A stretch of DNA of 64,000 nt. Source: Staphylococcus sp. NRL 16/872 (lineage in GTDB: Bacteria > Bacillota > Bacilli > Staphylococcales > Staphylococcaceae). The notes below the pieces were generated by a model. It saw nothing but the letters and a program-made list of their open reading frames with translations. It was not told the DNA's origin and did not search any database. A program made the position numbers and the translations under genes. Location: positions 2,108,001 through 2,172,000 of the forward strand of contig NZ_CP119327.1 of assembly GCF_022815905.2 (NCBI RefSeq), read 5' to 3'. Shown piece by piece: positions 1 through 64,000 of this stretch; the stretch's first letter is position 1, and the number at the start of each line of letters is the position of its first letter.

Positions 1-209
1 AACACGTTGATTTAATTAAACGTGAACGTTCTGAAGTCGATCAACGTGAAGTATTCATTCATCTTACTGAAAAAAGTGAACAAATTAAACCTGAATTAAG
101 CGATGCATCTAAAAAAGTTGCTACCGCATCTTCTTTAAGTACTGATGAAGTGAAAGAACTTAATCGTCTATTAGGCAAAGTCATCGATGCCTTTACTGAA
201 AACAAATAA
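1..209 (+). CDS. mgrA: MarR/SarA-family global regulator MgrA, C-terminal part (5' end outside window)
   Basis: Codons in frame from base 3 encode the last 68 residues, beginning [18 protein letters not shown] and ending [11 protein letters not shown]. This matches the wing and C-terminal dimerisation helix of staphylococcal MgrA. The D-x-R-E-V-F-I-H-L wing is typical of MarR-like winged helix proteins. MgrA is a DNA-binding global regulator of autolysis, capsule, virulence and efflux genes in S. aureus, including abcA, whose homologue lies near 42 kb here. The N-terminal two thirds, with the recognition helix and the redox cysteine, lie outside the window. Confidence 0.93.
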
Positions 210-278
210 ATGACATGCTAATACAACTCTAATTAAAGTTATATATTTCGAAACAATTATATATATTTATCAATAACG

Positions 279-325
279 AAAAACCTGAGATATCTCAATA
301 TAATAGATATCTCAGTTTTTTCGTT
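279..325. terminator. Bidirectional intrinsic terminator after mgrA
   Basis: The stem CTGAGATATCT / AGATATCTCAG closes a loop of about 9 bases. It is flanked by A-rich sequence on the left and TTTTTT on the right, so it can end mgrA (+) and also transcripts arriving from the cydC side (-). Confidence 0.85.
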
Positions 326-432
326 TTAATTGATATTTAAGTTAGAAATCCCAAATATAGACAATAAATGACGTTGTTTAATGCTCTAGAAATAAAGGTT
401 ATTGATGAATCTAAGCACCTATACGCTTAAGT

Positions 433-480
433 AAGTAGTTCTAGTGATTAAAATCAAAGAACTACTTCTCGTTTTTTATT
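433..480 (+). terminator. Second plus-strand terminator between mgrA and cydC
   Basis: The stem AAGTAGTTCT / AGAACTACTT has a 15-base loop and is followed by CTCGTTTTTTATTT. The T-run is only on the plus strand and overlaps the stop codon of the convergent cydC gene. No gene is visible between this and the mgrA terminator at 279-325, so it is either a back-up terminator or the end of a very short transcript. Confidence 0.7.
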
Positions 481-2143
481 TATCATTTTCTTTGATCAAA
501 CGACTTAAATAACTATCCCTTTCAACTAGTGCATCATAACTGCCTTGTTCAATCACTTGTCCATCAATCATCACAACAATTTTATCAAAACGCGATAGTA
601 ACGCTATATCGTGCGTAGCAATTACCAGTGTTTTCGAATATTGGTTCACCAAACGCATCATATTTTCAGTATTCTCTTCATCTAATGCTGTTGTTGGTTC
701 ATCTAATATCCACACATCTACTTTTTTTAAGAGTAAGCGCGCAAGCGCTAAGCGTTGAATTTCTCCTCCAGATAATGTATGCCCATCAAGCGTAAGATGT
801 TGATCTAATTTCAAATGTCCAAGATTCACTTGTTCTAATGCTTGCAGTAATGTCTCATCTTTTTCCTCTGAGAATAAATTCTCACGAATGGTACCATCAA
901 ATAGCTGTTGTGTTTGCAATAACACATTAAGTTCATTATAGCGTGTTTCTTCTGTGATATCCGTTACTGTCTGGCCATAAAGTTTAACGTCACCACGTGG
1001 TATATCATATAAACCACTTAGAATTTGGAGTAAAGTACTTTTACCAGAACCAGACGGACCGATAATAGCCACTTTTTCTCCCTTATTGACAGTTAAATTA
1101 ATATTATTTAATACCGGCGTCTCTTGATAGAGATAATTAAAAGTTAAATCCTCAACTTCAAATACGTTTCCATTTCTAGAGTTAATATCAGATGATGATG
1201 TAGTAGTTGGATATGACAAGACATCGTTTAAATCAGCCAAGGCTTCATCGGTATCAGCTTTATAATATGCAAAGTTACTCATAGGCACGGTTTGTTCAAA
1301 TAGCGTCAATACCATTAATACGATACTTGTTAAATAGATAACATTGAGCTGACCGTTCCCCACTTGTATTACACCAAATGCAAAACTGACAAATAGAGCT
1401 AACATCGCAAGTATATTTAATATATAATCATACAACGTTAAGAAGCGCGCCTCCTTCGCTTGCAACTTATCATACTTATTCAATGATTCGAGCACATTTT
1501 GACGATACGCTTCAGTTTGATTAAAACGATTTAATTCTTCATAACCTTCTTTATAGTCATAAAACTTTGCTAAAGTATCTTGTTGTTGAAGTGCAACTTG
1601 TTGTTTCAATGTACGTGCACGTTTCGCACTAAGCCACGGCACAATCCATAATGAACACAACATACTAATCACAATAATAATCGTATGTGCAACGCTAAAA
1701 TAAATCAGCGTTATAGCTGCAATGATTGCTGTAAATCCGATCACTATTGGCGGATAATACACGCGTAAATAAATATTTTGAAGTGCTTCTACTTTACTAA
1801 TCATTTTAGAAATAAGGTCACTTGATTTATATTTACGATAAATATTCGGTACACGTGGAATTAAGTGCTGTAATAATTGTACCCTCACATCGCGTAGCAT
1901 TGTAAATGTTGTGCGATGTGATAATAAGCGTTCTCCATAACGGGCAATGGCACGTAAGAAACCAAATAATTTTACGGATACAACGAGTACCATCAATGCA
2001 TATAATGGTGCTCCTAGTGCACTGTGAGTGACCATATAACCACTTAAAAAGAACATGGCTAATGCTACTAAACTTCCTACTATACCTGTTAATATCGCTA
2101 ATATTAAATCTTTATCAGGTCGAAATTGAATACGTGGTTTCAT
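476..2143 (-). CDS. cydC: CydC-like ABC exporter (fused permease and ATPase)
   Basis: This 555-residue half-transporter has about six membrane helices (residues 15-290) followed by an ATPase domain. The ATPase has Walker A GPSGSGKST near residue 361, signature LSGGE near 457 and Walker B ILDEPTTALD near 478. In the family, CydC pairs with CydD to export cysteine and glutathione for cytochrome bd assembly; that substrate is inferred, not shown. The start ATG overlaps the cydD stop by 4 bases (ATGA), so the two are translationally coupled. No cydAB lies nearby. A multidrug-type role cannot be excluded. Confidence 0.82.
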   Translation of the reverse strand: MKPRIQFRPDKDLILAILTGIVGSLVALAMFFLSGYMVTHSALGAPLYALMVLVVSVKLFGFLRAIARYGERLLSHRTTFTMLRDVRVQLLQHLIPRVPNIYRKYKSSDLISKMISKVEALQNIYLRVYYPPIVIGFTAIIAAITLIYFSVAHTIIIVISMLCSLWIVPWLSAKRARTLKQQVALQQQDTLAKFYDYKEGYEELNRFNQTEAYRQNVLESLNKYDKLQAKEARFLTLYDYILNILAMLALFVSFAFGVIQVGNGQLNVIYLTSIVLMVLTLFEQTVPMSNFAYYKADTDEALADLNDVLSYPTTTSSSDINSRNGNVFEVEDLTFNYLYQETPVLNNINLTVNKGEKVAIIGPSGSGKSTLLQILSGLYDIPRGDVKLYGQTVTDITEETRYNELNVLLQTQQLFDGTIRENLFSEEKDETLLQALEQVNLGHLKLDQHLTLDGHTLSGGEIQRLALARLLLKKVDVWILDEPTTALDEENTENMMRLVNQYSKTLVIATHDIALLSRFDKIVVMIDGQVIEQGSYDALVERDSYLSRLIKENDK

Positions 2144-3774
2144 CGTTGCTCACCACCTTTTGAGTAACTAACTGAAATCTCATGATCATCTTTTATAAGT
2201 CGCCCATTTTCAATAAATAAACGACGTGTTGCTTGGCGAATCGTAGACGTTCGATGCGCAACTATAATCATTGTTGTATGTTCGAAATATTGAGCAATGG
2301 TTTGTTGAATCACTCTTTCAGTGTCTAAATCTAAACCTGTCGTTGGCTCATCAAAGACGACGATATCTGGATTAGTTAATAACACACGCGATAATTCGAG
2401 ACGGCGCATTTGCCCTCCAGATAACATTTCGCCACCTTCCCCGATAGGCGTATGAATGCCTTGTGCTAAGCTTTGAACTTTATCTTTAAGTCCCACCCTT
2501 TCTAACACTTCAAGAATCGCTTCATCTTCAACTTCTTTAAACATCGCAACATTTTCTTTTATTGTTGCTGAAAAAAGATATGGATGTTGACTTAGCATGC
2601 CTATATTCGACACATCATCGTTAAATGTCACATTTCCATTCGTCGGTTTGAGCGATTGGGTGAGTAGTCGCGCTAGTGTTGTTTTACCTGCCCCACTTGG
2701 GCCTACGATGGCGATTTTTTCGCCTTGATTAATCGTTAATGTAACGTCTTTGATAGCAAATGTACCGGTGTCAGGATATTGATAATGTACATCTGTCATC
2801 TTTATTTGAGGCGTTTGTGTAGGTATGATTTCTGGGGTGCTGTTTGGTTCTGCATTGTCAGAAGCTAAAAATTCAAATACGATATCGCTTGCACCTTCAC
2901 TTTGTTTGCCGGTATGGAACGCTTGGCCTAAATCTTTGATGGCATTGTAAAATTCAGGCGCTAAGATAATCGCAATGGCGGCTATTTTAAAATTAATGTG
3001 GTGAAAGACGACGAGGCTCAAAGCCGCTTCTAGAGCTACTAATCCGATGCCAAGCATGCTAATAAATTCGAGCATAAGGCCTGAGAGGAAAGCACTACGT
3101 AGAATTCGCATCGTTAAATCTCTAAATTGTGTGCTATCTTTATAAATTTGAGATTCTGTGTGTTGCGTTCGTTTAAATAACTTTAGTGTGATGAGGCCTT
3201 GTGCTACGTTTAAAAATCTTTGGCTAAATTGGTTAAGATGTGTCATTTGATCTTTGGATTCATCTCGTGTCTTCAGTCCAAAAATAATATAAAATAGTGG
3301 AATAAACGGCGCTGTCACAATCATGATAAGCGCTGTGTTTAAATGAATAAAACACATGGCTAAGATAATAATGAATGGTATCATCATTGATTTAAAGACT
3401 TGGGGTAAATAACTTTTGAAAAATGGTGCTAAGCCATCAATCGTTTCTGTCAGAATGTTAATTTGTGTACCAATAGCGACAGATGATGACTGTTTGAATA
3501 ACACTTGTTCTCTAAGCTGATGTTTTACTTTAGTTGCTAATCTATCTCCTAAACGTAAATTAATCGTATTTAAAGTGGCTCTTAAGATAAGTACGACTAA
3601 AATCAGTAATAATAATGAATAAATAGAGGTATGCTGGTGATAAAGCATGCGATTTAAAAATTCAGCAATACTAATATTTTGTATTACTACGCTAATAGCG
3701 AGTAACAAACTGATTATTCCCATTAAAAATGGAAATGTTTTATATATAAAGACTAAATTCATTAGTTTTTTCAT
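2140..3774 (-). CDS. cydD: CydD-like ABC exporter (fused permease and ATPase)
   Basis: This 544-residue protein is the first gene of the pair. Its N-terminal half has about six membrane segments. The C-terminal ATPase has Walker A GPSGAGKTT near residue 354, LSGGQMRR near 448 and VFDEPTTGLD as Walker B. The ATG is preceded by AGGTGAAG, a good ribosome site. With the 476-2143 product it should form a heterodimeric exporter in the cytoplasmic membrane, by family assignment for thiols. The pair is read towards mgrA and away from uppP. Confidence 0.82.
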   Translation of the reverse strand: MKKLMNLVFIYKTFPFLMGIISLLLAISVVIQNISIAEFLNRMLYHQHTSIYSLLLLILVVLILRATLNTINLRLGDRLATKVKHQLREQVLFKQSSSVAIGTQINILTETIDGLAPFFKSYLPQVFKSMMIPFIIILAMCFIHLNTALIMIVTAPFIPLFYIIFGLKTRDESKDQMTHLNQFSQRFLNVAQGLITLKLFKRTQHTESQIYKDSTQFRDLTMRILRSAFLSGLMLEFISMLGIGLVALEAALSLVVFHHINFKIAAIAIILAPEFYNAIKDLGQAFHTGKQSEGASDIVFEFLASDNAEPNSTPEIIPTQTPQIKMTDVHYQYPDTGTFAIKDVTLTINQGEKIAIVGPSGAGKTTLARLLTQSLKPTNGNVTFNDDVSNIGMLSQHPYLFSATIKENVAMFKEVEDEAILEVLERVGLKDKVQSLAQGIHTPIGEGGEMLSGGQMRRLELSRVLLTNPDIVVFDEPTTGLDLDTERVIQQTIAQYFEHTTMIIVAHRTSTIRQATRRLFIENGRLIKDDHEISVSYSKGGEQR

Positions 3775-4183
3775 TTTAACTTCACCTAATTTACTATTAT
3801 AAGAACTTATTACCTATTTATCATTTAATTAAATTCGAAAAATTAGTGACAACCTACATGATTAATAATATAAAATGATGTGGTTTTTAGTATGAAATAT
3901 ATGCACATTTCATACTTTAGGCTGTTGTAGTGAATAGGCCATTAAATATAAATTATTAAATGGGTATTTAAAATATTTTGTAGCAAAATGACAAATTAAA
4001 CGTCACACTTTCATTTTAATAAATTACTTTCTCTTTCTATTTTTTATGGTGATTATAGGGTTCTACTTTAATATCATTAGCAAAGCTTTAATTTAATATG
4101 ATATTATAATAAAGTGAATTTTGACAACAATATATTTTAAGACTACAAAAATTTAATTTTTCAATAAAAGAAAGAGGTTACTT
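3775..4183. other. Divergent intergenic region cydD / uppP
   Basis: This 409-base AT-rich region must hold the start signals for cydD (-) and uppP (+). It contains the inverted repeat listed at 3889-3916. I see no open frame with a ribosome site. Confidence 0.6.
3889..3916. repeat. Perfect 10-base inverted repeat upstream of cydD
   Basis: AGTATGAAAT and ATTTCATACT are separated by 8 bases. It lies about 115 bases upstream of the cydD start. There is no T-run, so an operator or an RNA hairpin is more likely than a terminator. Confidence 0.6.
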
Positions 4184-5053
4184 ATGATTATTATTGAGTT
4201 TATCAAAGCTTTAATCCTAGGTATCGTTGAAGGTTTAACCGAGTTTGCGCCAGTATCTTCAACGGGACATATGATTCTTGTCGATGATATGTGGTTAAAA
4301 TCAACTGAATTTCTAGGTTCTCATTCAGCTTTCACTTTCAAAGTTGTAATTCAATTAGGTTCTGTATTTGCGGCAGCTTGGGTCTTCCGTGAGCGTTATT
4401 TCGAAATGTTACATATTGGTAAATATAGACATTCTTCTATTAATGAAGAATTCCGTTCTAAACCACGTCGTTTGAACTTATTACACGTATTAGTTGGGAT
4501 GATTCCAGCAGGTATTTTAGGTGTCTTATTCGACGACTTTATTGAAGAGCATCTATTCAGTGTTCCAACTGTTATGATTGGTTTATTCCTTGGTGCCATT
4601 TACATGATTGTAGCAGATAGATTTAGCACTAAAGTTAAGAACCCACAAACTGTGGACCAAATTACTTATCTTCAAGCATTCGTCATTGGTATTTCACAAG
4701 CAGTAGCAATGTGGCCTGGTTTCAGTCGTTCTGGTTCTACAATTTCAACAGGTGTACTTATGAAATTAGACCATAAATCGGCTTCAGATTTCACATTTAT
4801 TATGGCTGTACCAATTATGTTAGCAGCAAGTGCATTATCATTAGTTAAAAACATTCAATACATTGAACTTGCACATATTCCATTCTATTTAATCGGATTC
4901 TTAGCTGCATTCATTGTTGGTTTAATCGCAATCAAAACATTCTTACACTTAATTAATAAAGTTAAATTAATTCCGTTTGCGATTTATCGAATTGTCTTAG
5001 TTATCTTTATCGCAATTCTTTATTTCGGGTTCGGAATTGGTAAACAAATTTAA
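4184..5053 (+). CDS. uppP: Undecaprenyl-diphosphatase UppP/BacA
   Basis: This 289-residue polytopic membrane enzyme removes a phosphate from undecaprenyl diphosphate, regenerating the lipid carrier for peptidoglycan and teichoic acid synthesis; overproduction gives bacitracin resistance in the family. The two family signatures are present: EGLTEFAPVSSTGH (E16, E20, S25-S26, H29) and WPGFSRSGSTIS near residues 178-189. A ribosome site, AAAGAGG, precedes the ATG. It is a single gene with its own terminator. The tag genes at 38-52 kb consume the same carrier. Confidence 0.95.
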   Translation: MIIIEFIKALILGIVEGLTEFAPVSSTGHMILVDDMWLKSTEFLGSHSAFTFKVVIQLGSVFAAAWVFRERYFEMLHIGKYRHSSINEEFRSKPRRLNLLHVLVGMIPAGILGVLFDDFIEEHLFSVPTVMIGLFLGAIYMIVADRFSTKVKNPQTVDQITYLQAFVIGISQAVAMWPGFSRSGSTISTGVLMKLDHKSASDFTFIMAVPIMLAASALSLVKNIQYIELAHIPFYLIGFLAAFIVGLIAIKTFLHLINKVKLIPFAIYRIVLVIFIAILYFGFGIGKQI

Positions 5054-5070
5054 TATTTAATAGATGCGAG

Positions 5071-5115
5071 GACAAGAAATTTATTTTTTAAAAATAATTT
5101 CTTGTCTTCTTTTTT
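5071..5115 (+). terminator. uppP terminator
   Basis: Long AT-rich stem GACAAGAAATT...AATTTCTTGTC followed by TTCTTTTTT. Confidence 0.85.
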
Positions 5116-5222
5116 AAATTAAAAGCTTGTATTTCAGCAAGTATTCCCACTAGTGCCCCCGTTTACTTTCATGTATCATAGGGTATTGAAGGGATATAGT
5201 AAAATTAATGGAGGCAACGAGT

Positions 5223-5897
5223 ATGGACAAAAAAACAATCATTAAAACAACGATTAATGTATTACCAATTTTCCTTGTGCCACTAGTTGTGGAACGTAAA
5301 CGTATTAAGTCTCATCCTGATGTTCAAAAAGCTTCACACGCTACGTCAAATGCTTCTCATGCGATTGCTGATAAAGCTTCAGATGTTAAAGATTATTTTG
5401 GTGATAAAAAACAAGAATTCGATAATAAACGTGAATTGAAAAAAATTGCGAAAGAAAATGATCCAAATTACATTAAGAAAAAAGGCGAAAAATTAGCGAA
5501 GAAAAATCGTAAAGAAGCTGACAAAATGGATAAAAAGCTTCAAAAAAATATCGATCAACGTCGTAAAGAAGAAGACAAAGAACGTGAAAAAAATGAAAAG
5601 CAACGTGTTAAAGACTTGAAAAAAACTCAAAAGTATCAAGAAAAAGTGGGCTTAACACCTGGTAAACTTGATGATGAAACTGAGAAAAAAGGCGAAAAGT
5701 TAGAAAAAGAAAATAAAAAAGAAGTTAATAAATTAGACAAAAAGCTTCAAAAAAGTATTGATAAACGTCATAAAGAAGAGAAGAAACTTCAAAAGCAACA
5801 AGAAAAAGCACGCGTCAAAGAAATGAAAAAACTTAAAGATTATGAAGCTGATAGTGTAACAACTCAAAATAAACAAGAAGATTATACTAATGCATAA
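5223..5897 (+). CDS. Lysine/glutamate-rich coiled-coil protein of unknown function
   Basis: The product is 224 residues if it starts at 5223. An ATG at 5208 lies in frame but forms part of the ribosome site GGAGG for the 5223 ATG, so I prefer the later start. The N-terminus (about residues 5-20) is hydrophobic and could anchor the protein. The rest is highly charged, with a segment repeated twice: KKGEKLAKKNRKEADKMDK near residue 80 and KKGEKLEKENKKEVNKLDK near 160, each followed by KLQK-x-ID-x-R. It is predicted to be helical or coiled coil. Its stop overlaps the next gene's start, suggesting an operon with the DUF188 and LOG genes. No function is recognised. Confidence 0.75.
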   Translation: MDKKTIIKTTINVLPIFLVPLVVERKRIKSHPDVQKASHATSNASHAIADKASDVKDYFGDKKQEFDNKRELKKIAKENDPNYIKKKGEKLAKKNRKEADKMDKKLQKNIDQRRKEEDKEREKNEKQRVKDLKKTQKYQEKVGLTPGKLDDETEKKGEKLEKENKKEVNKLDKKLQKSIDKRHKEEKKLQKQQEKARVKEMKKLKDYEADSVTTQNKQEDYTNA

Positions 5898-6363
5898 TTT
5901 TATGACAACAATATTTATTGATGGCGATGCTTGTCCAGTAGTTGACTCAGTTATTGAACTCACTACTGGGACAGGCATTTTTGTTACGATTTTACGAAGT
6001 TTTAGTCACTTTTCAAATAAGGTTTATCCTGAACATGTAAAGACATTGTACATAGATGATGGTCCTGATGCCGTAGATTATAAAATCATTCAACTAGCGA
6101 CCTCAAATGATGTGGTTATTACGCAGGATTATGGGCTAGCTAGTTTACTATTATCTAAAGTTCGATTGGTGATGCATCATAAAGGAGATATATATAATAA
6201 CCAAAATATAGATATATTATTACAACAACGTTATAATAACGCACTTATTAGAAATCAGGGTGGTCGACATAAAGGGCCTCCCCCATTTTCAAAAGAAGAT
6301 AAGAAACAATTTAGATTAGCATTTAATCAAGTTATTCAACAGTTGAAGGAGGATACAATATGA
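5890..6363 (+). CDS. YaiI/YqxD family (DUF188) protein
   Basis: This protein of up to 157 residues carries the DUF188 hallmarks: IFIDGDACPV at the N-terminus, VVITQDYGLASLLL in the middle and RHKGPPPFSKEDKKQF near the C-terminus. The family has a PIN-like nuclease fold with conserved acidic residues, but its function is not established. The first ATG (5890) overlaps the upstream gene; an in-frame ATG at 5902 just before TTIFIDGDA is an equally good start. The stop overlaps the next gene's ATG (ATGA), showing translational coupling. Confidence 0.85.
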   Translation: MHNFMTTIFIDGDACPVVDSVIELTTGTGIFVTILRSFSHFSNKVYPEHVKTLYIDDGPDAVDYKIIQLATSNDVVITQDYGLASLLLSKVRLVMHHKGDIYNNQNIDILLQQRYNNALIRNQGGRHKGPPPFSKEDKKQFRLAFNQVIQQLKEDTI

Positions 6364-6926
6364 AACGTATTGCGGTATATTGTGGTGCAAGTAAGGGAAA
6401 TGATCCTATTTACGTTGAAGAAGCTTATAAATTCGGAAAATATATGGCAGAACAAGGTTATGAGTTGGTGTTTGGTGCGGGTTCAGTAGGAATTATGGGC
6501 GCTATTCAAGATGGTGTCTTAGATCATGGTGGGCACGCGATTGGTGTTATGCCTAAAATGTTAGATGAACGTGAAATTACGAGTCAAAAAGTAAGTGAAT
6601 TGATTCTAGTAGATTCTATGCATCAACGTAAAGAAAAAATGACAGAATTAGCGGATGCTTTTGTAATGGCGCCTGGGGGTGCGGGTTCGCTTGAAGAATT
6701 TTTCGAAATGTATAGTTGGGCGCAAATAGGTATTCATCAAAAACCTATCGGCATTTTCAATTTAAATGGCTTTTTTGAACCACTTCAACAATTGATTGCT
6801 CATATGATTGGTGAAGGCTTTATTGATAAAAAGTATAAGGATTTGGCGCCTCTGTATGATACAAAAGAAGAATTAATTGAAGGTTTACTTAACTATAAAC
6901 CTTTAGGTGTACGTACATACGACTAA
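6360..6926 (+). CDS. LOG-family (TIGR00730) nucleotide phosphoribohydrolase-like protein
   Basis: This 188-residue Rossmann-fold protein has the LOG signatures VFGAGSVGIMG and PGGAGSLEEFFE (the usual motif is PGGxGTxxE; here the T is S). Family members hydrolyse the N-glycosidic bond of nucleoside monophosphates, in plants those of cytokinin. The bacterial substrate here is unknown. A strong ribosome site (AAGGAGG) precedes the ATG, which overlaps the upstream stop. It is the last gene of a three-gene plus-strand unit, followed by a terminator. Confidence 0.88.
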   Translation: MKRIAVYCGASKGNDPIYVEEAYKFGKYMAEQGYELVFGAGSVGIMGAIQDGVLDHGGHAIGVMPKMLDEREITSQKVSELILVDSMHQRKEKMTELADAFVMAPGGAGSLEEFFEMYSWAQIGIHQKPIGIFNLNGFFEPLQQLIAHMIGEGFIDKKYKDLAPLYDTKEELIEGLLNYKPLGVRTYD

Positions 6927-6951
6927 TTAGGCAACAATAAGATAAATAATT

Positions 6952-7002
6952 AAGCGACATTGAGGAAAGATACCACATATCCTGTTCAATGTCGCTTTTT
7001 TG
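6952..7002. terminator. Terminator after the LOG gene
   Basis: AAGCGACATTGA...TCAATGTCGCTTTTTT, a 10-12 bp stem with a T-run on the plus strand. The convergent acetyltransferase ends at 7012, so it may serve both sides. Confidence 0.85.
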
Positions 7003-7011
7003 GCTATTTTA

Positions 7012-7554
7012 TTAAGTCAATTTTTTATAATAACGAATTTGTCGTTTCAACATATGGTATTTACTTAATTCTGGTAATTCAAAGTTATCATAAAAGGTCA
7101 TACCAATTTTTTCCATTACTTTTCTTGATGGTAAATTCTCTTCAGCAGTAAAGCTATATATCTCTTTAATTCCTTTTTCTTTTGCAAATTTAAGCACTGC
7201 TTCAGCGCCTTCTGTAGCAATGCCATTGCCCCAAACTTCTGGAATAAGACGCCATCCGATTTCATAAAGTGGTAATTCATCGAATGGATATTTGCTATCT
7301 TTAGGCAAATAATTTATACCGATATAGCCTAGCCATTCTCCCGTTTCTTTAAGTTCAACTGCGAATAAACCGATGCCTTGTTCCTTAAGTATGTCCTCCA
7401 TTTTCTTAATGTCTAATTCAGACCGACGATAACTTAATAAGCTTGGGAAATAACGTCTTACTTGTGGATTAGCATTCATTTTCTGAAAAGGTAATAAATC
7501 ATCTTGCTCCCAATCGCGTAATTTTAATCTTTCTGTTTCAATATAAACTACCAT
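7012..7554 (-). CDS. GNAT acetyltransferase, RimJ/RimL-like
   Basis: The product has 180 residues starting MVVYIETERLKLRDW. The frame extends 23 codons further upstream, but the ATG at 7554 has the ribosome site GGGAGTGG and begins exactly at the family's usual ETERLxLR start. Motif A for acetyl-CoA is visible as GIATEGAEAVLKFA, followed by the typical NLPSRKVMEKIGM motif. Such enzymes transfer acetyl groups to the N-termini of proteins or to small amines; the substrate is unknown. It is monocistronic. Confidence 0.85.
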   Translation of the reverse strand: MVVYIETERLKLRDWEQDDLLPFQKMNANPQVRRYFPSLLSYRRSELDIKKMEDILKEQGIGLFAVELKETGEWLGYIGINYLPKDSKYPFDELPLYEIGWRLIPEVWGNGIATEGAEAVLKFAKEKGIKEIYSFTAEENLPSRKVMEKIGMTFYDNFELPELSKYHMLKRQIRYYKKLT

Positions 7555-7657
7555 TACGACCACTCCCGTACAGAGAAAATACAATTTTAAAAAAGTGCGA
7601 TATGGTTGATAAGACCATAACACACTTTATGTATACTTCATTTATTAAACCTTCTGA

Positions 7658-7954
7658 TTAAGCTTTTGAAATATAACTAATAAGTTTAACGTGGACCGGC
7701 ACTTCTTTTAATCGTGCACGTTGATCTTTCGGTGCGATAAATGTAGCATCTACAAAATCATTGCGATGATTTAATTTAAATGTAGCGACAAACGTATCAG
7801 TATCTGATTCAAAGTTTGGTAAATGCGCCACGACGCGTTTAATTTCACCAGTTGAATCTACAATAGTACGGCCAGTAATATTTTCAATCTCATGACCTAA
7901 TTCAGGTAATGTGATGTCGCGACCTTCTAAAATATGAAAATCTTGTTCATGCAT
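7658..7954 (-). CDS. Conserved hypothetical protein, 98 residues
   Basis: This small soluble protein, with no signal or membrane segment, begins MHEQDFHILEGRDITL. The ATG has the upstream ribosome site GGAGAG. Its composition is ordinary and coding-like and its codon use matches its neighbours. I do not recognise the family. An 8-2-8 palindrome lies about 105 bases upstream (8060-8077) and may regulate it. It is read in the same direction as the 7012 gene but is separated by about 100 bases. Confidence 0.7.
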   Translation of the reverse strand: MHEQDFHILEGRDITLPELGHEIENITGRTIVDSTGEIKRVVAHLPNFESDTDTFVATFKLNHRNDFVDATFIAPKDQRARLKEVPVHVKLISYISKA

Positions 7955-8059
7955 AAGTCATCTCTCCAATATCATTTTATTTAAAAATTGTTGCTAAATT
8001 AATATTTTAAATTTATTTATTATGATTATTTCATCAATACATATTCATCATTAATTCAT

Positions 8060-8077
8060 ACAATATGCACATATTGT
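8060..8077. promoter_or_regulatory. Palindrome, candidate operator
   Basis: ACAATATG-CA-CATATTGT is a perfect 8-base dyad with a 2-base spacer in the gap between the 98-residue gene (downstream on -) and the lipoprotein gene. There is no T-run. Its regulator is unknown. Confidence 0.5.
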
Positions 8078-8185
8078 GTACGTTTTGAATGCGTGGGCAT
8101 TTGAATTACTTTTACCCTACCTCTATTATAATCAAACGTTTTATTTAACTTGGATACATCTCTCACGCTATATTAAAATAACGCA

Positions 8186-8731
8186 TTAGTTTGACATTGT
8201 TTCATCATTTTGAGATGAAGTATCTGAAGCATTTTGTTCATTTGAAGCATTATTATATTCAGTTGAGTTACTATCAGTAGTTGAATTTTGAGTAGAATCG
8301 CTCATCTCATCGCTACTGTTGTAATTTGAACTATTCGCATTATTATCGTTTTGCGAATTTGAATCCTCATTTGTGGATGTTTCAGATGAATCTCCACTTT
8401 GAGCGTCTTGAGATGAATCTGGTTCTGAAGAGTCGTTAGATTTCTTATTTGAATCATTTGATGCATCATTCGAACTATCGCTTTCTTTACTATCATCTTC
8501 TTTTTTAGCTGATTCAGTAGCGACCGAATGGTCCACATCTTTTTCTAATTTTTGACGTTGACTATTCAACTTTTCTTTTTGTTTTTCTAACTTTTTTTTC
8601 TTATTCTTTAAATCATTATTTTCTTTTTTCAACTGCTTAATATCATTTTCTAATGATGTTCTTTCATCACTCTTACCACATGCAGATAACATGAGTGTTG
8701 CAGATAGCAAAAGTACTAACCATTTCTTCAT
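8186..8731 (-). CDS. Putative lipoprotein with coiled coil and Ser/Asn/Asp-rich tail
   Basis: The 181-residue precursor has a lipoprotein signal (MKKWLVLLLSATLMLSAC, lipidated Cys18). Residues 25-65 form a Lys/Glu-rich heptad-like region (KQLKKENNDLKNKKKKLEK) that should be a coiled coil. From about residue 70 to the end the chain is almost wholly Ser, Asp, Asn, Glu, Gln and Thr, so it is probably disordered and acidic. It should be anchored to the outer face of the membrane. No catalytic motif is seen and the function is unknown. The ATG is preceded by AAAGGAGAC. Confidence 0.85.
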   Translation of the reverse strand: MKKWLVLLLSATLMLSACGKSDERTSLENDIKQLKKENNDLKNKKKKLEKQKEKLNSQRQKLEKDVDHSVATESAKKEDDSKESDSSNDASNDSNKKSNDSSEPDSSQDAQSGDSSETSTNEDSNSQNDNNANSSNYNSSDEMSDSTQNSTTDSNSTEYNNASNEQNASDTSSQNDETMSN

Positions 8732-8798
8732 GTTTGTCTCCTTTAACTACAAATCAATACACTTTATTTTAACACGAATTAAACATCTGTTCATTGGA

Positions 8799-9248
8799 TT
8801 ACCTCAAGTCTTTTCGCATCTTAAGATGACTAACTTCGTACCCTCTCGCTTTATTAATATGAATCATTTCATCATTCTTAGCGTCTACCGTGCCCTCTAT
8901 CGATGAGGCACCTTGAGTAATAGCCCATCGTTCTAACGTGCGTTTTAATTGGGTTGCATAGCCTTTTCCTCGAAAATGAGGACTCGTATATAACATTTCT
9001 GTTATTACTGTATCAAAGCTGCGCTCATAATGTCCCCAAATAAAAGCGATTAATTGTAATCCATTGCTATCATGTTCTACATATATGACGTCATCACTAT
9101 ATTGAAGCCGTCGAACTATCATCTCTTGTCGTAAAGCAATAGACATACGTGTCGCATTATAATCTACTTCACGTTGTTCTAAATAATACTCATGATGTCG
9201 CGCAATCGTTTCAATCCACTTTTTATCTTCAATCTTTAACTTTTGCAT
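8799..9248 (-). CDS. GNAT acetyltransferase
   Basis: The 149-residue product has the GNAT acetyl-CoA motif HFRGKGYATQLKRTLERWA (R/Q-x-x-G-x-G/A) followed by VDAKNDEMIHINKARGYEV, the typical C-terminal motif. The ATG is preceded by GAGGC. The substrate is unknown. It lies upstream of the lipoprotein gene on the same strand with a gap of about 70 bases and could share its transcript. Confidence 0.82.
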   Translation of the reverse strand: MQKLKIEDKKWIETIARHHEYYLEQREVDYNATRMSIALRQEMIVRRLQYSDDVIYVEHDSNGLQLIAFIWGHYERSFDTVITEMLYTSPHFRGKGYATQLKRTLERWAITQGASSIEGTVDAKNDEMIHINKARGYEVSHLKMRKDLR

Positions 9249-9372
9249 AAACTTCAGCCTCTATTTTTAGATTATAATCTATACTTAACTATGATATGAT
9301 TATCCATATTTAACATATATTAATCTATATTTTTAAAATTTAAAAAAGTTTAGACGTTAAGGAGATTGCAAA

Positions 9373-10062
9373 ATGAAATCCACTGCCAAGTTAGCACGTG
9401 AAAATAATGTTAAATCATTACGCCTAAATAATACAGATAGAGAAATTTTTGAAAACTATATGACGTATGTTCGTGCTGATTTACGTGTTAATCCGCACGA
9501 TAGTGAGCTCATGCTTAATCGTATTTTGAAACAGCTACTAGTCGCTGAACAAGAAGGTACATTGGCTTTAGAATATTTCAATCATAATCCAGAAGCCCAT
9601 GCGAAGAAAGAAATTAAATCATTACCTAATGAAACATTTCAAAATATCTTTAAATACATTTTTCGAAATTTTATGTTCTTAATTGGTATATTTTGTTTCT
9701 TTAAAGGGTTTATTGGTTTCTTTATCGGTGGGAACAATAATGATGTGTATTTATATACATTTCCTATCACTGTAATTGCTGGACTATTTATTATATTTTT
9801 ATTCATTCTCGTAATATTTAAAACAGTCCAGTTACAGAGCTTTAATAATTCTCATTGGATATGGCTGTTTAATTATTGTCTCATTATTTTATTAATTATT
9901 GCTTTATTTTACGTTATCTTTATCCCACAATCGTTTTTAAATTTCGGACCTTATATTCGTATTAGCAATTGGGCTTTTATAATTATGTCAATCATTATTA
10001 CACCCATTGCTTTTTATATTGAACATCATTTTGTCAACCAAGATTCAAATACGGTATTATAA
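9373..10062 (+). CDS. DUF1129-type membrane protein
   Basis: This 229-residue protein has a soluble N-terminal part (residues 1-90) with the phrase ENYMTYVRADLRVNPHDSE, then about four or five hydrophobic helices from residue 95 onward. This layout matches the DUF1129 family found in Firmicutes, whose role is unknown. The ATG follows AAGGAGA. It is a single plus-strand gene with its own terminator, divergent from the 8799 acetyltransferase. Confidence 0.72.
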   Translation: MKSTAKLARENNVKSLRLNNTDREIFENYMTYVRADLRVNPHDSELMLNRILKQLLVAEQEGTLALEYFNHNPEAHAKKEIKSLPNETFQNIFKYIFRNFMFLIGIFCFFKGFIGFFIGGNNNDVYLYTFPITVIAGLFIIFLFILVIFKTVQLQSFNNSHWIWLFNYCLIILLIIALFYVIFIPQSFLNFGPYIRISNWAFIIMSIIITPIAFYIEHHFVNQDSNTVL

Positions 10063-10082
10063 ATTGAGCATTGATATAACAG

Positions 10083-10120
10083 AAGCCCATAAGTGCTAAT
10101 GCACATTTATGGGCTTTTAT
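10083..10120. terminator. Terminator between the DUF1129 and DUF456 genes
   Basis: Stem AGCCCATAAGTGC / GCACATTTATGGGCT followed by TTTTATTATG; it lies between convergent genes. Confidence 0.82.
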
Positions 10121-10151
10121 TATGAATATCTTTTATATTACCAATTTCAAC

Positions 10152-10640
10152 TTATCCTACAAGCCAAACATCAATAAAGAACCAAATCACCATAATAACC
10201 ATGATGATGGCTTGTGCTACTGTACTTGCTAAGAAAGCCATCACTGATCCTAAACTTGCTTTCAGTGCTTTTCCAAAATTAAAGTCTTGTAGCAATTCAA
10301 CGATTAACACCGCTACAAATGGCACTATAATTATTCCAAACGGTGGGAAAACAAAGCATCCTACGATAACGCCAATTAACGCTACATATTCACCCAGCTT
10401 AGAACCACCAAAATGCTTTACAAAATATTTGTTCATTAAAAAATCTGATAACAAAATAAAGATTGTAAATATAATCATCGCTACATAGAATATCCACGAT
10501 AATCCTCTATCATGAAATCCAAATTGATATATTAAAAAGCCAATCCATAATACAAGTACAGAAGGTATAATAGGTTTAATTAATCCAATAAAAGCGATGA
10601 TAAACGCTAATATAATTAAAATCCATAGTATTGATGCCAT
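10152..10640 (-). CDS. DUF456 membrane protein
   Basis: This 162-residue protein is mostly hydrophobic, with four or five helices. The glycine-rich stretch KLGEYVALIGVIVGCFVF-PPFGIIIVPFVAV is typical of the DUF456 family. It probably sits in the cytoplasmic membrane; the function is unknown. The gene starts where the upstream MFS gene stops (position 10640 is shared), so they are co-transcribed. Confidence 0.8.
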   Translation of the reverse strand: MASILWILIILAFIIAFIGLIKPIIPSVLVLWIGFLIYQFGFHDRGLSWIFYVAMIIFTIFILLSDFLMNKYFVKHFGGSKLGEYVALIGVIVGCFVFPPFGIIIVPFVAVLIVELLQDFNFGKALKASLGSVMAFLASTVAQAIIMVIMVIWFFIDVWLVG

Positions 10641-11860
10641 TATTTAACTCTCACATCCGCTTCTGTATATTTTTGATCTTTAGTAAATAATATTAAAATC
10701 ATGCCTAAGAAAATAGACGTCGATGAAACGAAAAAGACATTTTCCAAGCCAACCCAATGACTCATGGCGCCACCTAGTAGATTTCCTAATAATTGGCCTA
10801 TTACCATTGCATTCGCAAATAGCGTCGACGCATAACCTGGGAAATCAGGTAAAATATCTTGGAAGTAGCTAATACCAAGACCTAAAAGAATAGCTAAAAA
10901 TAACGCTAAGAAAATTTGTCCAACCATCATCATATAAATATTTTCAAATACACCGATACTAAAGTAAAAGGCACCACCACTAAGCGCACCGATAATCAAT
11001 AATGTACGTGTTGCAAGTTTCGCTGATAAAATACCTAAAATAACCATGAACGGTACTTCTAAGCCAGCACATAAACTCGCTAATGTTCCTACATATCCTT
11101 CTTGTTCTTTTAAATAATTCGTCACAAATAAAGGCATGTTCATTGTATACATCCATTGGCCAATATGTAATAAAATAAAAGCGATAAATGGAATAAAAAG
11201 CGTTTTATCTTTCAACATATTTGGTGCCGTTTTTTCAATATTTGTCGTACCACCCACTTGTTCTTGAGGCTTTAGGTTCAAATCTTTATAGAAGAAAACT
11301 TGAAGTACTAATGTAAATAAAAGAATAAGGACGGTTCCACCAAACAGACCAGCGTAACCCAAATATTGAATTAAATATGCGCCAATTAATGGACCGAATA
11401 AAAATCCAAATGAGAACATAGAACGCAACACGGTGTTTGCAAATTTTGCGTTATTTTTAGACGAGGAAACATTAATAGATTCTCTTGCAGATGCATAAAG
11501 TTGAGGCATAGCAGGTGCAAATAATCCTTGGAAAATGGCATATACAATAATAAATAGCCATTCATTATGGATATAAAAATAAATCGAAAAACTGATGGCT
11601 CCCATCAATAACGCACTTATAATCAATATTTTCCGGTTTACTTGATGTGTATCGGAAAAGCGCGCTACGATAGAATTCACCGTAAATTGGCTGACTGCTG
11701 CTAAAGCAAGTAATAATCCGAATTGGTTAGTAGACATTCCCAATTCTTTTGTGGCAAATAGAACAAAATAAGGAACCGTAATAGCAATTCCCATTCCTAA
11801 TAACATCATATTTACAACAAATAATTTATAGTTTTTAATATGCAATAATGCTGTAAACAT
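10640..11860 (-). CDS. MFS exporter (drug or sugar efflux type)
   Basis: The 406-residue protein has about 12 membrane helices. The loop between helices 2 and 3 carries the MFS signature region (ARFSDTHQVNRKI, a divergent form of G-x-x-x-D-R-x-G-R-K/R). The family exports drugs or sugars; no substrate can be assigned. The LysR gene upstream on the same strand (46-base gap) is a plausible regulator. The ATG is preceded by GAGGTGTAG. It forms an operon with the DUF456 gene. Confidence 0.8.
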   Translation of the reverse strand: MFTALLHIKNYKLFVVNMMLLGMGIAITVPYFVLFATKELGMSTNQFGLLLALAAVSQFTVNSIVARFSDTHQVNRKILIISALLMGAISFSIYFYIHNEWLFIIVYAIFQGLFAPAMPQLYASARESINVSSSKNNAKFANTVLRSMFSFGFLFGPLIGAYLIQYLGYAGLFGGTVLILLFTLVLQVFFYKDLNLKPQEQVGGTTNIEKTAPNMLKDKTLFIPFIAFILLHIGQWMYTMNMPLFVTNYLKEQEGYVGTLASLCAGLEVPFMVILGILSAKLATRTLLIIGALSGGAFYFSIGVFENIYMMMVGQIFLALFLAILLGLGISYFQDILPDFPGYASTLFANAMVIGQLLGNLLGGAMSHWVGLENVFFVSSTSIFLGMILILFTKDQKYTEADVRVK

Positions 11861-11906
11861 AAACTACACCTCAGTTCTTTGAATCAATTGCAATATTTCG
11901 AAACTA

Positions 11907-12761
11907 TTATCGAATAAAGTTCAACATGAGCGTAACAAATGATTCAACTTGTGGAAGCTGTAACATACTACTATCATAGCTCATATAAGTTGAACGAATA
12001 AGTGGTTGTGAATCAACGTTAACCTTTTCAAATTCAAATAAATTCTTATCGATATTTTTCATCATGATTTCAGGTAAAATCGTTACACCGACACCACTTA
12101 CTAACATTTCTTTGCATGTCGCAACTTGATCAACTGTAATAGTAGCATGATAATCTTGACCAAGGTTTTCATTATACCACTCTTTAATCTGACTAATATA
12201 AATTGGATCAGCTTGAAATTCTATAAATGGTAGTTTAGATACATCATCACGACGTTCTTTCGGATAAATAAAGTAATGGTCATCATCAAAGAGATGGCTA
12301 TTTGTCAAATTCATTACTTTATTCCCACGTGTAATCATGACGTGATAATCTCTATGATTCGCTTTAATCTGCTCAGTTGAGCCGACTTGGACTTGTATTT
12401 CTACATTTGGAAATTGTGAATTGTATAAGCTAAGCACTTCCGGCAACAAAGTTTGTCCTATTAATGATGAACAACCAATCGAAATTGTCCCGTTAACTTC
12501 GCCAATATGAGCTTGCATTTTATCAAAAAACAATCTCTCGCGTTTTAGCATGTCCCGGGCATGTTCGATAATCATTGCCCCCTCTGTCGTCGTAATAAGT
12601 TGTTTTTTCGTACGAATAAATATATCTACACCAAATGAATGCTCAATGGCTTTTAAACGCTGTGTCACAGCTGGTTGCGAAATATATAGAATTTCTGCAG
12701 CTTTGCGCAACGTTCTCGTCTCATCCAATGTAATTAATAAACGGTAATCTTCTATTTTCAT
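11907..12761 (-). CDS. LysR-family transcriptional regulator
   Basis: This 284-residue protein has the LysR N-terminal winged helix (residues 1-60: YRLLITLDETRTLRKAAEILYISQPAVTQRLKAIE) and a periplasmic-binding-type effector domain after about residue 90 (ISIGCSSLIGQTLLPEVL). It binds DNA and responds to a small ligand, unknown here. The MFS exporter gene follows directly on the same strand, so it may control that exporter rather than a divergent target; the upstream neighbour (12903) is also read leftward. Confidence 0.88.
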   Translation of the reverse strand: MKIEDYRLLITLDETRTLRKAAEILYISQPAVTQRLKAIEHSFGVDIFIRTKKQLITTTEGAMIIEHARDMLKRERLFFDKMQAHIGEVNGTISIGCSSLIGQTLLPEVLSLYNSQFPNVEIQVQVGSTEQIKANHRDYHVMITRGNKVMNLTNSHLFDDDHYFIYPKERRDDVSKLPFIEFQADPIYISQIKEWYNENLGQDYHATITVDQVATCKEMLVSGVGVTILPEIMMKNIDKNLFEFEKVNVDSQPLIRSTYMSYDSSMLQLPQVESFVTLMLNFIR

Positions 12762-12902
12762 AGCTTCCCCCTACTTCTGTTTATCCACGAATATGGCTAT
12801 GACTGTTAAGATAATTAATAGCGAAGTCTTTTATATTATTTAAACCACAGATATGAATTACTCTTAAACCTTCACATTAACTCCACATACTCGCCATGTA
12901 TT

Positions 12903-13523
12903 CTATTTTGAATATGGTTTATGTGATTTATGTTGTTTAATATGATGTTTATACGTCTTGTGATGGTTGGGTTTGTTTGGTTTATTCAATTTACTCACCA
13001 TCTTATTGTAACAATACATAATACGCTGATGAACTTCTGAAAAGTTCTCACTGATTTCAATCATTAATTGATGCGCAATCATATAGGCTTCATGATATTG
13101 TTTTTTAGTAATTTGTCCGTTTTCTAAAGCCAACATTAAATCATCTTCATCTACGAGTTCATATTCGCCTGTAGAGGGTAAAACTAAAACATCTAGAAAT
13201 AAATCTAATGTTCTGGCATTCCCTTTTTGTGTAATGTTTTTAATATTAATATCAAAATAATATTCTAACGGTTGACCTTTATCATCAAACATTGCAGTAA
13301 TGCTATAACGTTTCTTCTCCGGCAAGATTTGTAACCATTGATAATTGTCTTTAGCAACAACTATGTTCTGGCCTACTACCGTCACCTCTAAAGGTTCACG
13401 AACCTTTCGCATCGTGACCAAGCCAATAATACCCTTAAATCTATTATTATTTACCTTAACCTCTATATAATCACGTTCTATAAGGCGACGCCAGTGACGT
13501 TTATCTATGTATTTTATTTTCAT
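12903..13523 (-). CDS. DUF402 domain protein with His/Lys-rich tail
   Basis: The 206-residue protein has the DUF402 pattern: YFDINIKNI, LDLFLDVLVLPSTGEYELVDEDDL and a following helix. Related proteins of this fold hydrolyse nucleotides or fluorophosphates using acidic metal ligands, but the activity is untested here. The C-terminal 30 residues are unusual: HHKTYKHHIKQHKSHK contains seven histidines and many lysines, suggesting metal or nucleic acid binding (inference). It is monocistronic, read leftward. Confidence 0.8.
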   Translation of the reverse strand: MKIKYIDKRHWRRLIERDYIEVKVNNNRFKGIIGLVTMRKVREPLEVTVVGQNIVVAKDNYQWLQILPEKKRYSITAMFDDKGQPLEYYFDINIKNITQKGNARTLDLFLDVLVLPSTGEYELVDEDDLMLALENGQITKKQYHEAYMIAHQLMIEISENFSEVHQRIMYCYNKMVSKLNKPNKPNHHKTYKHHIKQHKSHKPYSK

Positions 13524-13758
13524 AAAGCCACCAACTCCTTGTCATTATTATATTAAACTGACCTAGTGATGTCATCTTAAGTCGTATGTATTTGTAATTC
13601 GCACATATAATCATTAAATTTTTCATATTTATTTTACTACATCTATTTATATTTTAGGAGAAATTGATAAAAATACTCCCGTTTGCTAAATTTTTCTTGG
13701 GTTGTCGGACAATTATAAATAGAGTGTAAGGAAATATAGATAAGCTTTTGAACATAAG

Positions 13759-13822
13759 AAAGCTACACGGAGACGCCTGCCACTCATTTTATGAAATGAG
13801 TGGTGGGTGCTCGGTGTAGCTT
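13759..13822 (-). terminator. Large structured terminator after the cupin gene
   Basis: The outer stem AAGCTACAC / GTGTAGCTT, an imperfect middle stem and the inner stem CCACTCATTT / AAATGAGTGG stack into one long hairpin of about 63 bases. It overlaps the stop codon of the cupin gene. On the minus strand it is followed by TTCTTATG, a weak T-tract. Confidence 0.75.
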
Positions 13823-14303
13823 ATTTGTGTGGTAAAGCGTAGCGCTGGATAATTTCTTTGTGTTCGGGGTACATATGATGTAACTCGTCTTGAGTGAATA
13901 ACTCGAAGTGGTTAAATTCAAATGCTGGCTGACACATACACCCTACCAAGCTATAACCTTCTGTGTCAGTTAGACTTGAGGCGAAGATGGTACCTTTTGG
14001 CACGAGATGTTGCAGCACATTTCCCTTTTCCAAAAACGGACCTAATTGTGCTGTTTGATAATCGCCGTCTGGTGTAATCATATGAATAGTTAAAGGGGCG
14101 CCTGCGTGATAATACCATACTTCATCAGCATCGATGCGATGGAAGTGTGAGATATCGCCTGTGTTCAGTAGGAAATAAATACTGCTATATGGCGCTCTTT
14201 CCGAATCACTCATACGTTCTCGCATGGTTTCTTTGTAATAGCCACCTTCTGGATGTGGTGTAAGATTAAGATGGTTTATCCAATATTCTGCATTGGTATC
14301 CAT
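13821..14303 (-). CDS. DUF985 cupin protein
   Basis: This 160-residue cupin-fold protein starts near the family hallmark LNLTPHPEGGYYKET. It has a double-stranded beta-helix pattern with DADEVWYYHAGAPLTIH and GCMCQPAFEFNHFEL. The function is unknown; relatives include sugar epimerase-like cupins. Its start overlaps the last base of the yebC-like gene, so the pair form an operon. Confidence 0.85.
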   Translation of the reverse strand: MDTNAEYWINHLNLTPHPEGGYYKETMRERMSDSERAPYSSIYFLLNTGDISHFHRIDADEVWYYHAGAPLTIHMITPDGDYQTAQLGPFLEKGNVLQHLVPKGTIFASSLTDTEGYSLVGCMCQPAFEFNHFELFTQDELHHMYPEHKEIIQRYALPHK

Positions 14304-15019
14304 TATTTTAAGTCCACGTTATGGAACACGTTTTGAACGTCTTCTAAATCTTCAAGTGCGTCGATTAATTTTTCAAATGTTGCTTGATCATCTTCAGATA
14401 ATTCAATATCTGTTTGTGGTAACATTTCAAATTCTGCAATCTTGAAATCTTCAACGCCTGTTTGACGTAAAGCGTCTTGTACTTGTGCAAATTGGTCTGG
14501 TTCAGCGTAGACAATCGTTAAGTCGCCTTCTTCTATAACGTCTCTTACGTCTACGTCTTGTTCCATTAACGCTTCAAGAACATCGTCTGCTGATTTGCCT
14601 TCAATACCAAATGTAGCAGTATGGTCGAACATGTAAGCTACTGATCCTGATACACCCATGTTTCCACCGTTTTTACCGAATGCTGCTCTTACATCTGAAG
14701 CAGTACGGTTTACGTTATTTGTTAAAGCGTCAACGATTAACATTGAGCCACTTGGTCCGAAACCTTCATAACGTAAGTGATCGTAGTTCTCATCGCCAGC
14801 ACCTTTTGCTTTATCGATTGCTCTATCGATAATGTGATTTGGTACAGAATAAGTTTTAGCTCTTTCAAGTACTAATCTTAGTGCTTGGTTAGATTCTGGA
14901 TCAGGTTCACCTGATTTTGCAGCTACATAAATTTCTTTACCGAATTTAGCATATATTCTACTTGTATTTTTATCTTTTTGGGCTTTTTTCTCTTTAATAT
15001 TGTTCCATTTACGTCCCAT
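14303..15019 (-). CDS. YebC/PmpR (TACO1) family protein
   Basis: The 238-residue protein begins [20 protein letters not shown], the signature of the YeeN/YebC subgroup, and contains [23 protein letters not shown] text ([24 protein letters not shown]) and [10 protein letters not shown]. Family members have been described as DNA-binding regulators and more recently as translation factors that relieve ribosome stalling at proline stretches; which applies here is not known. The length is normal. It is the first gene of a two-gene unit with the cupin gene. Confidence 0.92.
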
Positions 15020-15133
15020 AATGTCATCTCACTTTCATACTCAATAATCTTTATTATATAGTATTACTCTAACGTTGTCTAAAGTAGGCGTATCATGTCG
15101 CGATTAACTTTTTCGTTACTTTTTTGACAATAA

Positions 15134-15169
15134 AAAATACTGACAAAGCGTCATGGCCGTCAGTATTTC
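15134..15169 (-). terminator. sarX terminator
   Basis: Stem AAATACTGAC / GTCAGTATTT with a T-run on the minus strand (TTTTTTATTG) just after the sarX stop. Confidence 0.85.
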
Positions 15170-15181
15170 TCATATCTTTAA

Positions 15182-15559
15182 TTAAATATCTAAAAATTCT
15201 TCAACATCTTCAAATAAAGCATTAAATTTTTCAATATTCTTTTTATCCATGTAGATAAAAATCTTACGTTCATCTTCTGTAGAACGTACTTTACTTAATC
15301 TTTCTTTTTCTATAAGTCTGCGAATTGAAACTAATAATTTAGTTCTACTTAAATCTAACTCATCAATTGCAATTTTTAAGAATGATTGCATTAAGATTTG
15401 ATCTTTCTTTGTGTATTCATGAGCTAATTTTAATAAAGCTAAATCATTTAATGTCAACTTATATTGTTTATCTATATATTCTGACAATGCTTTATATTGT
15501 TTATAGAATTCTAGCAATTTATTCAATTTGTCATTATTCAATGCTTTCTGCACCTCCAA
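15182..15559 (-). CDS. sarX: SarA-family regulator SarX
   Basis: The 125-residue protein matches SarX closely in the core [45 protein letters not shown] and DERKIFIYM (winged helix with the SarA-family basic DER wing). In staphylococci SarX is a single-domain DNA-binding regulator; in S. epidermidis it activates biofilm formation through ica and agr. It lies downstream of rbf on the same strand (about 120-base gap), as in S. aureus, where Rbf acts on biofilm through Sar proteins. The N-terminus is about six residues longer than in S. aureus SarX as I recall it. Confidence 0.93.
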
Positions 15560-15680
15560 ATATAAGCGGACAACTCAATTAATATTATCCTTTAAATTTG
15601 AAGGCCTGTCCTTTTCATTTGTTTTGAAATTTTTGTTAAATTTACCAACAAACTCAAATATTATTGTGCGATATATTTTA

Positions 15681-17840
15681 TTATTTTATCTTTTTGTTTT
15701 TAAAAATTTTAATAATGTATAAAGAATTGTAATTTAACTTTATTTTCAATGATTCTTTTTTAAAATTATGTTCACTAATTTTATATGCAGGATGCATCAA
15801 TTGATCCATTCTTTTTAAAAACGGATTTGACCAATCATATTTTTCTCTAATATCACGTGCTATCACATTATTAATATTTCCATGGTAATCATCTATTTTT
15901 TGAATTTTAACTAGATATTTTCGTTTTAATTGCTCTTCATTAAAATCTATATAAATATCTGTTCGACCATAGTTCACATCGAGTGATTCACTTTCTGAAA
16001 CACGCCAATCATATACAAAAACAGTGTAATAATCTTTTTCCTCAGTGATAATATAATTATCTTTAATATATTTAGGACGTTTACTCATCATGATAATTTG
16101 ATTAATCATTGTTCCAAGAATAGATTTGAATCCATCCTTATCAAATAAGTGAAGTGCATTAAATAAATGAGGATGTTGTTTAAAGTTAAAACCGATGCCG
16201 TTAAAATAACAAGCGGTTTTAAGGATGGTCTCTACTAAAAGAGGTGCACTATTATTAAGATCATTATTAGTATTATTGATAAAATTATGATTTTCAAAAT
16301 TTAAAAATATAATTTTTTGTTCTTCTAAATCAATTTGTTTTAAAATTTCTCTTATATTCTGAAAGCGCAAAATATTTTTAACTAGTAATCGATTATTTTG
16401 TTCAAGTAAATAAGGCATTTTTAATTGTGCATTATCAATGTATAAAAACTCAAAATTGATTCTTTTAATTTGCGACTCTAATGTTTTAAAAAGTATAGGT
16501 TCATTAAGTAATTTGCTAATTTCTAGGCCAAATGTAAATCGATTTGTCTTGTGTTGAATTTTTAAAATAATACGATAAATCGCCTTTAAATCAATCTCTT
16601 CTAAATCAAATACTAATCCTAACTGTTGGTTATTATTTATATCTACATTATGTGTTATAAAATGCTTCATTACATCTTCATAGTTAGATTCTAAGAAATC
16701 AATTAAGTCTAAATCTTCTAACTTAAAAGTGACGTTTAAATTATTTTTAATAATATATTCAAAAAGTTGTTGACGCTCACTAACTGTAAGTTTTTCTTTA
16801 ACATCTCGCATATTTACTCTCAGATAAAACATTAACGAAGAATCATTATGATAAAGTGGTTTTGCAAAATCTTCTAAAAATAGTAGTTTTATTTCTTCAA
16901 TATTATTTACTTGAACCACCAAATAATAAGGATTTACTTTCACATCAATTTTAGAATCAACATATATTTTATGTTCAATTTTTTGATTGTAATACTGTTG
17001 TTTTAATCTAATAATATTTTCAATATTATGTAGACTATCATCAATTTGATTTTCATAATCCAACATAATTGATTTTTCATATTTACTGCATGAACGATAT
17101 TCATTGGGTGTAAGACCCAAATAACTTTTAAATGTTTTAGAGTAGCTAGAAGCATTACTAAAACCAACTTTTTCACTAATTAAACTAATGGTGTCATTAG
17201 TGGTTAATAATAATTCAAAAGAGTTAGCTATTTTAAGAGTGTCGACATATGTTTTGAAGCCTATATTTAACATTTGATTAAACTGCGAAGATAGATTAGA
17301 TTTCGACGTAAACAATTGAGAAGAAATGCCTTTTAAAGTTAGCTTTTCAGTTATATTTTCATTGATATACTCTAATACTTCACTCAATTCACCATAATAA
17401 GAGAAGTTATATTGATTATTCGCTATATTCTTTTCAATACTCCCTTGCTTACCCATCACATTTACGATATCTACCATAGACTGAGTATCTTCTGATGTTG
17501 GAGCATTTTTTATATAATTATCTGCAATTTGTAACATGGCACGTTTTATAGCGTTCATCGATTTCACTAAATTCGTTGAATATTTATAATCGAAAAACTT
17601 ATATCCCTGTTCTCTAAACCAATCACTTGAAATATAAATCATGATTGTTTTAGCATTTTCTCTAATTGAAAAAACATCTGAATTGTTAATGATATAAATT
17701 TCATTTTCTATGGTAATCAACTTTGTAAAATGTTTTATTGTTAACTTACCTTCTATTGGAAAAAGAAGAATAATTCCATCTTGGCAACGCGTCATCTTAT
17801 ATTCACGTTTTGTTAATAAATGGAAATAGGCGCTGGACAT
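15681..17840 (-). CDS. rbf: AraC-family biofilm regulator Rbf
   Basis: This 719-residue protein has an N-terminal sensor-like region (1-150) and an AraC double helix-turn-helix at about residues 155-255 (LTLKGISSQLFTSKSNLSSQF and ISLISEKVGFSNASSYSKTFKSYLGLTPNEYRS). The long C-terminal half resembles a degenerate TIM-barrel or glycosidase-like domain. The size and the sarX neighbour match S. aureus Rbf, which promotes biofilm via ica-dependent polysaccharide. It should be a cytoplasmic DNA-binding protein; the ligand of the C-terminal part is unknown. Confidence 0.88.
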   Translation of the reverse strand: MSSAYFHLLTKREYKMTRCQDGIILLFPIEGKLTIKHFTKLITIENEIYIINNSDVFSIRENAKTIMIYISSDWFREQGYKFFDYKYSTNLVKSMNAIKRAMLQIADNYIKNAPTSEDTQSMVDIVNVMGKQGSIEKNIANNQYNFSYYGELSEVLEYINENITEKLTLKGISSQLFTSKSNLSSQFNQMLNIGFKTYVDTLKIANSFELLLTTNDTISLISEKVGFSNASSYSKTFKSYLGLTPNEYRSCSKYEKSIMLDYENQIDDSLHNIENIIRLKQQYYNQKIEHKIYVDSKIDVKVNPYYLVVQVNNIEEIKLLFLEDFAKPLYHNDSSLMFYLRVNMRDVKEKLTVSERQQLFEYIIKNNLNVTFKLEDLDLIDFLESNYEDVMKHFITHNVDINNNQQLGLVFDLEEIDLKAIYRIILKIQHKTNRFTFGLEISKLLNEPILFKTLESQIKRINFEFLYIDNAQLKMPYLLEQNNRLLVKNILRFQNIREILKQIDLEEQKIIFLNFENHNFINNTNNDLNNSAPLLVETILKTACYFNGIGFNFKQHPHLFNALHLFDKDGFKSILGTMINQIIMMSKRPKYIKDNYIITEEKDYYTVFVYDWRVSESESLDVNYGRTDIYIDFNEEQLKRKYLVKIQKIDDYHGNINNVIARDIREKYDWSNPFLKRMDQLMHPAYKISEHNFKKESLKIKLNYNSLYIIKIFKNKKIK

Positions 17841-18160
17841 ATCTTCACCTCTTTCTTTTCATGATAGCTTTACTCTTTTGATTGATTTATTTTTACGAAT
17901 TATCTTGATTTATTGTTTGAATGTAAATCTACCACAACATTAAAACTAAATCAAAAATGCATGTAATTATAAATTAAGTTTAATTTTTTATTAAATTGAT
18001 ATTCAAAAAGCCAAAAAAAGATGTCACGTTAATTGCCTTCAATTCTTACAAATAAATAAAGTAACTTGTCGTATTCATTGATTACTCTACAAAATTGAAA
18101 TGATTGAAAACAATCCGTCAACATCTCTAACATATAATAAAATATTATATCTTCTAAATT
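17841..18160. other. Intergenic region upstream of rbf
   Basis: About 320 AT-rich bases between the BI-1-like gene and rbf, both read leftward. It must hold the rbf promoter. I see no convincing dyad, riboswitch or small gene. Confidence 0.5.
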
Positions 18161-18838
18161 TTAGTTTTTAAAGCGATTTGCTAAGCTTAACACATCTTTA
18201 ATAATATTTAATAAGTTGATAAAGAGGTTGAAGCCCATCTCTCGAGGCGTAAAGTTTCCTCTTTTCAATCTATTAAAGTCGTATAAGTTATATAACAAGA
18301 ATAGAATTAAACCAATAATTGTGATAGCAGTGTGATAAATTGGATTATGTATGAACATCCCAATTAAACCACCAATAATGAGTGCAATAAGAGCTACAAA
18401 TAAGTACTTCCCTAAACTTGAAGCATCATTAATTACAAAGTAACCTAAAATACCAAACACGATAAAGGCTCCTATCGCTAGTAAAACATTCTTATAAAAT
18501 ACTTCTGTTCCTAAATTTTGCATATATGCTGTAAAAGTAGCATAAGATAATAAACCGACGATAATTGCATAAATATGTGAAATGATTAAGCCATATTTAC
18601 GTGCACGTTGTATAAATAAAGTTGCTAACACAATAACAAATAAAGCAATAGATAATGGTCTTCTCCACTCCATTGGTAAATATTGACCAAAATAGCAACC
18701 TATTCCAAAGATAACCCAATAATATGCGAAAAAGATCCAAACTTTAGAATAAGCATGCGAACGTTGATTATCATGAGTTTGATGTTTTTGTTTATGTTTC
18801 GAAGAAGCTTGTTGAGACGCATTTGAAGATTGTGCCAT
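18161..18838 (-). CDS. BI-1/YbhL-like membrane protein
   Basis: The 225-residue protein has a charged, Ser/Gln/His-rich N-terminal tail (1-30) followed by seven hydrophobic helices. The C-terminal text LFLLYNLYDFNRLKRG and FINLLNIIKDVLSL resembles the Bax-inhibitor-1 family end (YDTQ / LYLDFINLFL), a family of pH-sensitive calcium leak channels. The match is by pattern only. It is monocistronic and divergent from the CHAP gene. Confidence 0.65.
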   Translation of the reverse strand: MAQSSNASQQASSKHKQKHQTHDNQRSHAYSKVWIFFAYYWVIFGIGCYFGQYLPMEWRRPLSIALFVIVLATLFIQRARKYGLIISHIYAIIVGLLSYATFTAYMQNLGTEVFYKNVLLAIGAFIVFGILGYFVINDASSLGKYLFVALIALIIGGLIGMFIHNPIYHTAITIIGLILFLLYNLYDFNRLKRGNFTPREMGFNLFINLLNIIKDVLSLANRFKN

Positions 18839-19276
18839 ATTTCTAACCTCTCTTTTAAAATTTTATTTACTACCTCACCGTTAATTGTAACTTGTAATAA
18901 TTAGAATTTAAAAGTTCTAATCTTTTTCGTTATCTATAGATTAACTGTCAAATTATCTATCTATTAATCTAACTTGCACATTTACATATTCTTTGTTTGT
19001 AAATATTAAGCGTTTCATTCATAAGAAATGTTACAATTTTCTTCTTTTATAAAATTAATATATTATTTCATAAGCTTTGAGCTCATGTGTATCAACGAGT
19101 GAGACGATTTTACAAAAAACCAGTTAAATATTAACAATATTACAAGATAATAACAACGCCCAAACTTGTCAAATTTTTTGATAGTATATGTACGTGATAT
19201 ATGAATGAATTTATAAGTATTTAAGAGCAAAATTTAATTTATAAAAAAATAACAGGACTCGAGGAGGATATCAAGT
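18839..19276. other. Divergent intergenic region, BI-1-like / CHAP gene
   Basis: About 438 AT-rich bases with promoters for both sides. Just before the CHAP gene is the ribosome site GAGGAGG (19261-19267). I looked for WalR boxes (TGTWAH-N5-TGTWAH), expected for such hydrolases, and found only single half-sites. Confidence 0.5.
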
Positions 19277-20113
19277 TTGAAAAAGTTAGCATTCGCAGTT
19301 TCAGTTACATCTGGGGCCGTCGCATTATTTTCTCATCATAACGCTGAAGCATCGACACAACATACTGTCCAATCTGGCGAATCTTTATGGAGCATCTCGC
19401 AAAAATACAATATCTCAGTAGATAGTATTAAAAAAAATAATAACATTTCTAATAACATTATTTTTCCTGGACAAGTACTTACAATCGGTGGTTCAAATGC
19501 CTCTACTCCAAGTTCAAATACTACTCCTACTTCATCATCAGTTTATACGGTGAAATCAGGTGATTCTCTTTATCTTATCGCTAATAAATTTAATGTTTCA
19601 GTAGATTCCTTAATGAAAGCAAATAATTTATCTGGATATTTAATTAAGCCAAATCAACAGTTAAAAATTCCTAGTGGTAGTAAAACAGTTTCAAGTGGCA
19701 ATAAGACAGTTTCTACTCCTATTGCTCCTAAAACTTCTTCATCTAACAATGGAAGTAAAAAGTACACTACTCCTAAGTATAGTCATCAAAATTTATATAC
19801 AGCCGGTCAATGTACATGGTATGTATTTGATCGTCGTGCAAAAGCTGGTTTACCTATTAGTACATATTGGTCTGATGCAAAATATTGGGCTTCTAACGCT
19901 GCACAAGCAGGTTATACAGTAAACCATGTGGCTACAGTTGGTTCAATTATGCAAACTACTGTTGGTTACTATGGTCATGTGGCTTACGTAGAACGCGTGA
20001 ATGCAGATGGAAGCATTCTTGTTTCTGAGATGAACTATTTAAATGGACCTTATAATACAAATACACGTATTATTCCTGCATCAGCAGTTTCAAGTTATAA
20101 TTATATTCACTAA
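19277..20113 (+). CDS. Secreted LysM-CHAP peptidoglycan hydrolase (SsaA/Sle1-like)
   Basis: The 278-residue precursor starts at TTG, supported by GAGGAGG nine bases upstream. A signal peptide (1-25) ends NAEA. Two LysM domains follow (about 28-71 and 91-134: HTVQSGESLWSISQKYNISVDS and YTVKSGDSLYLIANKFNVSVDS), then a Ser/Thr linker and a CHAP domain from about 160 with catalytic Cys in AGQCTWYVF and His in YYGHVAYVE. Family members are amidases or endopeptidases acting on cell wall cross-bridges during cell separation. Sle1 has three LysM domains, so this is the shorter type. Confidence 0.92.
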   Translation: MKKLAFAVSVTSGAVALFSHHNAEASTQHTVQSGESLWSISQKYNISVDSIKKNNNISNNIIFPGQVLTIGGSNASTPSSNTTPTSSSVYTVKSGDSLYLIANKFNVSVDSLMKANNLSGYLIKPNQQLKIPSGSKTVSSGNKTVSTPIAPKTSSSNNGSKKYTTPKYSHQNLYTAGQCTWYVFDRRAKAGLPISTYWSDAKYWASNAAQAGYTVNHVATVGSIMQTTVGYYGHVAYVERVNADGSILVSEMNYLNGPYNTNTRIIPASAVSSYNYIH

Positions 20114-20124
20114 TTTTATATTAA

Positions 20125-20160
20125 AAAGCCCTTTCATAATTAAATGTTATGGAGGGGCAC
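20125..20160 (+). terminator. Probable CHAP gene terminator
   Basis: Imperfect stem GCCCTTTCATAA / TTATGGAGGGGC followed by a short T-containing stretch (GTTTATATTT). Confidence 0.55.
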
Positions 20161-20320
20161 GTTTATATTTAAAACTTTTTTTATTTACTAGAAGAGGCTG
20201 GATCAAGCCAAGATCTTGCAACGTCGTTCTTTGGTTTTAATCATTAGAACTATTGATCTAAATACTTTAATACTAAGCTTTTCCTCTCAAATAACACAAT
20301 TTTTAAATTTATAGACAAAC

Positions 20321-20376
20321 AAAAAATCCTAGTATACTTTCATCTGTTTAGATGGCTTAGTATACTAGGATTTTTA
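20321..20376. terminator. Bidirectional terminator at the end of the pit operon
   Basis: AAAAATCCTAGTATAC and GTATACTAGGATTTTT form a stem of about 16 bp, extended by CATC/GATG; A-rich and T-rich flanks suit both strands. It lies just after the pit stop. Confidence 0.9.
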
Positions 20377-20407
20377 ATTTTACATTATAGCTATTTCGAA
20401 TCGATTT

Positions 20408-21415
20408 TTATAAGAATATACTCATTATCCAGAAAATAATTGCTGCTAATAAAGCAGAAATTGGTAATGTAATGATCCAAGTGATAATCATTCGTTGTGC
20501 TGTATTCCATTTTACTCCTTTTGCACGGTTAGAAGCCCCTACACCAAGGATTGATGAAGATACAACGTGTGTTGTTGATAATGGGAAGTGTAATGATGAA
20601 GCTACAAAGATCGTTAATGCTGATGATAAGTCAGCAGCTGCACCATTAGCTGGGCGAATTTTCATGATGTTTCCACCCACTGTTTTGATAATCTTCCAAC
20701 CACCAATGGCAGTACCAAGACCCATCGCAGTCGCACAGGCTATTTTAACCCAAAGTTCAGGTTCAACATTTGAGCCATCTTGAATACCTGCTACGATTAA
20801 AGCTAATGTAATAATACCCATTGATTTTTGCGCATCATTTGTACCATGAGAAAATGATTGTAATGCCGCAGTAAATACTTGGAAGAAACGGAAATTGCGA
20901 TTTGCTCGTGTTAAATTTGCATTCTTAAATATTATTTTTACTAAAGTGTACATAATGAAACCAACACAGAACGCAATAATTGGTGAAACAATTAATACGA
21001 TAATGATTTTAGTAAAACCTTGATAATGAAGTGCTCCAAATCCTTCAGCGGCAATAGCAGCACCTGCTATTGAACCGATTAATGCATGTGATGAAGAACT
21101 AGGAATGCCATAGAGCCAAGTCACTAAGTTCCATACAATTGCTGCCAAAATTGCTGCTAATACTACAATTAAACCATGATGCAATTTGAACGGATCTACA
21201 ATATCTTTAGTAATTGTACCAGCTACGCCAGTGAAAGTTAAGGCACCGACGAAGTTCATAATCGCTGCTAATAAAATCGCAGTTCTTGGTGTTAGTGCAC
21301 GTGTAGATACTGCTGTAGCAATCGCATTGGCTGTATCATGGAAACCGTTGATAAAGTCAAAGATTAATGAAAATGCAACGATAGCTATAGTGACAATTAG
21401 TAGTACATAATCCAT
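20408..21415 (-). CDS. pit: Inorganic phosphate transporter, PiT family
   Basis: The 335-residue protein has about 10 membrane helices and both copies of the PiT signature: NGFHDTANAIATAVSTR near residue 23 and SHGTNDAQKSMGIITLA near 190. PiT proteins co-transport metal-phosphate complexes with H+ or Na+. The DUF47 gene lies 14 bases upstream in the same operon, the usual pairing. The box cluster upstream of DUF47 (22103-22293) may control the pair. Confidence 0.93.
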   Translation of the reverse strand: MDYVLLIVTIAIVAFSLIFDFINGFHDTANAIATAVSTRALTPRTAILLAAIMNFVGALTFTGVAGTITKDIVDPFKLHHGLIVVLAAILAAIVWNLVTWLYGIPSSSSHALIGSIAGAAIAAEGFGALHYQGFTKIIIVLIVSPIIAFCVGFIMYTLVKIIFKNANLTRANRNFRFFQVFTAALQSFSHGTNDAQKSMGIITLALIVAGIQDGSNVEPELWVKIACATAMGLGTAIGGWKIIKTVGGNIMKIRPANGAAADLSSALTIFVASSLHFPLSTTHVVSSSILGVGASNRAKGVKWNTAQRMIITWIITLPISALLAAIIFWIMSIFL

Positions 21416-21429
21416 AAATTAAAACTCCC

Positions 21430-22047
21430 TTAGCTATTTTTCATAATAATCGTTTCAAAATTATTTGCTACGCCTTGACATTTATCTGCTATTTTTTCCA
21501 TGCTTTCATAAATATCTTTTATTTTAATTAATGTGATTGGATCTGTTTCACTATTGAAAATGTGTTTAATTGATTGTCTTAAGATACCGTCACAGTTTGT
21601 TTCAAATTCTTTAATATTAATAGAATGAATACGCATATGAGATAATTTTTTATCAACTAATAATCCAACAGCTAATTTCATTTCTGCTACTGCTTTTTGG
21701 ATATTTTCTACAAATTCAGCCATGTATTCATCAGTATATTCAATTGAATACATTTCAAACATACCAGCTGTTACTTCCATAGCATCAAGTACATCATCGA
21801 TAGCGTTACATAAAGATAAGATATCTTCACGTTCGATTGGTGTAATAAATGTTTGATTTAAATCTGTAATCACTTGATGCATAAGTTCGTCACCATGTGA
21901 CTCATATGTTTTGATATTGTCAGAATAAGCTTTTAAATCTAAATGCGTATTGAAATCCATTTTTCCGAATTCAACTGCTGCACGATCCAAGTTAAATACC
22001 ATTTCTTCTAATTGAACCATGAACTTATCCTTTTTCTTAGTAAACAT
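21430..22047 (-). CDS. DUF47 (PhoU-like) Pit accessory protein
   Basis: The 205-residue all-helical cytoplasmic protein of the DUF47/PhoU-like family contains KIADKCQGVANNFETI and AIDDVLDAMEVTAGMFEMY, metal-binding helix pairs typical of the group. Proteins of this type, sometimes called PitR, modulate the adjacent PiT transporter. The ribosome site GGAGG precedes ATG. It is the first gene of the operon. Confidence 0.9.
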   Translation of the reverse strand: MFTKKKDKFMVQLEEMVFNLDRAAVEFGKMDFNTHLDLKAYSDNIKTYESHGDELMHQVITDLNQTFITPIEREDILSLCNAIDDVLDAMEVTAGMFEMYSIEYTDEYMAEFVENIQKAVAEMKLAVGLLVDKKLSHMRIHSINIKEFETNCDGILRQSIKHIFNSETDPITLIKIKDIYESMEKIADKCQGVANNFETIIMKNS

Positions 22048-22102
22048 TATAAAGCCTCCAATTTAGCGATTGTTTCCAACCACATCGTTAATTTTTATTC
22101 TT

Positions 22103-22293
22103 TGTAAGACAATTAAATATACAGATACATTTACAATAAAAACTTTCAAATGCCTATTTCTGACTATTTGTAAAATTTATGTAAATATAATGTTTTACTT
22201 TTTATTAATGTAAGACCCTAATACTGAATTTGTCCCTACTTGAAAATATCACAAAATTTACATATCTACAATTACATTTACAAATTCTTTACA
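22103..22293. promoter_or_regulatory. Cluster of TGTAAA/TTTACA boxes upstream of the pit operon
   Basis: The 22169-22185 site reads TGTAAA-ATTTA-TGTAAA. The 22277-22293 site reads TTTACA-AATTC-TTTACA. Extra hexamers lie at 22130, 22257 and 22271 (ATTACA). Spacing of exactly five bases fits WalR boxes (TGTWAH-N5-TGTWAH) and also PhoP-type direct repeats (TTHACA with 11-base period). A phosphate transporter downstream favours PhoP; this is inference. Confidence 0.55.
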
Positions 22294-22318
22294 AATAGAA
22301 AATATTAGCTCAATTTTT

Positions 22319-24208
22319 CTAAATAGAATGATTAATTGTTCGTTTGGAATGGTTATATGCGATAATCGCAAAAATACTATAAATTACAGTATAAATAATC
22401 ATCACTACAAAAATAGGTCTTTGATTACCAAAACCGATAAGTTTCATAAACACTAAGGCAGCAAAGTATGCATGTAATAAAGCTATGATTAGTGGTAATC
22501 CAAAGTTAAATGCTACTTTTAACTTTAAACCTTTAGCCATATCTTTTTGTGTAAAACCTAATTTACGTAACACTGAATAATTTTCTAAGTCATCTTCAGT
22601 TTCATCAATTTGTTTAATGTAAATAATGCACCCTGTTGCTATTAAGAAAGTAATCCCTAAAAAAGATGTGACAAATAATAAAATACCAGTCAGGCTTGAG
22701 ATTTCACTCACAACTTGACTTCGTGTTTGAACATCTTTATTCAAATCACTCACTATTTGTTCTAGTTTAGGAAGATCTTTATTATGTTTTAAATCGAAAC
22801 CATATTGCGACACAATATGCTTACTTTTTGTATGTGCCTTTAGATAATCATAATCTTCATGGTTAAGAACTAACGTAGGTCCGCCTAAATCTATATCTTC
22901 TTCAAAGTAAATCTTTTTCACTACATTATTCAATTTAATTTTAACTTGGTTTTTCTTTGTACCTATAATTGCTGTTCCATGCGCTCTATGTTGCATCAAC
23001 CCATGTACTACACCTTTAGGTATAAGTAGAGTGGCTTGTCCTTTTCCTAAAGAAATATTAGAAAAATATTTGTCACTTGTAACAGTTACGGCATAGGGTT
23101 TCCCAGGGCTCACATCAAACAAATGATCTTTATATAATTGTGAATAAACGACTTCTTTAAAGTCATAATTATAAGCAATATTATGGCGTTCTAATTCAAT
23201 TCCAAGGTTCTTTGCTACTTTTGCATTTTTTAATGTCACTTCATGGGGTGATTCTAAAAGTACTTCATTATTTAAAGAACTCCGACTAAGAGCCGCAAAA
23301 CATAAAACGGATACGGTAATAGCAGAAATGACTGCCATAACTGTTAACGAAAATGCATTCTTCCGGATGTGAAACATAAGTGACGATGTAAAAATAACAT
23401 CATTCACAGTAACATTTCCACCTTTAAAACGTTTAATCATCTTTAATATAAGAGACACTGTACTTCTAAAAAAGAAATAAGCGCCAATAACTGTAAGAAA
23501 TAAAATAATAAAAGGTAATAGTATATTGTCTATCAATTCAAAAAAACGTGTAGATAAATAATAACCTACAACTATTAACACGATTCCTAATATGCCTAAT
23601 ATAATTTCACCCACAGTAATATTTACACGGCTTTCTTCTTTACTACTAGGGACTTTCATTAATCGTTGGATAGGATATTTACTCAAATATATCCAAGCTT
23701 GGATGATGATTAAAACATAAGCCATGACTAAAATTAATAGTGTTTGTCCAATCGCTTGCCAACTAAAAATAATTGAAACTGAAGTATGTATACCTAAAAT
23801 TTTCAACACAATCATTAATAGGATTTTAGATCCTAAAATGCCAATGCCAATGCCTAGAAAAGCGGTAAGTAAAAAAATAAATATTTGTTCTAACATTAAC
23901 ATGTAAATAATCCGCTTTTTATCTAATCCAATCGTTTGCAATAACCCAAATTCATAACTTCGTCGCTTAATAAACAACATATTAGTGTACATAATAAAGA
24001 CGACAATAATAATGAATAGAAAATAACTTCCAATTTGAGAGCCTTGTCGAACCATAGATATTGATTGATGAATATGTAAATGATGAACATATTTAATAGT
24101 AATAAAACTAAAAAATAGCACAATACTAAGAATGAGTGAGAAGAGATAAATGGCGAAATGCGTCACATTTTGTCTAAAATTCTTCCATATAATATGACTA
24201 AAACTCAT
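22319..24208 (-). CDS. vraG: VraG: BceB-type ABC permease for antimicrobial-peptide resistance
   Basis: The product is 629 residues starting MSFSHIIWKNFRQN. The frame runs four codons further up, but ATG 24208 has the ribosome site AGGTGG and gives the S. aureus VraG length. It has ten predicted membrane helices, two FtsX-type regions and a large extracellular loop between helices 7 and 8 (about 310-510), the sensing loop in this family. It works with VraF to detect or expel cationic peptides and signals to GraS. It overlaps vraF by 11 bases and is the last gene of the operon. Confidence 0.95.
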   Translation of the reverse strand: MSFSHIIWKNFRQNVTHFAIYLFSLILSIVLFFSFITIKYVHHLHIHQSISMVRQGSQIGSYFLFIIIVVFIMYTNMLFIKRRSYEFGLLQTIGLDKKRIIYMLMLEQIFIFLLTAFLGIGIGILGSKILLMIVLKILGIHTSVSIIFSWQAIGQTLLILVMAYVLIIIQAWIYLSKYPIQRLMKVPSSKEESRVNITVGEIILGILGIVLIVVGYYLSTRFFELIDNILLPFIILFLTVIGAYFFFRSTVSLILKMIKRFKGGNVTVNDVIFTSSLMFHIRKNAFSLTVMAVISAITVSVLCFAALSRSSLNNEVLLESPHEVTLKNAKVAKNLGIELERHNIAYNYDFKEVVYSQLYKDHLFDVSPGKPYAVTVTSDKYFSNISLGKGQATLLIPKGVVHGLMQHRAHGTAIIGTKKNQVKIKLNNVVKKIYFEEDIDLGGPTLVLNHEDYDYLKAHTKSKHIVSQYGFDLKHNKDLPKLEQIVSDLNKDVQTRSQVVSEISSLTGILLFVTSFLGITFLIATGCIIYIKQIDETEDDLENYSVLRKLGFTQKDMAKGLKLKVAFNFGLPLIIALLHAYFAALVFMKLIGFGNQRPIFVVMIIYTVIYSIFAIIAYNHSKRTINHSI

Positions 24209-24959
24209 AGACCATGCCACCTAAAATACTTTGTGCGCGTAAAATTTCTTTATGGAACGTTTGCTTATCATCTTCACCTTGATATAGTTGCGTAAAAACT
24301 TGACCATCTTTCAACATAACTACACGATTAGAGAAACTTGCCGCTAAAGGATCATGCGTTACCATGACTATCGTTGCATTATATAATTCATTAATTGTTT
24401 GAAAACGTTGCAATAAATCTCTTGTATTTTTCGAGTCTAAAGCGCCGGTTGGCTCATCCGCAAATATAATCTTAGGATGGGTAATAAAAGCACGTGCCGC
24501 TGAAGTACGTTGTCGTTGCCCACCTGATATTTCTGATGGATACTTATCACTAATATCAAAAATATTAAGATTTTTTGTAATACGTTGATAACGTTCATTC
24601 ATTTCTTGTTTACTCAGTTTTTGAACCGATAAAGGTAACATAATATTTTCTTTAACTGTTAAGGTGTGTAATAAGTTATATTCTTGAAAGATAAAACCTA
24701 TATCTTTTTTTCTAATTTCAGATAGTGCTTTATTCGATAATTTTTCCAGATGTTGATCTCCTAAAATAACTGAGCCATGAGTCAAATAATCAATCGAACT
24801 TAATACATTTAATAACGTAGTCTTTCCAGATCCAGACGGTCCCATAATCGAGACGAATTCACCTGCTTCGATTGATAAATCAATTCCTTTTAATACTGCT
24901 TGCGCCGTTTGTTTCACACCATACGTTTTTGTTACTTGTTTCGCCTCTAATATTGTCAA
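24198..24959 (-). CDS. vraF: VraF: ABC ATPase partner of VraG
   Basis: The 253-residue MacB-type ATPase has Walker A GPSGSGKTT near 40, signature SGGQRQR near 145, Walker B IIFADEPTGALD and the switch His in VTHD. The start is TTG (24957-24959) with GAGGTGA upstream. It drives the VraG permease in the GraRS resistance module. The gap of about 125 bases to graS suggests a separate promoter in addition to read-through. Confidence 0.95.
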   Translation of the reverse strand: MTILEAKQVTKTYGVKQTAQAVLKGIDLSIEAGEFVSIMGPSGSGKTTLLNVLSSIDYLTHGSVILGDQHLEKLSNKALSEIRKKDIGFIFQEYNLLHTLTVKENIMLPLSVQKLSKQEMNERYQRITKNLNIFDISDKYPSEISGGQRQRTSAARAFITHPKIIFADEPTGALDSKNTRDLLQRFQTINELYNATIVMVTHDPLAASFSNRVVMLKDGQVFTQLYQGEDDKQTFHKEILRAQSILGGMVYEF

Positions 24960-25084
24960 TTGAATGATTCACCTCGTTCTCTTCTATAATCCAACGTCAC
25001 AGAAGATTTCGTACCTGTTTAGTCAGTTTTATTATATCCTCTACCATGTTAATAGAAATGAATATAAAATAACAAATCTTCTAT

Positions 25085-26125
25085 TTAATATGACAGTGTT
25101 GTCACTTGACTCATACGTTCTGTTATTTCATTTTGTTTTGGAAAAGTTAACACAAATGTAGTTCCTTCACCCACTACGGATGTTACTTGAACATCTATTC
25201 CTAGCTGTTGTTTCACACTATCAACTAAATACAATCCTATACCAGAAGATGTTGTTTCATTGCGATTTGCTGTAGAAGTAAATCCTCGTTCAAATATACG
25301 TGGCAGATCCTTATGACTAATCCCTCTACCGAAATCTTTAATTTCAAGGGCTACATAATCATCACGCATAAACGCACGAATCATAATGTCTTGATTTTGA
25401 GAATATTTTAATGAATTGGACAAAATTTGGCGCATCATCATACGACACCATTTTACATCTGTATAAACTTTCGGGGTAATATCGAAATTCAAGTCATATC
25501 CGATACCTTTAGCTTGACTAATATGACGCGTTAATTGGATTTCATCAATTATAAGTCTTTTTAAAGAAACGAATTCAAAATACATATCTTTATTTTTTGA
25601 TTCAAGACGAGTTAAATAAAGTTGCTTATCTAATAATTCATTGATACGCGCCCATTCATACAATAATGCTTTTTTATGTTCCACGTCTTCTTCTTGTTCT
25701 ATCAATAATTTCATTGCTGTCACTGGAGTTTTAATATCATGTACAAATTCAGTCAACGACTGTTCCGTTGTTTGTATATGAAGTTGTTGTTCCACTACTT
25801 TTTCTTTTTGGTCAGTCAACTTTCTATACAGATAGTCCACCATCTCTTGTTGAAATGGGTTTTCAGCTAAATCTTTATGTTTAATTTCTTCTATTTCTTT
25901 ATTATTGTGCAAATGCTGATATATTTTCACTTCTTTTAGAAAAGTAAAAATAAGAAATACACACGTTAAACCAAGGTTTAACAACACGATATAAGCCACA
26001 CTACGAATCGCAATATCATAATCAATATAAGCAATACCTAATAAAATGAGATGTAAAAAAACAATCCAAAATATCCAATTATTTCGTGTTTTAAGAAACA
26101 ACCAAAACCACTTTATATTACTCAT
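25085..26125 (-). CDS. graS: GraS: intramembrane-sensing histidine kinase
   Basis: The 346-residue kinase has two close membrane helices (about 15-60) with a very short outer loop, typical of the BceS-like class. The H-box FVHDIKTPV holds His129, followed by N-box NSLKYS, G1 DFGRGI and G2 SGIGLYLV. It senses cationic antimicrobial peptides through VraFG and phosphorylates GraR; targets in staphylococci include mprF and dlt. It overlaps graR by 8 bases. Confidence 0.96.
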
Positions 26126-26792
26126 GTGCCATATAACCTTTTCCTACTTTAGTTTCGATTTGAGTATCCATTTCAATTTCAGCTAATTTTTTTCTTAAGC
26201 GATTAACATTAACTGTTAGTGTATTATCACTAACAAAAGCTTCATCATCCCACAATGCCGTAATTAAAGTATCTCGTGTGACAATTTGATTTTGCTTTTG
26301 AATAAGCATTTCTAGGATAATCATTTCTGTTTTAGACAGATAGATGACAGTCTCACCTTTTTGAATGCTATCTTTAGATAAATCAACTAATGTATCTTGC
26401 CAATTTAATGTACGTTTTTCTTCTGCACCAAATTCATAGACGCGACGATAAATAGCTTGTAATTTCGCAATCAACACATTGGTATGGAACGGCTTTTGCA
26501 TATAATCGTCAGCACCAAGTTCCATACTCATGACTTGATCCATTGGATTATCTCGAGAAGATAAAAATAAAATAGGTACATTCGACACTTGTCGAATTTT
26601 ACGACACCAGTAAAATCCATCATATTTCGGTAATTGTACATCCATAATGACAATTTCAGGCTTAGCTTCTTCATAAATTTCCATTACTGCACTAAAATCA
26701 TTAATACCTGTTACAAAGAAATCCCAGTGTTCTAATTCTTTCTTCAATTCTTGAAATAACGTTTGATCATCTTCTACTAATAATACTTGCAT
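26118..26792 (-). CDS. graR: GraR: OmpR-type response regulator
   Basis: The 224-residue protein has a receiver domain (acidic pocket E7-D8-D9, phospho-acceptor Asp51 in [14 protein letters not shown] lysine near 102) and a winged-helix DNA-binding domain (about 130-224, [13 protein letters not shown]). It activates envelope-charge genes and vraFG in staphylococci. It lies 14 bases downstream of graX. Confidence 0.96.
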
Positions 26793-26806
26793 GAATTATC
26801 ACCTTA

Positions 26807-27730
26807 TCATTTTGTATATTTCATTTTTTCTCCAGATTGGACGCGTCCATTAAAATGTCTAATACGACAATCAATTTCAAATCCTCTCATAATTAAACCT
26901 TGTATTGGCGCTTGAATAAAATAATAAACTGGCCAGAATAATCTAGGGATATAATCGTATAAATGGACCATAACGAGACGTGTACTTTTAATTTGACGAA
27001 ATTCTAATTTCCCTTGTTTTTTAAAATTAGGTTTAACCATTGACCCACCCACAAGATGTAATGTAATTAATCCAGCCTCGTTTTCCATCTTTTTTAAAAT
27101 TAACATAGGCTTAGCCTTGTTGCGTGAATAAATAATGTAATTGTCATCTTTTTTATACGTATGTACAAATGTGCCTCTTGTCTCATTAAGCCACGTAAAG
27201 AAATAATCAACTATGTGAGATAACGTCCATTTTTTAGGTAATATGATTCTTAATGCTGTACGCACATCATCATATTTAGATACTTGTAATTCTACATTGA
27301 TATGAGGACGTTTAATTTGTGTATTAGTTGTTTCTACAGGTACGCCATAATTTTCTAAACGTTGTACAGTTTCACTATCGAAACGACTACCACTTACATA
27401 TACTATTTTATTAACCCCTTGTTTAGCTGCAGCACGAGCAAAATTATCTGCAGCAATTATATTTAAATCTCGCGCCGTTGCTTGTGTTAATTTAGCAGAG
27501 TTTTTAGTAGGATCTAAATAGTAAACTGCAATGTCCATTCCTTCCATAGCTGCTACTACATCTTCATAGTTATAAATATCACGTTGCAACCACTGTAGTC
27601 GATCATTGTGTTCTTTTTTCGTATTTGGATATTTAGACAATGCATATAAATTAACATCATTCTCTATTGCACTACTAATATATTTACCAATATATCCACT
27701 ACCACCAGCTAATAATACATTCGGTTTCAT
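26807..27730 (-). CDS. graX: GraX: NAD-dependent epimerase-like protein of the Gra system
   Basis: The 307-residue protein has the Rossmann motif GGSGYIGKYI at the N-terminus and YVSGSRFDSETV in place of the usual YxxxK catalytic motif. In S. aureus GraX is a cofactor that stimulates GraS signalling. The C-terminal half carries a SRPBCC-like region. It is the first gene of the leftward graXRS-vraFG unit. Confidence 0.92.
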   Translation of the reverse strand: MKPNVLLAGGSGYIGKYISSAIENDVNLYALSKYPNTKKEHNDRLQWLQRDIYNYEDVVAAMEGMDIAVYYLDPTKNSAKLTQATARDLNIIAADNFARAAAKQGVNKIVYVSGSRFDSETVQRLENYGVPVETTNTQIKRPHINVELQVSKYDDVRTALRIILPKKWTLSHIVDYFFTWLNETRGTFVHTYKKDDNYIIYSRNKAKPMLILKKMENEAGLITLHLVGGSMVKPNFKKQGKLEFRQIKSTRLVMVHLYDYIPRLFWPVYYFIQAPIQGLIMRGFEIDCRIRHFNGRVQSGEKMKYTK

Positions 27731-27890
27731 ATTTAGAATTACTCCTTTTATTTTTTAAATTTTTTTATTATATGTATATATATAAAATATTGGTATAATA
27801 ACCATTGAGATAAGAGGAAGAACTAAATCTTTTAATTAAAAGATTTCAAGTTCTCTTCTCTTTAAATGCATTACAATGGGAGGAAGCCAA

Positions 27891-28397
27891 ATGGCTCATA
27901 TCATTCGCGAAATCAGTATCAAAGACGTTGAGCACTTTATAAAACTTCTTAGCAAAATCTATGATGAATCAGAGTATACACTTTATAATCCTGGCGAATT
28001 CACACCTAGCGTTTCAAGTGTTAGCGACTACCTAGAACGTATCATTACCTCTCCACGTAATACAATTTACGTCGCCGAACAAGATGATCAATTAGTAGGT
28101 TGCGCTTTAGTAACTACTGAAGAGTTAGAACGTACAAAACATGAAGCTGTTCTAACCATTGGTGTCAGTCAACTATATCAAAAACATGGCGTTGGTTTAG
28201 CGCTTATCAATGCTGTCGAGGCTTGGGCAATTAATCATGACATTAAACGTCTCGAAGCTTCAATCGTTCCTGAAAATTCACGCGCTGTTGAATTGTTCAA
28301 AGGTGCAGGTTTTAATATTGAAGGTGAACTTAAAGACAAATTACATATTAATGGTAAATACTATAATAAATATGTTATGGCAAAATTACTTCTCTAA
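27891..28397 (+). CDS. GNAT acetyltransferase
   Basis: The product is 168 residues starting MAHIIREISIKD. An ATG at 27876 lies in frame but sits just before the ribosome site GGGAGG, so 27891 is preferred. Motif A reads VSQLYQKHGVGLALINAVEAWA, and NSRAVELFKGAGF is the usual C-terminal motif. The substrate is unknown. It is divergent from graX. Confidence 0.87.
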   Translation: MAHIIREISIKDVEHFIKLLSKIYDESEYTLYNPGEFTPSVSSVSDYLERIITSPRNTIYVAEQDDQLVGCALVTTEELERTKHEAVLTIGVSQLYQKHGVGLALINAVEAWAINHDIKRLEASIVPENSRAVELFKGAGFNIEGELKDKLHINGKYYNKYVMAKLLL

Positions 28398-28469
28398 ATA
28401 ATTACAGTATATATTATATGATAGTTATAGTCATAGTGAATGATTTTAGTAATCATTTTATTTTATACA

Positions 28470-28510
28470 AAACGTCCTGAGAATTAGAATGAATTCTCAG
28501 GACGTTTTGT
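28470..28510. terminator. Perfect bidirectional terminator
   Basis: AACGTCCTGAGAATT / AATTCTCAGGACGTT, a 15-bp perfect stem with a 6-base loop, followed by TTGTAG; it separates two convergent genes. Confidence 0.92.
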
Positions 28511-28518
28511 AGTTAATT

Positions 28519-29565
28519 TTAATAGGGTGATAATGAAAAATGGCTATCTGAATTAGTGGTGCCATCTAGAGGTGCTTGTTGCTGTTGTTCAACACCTGAA
28601 GATGAAGTATTGCGACTTAAAAATTCAAGTACCTTTTTCATATTCTCTTTAGATTCTGGTTTATCTAAGTGAAATTGGTATTGATGATGTAAATGATGAG
28701 AACCATCATAAAACAACGTACTAACAGGTACGTTTTCATCTTTCAATTTATGATAAAATTCAATATTTTGACTATAAAATGGGTCAGCATCGCCCACTGA
28801 TAAGTATGTCGCAGGATAATCTTCAGTTATTTGATTAATTGTTGACATTTGAGAAATATTTTTGAAATCTTTTTCCCAGTGGCTTTTACCGGTATAACTG
28901 CGCATAAACATTTGAATTCGAGGAAATTCTGTCGCTCTCACTGTCTTCATATCATAGAAACCACCAAAGAAGATAGCTGCTTTCAATTGTTTAGGGGTAA
29001 ATTGTTGTTTGAACTTCATTTCTTGTCGTAATTGAGCATTCGTTTGAATTGCGACAAATTGACTTGTTAATTGTGCACCAGCCGAATCTCCCCCAATTAC
29101 CACCTGATTCCAATCAATGGGGAAATGATCTTTATTATTTTTAATAAATTGTACCGCTTCATTCATCTGTATTAACGGTGTAGGATACTTATAATTTGGT
29201 GCTAAAGCGTAGTTGACGTTGACGACGACATAACCTTGTTCCACAATTTGAGCAAGCAATGGATTCTTATATTGTTTATCACCTGCTACATACCCCCCAC
29301 CATGCATCCAAAAAATGACAGGTAATTTACTATTCTTATCAACATCTTCAGGTGTCATGATATCTAGTTGACTACCTGGTATGTGGGAATTATACGTTAT
29401 ATTTTCAAAAAGTTTTACATTAGGATTGTCGAGTTTGACTTTTTCATGTGCACTTTGTTGTTTTTTTGTGTGTTGATAATGATAATATAAATTCCACGCT
29501 AATAATCCTGCTACAATTAATACAACTATACTAGTAATGGTTGTCCATTTACGTTGTTTCGTCAT
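28519..29565 (-). CDS. Membrane-anchored alpha/beta hydrolase (esterase/lipase)
   Basis: The product is 348 residues from ATG 29565, preceded by AAAGGA. A longer frame from TTG at 29631 is unlikely because that start lies within the upstream gene's terminator. An N-terminal membrane helix (about 12-30) anchors the enzyme. The catalytic text is visible: oxyanion loop HGGGY, nucleophile GDSAGA, acid in VGDADPF and His in GSHHLHH. This is the carboxylesterase/HSL type. The C-terminal tail is Gln/Ser-rich. It probably acts outside the membrane. Confidence 0.85.
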   Translation of the reverse strand: MTKQRKWTTITSIVVLIVAGLLAWNLYYHYQHTKKQQSAHEKVKLDNPNVKLFENITYNSHIPGSQLDIMTPEDVDKNSKLPVIFWMHGGGYVAGDKQYKNPLLAQIVEQGYVVVNVNYALAPNYKYPTPLIQMNEAVQFIKNNKDHFPIDWNQVVIGGDSAGAQLTSQFVAIQTNAQLRQEMKFKQQFTPKQLKAAIFFGGFYDMKTVRATEFPRIQMFMRSYTGKSHWEKDFKNISQMSTINQITEDYPATYLSVGDADPFYSQNIEFYHKLKDENVPVSTLFYDGSHHLHHQYQFHLDKPESKENMKKVLEFLSRNTSSSGVEQQQQAPLDGTTNSDSHFSLSPY

Positions 29566-29597
29566 CCCTTGCAATCCTTTCAACTGAAGATTGGTTG

Positions 29598-29658
29598 TTT
29601 GGTTCTGCTTTTTCAAAAAAGAAAAAAGCAATCCGTATTATGTTCACGAATTGCTTTT
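29598..29658 (-). terminator. Terminator of the YkvI-like gene with conserved tail
   Basis: Stem AAAAGCAAT (29624) / ATTGCTTTT (29650) with a T-run on the minus strand. Beyond the T-run, on that strand, comes GAAAAAGCAGAACCAAA, shared with the terminators at 32389-32454 and 36817-36893. Confidence 0.8.
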
Positions 29659-29696
29659 AAGGGTAAAACATTCAATCTAAATTGTAAAGTCTGGGT

Positions 29697-30764
29697 TTAA
29701 GCGATATGGTCTTCATCGTCTTTCTTACGTAGGTAGTACTTAATTAATACGGCTACAACGATGAATAAACCAACGACGCCCATAATGTTATATAAGAAGT
29801 TAATTAAGTCTGCGAATCCAACGAAACTTAAGATAAATGCAGCAATCATCATTATAATAATGAAGATATGATATTTTTTGCTATAAGGCTCTGTAAAACG
29901 TGCTGCAAATGAATAGCATAGACCTAAGATAGTATTGTACATTACTGCTAACATAATAATAGTAAGTACGAGACCAATCCAAGGACTAATAGCATTAGCT
30001 AATGTTAACGTTGGAATTTCAGCATTTTTAATGTTAGGATATTCTGCTTGTAATGCGAAATTGATTAATGCTAATAGGATAGTATAAATGACGCCACCAA
30101 ACATTGCACCAGCACCTGATACTTTACGTTTTGATGCGTCACCACCGATAGCAACGATGGTACTAAATCCTACTGCAAAGGCTAATCCACCGTACATTAA
30201 CCCTCTAACAGTACCCCAAAAGATACTTGTTTTATCAACTGTTTGATTTACTTCACTGATTGATACGCTACCTACAAATAAATAATAAACGGCAATAAGA
30301 ATTACCATAATAATTAAGAATGGTGTTACAATACCGAGCGCACTCACAATCTTATTAAAGTCGAGTAATAATGTTAAATAAATGATTACTGTCATAATTA
30401 AAGCGCCTAGCCAAGTTGGAATTCCAAAACTTTCTTGGAAAGTTGCTCCTGCACCAGCAATCATCGTAACAGCGATACCAAATAAGAAAAAGACGAGGAT
30501 ATAGTCGAAAATTTTACTAAATTTTTCCCCAAATAAATATTGTAATGTTGACTCATGATTTGTGGCTTCAAAGGCAGTACCAATCTTTGCCACTTGTCGT
30601 CCTATAAAACCTAGAATTAAACCTGATAGTAATACACCTATATATGACCACAGACCATAAGGTGTAAAGAATTGCATGACTTCCTGACCAGTTGAGAATC
30701 CGGCACCGACTACAATGCCGACATAAGCGAAACCAATTTTTATAGCTTCTTTATTTAATCCCAT
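29697..30764 (-). CDS. YkvI-like amino-acid permease-type membrane protein
   Basis: The product is 355 residues from the ATG at 30764, which has AAGGAGG upstream at a rather long 12-base spacing. An in-frame ATG 13 codons further up lacks a ribosome site. There are ten or so membrane helices, starting KIGFAYVGIVVGAGFSTGQE, the usual first helix of the YkvI group of the APC superfamily. It was previously labelled as branched-chain amino acid uptake in S. aureus; the substrate is unproven. Confidence 0.8.
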   Translation of the reverse strand: MGLNKEAIKIGFAYVGIVVGAGFSTGQEVMQFFTPYGLWSYIGVLLSGLILGFIGRQVAKIGTAFEATNHESTLQYLFGEKFSKIFDYILVFFLFGIAVTMIAGAGATFQESFGIPTWLGALIMTVIIYLTLLLDFNKIVSALGIVTPFLIIMVILIAVYYLFVGSVSISEVNQTVDKTSIFWGTVRGLMYGGLAFAVGFSTIVAIGGDASKRKVSGAGAMFGGVIYTILLALINFALQAEYPNIKNAEIPTLTLANAISPWIGLVLTIIMLAVMYNTILGLCYSFAARFTEPYSKKYHIFIIIMMIAAFILSFVGFADLINFLYNIMGVVGLFIVVAVLIKYYLRKKDDEDHIA

Positions 30765-30997
30765 GCGATAAAATAACCTCCTTAAATTAGACACGTTGTG
30801 CATTATAACGTATTGAAAAGATTATGCAACAGTGTATATTAGTTAAATGACAACGTTTTGGGCTGTCATACCTATTCTGATAAAGGTTAGAACAAATTAA
30901 ATATTTTCGTGAAAATATGAATATTTAACGATATTTCTATAAATGAGTAACTAATAATGAAAAAGATTTAATATCGCAATGGCAATATTTAAATAAA

Positions 30998-31036
30998 TAA
31001 CCGGTATGAAAGATGCATTTACTCATCATACCGGTT
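30998..31036. terminator. Hairpin, weak terminator
   Basis: AACCGGTATGA / TCATACCGGTT around a 16-base loop, with only weak T-tracts (TTATTAAAATTT on plus, TTATTTATTT on minus). It probably ends the leftward transcript from the 31259 gene or the region between. Confidence 0.55.
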
Positions 31037-31165
31037 TTATTAAAATTTCAATTATATTGAATGGTTTTTTTGATAAATTGATTTAAAATATACAGACTAT
31101 ATGAAAAAACTTGGTAATCGAGGAATCGAAATACATAACGACGGCCACTTTTTTTCGAAAAGGAA

Positions 31166-31218
31166 CACCTGAGCTAAAGCTCATGTGTGTACCACTAACT
31201 TCTAAAGAAGAAGTGGTG
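31166..31218. repeat. Two tandem hairpins after the 31259 gene
   Basis: Stem 1 is ACAC-C-TGAGCT-AA-AGCTCA-T-GTGT (31166-31189). Stem 2 is CCACT..CTTCT-AA-AGAAG.AGTGG (31192-31216). They lie 40-90 bases past the stop of a leftward gene, suggesting a structured 3' end. Confidence 0.5.
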
Positions 31219-31258
31219 CTTAAGACGACGATGAGTGAAAGGATTTATCTACAGTCTG

Positions 31259-31759
31259 TTAGTTAGAATGACCGTATTGTTGCAATTCATTAATATCAAC
31301 CACAACATTATCCATGCGTTTCGCCGTTTCTTTTAAAGCATTTCTTGCAACATGATTGCTTGGATCTAATTTTAAAATTTGTTTCGCTACTTTAAATGCT
31401 TCTGAATCTGAAATAACCGGTTCAGGAATAGCATGCAATAATAACATTTGCAATAAACTTTTAATTTCTTGTCCATTCGTTAACTGAATAGAGGATTGCG
31501 CATGATAATACGCTGAATCAAGAGCGCCTTTCACTTCACTTAATGGATAAACTAATAATAAAAATGCCAAATCATGTAATTCAGCGCTTTCTTCAAATTT
31601 AATCATATCTAAAATACATGTGTAAAACATCATACTTTCTTGCTCATGTGCACAAGAAATATAAGCCTCTTCAAAATCCATGAAGTCAGCTTGGGACATT
31701 AGTTCTCTAACTTGTTCAAATTCACCATTTAATACATAATTCATGATGCGCTCTTGCAC
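31259..31759 (-). CDS. TPR-like conserved hypothetical protein
   Basis: The product is 166 residues from GTG at 31759, preceded by AGGAGGG at ideal spacing; a downstream ATG lacks such a site. The sequence is all-helical with paired helices such as ILKLDPSNHVARNALKETAKRM, which resembles a tetratricopeptide unit. No enzymatic motif is visible. It is cytoplasmic and of unknown function. It is monocistronic and leftward. Confidence 0.75.
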   Translation of the reverse strand: MQERIMNYVLNGEFEQVRELMSQADFMDFEEAYISCAHEQESMMFYTCILDMIKFEESAELHDLAFLLLVYPLSEVKGALDSAYYHAQSSIQLTNGQEIKSLLQMLLLHAIPEPVISDSEAFKVAKQILKLDPSNHVARNALKETAKRMDNVVVDINELQQYGHSN

Positions 31760-31872
31760 GATAATGCCCTCCTATTATCCTTTTTCACAATATCATTATT
31801 TTACCACATTTAATTTTTCTTTACATTTTATAAATATAATAATTAATATTTAAATTATTCACTCTGGCTTTT

Positions 31873-32253
31873 TTATTTAAAAGCCGTTGACTTAAATGAA
31901 GCATCTTCAATTTCTTGAATGGCCTCATTCACGCTCCCACCTACTGACAATTTAAATCCTGCTATGAAACTACCTTCTACAATCGGCGCATTTATTTTTT
32001 TTATATTATAAGGACCTTTATATGTTTCGATTGCTAAATCAATATTCATTTCTGCTGAACCTAAATCATAGAAACAAAGTGCGTCATCATCTAAGTCGTT
32101 TAAAATTTTTTGAACTTCATCTAAAGATGTCCCTAATCCATTGTCTACGCCACCATACGCAATTATTTTAACACCTTTCGCCATATTATTCAGTAATGCT
32201 TTAGTCCCATTTGCAATGTCTTTACTGTGACTCACAATTACGATTGATGTCAT
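31873..32253 (-). CDS. dhaM: DhaM, EIIA-Man-type phosphotransferase subunit of dihydroxyacetone kinase (orphan)
   Basis: The 126-residue protein starts MTSIVIVSHSKDIANG, with the phosphorylated His9, and has FYDLGSAEMN and the GGSVNEA ending typical of DhaM EIIA domains. In the family it passes phosphate from HPr to ADP bound on DhaL, which with DhaK phosphorylates dihydroxyacetone. In S. aureus dhaK-dhaL-dhaM lie together beside fhuG. Here only dhaM remains: fhuG is the next gene upstream and there is no room for dhaK or dhaL. Confidence 0.88.
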   Translation of the reverse strand: MTSIVIVSHSKDIANGTKALLNNMAKGVKIIAYGGVDNGLGTSLDEVQKILNDLDDDALCFYDLGSAEMNIDLAIETYKGPYNIKKINAPIVEGSFIAGFKLSVGGSVNEAIQEIEDASFKSTAFK

Positions 32254-32388
32254 TGTTTTTCATCTCCAACCTTTTACTGTCTCTTTTTGCTTTCATTATA
32301 ATGCACACCTTTTGTATACGCTAACATTTTTAAAATATAAGAATGTTTAAAGAAAATCAGATAGTAACCTACTTTATATAGTGATAGT

Positions 32389-32454
32389 TTTGGTTCTGCA
32401 TTTTCAAAACAAAAAAGCAATGAATATCTTCTTAAATCAGAAAATATTCATTGC
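32389..32454 (-). terminator. fhu operon terminator with conserved tail
   Basis: Stem GCAATGAATAT...ATATTCATTGC (32417-32454) with the minus-strand T-run GCTTTTTTG, then TTTTGAAAATGCAGAACCAA. Confidence 0.85.
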
Positions 32455-32460
32455 TAGGAA

Positions 32461-33465
32461 TTATATATGTTTAGATTTATACATTAAATAAATAAAATAT
32501 GGTGCGCCGATAATTGCAACAACAATGCCTGTTGGTTCCAGAATCGCTTTACCTAGCGTATCTGCAAAGACAAGTAAAAATGCACCAACCAAAATAGCGA
32601 TAGGTAAAAATAATTGGTGTCGGGGACCGACAATGGATTTAGCAATATGTGGACCCATTAAGCCAATAAACGCAATTGAACCTGCAACAGCAACAGCTAC
32701 TGATGAAAGTATAACCGCAACAAAAAATAGAATAATACGTTCTCTTTCTAATCGAACGCCTAAACCTTTTGCGATATGTTCATGTGTGTTTATCAAATTA
32801 AGCACATTAGACTTATAAATTAAATATGGAATAAGGATGATTAACCAAGGAGTGGTAGCAATTACAAATGGCCAATCATCTCCCCATATATTTCCAGCAA
32901 ACCATGTGGCGATGAATTCTGATTGATCTTCATCAAACTTAGACATTAATGTTATTGAACCACCATATAAAGCAGTATTCATCCCTACGCCTATCAATAC
33001 CATACTAGCTGGAGTAATACCGTCCTTTTTATTGATGCTGAACAAGAAAATAATAATTGCTGTAGCAATACCACCGATGACACTGATAATAGGCAACACG
33101 TATACAAAATTATCTGCATGAATTTGACCAATTGTTAAAAATAGCGCAATAGCAAATCCACCACCGGAGTTAATTCCTAATATTCCTGGTTCAGCAATTG
33201 GGTTCTTAGTAACACTTTGAATGATGGCACCACTTAAACTTAACGCAGCACCCGCTAAAATGGTAATTAACATACGTGGAAATCTAAATTGCATTAAAAT
33301 GAGCTGATCATAGTATTCCCCTTGGCCAACTAACGTTTTAAAGAAGTGTCCTATTGGAATTTTATATTCACCCGAAGAAATACTCCAGGTGCATGCAGCA
33401 AATAATAAAATTACAAAGATAATTAAGGTAATAATTTGTTTATGTCTTAATTTGGGATGTATCAT
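32461..33465 (-). CDS. fhuG: FhuG: ferric-hydroxamate ABC permease
   Basis: The 334-residue FecCD-family permease has about nine or ten helices. GAALSLSGAIIQSVTKNPIAEPGILGINSGGG is the family core, and GLMGPHIAKSIVGP is the ATPase-coupling loop. It pairs with FhuB to move ferric hydroxamate siderophores across the membrane. Its start overlaps the fhuB stop by 4 bases. Confidence 0.94.
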   Translation of the reverse strand: MIHPKLRHKQIITLIIFVILLFAACTWSISSGEYKIPIGHFFKTLVGQGEYYDQLILMQFRFPRMLITILAGAALSLSGAIIQSVTKNPIAEPGILGINSGGGFAIALFLTIGQIHADNFVYVLPIISVIGGIATAIIIFLFSINKKDGITPASMVLIGVGMNTALYGGSITLMSKFDEDQSEFIATWFAGNIWGDDWPFVIATTPWLIILIPYLIYKSNVLNLINTHEHIAKGLGVRLERERIILFFVAVILSSVAVAVAGSIAFIGLMGPHIAKSIVGPRHQLFLPIAILVGAFLLVFADTLGKAILEPTGIVVAIIGAPYFIYLMYKSKHI

Positions 33466-34466
33466 ATCGTGCGCCCTCCTCTTTTAACTAAGTATAAGAA
33501 GTAAGGCACGCCAATAAATGAAATGATAGCACCTACAGGGGCATCGCCCATCATTCTTGCTACAGTGTCAGAAACTAGCATTAATAAACCACCTGATAAT
33601 GCTGTTAAAGGTAAGACTTTCGCATAATCAGTACCGACTAAAAATCTAACAATATGAGGTACCATCAAACCTACAAAGGCAATTTGGCCGACCATAGAGA
33701 CCGCAACACCGGCTAAAACCATTGTTAACAATAAGCTAATACCTCGTACTAAGGTAATATTCTGACCTAAACCTTTGGCTAGTGATTCTCCTAAATTTAA
33801 AATTGTTAATTGTTTGCTCATCGTAATAATAATTATAATAGCAATCAAAATAATCGGCCCACTCCATAATAGCTGAGGCCATGTCGTACCTGAAACGCCT
33901 CCTGCAGTCCAGTATGTAAGTGATTGATTCAACTTAAATACTAGAGCTATACCTTGACTGAGTGCAGTAAGTAAAGCACTAACAGCTGCACCTGCTAAAA
34001 TGATTCTCATCGGGTTGAAGCCATCTCGTCTTGAACGGCCAATAGTTAATACAATAAACCCACCTAACATTGCTCCAATAAAACAAGCAAACATAATCAT
34101 AAGAAATGGTGCTTGAGGATAAAAAGCAAAAGTGAGTGCTAATGCGAATGAAGCACCCGCGTTTAATCCAATTAAGCTTGGATCAGCTAAACCATTTTTT
34201 GTTACGCCTTGAATAACTGCACCTGCTACTGATAAGGCCATACCTACAAGTATAGCTCCAAAATCACGAGGAATTCTTATTTCACTAATGATATTATGTT
34301 GTTGATTCTTAGGATCATAATGAAAAATTGCATCTATAATAGTTGAGAAATTGACTTTAGCTTCTCCAATTAAAATAGAAATAAACAAGGCGATGATTAA
34401 GAGAGCTGATACTAGAATAAAGTATCCTATAAATCCAAACGTCCCTTTATTATTTTTAGTTGTCAT
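33462..34466 (-). CDS. fhuB: FhuB: ferric-hydroxamate ABC permease
   Basis: The 334-residue FecCD-family permease contains VAGAVIQGVTKNGLADPSLIGLNAGAS and the coupling loop GLMVPHIVRFLVGTD. It forms a heterodimer with FhuG. It is the middle gene of the leftward fhuCBG operon, 32 bases after fhuC. Confidence 0.94.
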   Translation of the reverse strand: MTTKNNKGTFGFIGYFILVSALLIIALFISILIGEAKVNFSTIIDAIFHYDPKNQQHNIISEIRIPRDFGAILVGMALSVAGAVIQGVTKNGLADPSLIGLNAGASFALALTFAFYPQAPFLMIMFACFIGAMLGGFIVLTIGRSRRDGFNPMRIILAGAAVSALLTALSQGIALVFKLNQSLTYWTAGGVSGTTWPQLLWSGPIILIAIIIIITMSKQLTILNLGESLAKGLGQNITLVRGISLLLTMVLAGVAVSMVGQIAFVGLMVPHIVRFLVGTDYAKVLPLTALSGGLLMLVSDTVARMMGDAPVGAIISFIGVPYFLYLVKRGGRTI

Positions 34467-34498
34467 AGTTATTTCTCTTTTCTTTATTTTCCTTAATA

Positions 34499-35296
34499 TT
34501 ATGAATAAGTGCGTTCAAATAAGTCATATGTCACAAGTAAAGGTTTACCAGTTCTCGGATCTTCACTTAATACTACGTCAATATTAAATACACGTTCTAA
34601 AATATCTTTTGTTAATACTTCTTCAGTCGAACCACTTGCTAAAATCTCGCCATTTTTCATTGCGATAAGATGATCTGAAAAACGAATAGCTTGGTTAATA
34701 TCGTGTAATACCATGACAATTGTACAACCTTGCTCTCTATTAAGCTGTTGTACTAATTCCAAGATTTCTAATTGATGTGAAATATCTAAATAAGTTGTTG
34801 GCTCATCTAAGAAAATGATATCTGTTTTTTGAGCTAATGCCATCGCAATCCATACACGTTGACGTTGTCCACCACTCAAGTCATTAATGGAACGATGACG
34901 GAATTCAGAAGTGCCTGTCACACTTAGCGCCCAATCAATTTCTTTCTTATCTTCTGCAGATAAACGACCAAAACCTTTTTGATGTGGAAAGCGACCGTAA
35001 GACACAAGTTCTCCTACTGTTAACCCATCTGCTACTTCAGGCGTTTGTGGTAAAATAGCAATTTTTTTAGCAATTTCTTTCGTTGATTGCGTATGAATAT
35101 TTTCACCATCTAATTTGATTTCACCATTTTTTATAGATAACAAACGTGAGAGTGCTTTTAATAAAGTTGATTTCCCACAACCATTAGGTCCAATAATAGA
35201 AGTAACTTTGCCATCAGGAATTTCAACATCTAAGTTATTAATAATTGTATGATCTCCGTACCCAATTTCAACTTCTTGTGCTTTTAAACGATTCAT
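34499..35296 (-). CDS. fhuC: FhuC: ferric-siderophore ABC ATPase
   Basis: The 265-residue ATPase has Walker A GPNGCGKST near 37, signature LSGGQRQR near 141, Walker B IIFLDEPTTYLD and VLHD. It powers FhuBG; in S. aureus it also serves other siderophore systems. It is the first gene of the operon, downstream of a Fur box (35389-35403). The siderophore-binding lipoproteins (FhuD) are not in the window. Confidence 0.95.
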   Translation of the reverse strand: MNRLKAQEVEIGYGDHTIINNLDVEIPDGKVTSIIGPNGCGKSTLLKALSRLLSIKNGEIKLDGENIHTQSTKEIAKKIAILPQTPEVADGLTVGELVSYGRFPHQKGFGRLSAEDKKEIDWALSVTGTSEFRHRSINDLSGGQRQRVWIAMALAQKTDIIFLDEPTTYLDISHQLEILELVQQLNREQGCTIVMVLHDINQAIRFSDHLIAMKNGEILASGSTEEVLTKDILERVFNIDVVLSEDPRTGKPLLVTYDLFERTYS

Positions 35297-35388
35297 AATT
35301 CCCCTACTTTCTTGAAAATAAATCTATTACTACGCTGTTAAATGATATTTTCTTCGTATATGTTGATTCGCATATATCGTTTCTTAAT

Positions 35389-35403
35389 TGATAATAATTA
35401 TCA
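35389..35403. promoter_or_regulatory. Fur box upstream of fhuC
   Basis: TGATAAT-A-ATTATCA is a perfect 7-1-7 palindrome, the standard Fur operator core, 93 bases upstream of the fhuC start. It predicts iron repression of fhuCBG. Confidence 0.88.
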
Positions 35404-35462
35404 TAGTCAATGGCAATATTATAACATTTTCACAGTGCAATGACCATTTGAAAAACAGAAAT

Positions 35463-35531
35463 AGAGATTAAATCATAACAAGTAAGAAGTAAATACACGC
35501 TAACCTCTTACAATATGACTTAATCTCTATC
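35463..35531 (-). terminator. Long stem-loop terminator of the YitT-like gene
   Basis: ATAGAGATTAA...TTAATCTCTAT with an inner stem (AAGTAAGAAG / CCTCTTACAA); on the minus strand it leads to CTGTTTTTC. Confidence 0.7.
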
Positions 35532-35541
35532 TAAATTTTAT

Positions 35542-36384
35542 TTATTCATCTGCTAGGAAACCATTTCCATATACATCACGAACATCATGTACTACAAGAA
35601 ATGCATTTTCATCTAACTCTCTAATAATACGTTTTGCTCGAGAAACTTGTGTTTTTGCAACGACTACATACAAAATATCTTTTTCTTCTCTACTATAATA
35701 ACCATGGCCATCTATAATCGTAAGACCACGTCCCACTTGTTCATCGATTGCCTTAGCAACTTCTTCTGGTTTATTGGAAATAATCGTCATTGCTTTTTTC
35801 GTGTTGAGTCCTTCAATGACATACTCCATTACTTTTGTGCCAATGTATAATGAGATAACTGTTACGAGTGCCTTATGCAATGGAAGTACAGTTAATGATA
35901 TTAACACTACTAATAAATCAAAGAATAAAAGCGCATAAGCAGTACTTACCTCTAAATATTTATTGGCGATACGTGCCAGAATAGTCGTGCCAGCTGTAGT
36001 ACCTCCAGCTAAAACGATAACACCAATACCTAAACCTACACTGATCCCACCAAATACGGCATTAATAATGACATTTCCAGTTTCTACGTGCCAAGACTCT
36101 GTTAAATCTAAAAACACTGAAATAAGTACAGTAGCTATAATAGTTAAGACTGTACTTTTTTTACTTAAGAATTTATAACCCAAAATAATTAACACTGCGT
36201 TAGCTACAAAATTGGTTATAGAGGGAGAAATATGAAAAGCGTAATACAATACAATTGCAATACCGGTTACGCCTCCCTCTCCTAAATTACCAGAAATAAT
36301 AAATGCGTTTACCCCAGCTGAAAATATGAAAGAGCCTAGTATAACAAGTAATAAATCTTTAATGTTTTTATTCACACATACCAA
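35542..36384 (-). CDS. YitT-family membrane protein (DUF161 + DUF2179)
   Basis: The 280-residue protein has an N-terminal membrane part of five or six helices (about 1-180, with GNLGEGGVTGIAIVLYY and GGTTAGTTILARI) and a C-terminal cytosolic DUF2179 domain (GHGYYSREEKDILYVVV, VHDVRDVYGNGF). The family is widespread in Firmicutes; its function is unsettled and transport is suspected. The ATG is preceded by AGGGG. It is monocistronic. Confidence 0.88.
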   Translation of the reverse strand: MVCVNKNIKDLLLVILGSFIFSAGVNAFIISGNLGEGGVTGIAIVLYYAFHISPSITNFVANAVLIILGYKFLSKKSTVLTIIATVLISVFLDLTESWHVETGNVIINAVFGGISVGLGIGVIVLAGGTTAGTTILARIANKYLEVSTAYALLFFDLLVVLISLTVLPLHKALVTVISLYIGTKVMEYVIEGLNTKKAMTIISNKPEEVAKAIDEQVGRGLTIIDGHGYYSREEKDILYVVVAKTQVSRAKRIIRELDENAFLVVHDVRDVYGNGFLADE

Positions 36385-36596
36385 CCCCTTTTATTGTATT
36401 ATTACTAAAAATGTTAGCATATTCTATGGTAACGCCACAATATAACGTTCAAAAAAATGATAAACAAATAAAAATTAAATATTTTAACCTATAATAATTT
36501 ATTTTATATTATCATCTCAGAGATTTACTCAGAGCCGGATATAATCTAAATTCAAGAACAATTTATAAAGAAATAAAAATTTTCTGAATTTTTTTG

Positions 36597-36625
36597 TTTA
36601 CTTACATCTTTCTTTCTGCTATAAT
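36597..36625 (+). promoter_or_regulatory. SigA-type promoter of the candidate small RNA
   Basis: -35 TTTACT (36597-36602), 17-base spacer, -10 TATAAT (36620-36625). No open frame follows within 170 bases, so the promoter is unlikely to serve a protein gene. Confidence 0.72.
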
Positions 36626-36631
36626 GTGTAT

Positions 36632-36806
36632 AACTTCTTAATAAGAGAAGTTATCTCCTTTGTGTTGTTTATAGTAACAAAACAAATTTTGCTCGAAGTA
36701 CTGTGACAGTACCTAGTCCTTACCGTTACAAGTACATTAATATTCATTTCCCATAAAAACCAAGTATATAGAGTGTCTCCTCACTCTACATACTTGGTTT
36801 TTATCG
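36632..36806 (+). ncRNA. Candidate small regulatory RNA, about 170 nt
   Basis: The predicted start near 36632 follows the promoter at 36597-36625. The RNA would open with a 5' hairpin (TAACTTC / GAAGTTA, 36631-36653), immediately followed by UCUCCUUU (36654-36661), complementary to a Shine-Dalgarno sequence. A second hairpin GTACTG-TGA-CAGTAC lies at 36698-36712. The RNA ends at a strong terminator (36755-36802). No open frame with a ribosome site is present. The neighbouring yitT and nupC genes are both on the other strand. I cannot name a known homologue. The 36385-36596 stretch before it shows only AT-rich promoter-like DNA. Confidence 0.7.
36755..36802 (+). terminator. Terminator of the candidate small RNA
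   Basis: AAAAACCAAGTAT-x-TAGAGTG / CACTCTA-x-ATACTTGGTTTTT, a 20-bp stem with one mismatch and a 6-base loop, then TTTTTATCG. Confidence 0.88.
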
Positions 36807-36816
36807 TTTGTTAGAT

Positions 36817-36893
36817 TTTTGTTCTTCATTTTCAAAGAAAAAAGAGCGAATCTGAAATCATGTAAGGTAAGCATAATTTCAAACTTGCTCTTT
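36817..36893 (-). terminator. nupC terminator with conserved tail
   Basis: Imperfect stem AAAGAGCGAATCTGAAAT / ATTTCAAACTTGCTCTTT (36841-36893). On the minus strand the T-run is followed by TTTGAAAATGAAGAACAAAA, like those at 29598 and 32389. Confidence 0.8.
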
Positions 36894-36918
36894 CGAAGAA
36901 ATATTAAGCTCTATCGAT

Positions 36919-38148
36919 TTACCATGCGAATAAACCTACAAAAGCTGCTGTTAATAATGATACAAGAATACCTGATAAAAGCATCATTGGTACGTATTTA
37001 GAGACGAAATCTGAAGTCTTCTTATCCACGATTCCTTTAAGCGTACCAATAATCATACCAAGTGTTGAGAAGTTAGCAAATGACACTAAGAAAGTTGAAA
37101 TAACCGCTTGTCTATGCGGACTATAAGATTTAACTACTTTAGTAATCTCACCCATTACAACAAATTCATTTGTGACAATCTTCTTGGACATTTGTTGAGC
37201 CACAATCCATGCTTCTCCCCAAGGTAAACCAAGTAATAATGCAAATGGATACATGAAGACACCTAAGATTTGGTTTAATCCAAAGCTACCTTTCATGCCA
37301 ATCCAACCGCCTACTAAACCAGTGATTAAATTGATAAAGCGATCTAATAAATCAGCTAAAGCTACGAAACTGATAACGAACGCGATAATAATTAACACTA
37401 ATTTACCTGCATTTAATACAGAATCTCCTAAGAATGAGAAGAATGGTTGGCGTTCAATTTCAGCATTGTTAATGCTATAAATGACATCTTCACGTTCTTC
37501 AACCGTCACTGGATTCAAGATTGAAGTTACAATAATGGCATTAATAATATTTAGCGGAATCGCTGTCAATACCAGTTCTCCAGGAATCATTTGTACATAA
37601 GCACCAACAATCGCACCTGAAATAGAACTCATTGACATCATAGCTAGTGTTAAGACACGTGTTTCTTTTATGCGTTTTAATTGTTCATTTGAGACCGCTA
37701 AAGCCTCAGTATTTCCTAAGAACATCATTTCAATACCGAAAAATGACTCAAACTTAGGTTGACGTGTAATTTTAGCTAATACCCAGCCAATACCACCGAT
37801 AATCTTCGGTAAAATATTGAAATACATTAATACGTCAAATAATGGCACAACAAGCAAGATTGGGAATAAGGCGCTAATAGCCATATCCATTTGTTTACCA
37901 CTTGTAAAACTACTAAATGCAAAGCCAGTTCCAGTATGTGCTGATTGTATCACCCAAGCGATTGCTGCAGCTAAGCCTTCAACAATTGATCTACCAATTT
38001 GGAAATACACGAAGAACCAGGCTAGAAAAAGGTTCAAAATAACAAGAATCAAAATTGATTTCCATTGGATATTTTTGCGATCTCTTGAAAATAAAACTGC
38101 AATTCCCAAAAACACAAGTAACCCAATGATATTAATGATTAAAAACAT
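36919..38148 (-). CDS. nupC: NupC-family nucleoside transporter
   Basis: This 409-residue concentrative nucleoside transporter carries typical text: GIEMMFLGNTEALAVSNEQLKR, MSMSSISGAIVGAYVQMIPGE, FANFSTLGMIIGTLKGI. About ten helices; it imports nucleosides with protons (family knowledge). It is monocistronic and leftward, with its own terminator. In S. aureus a gene of this family also lies next to abcA. Confidence 0.92.
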   Translation of the reverse strand: MFLIINIIGLLVFLGIAVLFSRDRKNIQWKSILILVILNLFLAWFFVYFQIGRSIVEGLAAAIAWVIQSAHTGTGFAFSSFTSGKQMDMAISALFPILLVVPLFDVLMYFNILPKIIGGIGWVLAKITRQPKFESFFGIEMMFLGNTEALAVSNEQLKRIKETRVLTLAMMSMSSISGAIVGAYVQMIPGELVLTAIPLNIINAIIVTSILNPVTVEEREDVIYSINNAEIERQPFFSFLGDSVLNAGKLVLIIIAFVISFVALADLLDRFINLITGLVGGWIGMKGSFGLNQILGVFMYPFALLLGLPWGEAWIVAQQMSKKIVTNEFVVMGEITKVVKSYSPHRQAVISTFLVSFANFSTLGMIIGTLKGIVDKKTSDFVSKYVPMMLLSGILVSLLTAAFVGLFAW

Positions 38149-38352
38149 GAGGCACCTACCTAGACTTAATTTTTCAACTTACTATGTAAAATTTACTCAG
38201 TGTAATAGAACCGTACTTTCCCCCGATTTAAAGCACTAAAGTTCCGTAAATAATATATTTAACATTATACCATGATAGAATATTCGATAAAATAATCTTT
38301 TAAAGAATTCCATTTGTATAAATATGGGGTCCCCCCTTTTAGTGAACTTTAA

Positions 38353-38398
38353 AAAGCGCTAAAAATGTATTTTGTATTAAATCACATTTTTAGCGCTT
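38353..38398 (-). terminator. tagF terminator
   Basis: AAGCGCTAAAAATGT / ACATTTTTAGCGCTT, a perfect 15-bp stem after the tagF stop. The tract beyond it on the minus strand is TTTAAAGTTC, so the U-run is short. Confidence 0.78.
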
Positions 38399-38412
38399 CT
38401 TGTCATAAAATC

Positions 38413-40599
38413 CTATTTTTTATTTTTCTCTATATCATTATAAATATAATCTGCAATAAATTGAGATGATTTCCCTTGTTCTAATGAACAGAAGTCATTA
38501 TAGAATTTCTCAATTTTATCTTTATATTTTACTTTATGTTGATCAAGATGCTTTAATTCTTCGGCTAATTTAAATTCATCAGTTATAATTTCACCTGGTA
38601 GATCATTCATATAATCCATGTAGAACCCACGTAACCCTTTGTCATACTTTTCAATGTCATAAGCAAAGAAGAATTGTGGACGTTTTAAAATACCGTAATC
38701 AAACATTACAGAGGAATAGTCTGTAATTAATGCATCAGAAATAAGGTATAATTCAGAAATATCGTTATAGTTAGATACATCAATAGCGAAATCTTCGAAA
38801 CCATGTAAATCTAAAGCATTAGCAATTAGATAATGCATTCTTAATAATATAATATAGTCATCTCCAATTTCTTTTTGGAGATTTGCAAGATTAATTTTTA
38901 AATCAAATAAATATTGTCCTTTTTTGACAAATTCATCATCGCGCCATGTTGGTGCATACATAATTACTTTTTTATCTTTAGGTAAGTTTAAATTACGTTT
39001 GATTTGCTCTTGGTATTCTGTATCATTTTGTCGAGTTACTAAGATGTCATTACGAGGATAGCCGATTTCCCAAATTCTATCTTCATCCATCCAAAATGCA
39101 GTTTTAAATATATCTGATGAGTAGCGGTTCGGTGATACAAGCCAATCCCATCTAGATGCCTCAGCATAAAAGTTTTTCTTATAAGAAGCAGTTGTTGTCC
39201 CTGGCATTCTCACGACTTTCATATCATTAGCTAGACGTTTAAGTGGCGTACCATGCCAAGTTTGAATGTATATTTGATTTTCTTTTTTATTTAAATATAG
39301 TGGTAATCTTGCATTTGATACCCAATATTTTGCTTTGGCATATGCTTCATAATATTCTTTAGAGCCTTTTTTTACTTTAGTAGCATTTCCCGGGACATTA
39401 TTGTTATCCGGTTTATTAAATACCCAAATATAATTTAAATGTGGGTAGTGATCTTGCATATATTCATAAATATATTTTGGACTATCACTATAATTTTTAC
39501 CACCAAATGTTTCAAAGACAATCGTATTTGGATCCACTACTTCTTCGTTATCTGTGAGTTGATATCTTGAACGTTCTTTTATTTTGCTATTTGTAACAAT
39601 ATTTTTTATTAAACGAGATCGTTTACGTAGGTTGTTCACATATTTTGCATTTTCTACATCATCCATTGATAAGAATAAAATTTCTAGATTGTATAATAAC
39701 TTTCCATCTTTAATAATATTCCATTTTAAAGCTTTTACTACTTTGACTAAAGAACTTTCTAAAGTAAGATATCTTGCTTTAATATCTCTTAATGAGGGAT
39801 CAAAACCTTTTTTAATTTCGTTTTTCATTCTTTGAATTAAGAAGTTTTTCACCTCTTTGTCATTCGTTCTTTGCATCGCATCAAAGAAACTATCTACATA
39901 ATCATCAAATTTATATACAAAATCTTGATCACTCAATGTATTACCAACAAATGGATCATACACTTCTCCACGGAAATAAAATGGGAAGCTCAGTATTCTA
40001 ACAAAGTTTTCTGCATATCTTAAGTATTCTAAGACAAAAGAAGTATCTGTAAAGATATTTAAGTCCTCATTAAATTCAATATTATGTGCTTTAATAATCG
40101 CGTTTCTAAATAAAATATTGCATGCAGTTTCTTTTCTTAAAATTGAATTTGGATTTTTTTTATGTGATAAATATTGAACTCGAACTTTATCTTGATCAAC
40201 ATATTGTGGACGTTGCATAGCAAATTTATGGATTGGCGCAATTAAAGTATCTAAACCATTAAGATGACGGAAATAAAAATCAATTGCATATGAAGCTAAC
40301 TGATCATCTGCGTCAAGAAACATTACATATTGCCCATTCGCTTCTTTAAGTGCTATATTTCGTGCGTGTGCATGTCCTGTATTGTTCGGAAGTTGGATGA
40401 AATTAACCTCTTTATCGTAGGATTGTAAGGCTTGTTGTAAAGTCTCTGTTGAATTATCGGTAGAACCATCATCAACAATGACAAGATTGAAATCTTGATT
40501 TCTTTGACTTTTTAAACTATCAATACATCCAGCAATATAATCTTCAGCATTATAATATGTAATAATAATCGTTAATTTATTCAAAACATTTCTCTCCAA
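38413..40599 (-). CDS. tagF: TagF-type poly(glycerol phosphate) teichoic acid polymerase
   Basis: The 728-residue two-domain protein has an N-terminal GT2-like domain (1-260: LTIIITYYNAEDYIAGCIDSL, VDDGSTDNS, MFLDADDQ) and a C-terminal CDP-glycerol glycerophosphotransferase domain (about 360-728) with WHGTPLKR (catalytic His449), YAPTWRDDEF, ITDYSSVMFDYGILKRP. It closely resembles S. epidermidis TagF, in which the matching His is 444. It polymerises glycerol phosphate from CDP-glycerol (made by TagD) onto the TagB-primed lipid. The position between nupC and abcA differs from S. aureus, which makes ribitol-phosphate polymer elsewhere. Confidence 0.93.
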   Translation of the reverse strand: MERNVLNKLTIIITYYNAEDYIAGCIDSLKSQRNQDFNLVIVDDGSTDNSTETLQQALQSYDKEVNFIQLPNNTGHAHARNIALKEANGQYVMFLDADDQLASYAIDFYFRHLNGLDTLIAPIHKFAMQRPQYVDQDKVRVQYLSHKKNPNSILRKETACNILFRNAIIKAHNIEFNEDLNIFTDTSFVLEYLRYAENFVRILSFPFYFRGEVYDPFVGNTLSDQDFVYKFDDYVDSFFDAMQRTNDKEVKNFLIQRMKNEIKKGFDPSLRDIKARYLTLESSLVKVVKALKWNIIKDGKLLYNLEILFLSMDDVENAKYVNNLRKRSRLIKNIVTNSKIKERSRYQLTDNEEVVDPNTIVFETFGGKNYSDSPKYIYEYMQDHYPHLNYIWVFNKPDNNNVPGNATKVKKGSKEYYEAYAKAKYWVSNARLPLYLNKKENQIYIQTWHGTPLKRLANDMKVVRMPGTTTASYKKNFYAEASRWDWLVSPNRYSSDIFKTAFWMDEDRIWEIGYPRNDILVTRQNDTEYQEQIKRNLNLPKDKKVIMYAPTWRDDEFVKKGQYLFDLKINLANLQKEIGDDYIILLRMHYLIANALDLHGFEDFAIDVSNYNDISELYLISDALITDYSSVMFDYGILKRPQFFFAYDIEKYDKGLRGFYMDYMNDLPGEIITDEFKLAEELKHLDQHKVKYKDKIEKFYNDFCSLEQGKSSQFIADYIYNDIEKNKK

Positions 40600-40900
40600 T
40601 TAATCTATTTATGATAGGTAGATTTTAAATTTTAATAAACATTTCATACTTTACTATAGCGTGAGACACGCCAAATTTTTCACTTCATTTTACATCTTTA
40701 AAGCGTATATTTCTAGCCATTTCCATTCTATTAGCTTACTAAACACTATGGACTATGATTTACTAACAAGTATACCATTTTCTTTATGCGCTATTCATTT
40801 GCTAGGAATTCCTCAAAGATTTTAGTTATATCAGACTGTTCCCTATCTCTTTTAATACTATTTTATCTTTTATCTACACTATTACTTTAACACCAAAATA
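40600..40900. other. Intergenic region upstream of tagF
   Basis: About 300 bases of AT-rich DNA holding the tagF promoter. A short hairpin GCGTG-AGA-CACGC lies about 70 bases before the start and could sit in the leader. No small gene is seen. Confidence 0.5.
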
Positions 40901-40940
40901 AAGCAGGTTGACGAATGAAGATCTTCGTAAACCTGCTTTA
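40901..40940 (-). terminator. abcA terminator
   Basis: AAAGCAGGTT-x-ACGAA / TTCGT-x-AACCTGCTTT with T-rich sequence on the minus strand. Confidence 0.83.
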
Positions 40941-40945
40941 ATACA

Positions 40946-42673
40946 TTATTCTGTTAAATTTTGAGTGGTTACAAATTGATGATACTTTTCATGTTGATTC
41001 ATAAGTTCGGCATGCGTACCTTGTCCCGTCACTTGCCCTTGATCCAGGAAGATAATTTGACCTGCTTTTTTAATAGTAGAAAGTCGGTGCGCAATTACAA
41101 TAGTTGTACGTCCTTTCATTAGTACTTCTAATGCTTCTTGTATTTTTTGTTCACTTTCACTATCTAGGTTTGCTGTTGCTTCATCAAGTAGTAGAATATC
41201 TGGATTCTTAACGAAACTACGAGCGATATCGATACGCTGTCTTTGACCCCCTGATAGTTTTAAGCCACGTTCACCAACGAAAGTGTCATACCCATCATCA
41301 AACTGCATGATAAAGTCATGGCAATTCGCTAATTTAGCGTACTCAAACAATTCTTCGTCAGACACTTCACGGTTAATACCGTATAATATATTGTCGCGAA
41401 TCGTACCATTCATCATTGAATTAGACTGCATTACGTATCCAATTTGATTACGCCAATTCGCTATAGGAATATCATAAATACTTTGATTCCCATATTTGAT
41501 ATCCCCTGATTCGATTTCATACATGCGTTCTATTAAGTTGAAAATCGTACTTTTACCTGAGCCAGATGGACCAACAAAAGCACTTACTTCTCCTTGAGGA
41601 ATATGGAAAGAGACATCTTTCAATATATCTTTAACGTCATATTTGAAATTCACGTCTGCAAATTCTAATGCTCCAGAAGCGATATCCACATGACTGACTG
41701 GTTCTAAATCAATCATTGGTTCTACGGGTTCTTGCATAATTTCATAAATTCGACTACTTGCACCGACAGCTTTTTTATAATCTGTAACAAGCGTAGTAAG
41801 GTTCATCAATGGCATAGATAATTGCATTACATAAAAAATCATAGCAATCAACGCCCCTGCAGTGATGGCTCCTGTGGCAATTCGAATAGCGCCAAAACCT
41901 AAAATAACCGCAATCATTAGTAACATTATAACGCTTGAAATAGGTTGAATCACAGCCGTGATTTTAGCTTGTCTTAAACCAAGATGATAGATTTCACGTA
42001 AGTTGCTATGCGCATTATCTAATTCTTGACGCTCTGTATTAGACACTTTAACCAAACGCATTTCTGTTAACACTCGACCTAATAACCCACTGAAATTAGC
42101 TATCTCTGATTGTGTATTTATCGATATTTTTTGCATTTTGCGACCTAATGGAATCATTACTGCCATAAACAATGGAATTGCGATAAACGTTAACAACGTC
42201 ATTTGCCAATCCATAATAAATAACATAATGATAGACCCAACTAATGTAATGACTGCAGGCAAGAGTTGTGGTAATTTTTGTGAAATAAATTCATTAATCA
42301 CTTTTGTATCATCCGTTAAACGACTCATTAATTGACCACTTTCATTTTTATCAAAAAATGGCATTTTTAATTTAATAATATGTTCCCACAATAATGAACG
42401 AATATCGTAAATCATTTTTTCACCAATTTTACTTAATAAATAAATACCGATACCACTAAGTAAAGCGTTGGCGATAAAAATACCTGCAAATAGAATGACG
42501 ATATTCCAATTAATGCTACTAGTTGAAAATTTATCAACTAAACGACCAGTAAATAATGGGATAAGCAAACCACTAATACTTCCTAAAGAAGAAATAATAA
42601 TGGCTGCAATAATTAACCCATATGGCCACGACAAACGTTTAAATAAGAAAAATAATGGATTTTGTCCTTTCAT
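40946..42673 (-). CDS. abcA: AbcA: homodimeric multidrug/peptide ABC exporter
   Basis: The 575-residue half-transporter has six helices (1-320) and a C-terminal ATPase with Walker A GPSGSGKST near 369, LSGGQRQR near 476, LLLDEATANLD and IAHRLS. The length and the divergent pbp4 neighbour match S. aureus AbcA, which exports phenol-soluble modulins and affects beta-lactam sensitivity, and is regulated by MgrA and NorG there. mgrA lies at the start of this window. Confidence 0.93.
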   Translation of the reverse strand: MKGQNPLFFLFKRLSWPYGLIIAAIIISSLGSISGLLIPLFTGRLVDKFSTSSINWNIVILFAGIFIANALLSGIGIYLLSKIGEKMIYDIRSLLWEHIIKLKMPFFDKNESGQLMSRLTDDTKVINEFISQKLPQLLPAVITLVGSIIMLFIMDWQMTLLTFIAIPLFMAVMIPLGRKMQKISINTQSEIANFSGLLGRVLTEMRLVKVSNTERQELDNAHSNLREIYHLGLRQAKITAVIQPISSVIMLLMIAVILGFGAIRIATGAITAGALIAMIFYVMQLSMPLMNLTTLVTDYKKAVGASSRIYEIMQEPVEPMIDLEPVSHVDIASGALEFADVNFKYDVKDILKDVSFHIPQGEVSAFVGPSGSGKSTIFNLIERMYEIESGDIKYGNQSIYDIPIANWRNQIGYVMQSNSMMNGTIRDNILYGINREVSDEELFEYAKLANCHDFIMQFDDGYDTFVGERGLKLSGGQRQRIDIARSFVKNPDILLLDEATANLDSESEQKIQEALEVLMKGRTTIVIAHRLSTIKKAGQIIFLDQGQVTGQGTHAELMNQHEKYHQFVTTQNLTE

Positions 42674-42828
42674 AAATTAGCCCTCTTTTATATTCATATT
42701 TAATTTAATACTTAAAACTTATAATTAATTTTTGAAACTTTGAAGTGTAAAAATTATATTTCCCACAAGTTTTCGTTATGATAGAATACTTTCATTGACA
42801 ATTTTTGTATAAAGGAAAGATAAATAAA
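42674..42828. promoter_or_regulatory. Shared abcA / pbp4 divergent promoter region
   Basis: The 155-base gap between divergent starts holds both promoters. In S. aureus this region binds global regulators. I see AT-rich sequence with several TTTACA-like and TAGAAT-like hexamers but cannot assign exact promoter positions. Confidence 0.6.
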
Positions 42829-44124
42829 ATGAAACGAATAATTTCTCTAATTTTACTCATCTTCTCTACGGCTTTCATTATATCACCTATAGCTAAAGCC
42901 GCAGACAATGAACTTAGCCCTACAGAAATTACACGTCAATATGGTTATCCCAATGTAACAGATGCCTATCAACCGAAAGGCGCCGTCAATGTGAGCCAAT
43001 CAGGACAAATATTATATCAATATCATGCCGATAAAAAATGGTATCCTGCCTCCATGTCTAAGTTAATGACGATGTATCTCACATTAGAAGCCGTTAAACG
43101 TGGTGACCTTTCTTTAAATGACAAAGTACATATTACGCAAACGCATTATCAAATGTCAACTTTACCAGAATTAAGTAATACTAAATTATATCCTGGCGAG
43201 ACATATACCATCGCAGAACTTCTTCAAATCACTGTTTCAAATTCAAGTAATGCGGCTGCTTTAATTCTTGGTGAAGAAGTATCTGGTAATTTAAATAACT
43301 TTACTGACTTAATGAATAAAAAAGCGAAAGAAATTGGTATGAAAGATACTCACTTCGTAAACCCTACTGGTGCGATGAATAAACGATTACGTGACTTTGC
43401 ACCTTCAAAATATAAAGATCAACAAAATAATGTTTCTTCTGCAAAAGATATGGCTATCCTAGATCAACACGTGATTAAAGATACACCTAAGATTTTAGAC
43501 TTTACAAAACAACTCGCTCCTACGGTACATGATGTAACCTATTATACTTTTAACCACTCTTTAGAAGGAGCGAAGATGAGTTTACCTGGCACCGATGGAT
43601 TAAAAACAGGTTCAAGTGATATTGCCGATTACAACCATACTATTACTACAAAACGTGGTAAATTACGTATTAATCAAGTCATTATGGGAGCTGGTGATTT
43701 CATTAATTTAGGTGGCGAAATGCAACGAAATATGATTGGTAATGCCTTAATGAATCGCTCATTTGATCAATATGAATATAAGAAAGTATTATCAAAAGGC
43801 ACACATCAGCTAAATGGCAAAAAGTATTACGTATCTAAAGATTTATACGATATTGTTCCAACAGAAATGAAAAAAGAGGATTATAAATTTGTGATTGACA
43901 ACGGTCGCGTACATCTAGAATATCCTCGTCAGTTTTTAACTAAAAATGATGGCCCTCCTAGCGCAAAAGTGACTCATTCAGTTATTCATCGAACAGATTC
44001 AATCGCTCAAAATATATGGAAAACACATCCTATCTTAACTTTTACAGCTTTAGGATTGCTTGCTATAGCCTTTATTTTAGTCATTTATTTAATTTTACAT
44101 CGCATTTTCAAACAGAAGCATTAA
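42829..44124 (+). CDS. pbp4: PBP4: low-molecular-mass penicillin-binding protein
   Basis: The product is 431 residues from ATG 42829, preceded by AAAGGAAAG; a longer frame start is unsupported. A signal peptide (1-24) is followed by a transpeptidase/carboxypeptidase domain with S75-M-S-K78, S139-S-N141 and KTG near 259, numbering identical to S. aureus PBP4. A C-terminal membrane helix (about 402-425) anchors it. It carries out secondary cross-linking of peptidoglycan and is recruited to septa in a teichoic-acid-dependent way in S. aureus, consistent with its position beside the tag genes. Confidence 0.96.
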   Translation: MKRIISLILLIFSTAFIISPIAKAADNELSPTEITRQYGYPNVTDAYQPKGAVNVSQSGQILYQYHADKKWYPASMSKLMTMYLTLEAVKRGDLSLNDKVHITQTHYQMSTLPELSNTKLYPGETYTIAELLQITVSNSSNAAALILGEEVSGNLNNFTDLMNKKAKEIGMKDTHFVNPTGAMNKRLRDFAPSKYKDQQNNVSSAKDMAILDQHVIKDTPKILDFTKQLAPTVHDVTYYTFNHSLEGAKMSLPGTDGLKTGSSDIADYNHTITTKRGKLRINQVIMGAGDFINLGGEMQRNMIGNALMNRSFDQYEYKKVLSKGTHQLNGKKYYVSKDLYDIVPTEMKKEDYKFVIDNGRVHLEYPRQFLTKNDGPPSAKVTHSVIHRTDSIAQNIWKTHPILTFTALGLLAIAFILVIYLILHRIFKQKH

Positions 44125-44130
44125 TTAAAA

Positions 44131-44183
44131 AAGAAGAAATCCACATTTTCACTTAAAATAGAGGAAATGTGGATTTCTTCTTT
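44131..44183. terminator. Bidirectional terminator pbp4 / tagD
   Basis: AAGAAGAAATCCACATTTT / AAATGTGGATTTCTTCTT, an 18-bp stem with A- and T-rich flanks between convergent genes. Confidence 0.9.
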
Positions 44184-44193
44184 ATACTTGATA

Positions 44194-44592
44194 TTATTTA
44201 ACATCTTTACCGTATAATTCTTGTTTAATTTTAGTTGTTGAGATACCTTCTGTACGTTTTAGATAAATCACTTCACATTTGTCTTTTAAGAAATCAAATT
44301 CGCCTTCCCAGTCGTGCCCCATTACAAAAACATCAACATCATAACGATCAACATCGATTTCTTTTTGACCCCAGTCACTTTCCGGAATAACTAAATCTAC
44401 ATAGCGAATAGACTCTAACATCATTTTACGTTGTTCAAAATCATAATAAGATTTTTTGTTCTTAATTTGATTAAACTCATCTGTGGATAACGCAACGATT
44501 AAGTAATCGCCCATTTCACGAGCTCTTCTTAATAACTCTATATGGCCATAATGTAATAAATCATAAGTACCATAAGTAATGACTCTTCTCAT
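44194..44592 (-). CDS. tagD: TagD: glycerol-3-phosphate cytidylyltransferase
   Basis: The 132-residue enzyme makes CDP-glycerol, the activated donor for TagB and TagF. GTYDLLHYGHIELLRRA contains the nucleotidyl transferase HxGH motif, and RTEGISTTKI is the second signature. The length equals that of S. aureus TarD. It is downstream of tagX with a gap of about 150 bases, so it probably has its own promoter. Confidence 0.96.
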   Translation of the reverse strand: MRRVITYGTYDLLHYGHIELLRRAREMGDYLIVALSTDEFNQIKNKKSYYDFEQRKMMLESIRYVDLVIPESDWGQKEIDVDRYDVDVFVMGHDWEGEFDFLKDKCEVIYLKRTEGISTTKIKQELYGKDVK

Positions 44593-44742
44593 TATTTGTT
44601 ATCTCCTTTACAAAATTTTTAATGAATTTTCATAATCTTAATTTAGCATAAATAAAATTTACATACCATCTTTTATAAAAACAATCATTTTAGGTAATCT
44701 GATAACACTTTTCTTGGAATTTAAATCTTTAATCTAAGAGAA

Positions 44743-45807
44743 TCAGCGTTTAAGTATTCGTTTTAGGGACTGTTTACCATTGAATGCTGCTTTTTTAGGT
44801 AATACTTGTGCTTTGAATCGCAAATACCCCGGGCGTCCTATTCCTACATTGATAAGTGTTTGTCGCCAAATCTCATACGTCTCATGCGTCCATTTTGTTG
44901 CGCCTTGTTCGACCGCTCCAACAATTCTAAATAACGCGTCTCCTGAATATTCTGTATGCTGCATATCTTTAATATAGCGTGTGACTTGTTCAATAAATGG
45001 CATTGTCACTTCACTATTTTTCAAAAGATAAGCTTGAATTAAGTAACTTACAATCAAGTCATCCATACGATAACTGTAATATGCTTTTTCATTCGTTAAT
45101 AACAACATTTCCATTACGCGATGACGTACTTTACGCGCGTCTTCTATATAAGATAAAAAGGTATCCGCACGCTTATCTGTTACAGATCCTTCTCGCTCGT
45201 TATACCCGTATACGAGAAGAGGTATTAACTGAATATCTCGCGCAGTTAAATAGGCACGGGTGATAAATGTATGTTCTTCACAAAATACCACATCTTCATC
45301 AAATCTTAATGCGTTAAATTTAGAATTAAATAATTTCCCACCTGGGCCAATAGATTGTAATATCTCAGGCGCTTCGGCAAGTGTAACCACGCTCTCGCGA
45401 TTAATCTCTTCATGCGTAGGCACGACTTTCCAGTCTCCGTTTACACCACGACCAATTTGCCCAATAACAATATCGACCTCTTTATTTTTCTCATAATAAT
45501 CAATCATTTTGTCTAATCTGCCTGGCAAGAATTGATCATCCGCATCTAAGAACATAAATGCTTCAACATCATCCGACATTGAGGCTAAACCAAAATTTCT
45601 ACTCTTAGCTGCCCCTGCATTCTCTTGGTTGTAAACCATCATATTTTTAACTTCTCTTTGTAACTGCATTAACATTTGCTTCGTTTGATCTGTAGAGCCA
45701 TCATTAACACAGATAATTTCAACTTCATGTTTTGTATCAATTGATTTAACCGCTTTTCGAATTGTATCTTCTGCATTATATACTGGAATAATCACAGCTA
45801 TTTTCAT
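44743..45807 (-). CDS. tagX: TagX: GT2-family glycosyltransferase of the teichoic acid cluster
   Basis: The 354-residue protein has the GT2 motifs IAVIIPVYNAEDTIRKAV, ICVNDGSTDQT and the DxD-type FMFLDADDQF. Residues 210-354 form a C-terminal region with no membrane helix. In staphylococci tagX lies between tagB and tagD; its exact step is not firmly known and it is not essential for the polymer backbone. Its start overlaps the tagB stop by 4 bases. Confidence 0.88.
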   Translation of the reverse strand: MKIAVIIPVYNAEDTIRKAVKSIDTKHEVEIICVNDGSTDQTKQMLMQLQREVKNMMVYNQENAGAAKSRNFGLASMSDDVEAFMFLDADDQFLPGRLDKMIDYYEKNKEVDIVIGQIGRGVNGDWKVVPTHEEINRESVVTLAEAPEILQSIGPGGKLFNSKFNALRFDEDVVFCEEHTFITRAYLTARDIQLIPLLVYGYNEREGSVTDKRADTFLSYIEDARKVRHRVMEMLLLTNEKAYYSYRMDDLIVSYLIQAYLLKNSEVTMPFIEQVTRYIKDMQHTEYSGDALFRIVGAVEQGATKWTHETYEIWRQTLINVGIGRPGYLRFKAQVLPKKAAFNGKQSLKRILKR

Positions 45808-46892
45808 GCTTTCACCAACTTTTCAATAAATTCTATGATTTGTTTTAAACTTTTAGAAGTATTGTATCGATGCCAATCTTTAAATAATGGCTGTAATGTA
45901 TCTTCACTATTTTTTATTTTGAAAATTAATTCCTCTTCACTAAAGACTTTATAATGTTGAGGGATTTGTCTATAAAATTGATTTAAACCACGTACTTTCT
46001 CATATTTATCTTCATCGTACACATAAAATAAGACGGGTTTATTTAACAAGCTTGCTTCAATAGGTAAAGAACTATAATCACTAATAATCACATCTGCCAT
46101 TGTCATTAATTCAGAAGTAGATATTTCTGAATGATGCCCAGAAATTGAGGGATGCAATTGATTAATTAATGTATAATTTGACAACTTACTTTCAAAATGC
46201 GCATTATCTAATTGGCGATTATCTTTCGCATCTTCACGATAAGTGGGAACATATATCGCCAATTTATTAGTAATATTATAATGCTCTTTTAAACGCGCTT
46301 GTTCAGTCTTAAGGTTGAAATTTAAATAATTCATTAATCGTGGTAAGCCAAAACGTAGCATTTGGTTATCTGTAGCTTCGAAAGCTTCTTTAAAACATGT
46401 CACCATTTCTTCTCCACCGACAAGATAATAGTCTGTAGCTTGGTATACACGTTGATATTGGTTAACCATTTTTTCATTATTTAAATCTACTTGATGATCC
46501 GTTAATCCGAAATTCTTTAACGCACCTGACGCATGCCACGTTTGAATAATGGATTGACCATCTTTTTTAGCATAGCCACCTAACATTAAATAGTATGTGT
46601 CAATGACAATAACCTTTGCGCTACTTAACGCTTTAATATGTTTGATAACATGTTTATTTCCAGCAGGTAAAAAAGTAACATGTTCAAATTCTTTTAATCG
46701 CTCTTGCTCATTCCCATTCGCTATCACTGTAAGATAATACCCTTTACTATCTAATGCTTTAATAATAGGTAACACATCTTGTGGGAATGTCATCATCACT
46801 ACAATATGGGTGTTTTTTACTTTTTTACTTTTAAAAATTAAGTTCAATATCACAATCATTATCATATAAATGTTTTTTATAATTAATCGCAT
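45804..46892 (-). CDS. tagB: TagB: teichoic acid primase (CDP-glycerol glycerophosphotransferase)
   Basis: The product is 362 residues from ATG 46892, preceded by GGGAGGT; the longer frame upstream is not supported. It starts with an N-terminal membrane-associated helix. The catalytic text is IIQTWHASGALKNFG, IYVPTYRED and ISDYSSLPIEASLLNKP. It adds the first glycerol phosphate to the ManNAc-GlcNAc lipid made by TagA. WHASGA replaces WHGTPLK, as is usual for TagB rather than TagF. Confidence 0.94.
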   Translation of the reverse strand: MRLIIKNIYMIMIVILNLIFKSKKVKNTHIVVMMTFPQDVLPIIKALDSKGYYLTVIANGNEQERLKEFEHVTFLPAGNKHVIKHIKALSSAKVIVIDTYYLMLGGYAKKDGQSIIQTWHASGALKNFGLTDHQVDLNNEKMVNQYQRVYQATDYYLVGGEEMVTCFKEAFEATDNQMLRFGLPRLMNYLNFNLKTEQARLKEHYNITNKLAIYVPTYREDAKDNRQLDNAHFESKLSNYTLINQLHPSISGHHSEISTSELMTMADVIISDYSSLPIEASLLNKPVLFYVYDEDKYEKVRGLNQFYRQIPQHYKVFSEEELIFKIKNSEDTLQPLFKDWHRYNTSKSLKQIIEFIEKLVKA

Positions 46893-46953
46893 ACGTCTAC
46901 CTCCCACCTTTTCAAAAAATAAAAATAAGAAAATGTTCTTTATATATAAAACA

Positions 46954-46982
46954 GGCTGGGACAAATATAAAATGTCTCAGCC
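46954..46982 (-). terminator. tagG terminator, GGCTGGGACA-type
   Basis: GGCTGGGACA / TGTCTCAGCC is a 10-bp stem (one G-U pair). GGCTGGGACA hairpins recur in staphylococcal intergenic DNA. The minus-strand tract is TTTTATATAT. Confidence 0.75.
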
Positions 46983-46993
46983 TTAGTTTACAT

Positions 46994-47806
46994 TTATAAG
47001 AAATCTGCAAAGTGATCTCGATATCTACGATGTAGAATTGAACCTAAAACAAAGAAAATCAAGATAACTATTATGTTATAAAGGAATAATTTCCAATGTT
47101 CAAGGAAGTACCATTCATGGAATAAAATCGCTGCACGATAAGATTGTGCTAAGAAATATACAGGATTAAATTTCATAATTTCATTAATCACACTGCTAAT
47201 GCCTTTATCTTTAGGAATCCATAAGATTGGTGACATGTAGAATAAAATTCTTAATAATGCTTGCATAACCATTTGGGTATCACGTACGATGATGCCCAAT
47301 GTCGAAGTGAATAATGCAACGGACGCAGTAAAGAAAAATGTGAGTGGTACATAGATAAGTAATTGCACAATGTGTATAGATGGAAAAATGCCATTACCCA
47401 TACAAATAGCGATAATAATAGCCAATAATCCAATATGACCATAAAACTTACTTGTCACAATATAAGTAGGAATAATGGATAATGGGAAATTCATCTTCGC
47501 AACCTGATTAAACTTCATAGATACAGATTTTGTACCTTCGAGAATACCTTGATTGACGAAGAACCACATACTGATACCTACTAACAACCATAAAATAAAT
47601 GGTACACCATGAATTGGCGCATTACTTCTAATTCCCATACCAAATACAAACCAATAAACCATTATTTGGAGGGCTGGGTTAAGTAATTCCCACGCTACAC
47701 CTAAGTAGTTATTATTATTTGTAATTTTGATTTGGAATTGTGCGAGTCGTTGTACTAAATAGAAATTTTTTATATGTTCTTTAAAAACAGAGCCTACTGC
47801 CGACAT
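46994..47806 (-). CDS. tagG: TagG: teichoic acid ABC export permease
   Basis: The product is 270 residues if started at ATG 47806 (MSAVGSVFKEHIKNFYL), the S. aureus TagG start and length; seven further codons upstream are open. ABC-2 type permease with six helices: NNYLGVAWELLNPALQIMVYW and MSPILWIPK. With TagH it carries the finished wall teichoic acid lipid to the outer leaflet; it is the target of targocil-type inhibitors in S. aureus. It is divergent from tagH. Confidence 0.94.
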   Translation of the reverse strand: MSAVGSVFKEHIKNFYLVQRLAQFQIKITNNNNYLGVAWELLNPALQIMVYWFVFGMGIRSNAPIHGVPFILWLLVGISMWFFVNQGILEGTKSVSMKFNQVAKMNFPLSIIPTYIVTSKFYGHIGLLAIIIAICMGNGIFPSIHIVQLLIYVPLTFFFTASVALFTSTLGIIVRDTQMVMQALLRILFYMSPILWIPKDKGISSVINEIMKFNPVYFLAQSYRAAILFHEWYFLEHWKLFLYNIIVILIFFVLGSILHRRYRDHFADFL

Positions 47807-48929
<1,123 letters not shown>

Positions 48930-48940
48930 AAACTATTTAT

Positions 48941-48978
48941 AACTCAAAATAAATAAATTTTATTATTTATTTTGAGTT
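48941..48978 (+). terminator. tagH terminator
   Basis: AACTCAAAATAAATA / TATTTATTTTGAGTT, a 15-bp AT-rich stem followed by TATTACTTT. Confidence 0.8.
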
Positions 48979-49053
48979 TATTACTTTAAAAATCAAGTTA
49001 AAAGTACTACTATAAATAATAGAACTTATGAGTAATTTTCACATATAAAGAAG

Positions 49054-49416
49054 GTGAACATCATAGCCTCAGTAAATAAAACACAACAATTCGCCAATTT
49101 AGTGCGTGCTTATAGAAAATCTTATATTGGTAAAGGTCCTGAAAATATCAAAGTTTTCTTTAAGGATAATTGGGCTATATGTCACATGACTGGAAGTTTA
49201 AGTAAAGTCGAGAACTTTTATTTGCAAAATAAAGATTTTACGACTATGCTTAAACAAGGACGTACAGAAGAAATCAAAGACTTGTACAAACGTCAACCTC
49301 CAAAAGAAATGGAAGAACTTGTTGACGCTAAATTTGTAAAGCTTTTTACTGACGTTGATTTAGAAAGTGACGAAGTCATTTCAATATTTGTTTTCGATCA
49401 ATCAATTGAAGACTAA
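49054..49416 (+). CDS. DUF2294 protein
   Basis: The product is about 117-120 residues, with the family hallmark VRAYRKSYIGKGPENIKVFF followed by ICHMTGSLSKVENFYL. The function is unknown. The start is uncertain: GTG at 49054 lies within the sequence AAGAAGGTGA that looks like the ribosome site, and that site would be perfectly placed for ATA at 49063 (then ASVNKTQQF). No ATG fits. It is followed by its own terminator and by fdh; a functional tie to formate metabolism is only inference from position. Confidence 0.75.
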   Translation: MNIIASVNKTQQFANLVRAYRKSYIGKGPENIKVFFKDNWAICHMTGSLSKVENFYLQNKDFTTMLKQGRTEEIKDLYKRQPPKEMEELVDAKFVKLFTDVDLESDEVISIFVFDQSIED

Positions 49417-49462
49417 TACTTCAATTTTATATAAGATACATAATTTAATAATATTCAACATT

Positions 49463-49495
49463 AAAGATAAGATGATTTAAATCGTCTTATCTTTT
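49463..49495 (+). terminator. Terminator after the DUF2294 gene
   Basis: AAAGATAAGATGATTT / AAATCGTCTTATCTTTT, a stem of about 14 bp with a T-run. Confidence 0.8.
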
Positions 49496-49674
49496 CTGGG
49501 ATTGGTGTAAGGTACTCGGTGCTGTTTGCTAACCCTCTTGTTTGAAACTTTTTATTTCATTTAAGGAGGTGATTACGCAAATACGTATCGGGTTATTTTT
49601 TTAACGTTATAAGTGCTCTCAACATTGAATTACTAGATAAACTAGAAAAATTCTTAATTTAGGAGTGTATATTT

Positions 49675-50700
49675 ATGAAAATAGTAGCATTATTCCCAGA
49701 AACTGAAAAAGGCTTAGATAATCAATTATTAAATACTGAGAAAGCAATCGGTCTTAGAGATTTCTTAAAAGATACTGAACATGAATTAGTTATTTTAAAA
49801 AATGGTGAAGAAGATTTAGACAAACATCTAAGTGATATGGACATCGTAATTAGTGCACCATTCTACCCTGCTTATATGAGCAAAGAACGCATTGAGAAAG
49901 CACCAAATTTAAAATTAGCAATTACTGCAGGTGTTGGTTCTGACCACGTTGATTTAGAAGCAGCTAGTCAACATGATGTTGGTGTTGTAGAAGTAACAGG
50001 CAGTAACACTGTCAGCGTTGCTGAACATGCAGTGATGGACTTATTAATTGTATTACGTAATTTCATGGAAGGTCATCGTCAATCAGTTGAAGGTGAATGG
50101 GATTTATCTAAAGTAGGTAACCAAGCACGTGAATTACAAAATAAAACAATTGGTATCTTTGGTTTCGGACGTATCGGCCAATTAGTAGCTGAACGCTTAA
50201 AACCTTTCAACGTAACAATCCAACACTATGACCCAATTAATCAAAAAGACAATGAAAACTCTAAATTCGTTGAATTTGATGAATTAGTTAAAACAAGTGA
50301 CGCTATCACAATTCATGCGCCTCTTACTCCTTCAACAGATAACTTATTTGATGAAGATGTATTAAGTAAAATGAAAGAAGGTAGCTACTTAGTTAATACA
50401 GCTCGTGGTAAAATCGTTAACACTGAAGCATTAGCTGAAGCAGTTAAAAAAGGACATATTCAAGGTTATGCAGGTGATGTTTGGTACCCACAACCAGCTC
50501 CAGCTGATCACCCTTGGAGAACTATGCCACGTAATGCGATGACTATTCACTATTCTGGTATGACTTTAGAATCTCAAGCACGTATTGAAGACGGTGTAAA
50601 AGATATCTTAAACCGCTTCTTTAACAACAAACCTTTCCAAGATAAAGACATCATCGTTTCTAGTGGTAAAATTTCAAGTGCTAGTTACACTGCTAAATAA
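49675..50700 (+). CDS. fdh: NAD-dependent formate dehydrogenase
   Basis: The 341-residue D-2-hydroxyacid dehydrogenase-fold enzyme is of the formate dehydrogenase type: GVGSDHVDLEAA, EVTGSNTVSVAEHAVM, the NAD motif GIFGFGRIGQ near 159, NTARGKIVN, and GDVWYPQPAPADHPWR...HYSGMT, which carries the Asp and His expected at the formate active site. It oxidises formate to CO2 with NAD+. S. aureus has a homologue far from the tag genes, so its place here is unusual. AGGAGTG precedes the ATG. Confidence 0.93.
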   Translation: MKIVALFPETEKGLDNQLLNTEKAIGLRDFLKDTEHELVILKNGEEDLDKHLSDMDIVISAPFYPAYMSKERIEKAPNLKLAITAGVGSDHVDLEAASQHDVGVVEVTGSNTVSVAEHAVMDLLIVLRNFMEGHRQSVEGEWDLSKVGNQARELQNKTIGIFGFGRIGQLVAERLKPFNVTIQHYDPINQKDNENSKFVEFDELVKTSDAITIHAPLTPSTDNLFDEDVLSKMKEGSYLVNTARGKIVNTEALAEAVKKGHIQGYAGDVWYPQPAPADHPWRTMPRNAMTIHYSGMTLESQARIEDGVKDILNRFFNNKPFQDKDIIVSSGKISSASYTAK

Positions 50701-50734
50701 TAGTATTTATAAACGTTAAATTGACTAATCATTT

Positions 50735-50768
50735 GCATAAAAAGATGATTCCCTGTAGTCTTTTATGC
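50735..50768 (+). terminator. Probable fdh terminator
   Basis: GCATAAAAAGA / TCTTTTATGC around a 13-base loop, then TTAATTTGCTT. Confidence 0.6.
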
Positions 50769-51034
50769 TTAATTTGCTTAAACTTAATCCTAGAATTATA
50801 AAACCCTAAAAAATTAAAACGTAATTTATTAATATAGATAATTAATGAGTTATAACTTATAGATGAGCCATAATTGTCACCATAAGTTGGAAAACTCAAA
50901 ATTAAAATTAAAAGTTAAGCGTAGACGTAGCTCTTTGAGAAATATTGATTCTTCCCCAATTCAAATCAATTGAACCAAAGATTTACATCCTATAGCTGAC
51001 TCGCAATCACTAAATTCTAATATATAAATGATTA

Positions 51035-51078
51035 TATTGAATCATCAAACTTTCCCTGTTAACTTGATGATTTAATAT
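51035..51078. repeat. Fourteen-base inverted repeat
   Basis: TATTGAATCATCAA / TTGATGATTTAATA, with one G-U type mismatch and a 16-base loop. It lies between the convergent fdh and tagA genes. Confidence 0.6.
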
Positions 51079-51101
51079 GAAAATTTCTCCCCTTAATAAA
51101 T

Positions 51102-51135
51102 AGAGGAAGATGGTACTCCCTGGCCATCTTCCTCT
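51102..51135 (-). terminator. tagA terminator
   Basis: AGAGGAAGATGG / CCATCTTCCTCT overlapping the tagA stop; the minus-strand tract is TATTTATTAAG. Confidence 0.8.
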
Positions 51136-51904
51136 AATTTTTGTTTTTTTTCTTATTTTTACGTTGAATTTTTAATACTTTATACATAAATTTAGGTATG
51201 CTTGTCATACGCCCTAATCGTCTCCAATCAATTAAGAGACGAAATACCCATTCGATATTTAATTTACGAAATAATTTAGGCGCACGTTTTTTTTCACCAC
51301 TAAATACTTCTAGAGATCCCCCCACGCCCATCAACAATGTATGTTCAAAGGAATGTTTATGCTTTTGAATCCACTCTTCTTGTAATGGGAAACCCATTCC
51401 TACAAAAATATAATCAGGATTAAAGCGTTTAATGCGCTTAATTACTGTTTCATCATTTAAATCAATAAAGCCATGATGGTGGTCAAACTGAGCTTGAGGA
51501 TACCTGTGTTGTAATTTTTCTTGAGCTTGAGCAACAATGTCTTTCGTTGAACCTAACAAATATACTTTTTGATGATTAGCATTTGCTATTTTCATACAAT
51601 GATTCATTAATTCAATGCCTGGTATTCGACGTTTCAATGGTGTTTTTAATCTATTTGAAGCTTTGACTATTCCTGTACCATCCGGAACAATATAATCCGC
51701 TTGATTAATTAATTGTCGATACGTTACATGTTCAGTAGCATAATCAACAATTTCAGGATTAGCCGTCACAATAAATAAATTTTCGACTGTTTCTTCATAA
51801 AAAAAGTTTTTTATATTTTCAATCATATCAAGCATCGTTACATTATCGAAATATACGCCTAAAATATCTACTTTTTGAGTTTTTATTTTTATTTGATCAC
51901 GCAT
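51134..51904 (-). CDS. tagA: TagA: N-acetylmannosaminyltransferase
   Basis: The 256-residue GT26-family enzyme (WecG/TagA/CpsF) has FIVTANPEIVDYA, YIVPDGTGIVKAS with the catalytic Asp, and FVGMGFPLQEEWI. It transfers ManNAc to undecaprenyl-PP-GlcNAc, the second step of wall teichoic acid synthesis. The basic C-terminal tail (KIQRKNKKKNKN) is the membrane-binding part in the family. It is separated from tagH by fdh and its neighbour. Confidence 0.95.
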   Translation of the reverse strand: MRDQIKIKTQKVDILGVYFDNVTMLDMIENIKNFFYEETVENLFIVTANPEIVDYATEHVTYRQLINQADYIVPDGTGIVKASNRLKTPLKRRIPGIELMNHCMKIANANHQKVYLLGSTKDIVAQAQEKLQHRYPQAQFDHHHGFIDLNDETVIKRIKRFNPDYIFVGMGFPLQEEWIQKHKHSFEHTLLMGVGGSLEVFSGEKKRAPKLFRKLNIEWVFRLLIDWRRLGRMTSIPKFMYKVLKIQRKNKKKNKN

Positions 51905-52122
51905 TTAAGTAATCTCCTTACTCTCCAAACAATTTCGTATTCATATATTATATGAGAATTTAAACTATATGAACACTTTTTTCTTAACAATTTTTTTACA
52001 ATCTTAACATTTCAGTTATGCAGTTGATAAATGACTCTAAAAATAGGCCTAAAGTCCAAACGCTAAACTAAAGTATTTCGCTTATAATAGATATTATATA
52101 CATGAAGTAAACGAGGTTGATT

Positions 52123-52866
52123 ATGCTTTATTTAGAAAATTTTTTTACTACGACGTTTAACTTAAATATTTATTTAATCGTTATTATAGCTATTCTTTAT
52201 ATTTTTATCCATCATAATAGGCAACATGTTATCAATCAATATTTAGATATTTATTTTAATTATATTCCTGTCTTAACACATGAATTTGGTCATGTCTTAT
52301 TTAATAAAATCAGCGGTGGGAAAGCAAAAGATTTAGTAATAGTCATGCGCCCAAGTGAACGACTACAAACTATGCAACAAGGTTATGCGATTACGCAATC
52401 AAAGCATTTAATAGGTCAATGTATTACCACTTTAGGCGGTTACGTTATGCCTCCACTCATGCTTTTAATCGGCTTAAGTGCAGCGCATTATAATCATCCT
52501 AGCCTCTTCTTGACTGCATATATATTTATTTTTATTTATTATTTGTTTTTAACTTCTAGAAAAGTATCTCCAATTATAGTGCTTATCATATTAGCTAAAC
52601 TTTTATACTTTTTAATACAACATGATAACCAAACATTAATCTATTATGGTGTTTTACTAAGTTATCATATGATATTAGGTCTTTTACTAGGAGAAGTTTT
52701 ACAATCCAGTTGGACAATTTTTAATCTTACTTTTCAAAAGCCAACACCAAGCTGGGATGGCCATACTTTAGCAACCATGACCCGCCTTCCAACTATCCTA
52801 TTTAGCATATTATGGATAACAATTAATTTCTTCTCCCTATATTTAATGTTCAAATTTACAATCTAG
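52123..52866 (+). CDS. M50-like membrane metallopeptidase
   Basis: The product is 247 residues from ATG 52123 (GAGG upstream; a TTG six bases earlier is also open). The zinc motif HEFGH (His53, Glu54, His57) follows a first membrane helix, and about six helices follow. This fits the M50B group, of the site-2-protease type or inactive homologues. A third metal ligand is not obvious. The role is unknown; it is a single gene. Confidence 0.78.
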   Translation: MLYLENFFTTTFNLNIYLIVIIAILYIFIHHNRQHVINQYLDIYFNYIPVLTHEFGHVLFNKISGGKAKDLVIVMRPSERLQTMQQGYAITQSKHLIGQCITTLGGYVMPPLMLLIGLSAAHYNHPSLFLTAYIFIFIYYLFLTSRKVSPIIVLIILAKLLYFLIQHDNQTLIYYGVLLSYHMILGLLLGEVLQSSWTIFNLTFQKPTPSWDGHTLATMTRLPTILFSILWITINFFSLYLMFKFTI

Positions 52867-52890
52867 AAAGCTAGATTTAATACGAAAAAC

Positions 52891-52923
52891 CTCCGATAAG
52901 AAGTTGTCGAATTCTTATCGGAG
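52891..52923 (-). terminator. mntR terminator
   Basis: CTCCGATAAGAA / TTCTTATCGGAG with GGTTTTTCG on the minus strand. Confidence 0.85.
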
Positions 52924-52964
52924 ATAAATTTATAATTTAATATATGAATTTTTTACTATTACAT

Positions 52965-53612
52965 TTAAACATGCTCTGCAAAAATATTCATTGCATTATC
53001 ATAGCTTAAGATTGTCACTATTTCGTTATGTTTAACAATAATGACTTTATTTGTTTCATCTTTAGTCACGATTTCAACTTCATTGCCAATTGAAATATCC
53101 TTGCTTGAAAGATAAATCAGTAATTCTGTTTTATCACGTACACGTTTAATATAAACACGATCACCAGGTTCAAATTCAAGTAATGAGGTTGTAAATTTTT
53201 CAATAAAATGATGATCACGCGGAATGATACCACCGTGCGGACAGGTTTCAGGATAATCTAGTATCTTATCCAATCTTTCGACAAATAAATCAGAAACACG
53301 ATGTTCTAGAATTTCCGCTTCTTGATGCACTTCTTCCCAATTATATTGTAAAACTTCTATTAAAAATAGCTCCAACAGACGATGTCGCTTAATGATATCC
53401 AACGTATGCTTCAAGCCTTCGTCCGACAACTTCACACCTTTATAATGTTTCGTTTCGACATAACCCGCTTTTTCCAAACGCCCTACCATTTCACTAACTG
53501 AAGGAGGCTTAATATTTAAATACTGAGACAATTTCTTATTTGAAACAAATGAGTGATCACCATCATTCGCTAATATCGCTTTCAAATAATCCTCTTTCTC
53601 TTCAGTTAACAT
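52965..53612 (-). CDS. mntR: MntR: manganese-responsive DtxR-family repressor
   Basis: The 215-residue protein has an N-terminal winged helix (KKLSQYLNIKPPSVSEMVGRLEKAGYV), a dimer domain with metal ligands Asp8, His77, Glu100, Glu103 and His104, and a C-terminal FeoA/SH3-like domain (GDRVYIKRVRD). It represses manganese uptake genes when Mn(II) is plentiful. In S. aureus it is divergent from mntABC, but here the next genes on either side are an M50-like gene and a CPA1 antiporter. Confidence 0.93.
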   Translation of the reverse strand: MLTEEKEDYLKAILANDGDHSFVSNKKLSQYLNIKPPSVSEMVGRLEKAGYVETKHYKGVKLSDEGLKHTLDIIKRHRLLELFLIEVLQYNWEEVHQEAEILEHRVSDLFVERLDKILDYPETCPHGGIIPRDHHFIEKFTTSLLEFEPGDRVYIKRVRDKTELLIYLSSKDISIGNEVEIVTKDETNKVIIVKHNEIVTILSYDNAMNIFAEHV

Positions 53613-53754
53613 TATTTCACCTCACCTAAACATTCACTTTATTGTATCACGAATTGCACGCAAATGTTATTGACTAACTTTTTTGAAAAGACACCAATTA
53701 TAATATTTGATGATTAAATTTGAAATATATAACGTTACACTTTTTCAAATAACA

Positions 53755-53792
53755 GAAGAATCCCCAATGTAAAAATACATAAGGGATTCTTC
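53755..53792 (-). terminator. Weak terminator after the CPA1 antiporter
   Basis: GAAGAATCCC / GGGATTCTTC with a 18-base loop just after the stop; the T-tract is weak (TGTTATTTG). Confidence 0.6.
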
Positions 53793-53809
53793 ATATAATT
53801 ATCATTTTT

Positions 53810-55852
53810 CTAATCCGTCAAGCTATCCACAATAACCATCTCATCATAGTTAATTGATTCTCTTAACTTCAAGGCTGTACTTTCCGTAATTTCGTCACCA
53901 TCAACTAATTCTGTTAAAATACGACGTTGTTCTCTTAAAGCATTCAATTTAATCTTCGTAATTGAATCTTCTGCACGCGTGTTAAAGAAATTAGCTGGAG
54001 ACAGGTTATCAATTCTCATAAGATAACCATCACAAATCATTCCAACCTCTAATTTATTGTCTTCATTTGCTTCATCTACTAAACGACTTACTACATTGTA
54101 ATGGACAATTTTATTAATTTTTGAAAGTTCCATTAAGTTTTCCGTTACACTTAATGATGAAGCTGCATTGGTACGTGTACGAATACGACGTTTTAAAAGC
54201 CATGCTCTTAAACCGACGATTATACGACGAATTAACGATGCTTGTCTATATACTTGCGTTCTTTCAGCATATCTCATGTAGTTTTCCAACATACTTTTAG
54301 TGATATCGCCGTTATCCGCAAGCTCTTTAAGTGTTTTATTCTCAACCTTAAACGCTATACTTTGTAAACGTTCAAGCTCTTTTGAGTTTTCGTCATCTTT
54401 TTCCACAGATTTCAAGAATGTTAATTTATCATGATATTCTTTTATAACGTTACCATAGCGATAACTTGTTTCGAATGTAGAATGTTGATTTAAATAGTCA
54501 ATAACATGTTCAAGAATATATATTCTGGCTTCTTTAAAATTCATACTTCCTATCTTAGCTTTAGGTGCAGTTGCTGTGACAAATGGTAAAACAACTTGAG
54601 CGATAACAAGACTTATAATTACCATTCCTGATGAAATAAATAATAAGTCGTTACGATAGGTAAACGCATGATGATCCGCTAAATAATATGGTAAGGTCAA
54701 TGCGATGGCTAACGAAATGGTTCCGTGCACACCACAAAGTGTCATAATTAAAGCATACATACTACGTTTAGGTGGTCTCTCTTTTCTCTTATCATCGCCT
54801 TCATCGTTCATCATTTTTTGGAAAGGACTGACCGATAAATAAAACAACGGATAAAGTACATAAACCCAAATAAATCTAAATACATACACAGCTAAAGCGA
54901 CTAAAGCAGTAATAATCATTAAGAATAATAAGTTATGTGGTTCAGTTTTTACAATATTGCCAATAACTTCTGGCACTAAAAATCCTAATATTGAAAAAAC
55001 AAAGCCATTTAACGCATAACCTAAAATATTCCATGTATGGTTATAGCTCATTTGGAGACGAGTACGTGTCTGTGCGATACGATCACGCTCAAAGCCATGT
55101 ACTAAACCAGCGACTACTGCCGCAATGATACCTGAGGCATGAAACATTTCTGCTACAAGATACGTTACAAATGGTGTAAGTAATTGAAGAAACGTAAACA
55201 TATTGATATTTTCAATACCGCGTCTTGTAAGTGTTAGACGGAATCGTACTAATGCTATACCAATAAGCAAACCAACAATTGCTCCTCCTATCGAAGCAAT
55301 TAAGAATTGTTGCACCGCTTCAACTAAAGAAAATGCTCCAGTAATTAACACACCTACAGCGATTTTAAAAGAAATGATACCAGCAGCATCATTTAATAAT
55401 GATTCACCTTCTAAAATCGTCATAGCACCTTTAGGCAAAACTTTACCTCGCGTAATGGCTTGAACTGCTACAGCATCTGTCGGACATAAAATGGCAGCTA
55501 TAGCGAACGCTGCGCCTATAGGTAAATCTGACCAAATCCAATGAACAAATAATCCAACACCAATAACTGTAGTAATAACTAAACCTAATGCCATCAACAT
55601 AACAGGCTTAAGATATCGACGTAAATGGACTCTAGAAACGTTAACACCTTCAACGAATAATAAAGGCGCAATTGTGGCTACCATAAAAAGTTCAGAATCG
55701 AAATTAAATTCCACAGGTACTGGTAATAAAAAGAGGAGCATACCCAAAGTGATTTGGATAAACGCTAGAGGTACTTTAGGTAAAAAAGTATGAACAAAGG
55801 AGCTTATAATCACTACAGCCAGAAATATTAGAATCGTTTCAAATATTTCCAA
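53810..55852 (-). CDS. CPA1-family Na+(K+)/H+ antiporter
   Basis: The 680-residue protein has about 12-13 membrane helices (1-420) and a cytosolic C-terminal domain of 260 residues. The ion-binding text is AAILCPTDAVAVQAITRG and EGESLLNDAAGIISFKIAVG, with the Asn-Asp pair typical of electroneutral CPA1 exchangers. It swaps Na+ or K+ for protons. It is leftward towards mntR with about 200 bases between. Confidence 0.9.
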   Translation of the reverse strand: MEIFETILIFLAVVIISSFVHTFLPKVPLAFIQITLGMLLFLLPVPVEFNFDSELFMVATIAPLLFVEGVNVSRVHLRRYLKPVMLMALGLVITTVIGVGLFVHWIWSDLPIGAAFAIAAILCPTDAVAVQAITRGKVLPKGAMTILEGESLLNDAAGIISFKIAVGVLITGAFSLVEAVQQFLIASIGGAIVGLLIGIALVRFRLTLTRRGIENINMFTFLQLLTPFVTYLVAEMFHASGIIAAVVAGLVHGFERDRIAQTRTRLQMSYNHTWNILGYALNGFVFSILGFLVPEVIGNIVKTEPHNLLFLMIITALVALAVYVFRFIWVYVLYPLFYLSVSPFQKMMNDEGDDKRKERPPKRSMYALIMTLCGVHGTISLAIALTLPYYLADHHAFTYRNDLLFISSGMVIISLVIAQVVLPFVTATAPKAKIGSMNFKEARIYILEHVIDYLNQHSTFETSYRYGNVIKEYHDKLTFLKSVEKDDENSKELERLQSIAFKVENKTLKELADNGDITKSMLENYMRYAERTQVYRQASLIRRIIVGLRAWLLKRRIRTRTNAASSLSVTENLMELSKINKIVHYNVVSRLVDEANEDNKLEVGMICDGYLMRIDNLSPANFFNTRAEDSITKIKLNALREQRRILTELVDGDEITESTALKLRESINYDEMVIVDSLTD

Positions 55853-56259
55853 ACTTCCACCCCATTATTTTCTTATTTAATTAGAGAAATAAGATTTGCT
55901 TAATAACATTTTTATGTCTAATTATATCCACAAATGGTTCATCTTAAACTCTTAATCTTTTAATTATAATTTTACCATTATTCTGACTGTGAATTAACTA
56001 ACTTGCATTCGTTTCTAATTAAATTTAATTATATTGATAACATTATAATTTTTTTCAACCATTTCTTCTATTCGATCGCCCGTTACAATAACTTATATTA
56101 AAAATCGGCTATTTATTTATAAATATTAATAAAATTTTAAACATAAAATAACATTTAATTAAACTTTCATTACTATCCTTTAATAAGAGATACACAAATT
56201 GGAACCATTACGTTTTAAAGATTAAGTTTCACTTTAAACATACTTAAGGAGGACTAAAC
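55853..56259. other. Intergenic region CPA1 / PAP2
   Basis: About 407 AT-rich bases between divergent genes. It ends with a strong ribosome site (TAAGGAGGA) for the PAP2 gene. I see no dyad, riboswitch or small gene. Confidence 0.5.
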
Positions 56260-57165
56260 ATGACGATTTCCAAAAAATTATCCACTACTGTATTAAGTAT
56301 TCTATTATTAATTATTGTAATTTCAACATTTTTAGATCAGCCGATATCTAATTTATTAATGGATCAAAACTCTTTATTTGGAACGATATTTCAAAATTAT
56401 GGCTTATTCCCACCAACATTAGTGTTAATTATCACTATGATTATTTTAAATTATTATATCTTCACTACATTCGAGAATAAATTTACAAAGCTGATTATCC
56501 TGCTTATATCATCTGTATTTACAATTATTAAAACAAATGCACTAGTCTCAGAAACTGTTCAATACATATTATCGACATCAAATAATATCAAACATCATAA
56601 ACCCATGGGTATGGCTAATAATGAAGGAAATGCAGGTCACGCTTTATCTTTAGGTTTGAGTTTCTTAATTTCGCTTATCATTCTAGTCGTTATAACTTTT
56701 ATTTGTTATTATTTTTGGTTGAAAAACACAAATACTGAGGAATTAAATAGACTATTTAAGGTATCACTTATAAGTTTTATGGTGCTGTTTGTTGGCTTAG
56801 AACTTGTAGGTAATATGAAAGAATTGTGGGGACGTGTAAGACCATACGAATTAACTGATAAGGCTTCCCATTTCACTAATTGGTTGACAATTAATGGAAA
56901 TACTGGACACAGTTCGTTCCCTTCTGGACATACGGGAAATGGGGCGTTTTTAATGTTCTTAGCTTTCTATTTTAAAAAATTATCTTCAAGAAAAATAATG
57001 TTTATAATTGGTCTAATATACAGTGTATTAATGGCACTAAGTAGAATTCGAATTGGTGCACATTTCACTAGTGATGTAACAATGAGCTTAATCATTATGT
57101 TTTCTCTTATGCTAATAGGAGATTATCTTATCAATAAGATAACGACAAATCAAAATAAACAATAA
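56260..57165 (+). CDS. PAP2-family membrane phosphatase
   Basis: The 301-residue protein has five to six membrane helices and the three-part phosphatase signature: KELWGRVRP (K-x6-R-P) near 187, PSGHTG near 222 and SRIRIGAHFTSD near 262. The family removes phosphate from lipid phosphates such as phosphatidic acid, phosphatidylglycerol phosphate or undecaprenyl diphosphate. Its long N-terminal and central extracytoplasmic part (80-130) is larger than the usual PAP2. The true substrate is unknown. Confidence 0.88.
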   Translation: MTISKKLSTTVLSILLLIIVISTFLDQPISNLLMDQNSLFGTIFQNYGLFPPTLVLIITMIILNYYIFTTFENKFTKLIILLISSVFTIIKTNALVSETVQYILSTSNNIKHHKPMGMANNEGNAGHALSLGLSFLISLIILVVITFICYYFWLKNTNTEELNRLFKVSLISFMVLFVGLELVGNMKELWGRVRPYELTDKASHFTNWLTINGNTGHSSFPSGHTGNGAFLMFLAFYFKKLSSRKIMFIIGLIYSVLMALSRIRIGAHFTSDVTMSLIIMFSLMLIGDYLINKITTNQNKQ

Positions 57166-57181
57166 TGTTAATTATATTACT

Positions 57182-57227
57182 GGAGTGAGACGAAATTCGT
57201 TTCGAATTCGTTACTCACTCCTTTTTA
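57182..57227 (+). terminator. PAP2 gene terminator
   Basis: GGAGTGAG...CTCACTCC stem, extended by ACGAA/TTCGT, then TTTTTATTTT. Confidence 0.87.
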
Positions 57228-57301
57228 TTTTAAAATTACAAATTCCAATCGCTTTCTTTATATTAAGATGTCATACAATTCAATGATAATGACGCGTCAA
57301 T

Positions 57302-57317
57302 TGTGACGAAAGTCACA
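57302..57317. promoter_or_regulatory. Crp/Fnr-type operator
   Basis: TGTGA-CGAAAG-TCACA matches the TGTGA-N6-TCACA class consensus, including the staphylococcal ArcR site, exactly. It lies 100 bases upstream of the small membrane protein at 57417. A Crp/Fnr-family gene lies 1 kb away (58262-58939). Confidence 0.72.
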
Positions 57318-57416
57318 TCAATTAACTTTCACTTACTTTACACTTTAATTAAAATCTTCTTTCTAACAAAACATAGTGGGACAATTTAAAGACGTCAAAA
57401 TAATAGGAGGGCTCAC

Positions 57417-57581
57417 ATGTCAAAGACATTATTGAAATTATTAATTGCATTTATTTTTCTTATTTCTGCAATTGTTTTTATAATGCATAAAGAATGGATT
57501 TTCGTAGCAATTTTCGGAATTATCTTTGTTATCTTTTTATTTAACTTTTTGAAAGAATTAAACCAAGATAAAAAACATTGA
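57417..57581 (+). CDS. Small membrane protein, 54 residues
   Basis: An ATG with the strong ribosome site AGGAGG opens a 54-residue frame, MSKTLLKLLIAFIFLIS...KELNQDKKH, with two hydrophobic helices separated by MHKEW and a charged C-terminal tail. The upstream operator and the good ribosome site support expression. I do not recognise the family. The membrane gene at 57657 follows 75 bases later and may share the transcript. Confidence 0.72.
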   Translation: MSKTLLKLLIAFIFLISAIVFIMHKEWIFVAIFGIIFVIFLFNFLKELNQDKKH

Positions 57582-57656
57582 ATATAAAATTCGACATAAT
57601 TATCATTTTAATAAATATGAGGAAAGAGGATATTCATAAGTGAGGTAGGAACCATC

Positions 57657-58265
57657 ATGAATAAGAAATATTTACTTATTAGTCTAATTCTAATAATAAT
57701 AGGTATTTACTACGTTTTAGGAGTCAATAACGATTTAGATGATTTTATATCTAGCATTATTACACGTACGTCTTTAGTTGAGTTTATCATGGCTTCTTTT
57801 ATAATTACTGTGTTATCCATTCCTTTTAATTTATATACTAATAGTAAAATAAAACAAATAAATAAAATAAACGAGAAATTTTCAAAAGAAAAAGTCAAAC
57901 CAGATTTTAATATGGAACAATTTAAGCAAACTGTAAACATTCCTAGTAAGACTTTTATATATAAGGGGATACTCCCTATAGTGTTATTAGTGGGATTAGG
58001 ATTGAAGATTTCAAATCATTTCACACTTCCGTTACCTTTTGCGATAACGCTTATTATTTTAACTTTAACCTTTGTCAGTACGATTTATTATAGTTCTATT
58101 TTTTTGAAGAATATCATCAAACATCGTTATATTCAATATACTGTTTCAATTATTTTAAGTATAGTGATGTTATATATTATGTCACTAGAAGAACAATTAT
58201 TTCTAATTCTATTTTCTATCACTCTTTTTACTATTAGTCATATGAAGACTGCATTCCATCATTAA
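57657..58265 (+). CDS. Membrane protein of unknown function
   Basis: The 202-residue protein has about five hydrophobic helices (5-22, 42-62, 103-122, 126-148, 158-198) and a charged middle loop (62-100, NSKIKQINKINEKFSKEK). No known motif. It is probably in an operon with the 54-residue membrane protein under the Crp/Fnr-type operator. The stop codon overlaps the stop of the convergent Crp/Fnr gene by 4 bases. Confidence 0.72.
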   Translation: MNKKYLLISLILIIIGIYYVLGVNNDLDDFISSIITRTSLVEFIMASFIITVLSIPFNLYTNSKIKQINKINEKFSKEKVKPDFNMEQFKQTVNIPSKTFIYKGILPIVLLVGLGLKISNHFTLPLPFAITLIILTLTFVSTIYYSSIFLKNIIKHRYIQYTVSIILSIVMLYIMSLEEQLFLILFSITLFTISHMKTAFHH

Positions 58266-58939
58266 CTAATGTTACAAACTAATAAGGGACAGGATTCACA
58301 ATGAATTTGCCTTTTGATGAAATCTAAATCTAATATAATTATGTGTTTTGATTTCTTGTCATATGTTAAAATTTTGCTGTCTTTAAGTTTCACAATTGTT
58401 TTAGTAATCCGTTCCCTACTCATTCCACATAATTGAGAAATCTCTTCATGAGTTAGCGTTATGTCTATCACTATTTTCCCGTTAGTATGTACTTTTCCAA
58501 ATGAATGTACTAAGCGCATTAAATTTGAATAAATCGCACCTTTTTTTCCATAAAAAGTATAATCTCTTATAATTAACTCCTTCTTCTTCATTTCGGTTTG
58601 TATATAATTCAACAATAATTTATTTACCATCGCTTCACCCACTATATTATTCAAATGATCAACTGTAACTTGATAAACAGTTGTCTCTTGTTTAAAGATG
58701 AAATAATAATCCATTTGTAAGACATCTAGGCTTTCAGTATGAATACTACCTTCTTTATAAATTTTTGATAACCATACTTTACCACTAGCATCTGTTTGTT
58801 TTAAAAACGCTATTCCATCACTAAAAGCATATAAAAAATTCTCTTTGTTCTTTAAGTTAAATACGTCATTATTGTTGAATTTTTTAGGTTCTCCATAAGT
58901 TTTTATTAAATGATATAATTTATAATTTTGTTTCAACAT
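58262..58939 (-). CDS. Crp/Fnr-family transcriptional regulator (ArcR-like)
   Basis: The 225-residue protein has an N-terminal cyclic-nucleotide-fold domain (about 15-120) and a C-terminal winged helix with LTHEEISQLCGMSRERITKTIVKLK (about 165-190). Its glutamate and arginine in the recognition helix (SRERITKT) are those that read TGTGA half-sites in this family. The extreme C-terminus has Cys214, Cys217 and Cys222 (CESCPLLVC), which could bind metal or respond to redox. Staphylococcal ArcR is the nearest known type; identity is inferred. Confidence 0.85.
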   Translation of the reverse strand: MLKQNYKLYHLIKTYGEPKKFNNNDVFNLKNKENFLYAFSDGIAFLKQTDASGKVWLSKIYKEGSIHTESLDVLQMDYYFIFKQETTVYQVTVDHLNNIVGEAMVNKLLLNYIQTEMKKKELIIRDYTFYGKKGAIYSNLMRLVHSFGKVHTNGKIVIDITLTHEEISQLCGMSRERITKTIVKLKDSKILTYDKKSKHIIILDLDFIKRQIHCESCPLLVCNIS

Positions 58940-59250
58940 TCTTTAATTTCCCCTACTTATCTGAGTAAAGTTATTTTTAACAACGTTTTATTAATTACAC
59001 TTACATACTACTCTCAAAAGTTTAAAATGAACATATGAATAAAACATTTAGTATTACAATTTTACAAACTAAATGATTTATAAAAACAGCAAAGATAAAT
59101 ATAGTTGACGTATGTTTTATCTTTTTTAGAATATGAGACGTACGAAATTTCTATTTGTAAGAGATAATGATCATGAATACATTTTAAGAAAGAGAAAAAA
59201 TTAAATTAGTTAATTCACTCAACAAAATTTCAATGTGAATAGGTGATTTT
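58940..59250. other. Divergent intergenic region Crp/Fnr gene / 59251 gene
   Basis: About 311 bases. Apart from the promoter at 59105-59132 and an AT-rich hairpin AAAGATAAA / TTTATCTTT (59091-59124), nothing clear. No TGTGA-N6-TCACA site is present, so autoregulation is not evident. Confidence 0.5.
59105..59132 (+). promoter_or_regulatory. Promoter of the 59251 gene
   Basis: -35 TTGACG, 16-base spacer, -10 TAGAAT, about 115 bases upstream of the ATG. Confidence 0.55.
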
Positions 59251-59463
59251 ATGAATAATCTAAAAACAGCTTTAAACTTTTTAGCTTGGTGGGACATCAT
59301 TTTTGTTGTGCCTATGTTTCTTTTATTTTCTTACTTACCAACCTATAATATTTTCAGTATTGTTTTAAACGTATTAATAATTTTATTTACTTCTATCGGC
59401 TTAATTCTAACTGTTCATAGTATTATTGCAATTTTCAAAAGAGGTCGCGACAAAAACGTTTAG
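59251..59463 (+). CDS. Small membrane protein, 70 residues
   Basis: A 70-residue protein with two membrane helices (about 14-32 and 37-60) and a basic tail (FKRGRDKNV), so the N- and C-termini are probably inside. The ribosome site AGGTGA precedes the ATG. No family recognised. It lies between the Crp/Fnr gene and the PaiB-like gene. Confidence 0.65.
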   Translation: MNNLKTALNFLAWWDIIFVVPMFLLFSYLPTYNIFSIVLNVLIILFTSIGLILTVHSIIAIFKRGRDKNV

Positions 59464-59600
59464 GATTTGATAGAAATTAAGAAGTATACAAAACTATTTT
59501 ACAAATTTTGACTTATAAATTTAGTTGATTTAATGGGATTAGGGTATTATTAAACAAACATTATATAGGTGTATTAATTTAATTAAGGGGGATCTGACGA

Positions 59601-60206
59601 ATGTATATTCCTAAATATTATCAAATGAAAGATTATGAAAAGATTAAGCGCTTTATGATAGAACATAATTTCATTACTATTATTACTATTGACAATTCTG
59701 TACCAATTGCCACACATTTGCCTGTTATTGTTGAAGAATATGATAATCAATTATATGTATCTGGACATTTTTCTAAAGAAAATCCTCAATGGAAAACAAT
59801 AAAAAATAATAGCAATATCCTTATGATATTCCACGGTCCGCATAGCTATATATCATCTACTTGGTACGAAACAGAGGATGTGCCAACATGGGATTATCAA
59901 AGTATACACGCATACGGTTGCGGCATGTTATTAGATGAAGACGAACTTATAACTGATTTATCCAAATTACTTCATAAATATGAGTATCACCGTCAAAATG
60001 GAGCAACTTGGAATAATATGTCTGATCACACGAAGCAACAAATTCATGGTATTACTGGTTTTAAAGTTAAAGTTAATAAAATAGAAGCCTCCTATAAATT
60101 GAGCCAAAATCGTAGTAAAAAGGACAAAGAAAATATTATCAAGCAACTTTCTCAGAGTAATAACACTGTGGACAAACGCTTAGCTAGAGAGATAGATAAG
60201 TTCTGA
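59601..60206 (+). CDS. PaiB-like FMN-binding protein
   Basis: The 201-residue protein starts MYIPKYYQMKDYEKIKRFM and contains PIATHLPVIVEE, HFSKENPQWKTI, IFHGPHSYISSTWYE and VPTWDYQSIHAYG, all hallmarks of the PaiB family (split-barrel FMN-binding fold). B. subtilis PaiB is linked to sporulation control and polyamine metabolism with PaiA; the function in staphylococci is unknown. No paiA lies beside it. AGGGGGAT precedes the ATG. Confidence 0.88.
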   Translation: MYIPKYYQMKDYEKIKRFMIEHNFITIITIDNSVPIATHLPVIVEEYDNQLYVSGHFSKENPQWKTIKNNSNILMIFHGPHSYISSTWYETEDVPTWDYQSIHAYGCGMLLDEDELITDLSKLLHKYEYHRQNGATWNNMSDHTKQQIHGITGFKVKVNKIEASYKLSQNRSKKDKENIIKQLSQSNNTVDKRLAREIDKF

Positions 60207-60359
60207 AGTAAAATCAATGCCATATTTTATATAGGTATTACTGATTGTAAAAAAATTTAAATATGGTTTTCTCATTTGCATTAGCTTACTAATGATTTCG
60301 ATTTTTATTTAAGTATAATAACCGTATTGATGACAATTATTTCTTATATTAATCTAAAA

Positions 60360-60420
60360 AATGAGATTGAACATTTCAAGTAATAGTCTTCACTATCACT
60401 TGTTTATGTTCAATCTCATT
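60360..60420. terminator. Terminator between paiB-like gene and mnhG2
   Basis: AATGAGATTGAAC / GTTCAATCTCATT closes a 35-base region with an inner stem (AAGTAATAGT / CACTATCACTT); convergent genes on both sides. Confidence 0.75.
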
Positions 60421-60427
60421 AATTTAA

Positions 60428-60961
60428 TCAATCTTCTAAGTCTTTTTCTGCCTTTTCTATAAATTTTTCATTTTCTTTTATTTGTTCTTTTCGTGCCTCT
60501 TCAGCCTCTATTTCTCTTTGTTTTTTCATATCATAATAAACTTGTTCACGTTTTTCTTCGCGTCGTTTCGCTCTACTTTCTAATTCTTCTTTAGTATTAA
60601 ACTCTTTTGAACTTAATAGAATAGTTGATTCTCTAGGTACATCATCTTTGCGATACATATAAGCACCTGTACGATAAGCCGCTCTAGCCACGAGATGCAT
60701 GCCTACGGGAGAAGTTAAATTAATAAAGACAATAGATAGTAATAAACGTACACTAAAGAAACTTTGTGCATGTATGAAATAGATTAATACACCTATAAGT
60801 GTTAATAGTACAGATAAAGTCGAACTTTTAGTAGACGCATGGCTTCGTAAAAAGACATCTTGAAACTTCACAATACCAATAGCACTGATAACTGCAATGA
60901 TGCTTCCTAGAAATATCAGAATAGCCGCAATTAATTCAACGATTTCGTTTATTTGTTCCAT
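60428..60961 (-). CDS. mnhG2: MnhG2: subunit G of the second Mrp Na+/H+ antiporter
   Basis: The 177-residue protein has three membrane helices (about 8-90) with [31 protein letters not shown], the MnhG core, then a 75-residue highly charged helical tail ([21 protein letters not shown]). S. aureus MnhG2 is about 145 residues, so the tail is longer here. It overlaps mnhF2 by 26 bases. It is the last gene of the operon. Confidence 0.9.
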
Positions 60962-61238
60962 TGAATACTCGACCTCCTCCTATAAATCTAGAAATTGAGA
61001 CGGAACTTACAAAAGATATTATCGCAATCAACATAATTGAATCTAGGTAAGAGACCGTATTATATATCACACTTATGATACCGACTATACACATAATGAC
61101 AGCACTCGAAGCATCGAAGGCTACAACCCTATCTGCCGTTGTAGGTCCTTTAATTAAACGGAAGAGCCCAATTAAAAATGCGATACCAAATAATACAAGC
61201 GCAGTTGTTGTAAAGAAATTGATGAGTGACTCAATCAT
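60936..61238 (-). CDS. mnhF2: MnhF2: subunit F of the second Mrp antiporter
   Basis: The 100-residue protein has three membrane helices and the MnhF core [24 protein letters not shown]. The length equals S. aureus MnhF2. It overlaps mnhE2 by 4 bases. Confidence 0.92.
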
Positions 61239-61717
61239 TGTGTCACCTCCAAAATCAAGTTTTCATATTGCTTGATGTTTTTCAATAAACTTTCTTTTTC
61301 CTTTTCAGAAACATCGATACTATGAATAAAAAATTTATTTGTTGCTTTTGAAATTCTAATCACTGTTGATCCTGGTGTAATAATAATTAAGATAGTTAAA
61401 AATGTAATCGACCAATCATTTTTAAGACTCGTTTCATATGTTAAAAGACCAGGATTCATGTCTTTTGTTTTAAAAAGAATGTAATTAATAATACTAATAC
61501 TAGATGTTATTAATTGATATAAATAAACTGCTATAAACTTTATAACGATCCATACCTTTTTAGGATAAAATTCCTGATTAAAAAAGCGATGAAGAATGTA
61601 GATAATAACTAAGCCAATCACATATCCTGAAATAAAGGTAGAGAATAGAAAGGAATCTTCATCTTGAAAGAGCACCCATAGAAACGCAATCAAGATATTT
61701 AATACTATTTGTCTCAT
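61235..61717 (-). CDS. mnhE2: MnhE2: subunit E of the second Mrp antiporter
   Basis: The 160-residue protein has two or three N-terminal helices and a soluble part with [40 protein letters not shown], the MnhE signature region (ITLTPGT). The length is identical to S. aureus MnhE2. It overlaps mnhD2 by 4 bases. Confidence 0.92.
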
Positions 61718-63213
61718 TTATTCTCCCCCTTTAAATGTGTATTGACTAAACTATGATAATAATGATCATCCATATTTAATTTTGTAGCATTCTCGGTAGC
61801 ATTCATCACAACTGGCGCTGCAATCCCCATTGCTAATACTACTGCAATAAGAATACCTAGAATACTTTTACGATGCATAGGTAAAGGATTGAAATCAACT
61901 TGTTCGCCATCGTCATCACCAAAGTACATAATGAATAAAATTCTAAAGAGGCTATACATTGCAAGTAAGCTTGTAATAATCATTAAAGTTAATCCGATAT
62001 AATTGCCATTTTGAACTGCACCTTGGAAGATGAGCACTTTTCCTGGGAAACCACTAAATGGTGGAACGCCTCCAATAGCGAAGATCATTACTATAAATGC
62101 AACGCCGTAGAATGGTTCTTTTTTAGCTAATCCACTCAAATATCGATATTCTCGATAACCAGACATATACACTAAACTACCAATAATAAAGAACAGCATC
62201 GTTTTGACGATAATGTCATTTGCTAAATAAAAGATAGCACCATGAACACCAGCAAGTGTATTAGAGCCTAATCCTAAAATGACAAAGCCGATAGATAAAA
62301 TAACTTGATAAGATGCAACTTTCTTAATATCTCTATATGCAATAACACCAAACGCCCCTATAATCATCGTTAGGCATGATAAAAATACGAGTAATGGGTG
62401 TGTAACGCCAGTATGTTGATCAAATAATAAAGTGAAGAAACGAATTAATGCATAAGCGCCTACTTTCGTCATTAAAGCAGCGAATAAAGCAGCAAGTTCT
62501 GTATTTAATACTGCGTAAGCTTTAGGAAGCCACATAAAGAGTACTAAAGATGCTTTAGAACCAAAAGCTACGATAAACACAATCGAAACGATAATAATTG
62601 CTTTATTGTCATGTATTTGGTCTAAACGTAATGCAATATGAGAAAAATTCAATGTACCCACAACTTTATATAATAAACCGATGCCTAATAAGAATAACCA
62701 TGAGCCGATGATATTTAATACAACATAAATAATTGCGGCACGTAATTGTTCTACTGACTGTCCAAGCGTTACTAACACGAACGATGCAAGTAACATAATT
62801 TCAAACATGACATATAAATTAAATAAGTCTGAAGTTAAGAAAGAGCCGATGACGCCCACTGTTAAGAATAAAATAAATGAAGGCATATAATATCGATTTA
62901 CACGTTGTTCGCCACGTCCAAATCCATACGACATAATTAAAGTCACTACAAAGGACGCTACTGTAGTCATTAATAAGCTAAGTGAGTCTCCTAAAAATTG
63001 TATCCCAAAGGGTGCCGGCCAATCGCCAAAGTTTAGCGTAATTGGCTTATGATTTAATACATATATTAGTAAAACCAGAGAAATAATTGTATTAAGTGCC
63101 ATCGTACCAATGTATAAAATCTTTGATAGTGTATTTTTATTTTTCGTAAAAACAAGTACTAGCGCACATAAAAGAGGTAATAGAATTGGGAGAATTAAAA
63201 TATTACTGTTCAT
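61714..63213 (-). CDS. mnhD2: MnhD2: NuoN/NuoM-like proton-channel subunit
   Basis: The 499-residue protein has about 14 helices, homologous to complex I antiporter subunits. The key charged residues lie in [10 protein letters not shown] (helix 5 Glu) and [17 protein letters not shown] (helix 7 Lys). With MnhA2 it forms the ion-translocating part of the Mrp-type antiporter, which in S. aureus Mnh2 favours K+/H+ exchange at high pH. It overlaps mnhC2 by 11 bases. Confidence 0.95.
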
Positions 63214-63553
63214 GCTTATCCTCCTCTCCTCTTAACACATCGATATCCGCTTCTTTTGTAACGCGGTATGTTCGATATATTAATACTAGTAGAAAGGCTG
63301 TCATCGCAAATCCAATAACAATCGCTGTTAGCACAATTGCTTGTAATAATGGATCTACAAAATTGTGATTTGAACCATGAATTAATGGTTCAACCATCTT
63401 ATTACTATAATGTCCCATGCTCATAATAATTAAATTACCTGCATGTGTGTAAATTGAAATACCGATAACAATGCGTATTAAGTTTAAAGATAGAATCATG
63501 TACGTTCCTATAAATACTAAGAATCCTATCACGAATAGTAAGATTAAATTCAT
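63203..63553 (-). CDS. mnhC2: MnhC2: NuoK-like subunit
   Basis: The 116-residue protein has three helices and the NuoK-like text [29 protein letters not shown] and [21 protein letters not shown]. It overlaps mnhB2 by 4 bases. Confidence 0.94.
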
Positions 63554-63975
63554 GAATTACCACCACTTAATGACAACATTACTGTGACAATGACACCTAC
63601 TACAGTAAGTAATATGCCACCCTCAAAGAGTGTTACCGTAGTCACGTGCATCTCTCCAAAGATAGGTAAAGGAATATGTGCTTCACTTTGGTGTAAGAAA
63701 GACTTGCCAAAGAATATAGGAACAATTGCCGTTAATAATGAAATGAAGGAGCCAATAATCATTAATTTCTTAAAATCAATTGGTAAGCTTTCTAATACCT
63801 CATTCACATCGAAAGCGAGGAACATTAAAATGAAAGCCGAACTAAATATAAGCCCTCCGATGAAGCCACCACCTGGATTATTATGTCCCGCAAAAAACAC
63901 ATAAAATCCAAAGGTGAGTAAGATAAAAACAACAATTTTAGTGACTGTTCTTAAAACTATATCATTTTCTCTCAT
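63550..63975 (-). CDS. mnhB2: MnhB2: Mrp antiporter subunit B
   Basis: The 141-residue protein has four helices with [30 protein letters not shown], the MnhB hallmark ([11 protein letters not shown]). The length equals S. aureus MnhB2. GGAGGGG precedes the ATG. It follows mnhA2, most of which lies beyond the window. Confidence 0.95.
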
Positions 63976-64000
63976 CTTGGCCCCTCCAATCTTTATAATT
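63962..64000 (-). CDS. mnhA2: Probable 3' end of mnhA2 (partial)
   Basis: The minus-strand frame that is open from the window edge reads [12 protein letters not shown] and stops within the start of mnhB2, giving a 14-base overlap. The operon order mnhA-mnhB is the family norm. Only 12 codons are visible, so this is inference from position, not a homology match. Confidence 0.45.

Follow-up and report, generated by a model that had tools for sequence, protein, structure and literature searches.

RsaD between the yitT-like and nupC genes of Staphylococcus sp. NRL 16/872 and the mismatch between its distribution and that of its published target alsS

What is the RNA predicted between a yitT-like gene and nupC in Staphylococcus sp. 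NRL 16/872, and on which messages would it act? The interval was analyzed as part of a 64-kb stretch of DNA (here, the window), and the original prediction described it as holding a trans-acting small RNA that matched no named RNA and might be undescribed. An Rfam search of the 64-kb window returned a single family above its gathering score, RF01819, which is RsaD, and the whole genome contains one copy above the cut-off. The locus is made up as follows.

35542..36384, minus strand: neighboring gene for a YitT family membrane protein (PF02588, PF10035)
36614..36802, plus strand: RsaD (Rfam RF01819), matched over positions 1-189 of the 189-position model, which includes the -10 region, at 220.5 bits against a cut-off of 50
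36919..38148, minus strand: neighboring gene for a CNT/NupC-type nucleoside transporter (PF07662, PF01773)

Identity and architecture of the RNA

In a named S. aureus record, YitT, RsaD, and NupC occur in the same order, and the RNA is 86.6% identical over 202 nt; the genomic place of our locus, the interval between the yitT-like gene and nupC, thereby agrees with that of S. aureus RsaD. By its YitT protein, the closest named relative is S. croceilyticus (98%). The transporter scores 318.9 bits with TIGR00804, below the cut-off of 442. Since the match to RF01819 is full length and the neighbors are those of S. aureus, the RNA is not an undescribed one: the candidate is real, yet it is this species' copy of an RNA already described, and the end-to-end match refutes the earlier statement that no named RNA fits. 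This removes a false claim of novelty and gives the locus a name and a mechanism. RsaD has already been named among the noncoding RNAs of S. haemolyticus in a published paper, and a review gives the length of the S. aureus RNA as 176 nt.

Within the interval, the elements of the transcription unit are arranged in the following order, and the structural assignments derive from the predicted fold and from the consensus fold of the aligned copies.

36578..36592, plus strand: CodY-box-like site AATTTTCTGAATTTT, just before the -35 element, matching 13 of 15 positions of what we take to be the consensus, AATTTTCWGAAAATT
36597..36625, plus strand: SigA-type (sigma-70) promoter, TTTACT-17-TATAAT extended by a TG; conserved among the 70 aligned copies
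36632..36802, plus strand: predicted RsaD transcript of about 171 nt, its start placed from the -10 element
36632..36652, plus strand: hairpin 1 (predicted and consensus folds)
36653..36664, plus strand: conserved motif AUCUCCUUUGUG, the anti-Shine-Dalgarno seed of the original prediction, partly paired in the predicted fold
36659..36686, plus strand: hairpin 2 (predicted and consensus folds)
36698..36735, plus strand: hairpin 3, with the loop CCUAGUCCUU at 36712-36721; 9 of 11 consensus pairs changed on both sides
36740..36752, plus strand: unpaired segment AUAUUCAUUUCCC, whose predicted partner, from fold and pairing, is the alsS ribosome site
36755..36802, plus strand: predicted Rho-independent terminator, a 20-pair stem ending in UUUUU

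Much of the earlier description of this unit was borne out. The promoter is present, with 10 of 12 matches and a TG before the -10 element; UCUCCUUU lies at 36654-36661; the terminator is indeed strong, as judged by its 20-pair stem and UUUUU end; and 36632-36802 is noncoding, with no ATG and at least one stop in each of the three frames. The claimed layout of two hairpins and a terminator held for the terminator but not for the hairpin count, as the fold gives three. The predicted transcript has the properties expected of RsaD, namely, a length near 176 nt (about 171 nt as read from the sequence), its own terminator, and the lack of coding potential. Its predicted folding energy is -49.1 kcal/mol, whereas 200 shuffles averaged -22.98 kcal/mol (z-score, -7.66) and none of them folded as well, and the last 8 nt of AUAUUCAUUUCCC are all open with a probability of 0.918. 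Promoter-like sites between 35000 and 38500 are not in excess (14 versus a shuffle mean of 17.3), and the terminator scan did not list the 36755-36802 stem, although the fold shows its 20 pairs; the case for the RNA rests on structure and conservation. On the minus strand, 36755-36884 gives a weak RsaD match (37.9 bits, under the cut-off), which is mainly the terminator palindrome read backwards; being nearly palindromic, the terminator may work toward nupC as well.

These observations bear on two other accounts of the locus. That it encodes a new staphylococcal sRNA with UCUCCUUU as its seed draws on the near invariance of that seed but is almost certainly wrong, given a full-length RsaD match far above the cut-off and neighbors as in S. 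aureus. It is also very improbable that the RNA is a cis-acting element, i.e., a leader or 3' untranslated region of a neighboring gene, or an antisense of a small minus-strand ORF. A 42-aa minus-strand ORF (36619-36747) does overlap the RNA, and the S. aureus record annotates a minus-strand "hypothetical protein" inside its RsaD match. However, the RNA has its own promoter and terminator, its base pairing is conserved across copies, and a 2018 paper treats RsaD as a bona fide sRNA and the small ORF opposite it as one for which no expression is reported. Both neighbors are confirmed to lie on the other strand, which supports the earlier view of a free-standing RNA that is the leader of neither. 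The locus is almost certainly rsaD, whose RNA of about 171 nt would be repressed by CodY and would use its C-rich segments to block the ribosome-binding sites of its targets.

Conservation of RsaD and of its CodY-like box

At an E value of 0.001 or lower, RsaD was matched in 80 of 84 Staphylococcus genomes (66 above the cut-off) and, in the family-wide search, in 80 of 108 genomes, all of them Staphylococcus, as against none of the 24 genomes from four other genera of the family, with the caveat that both searches used stricter filters, by which weak matches can be lost. Of the four genomes with no match in the genus search, one (G030) has a copy recognizable by eye that gave no Rfam match at an E value of 0.1; a second (G074) has a copy visible by eye that scores 29.2 bits, under the cut-off; and in a third (G011) the contig end examined contains no RsaD. 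In the fourth, G042, an RsaD core stands beside repeats, and the RNA may have been interrupted by a repeat element; these repeats (locus L258) weakly match the Rfam family S35 (RF02894), under the cut-off. Among 37 loci collected by their YitT protein, the RsaD core motif was found upstream of yitT in 35, comprising all 35 Staphylococcus loci, and was absent from the Salinicoccus and Defluviitaleaceae loci. A 160-kb S. aureus record labeled a plasmid (NZ_OX441725.1, 4468-12668) carries yitT, RsaD, nupC, an ABC transporter, and pbp4 and is perhaps a mislabeled piece of chromosome or a large capture.

Motifs were compared in 70 of the 80 matches (the copies from G001, G019, G035, G052, G063, G064, G069, G073, G076, and G083 were omitted). 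The most conserved stretch is ATCTCCTTTGT, kept in all 70 copies, followed by ATCTCCTTTGTG in 69, ATTCATTTCCC in 65, TTTTGCTC in 63, and CTAGTCCTT in 55. For covariation we used an alignment of 46 of the 70 copies (41 distinct), in which 96.0% of the cells of the consensus fold are paired, a figure favored by the derivation of the structure from the same alignment. Changes on both sides occur in 16 of the 31 consensus pairs, compared with a mean of 7.9 after shuffling (none of 500 shuffles reached as many) and with 4 to 8 pairs in controls slid by one to three columns. Nearly all of this covariation sits in hairpin 3 (9 pairs) and the terminator (6 pairs); hairpin 2 is nearly invariant and so contributes little information. 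The compensatory changes support the RsaD fold and, together with the invariance of the C-rich ATCTCCTTTGT, give the conservation in relatives that the original prediction had named as its test.

The CodY-like box is equally persistent. On the plus strand of the window, which was the strand scanned, AATTTTCTGAATTTT is the only site with at least 13 of 15 matches. A box at the fixed place scores 11 to 13 of 15 in 65 of the 70 copies (scores of at least 11 occur at 0.55% of background positions), and the remaining 5 copies have one of 12 to 13 of 15 at the same 41-base spacing from the -10 element. As a sequence match to the consensus that we assumed, a box thus precedes the -35 element in this copy and in all 69 others examined, and both the SigA-type promoter and the CodY box expected of RsaD are present. 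Reviews report the repression of RsaD by CodY in S. aureus, including by electrophoretic mobility shift assay (EMSA), and a CodY motif at RsaD in at least 15 staphylococcal species; the box is also noted in the 2018 paper. Published expression data describe rsaD as raised by 8.5 and 6.0 log2 units upon induction of two (pp)pGpp synthetases, as derepressed without codY, and as reduced 185.8-fold in a strain null for (p)ppGpp.

By analogy, CodY would occupy the box at 36578-36592 and repress the promoter as long as the cell is well supplied with branched-chain amino acids and GTP. A drop in these would allow synthesis of the RNA (about 171 nt), whose open C-rich segments would then pair with target mRNAs at their ribosome-binding sites and prevent translation. 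We infer both CodY repression and alsS inhibition for this species, the latter being the less certain of the two.

alsS and other candidate partners

Reviews give alsS, which codes for alpha-acetolactate synthase, as the published direct target of RsaD in S. aureus, where the RNA blocks its translation and so redirects the overflow of pyruvate away from acetoin and toward acetate. We scored the pairing of RsaD with the alsS leader, including opening costs, by means of a home-made script in 28 of the 29 alsS-bearing genomes (the RsaD of G035 was left out), and the background for ranking in every genome was the set of 60 gene leaders of this window (61 with alsS). In 25 of the 28 genomes, the top-scoring pairing close to the start codon joins the AUUCAUUUCC segment to the ribosome site, the exceptions being G008, G043, and G058. 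Three genomes with a short, S. aureus-like RsaD form 13 unbroken pairs with alsS at about -15.5 kcal/mol, and a fourth with such an RsaD (G004) reaches -8.7 kcal/mol. Against this common background, the alsS leader ranks first in 9 and among the top three in 11 of the 28 genomes, with a median of 4.5 of 61. In the present genome, the AUAUUCAUUUCCC segment is predicted to pair with alsS positions -14 to -3 with one mismatch at -6.8 kcal/mol, a weak pairing that ranks 9 of 61. On this modeling, pairing gives good support for alsS control in some members of the genus, whereas in this species such control is no more than a possibility.

The earlier reading of a trans-acting sRNA with unpaired C-rich motifs was right as to the type of RNA and its genus-wide conservation. 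As to the seed, it was right in part: UCUCCUUU is C-rich and belongs to the most conserved segment, but it is partly paired in the predicted fold, and the predicted pairing with alsS uses about 36740-36752 in 25 of 28 genomes. The most conserved segment of RsaD differs from the one predicted to contact its published target.

The distributions of the two genes also diverge. With TIGR02418 above its cut-off as the marker, alsS is found in 29 of 84 genomes compared with 80 of 84 for RsaD, which is matched in all 29 alsS genomes and in 51 of the 55 others. As 51 genomes have RsaD without alsS, control of alsS cannot be its general function. Copies from genomes without alsS retain ATTCATTTCCC in 38 of 42 cases and ATCTCCTTTGT in 42 of 42, whereas ATATTCATTTCCC is found in 21 of 28 copies with alsS versus 3 of 42 without, a difference uncorrected for relatedness that may follow clades. 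The retention of RsaD and its motifs where alsS is lacking suggests that in many species the RNA probably has other targets or partners. Whether the genus-wide function is indeed something other than alsS, with alsS a lineage-specific target and an older target or partner, probably engaged through AUCUCCUUUGUG, accounting for the retention of the RNA, we consider an even call. We found no statement of this mismatch in the literature searched, a body that takes in few of the subscription papers. It lends itself to testing: nearly every Staphylococcus has RsaD, whereas about a third of the genomes searched encode its published direct target.

Several searches were directed at such partners. A search for perfect complements of the 12-base core, CACAAAGGAGAT, gave 98 matches in 82 of the 84 genomes and exactly one in 68; as 69 of 70 RsaD copies contain the 12-base core sequence, RsaD accounts for most of these matches, and exact matching over the 84 genomes yielded no genus-wide perfect partner of the core. 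The complement of the alsS-pairing segment, GGGAAATGAAT, matched in at least 80 of the 84 genomes, RsaD's own copy included, and beyond that copy the numbers, among the matches listed, resemble those of a backward control. A wobble-tolerant pattern placed before ATG matched 29 times in three genomes, and a BLAST comparison of the 27 products longer than 20 aa found no family common between genomes. The best of the 61 leaders in this genome is that of tagD (about 44.2-44.6 kb of the window). By eye, the ribosome site of the tagD-like gene, TGTAAAGGAGATAAC (44590-44612, minus strand), can form 15 pairs with the RsaD segment GUUAUCUCCUUUGUG, including three wobble pairs. As a conserved target, tagD was rejected: 6 of 25 relatives use the 5' core segment, and totals over all 25 range from -10.1 to 0.2 kcal/mol.

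Two further accounts accept the RNA as RsaD and differ on its partners. It is conceivable, though we lean against it, that alsS is no real target here, other mRNAs being regulated through the conserved C-rich segments; the rank of 9 of 61 for alsS in this genome and the persistence of RsaD, with ATTCATTTCCC in 38 of 42 copies, in genomes without alsS would fit this. Against it, in 25 of 28 genomes, among them the present one, the best pairing joins the same RsaD segment to a similar position of alsS, alsS comes first in 9 of 28, and the limited target searches produced no alternative conserved target. We consider it unlikely that the C-rich segments owe their conservation mainly to docking by another sRNA, RsaI. 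Reviews mention binding of RsaI to RsaD, and one of them reports, for S. aureus, that a G-rich stretch of RsaI binds CU-rich tracts of RsaD.

Comparison with known staphylococcal RNAs

The closest known counterpart is S. aureus RsaD itself, with which this copy shares its neighbors, the CodY-like box, the TATAAT element, and the motifs ATCTCCTTTGTG, TTTTGCTCG, CTAGTCCTT, and ATATTCATTTCCC. It differs in a longer terminator stem with an extra UCUCCU in the loop, and, unlike the short S. aureus-like RsaD of the three genomes with 13 unbroken alsS pairs, its predicted pairing with alsS contains one mismatch. More broadly, RsaE is another C-rich staphylococcal sRNA that, like RsaD, works through an unpaired CU-rich segment aimed at ribosome sites. 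The same likeness is described for RsaI in a review. Both RsaI and RsaE differ from RsaD in being separate sequence families, and of the three, only RsaD exceeds its gathering score in the window.
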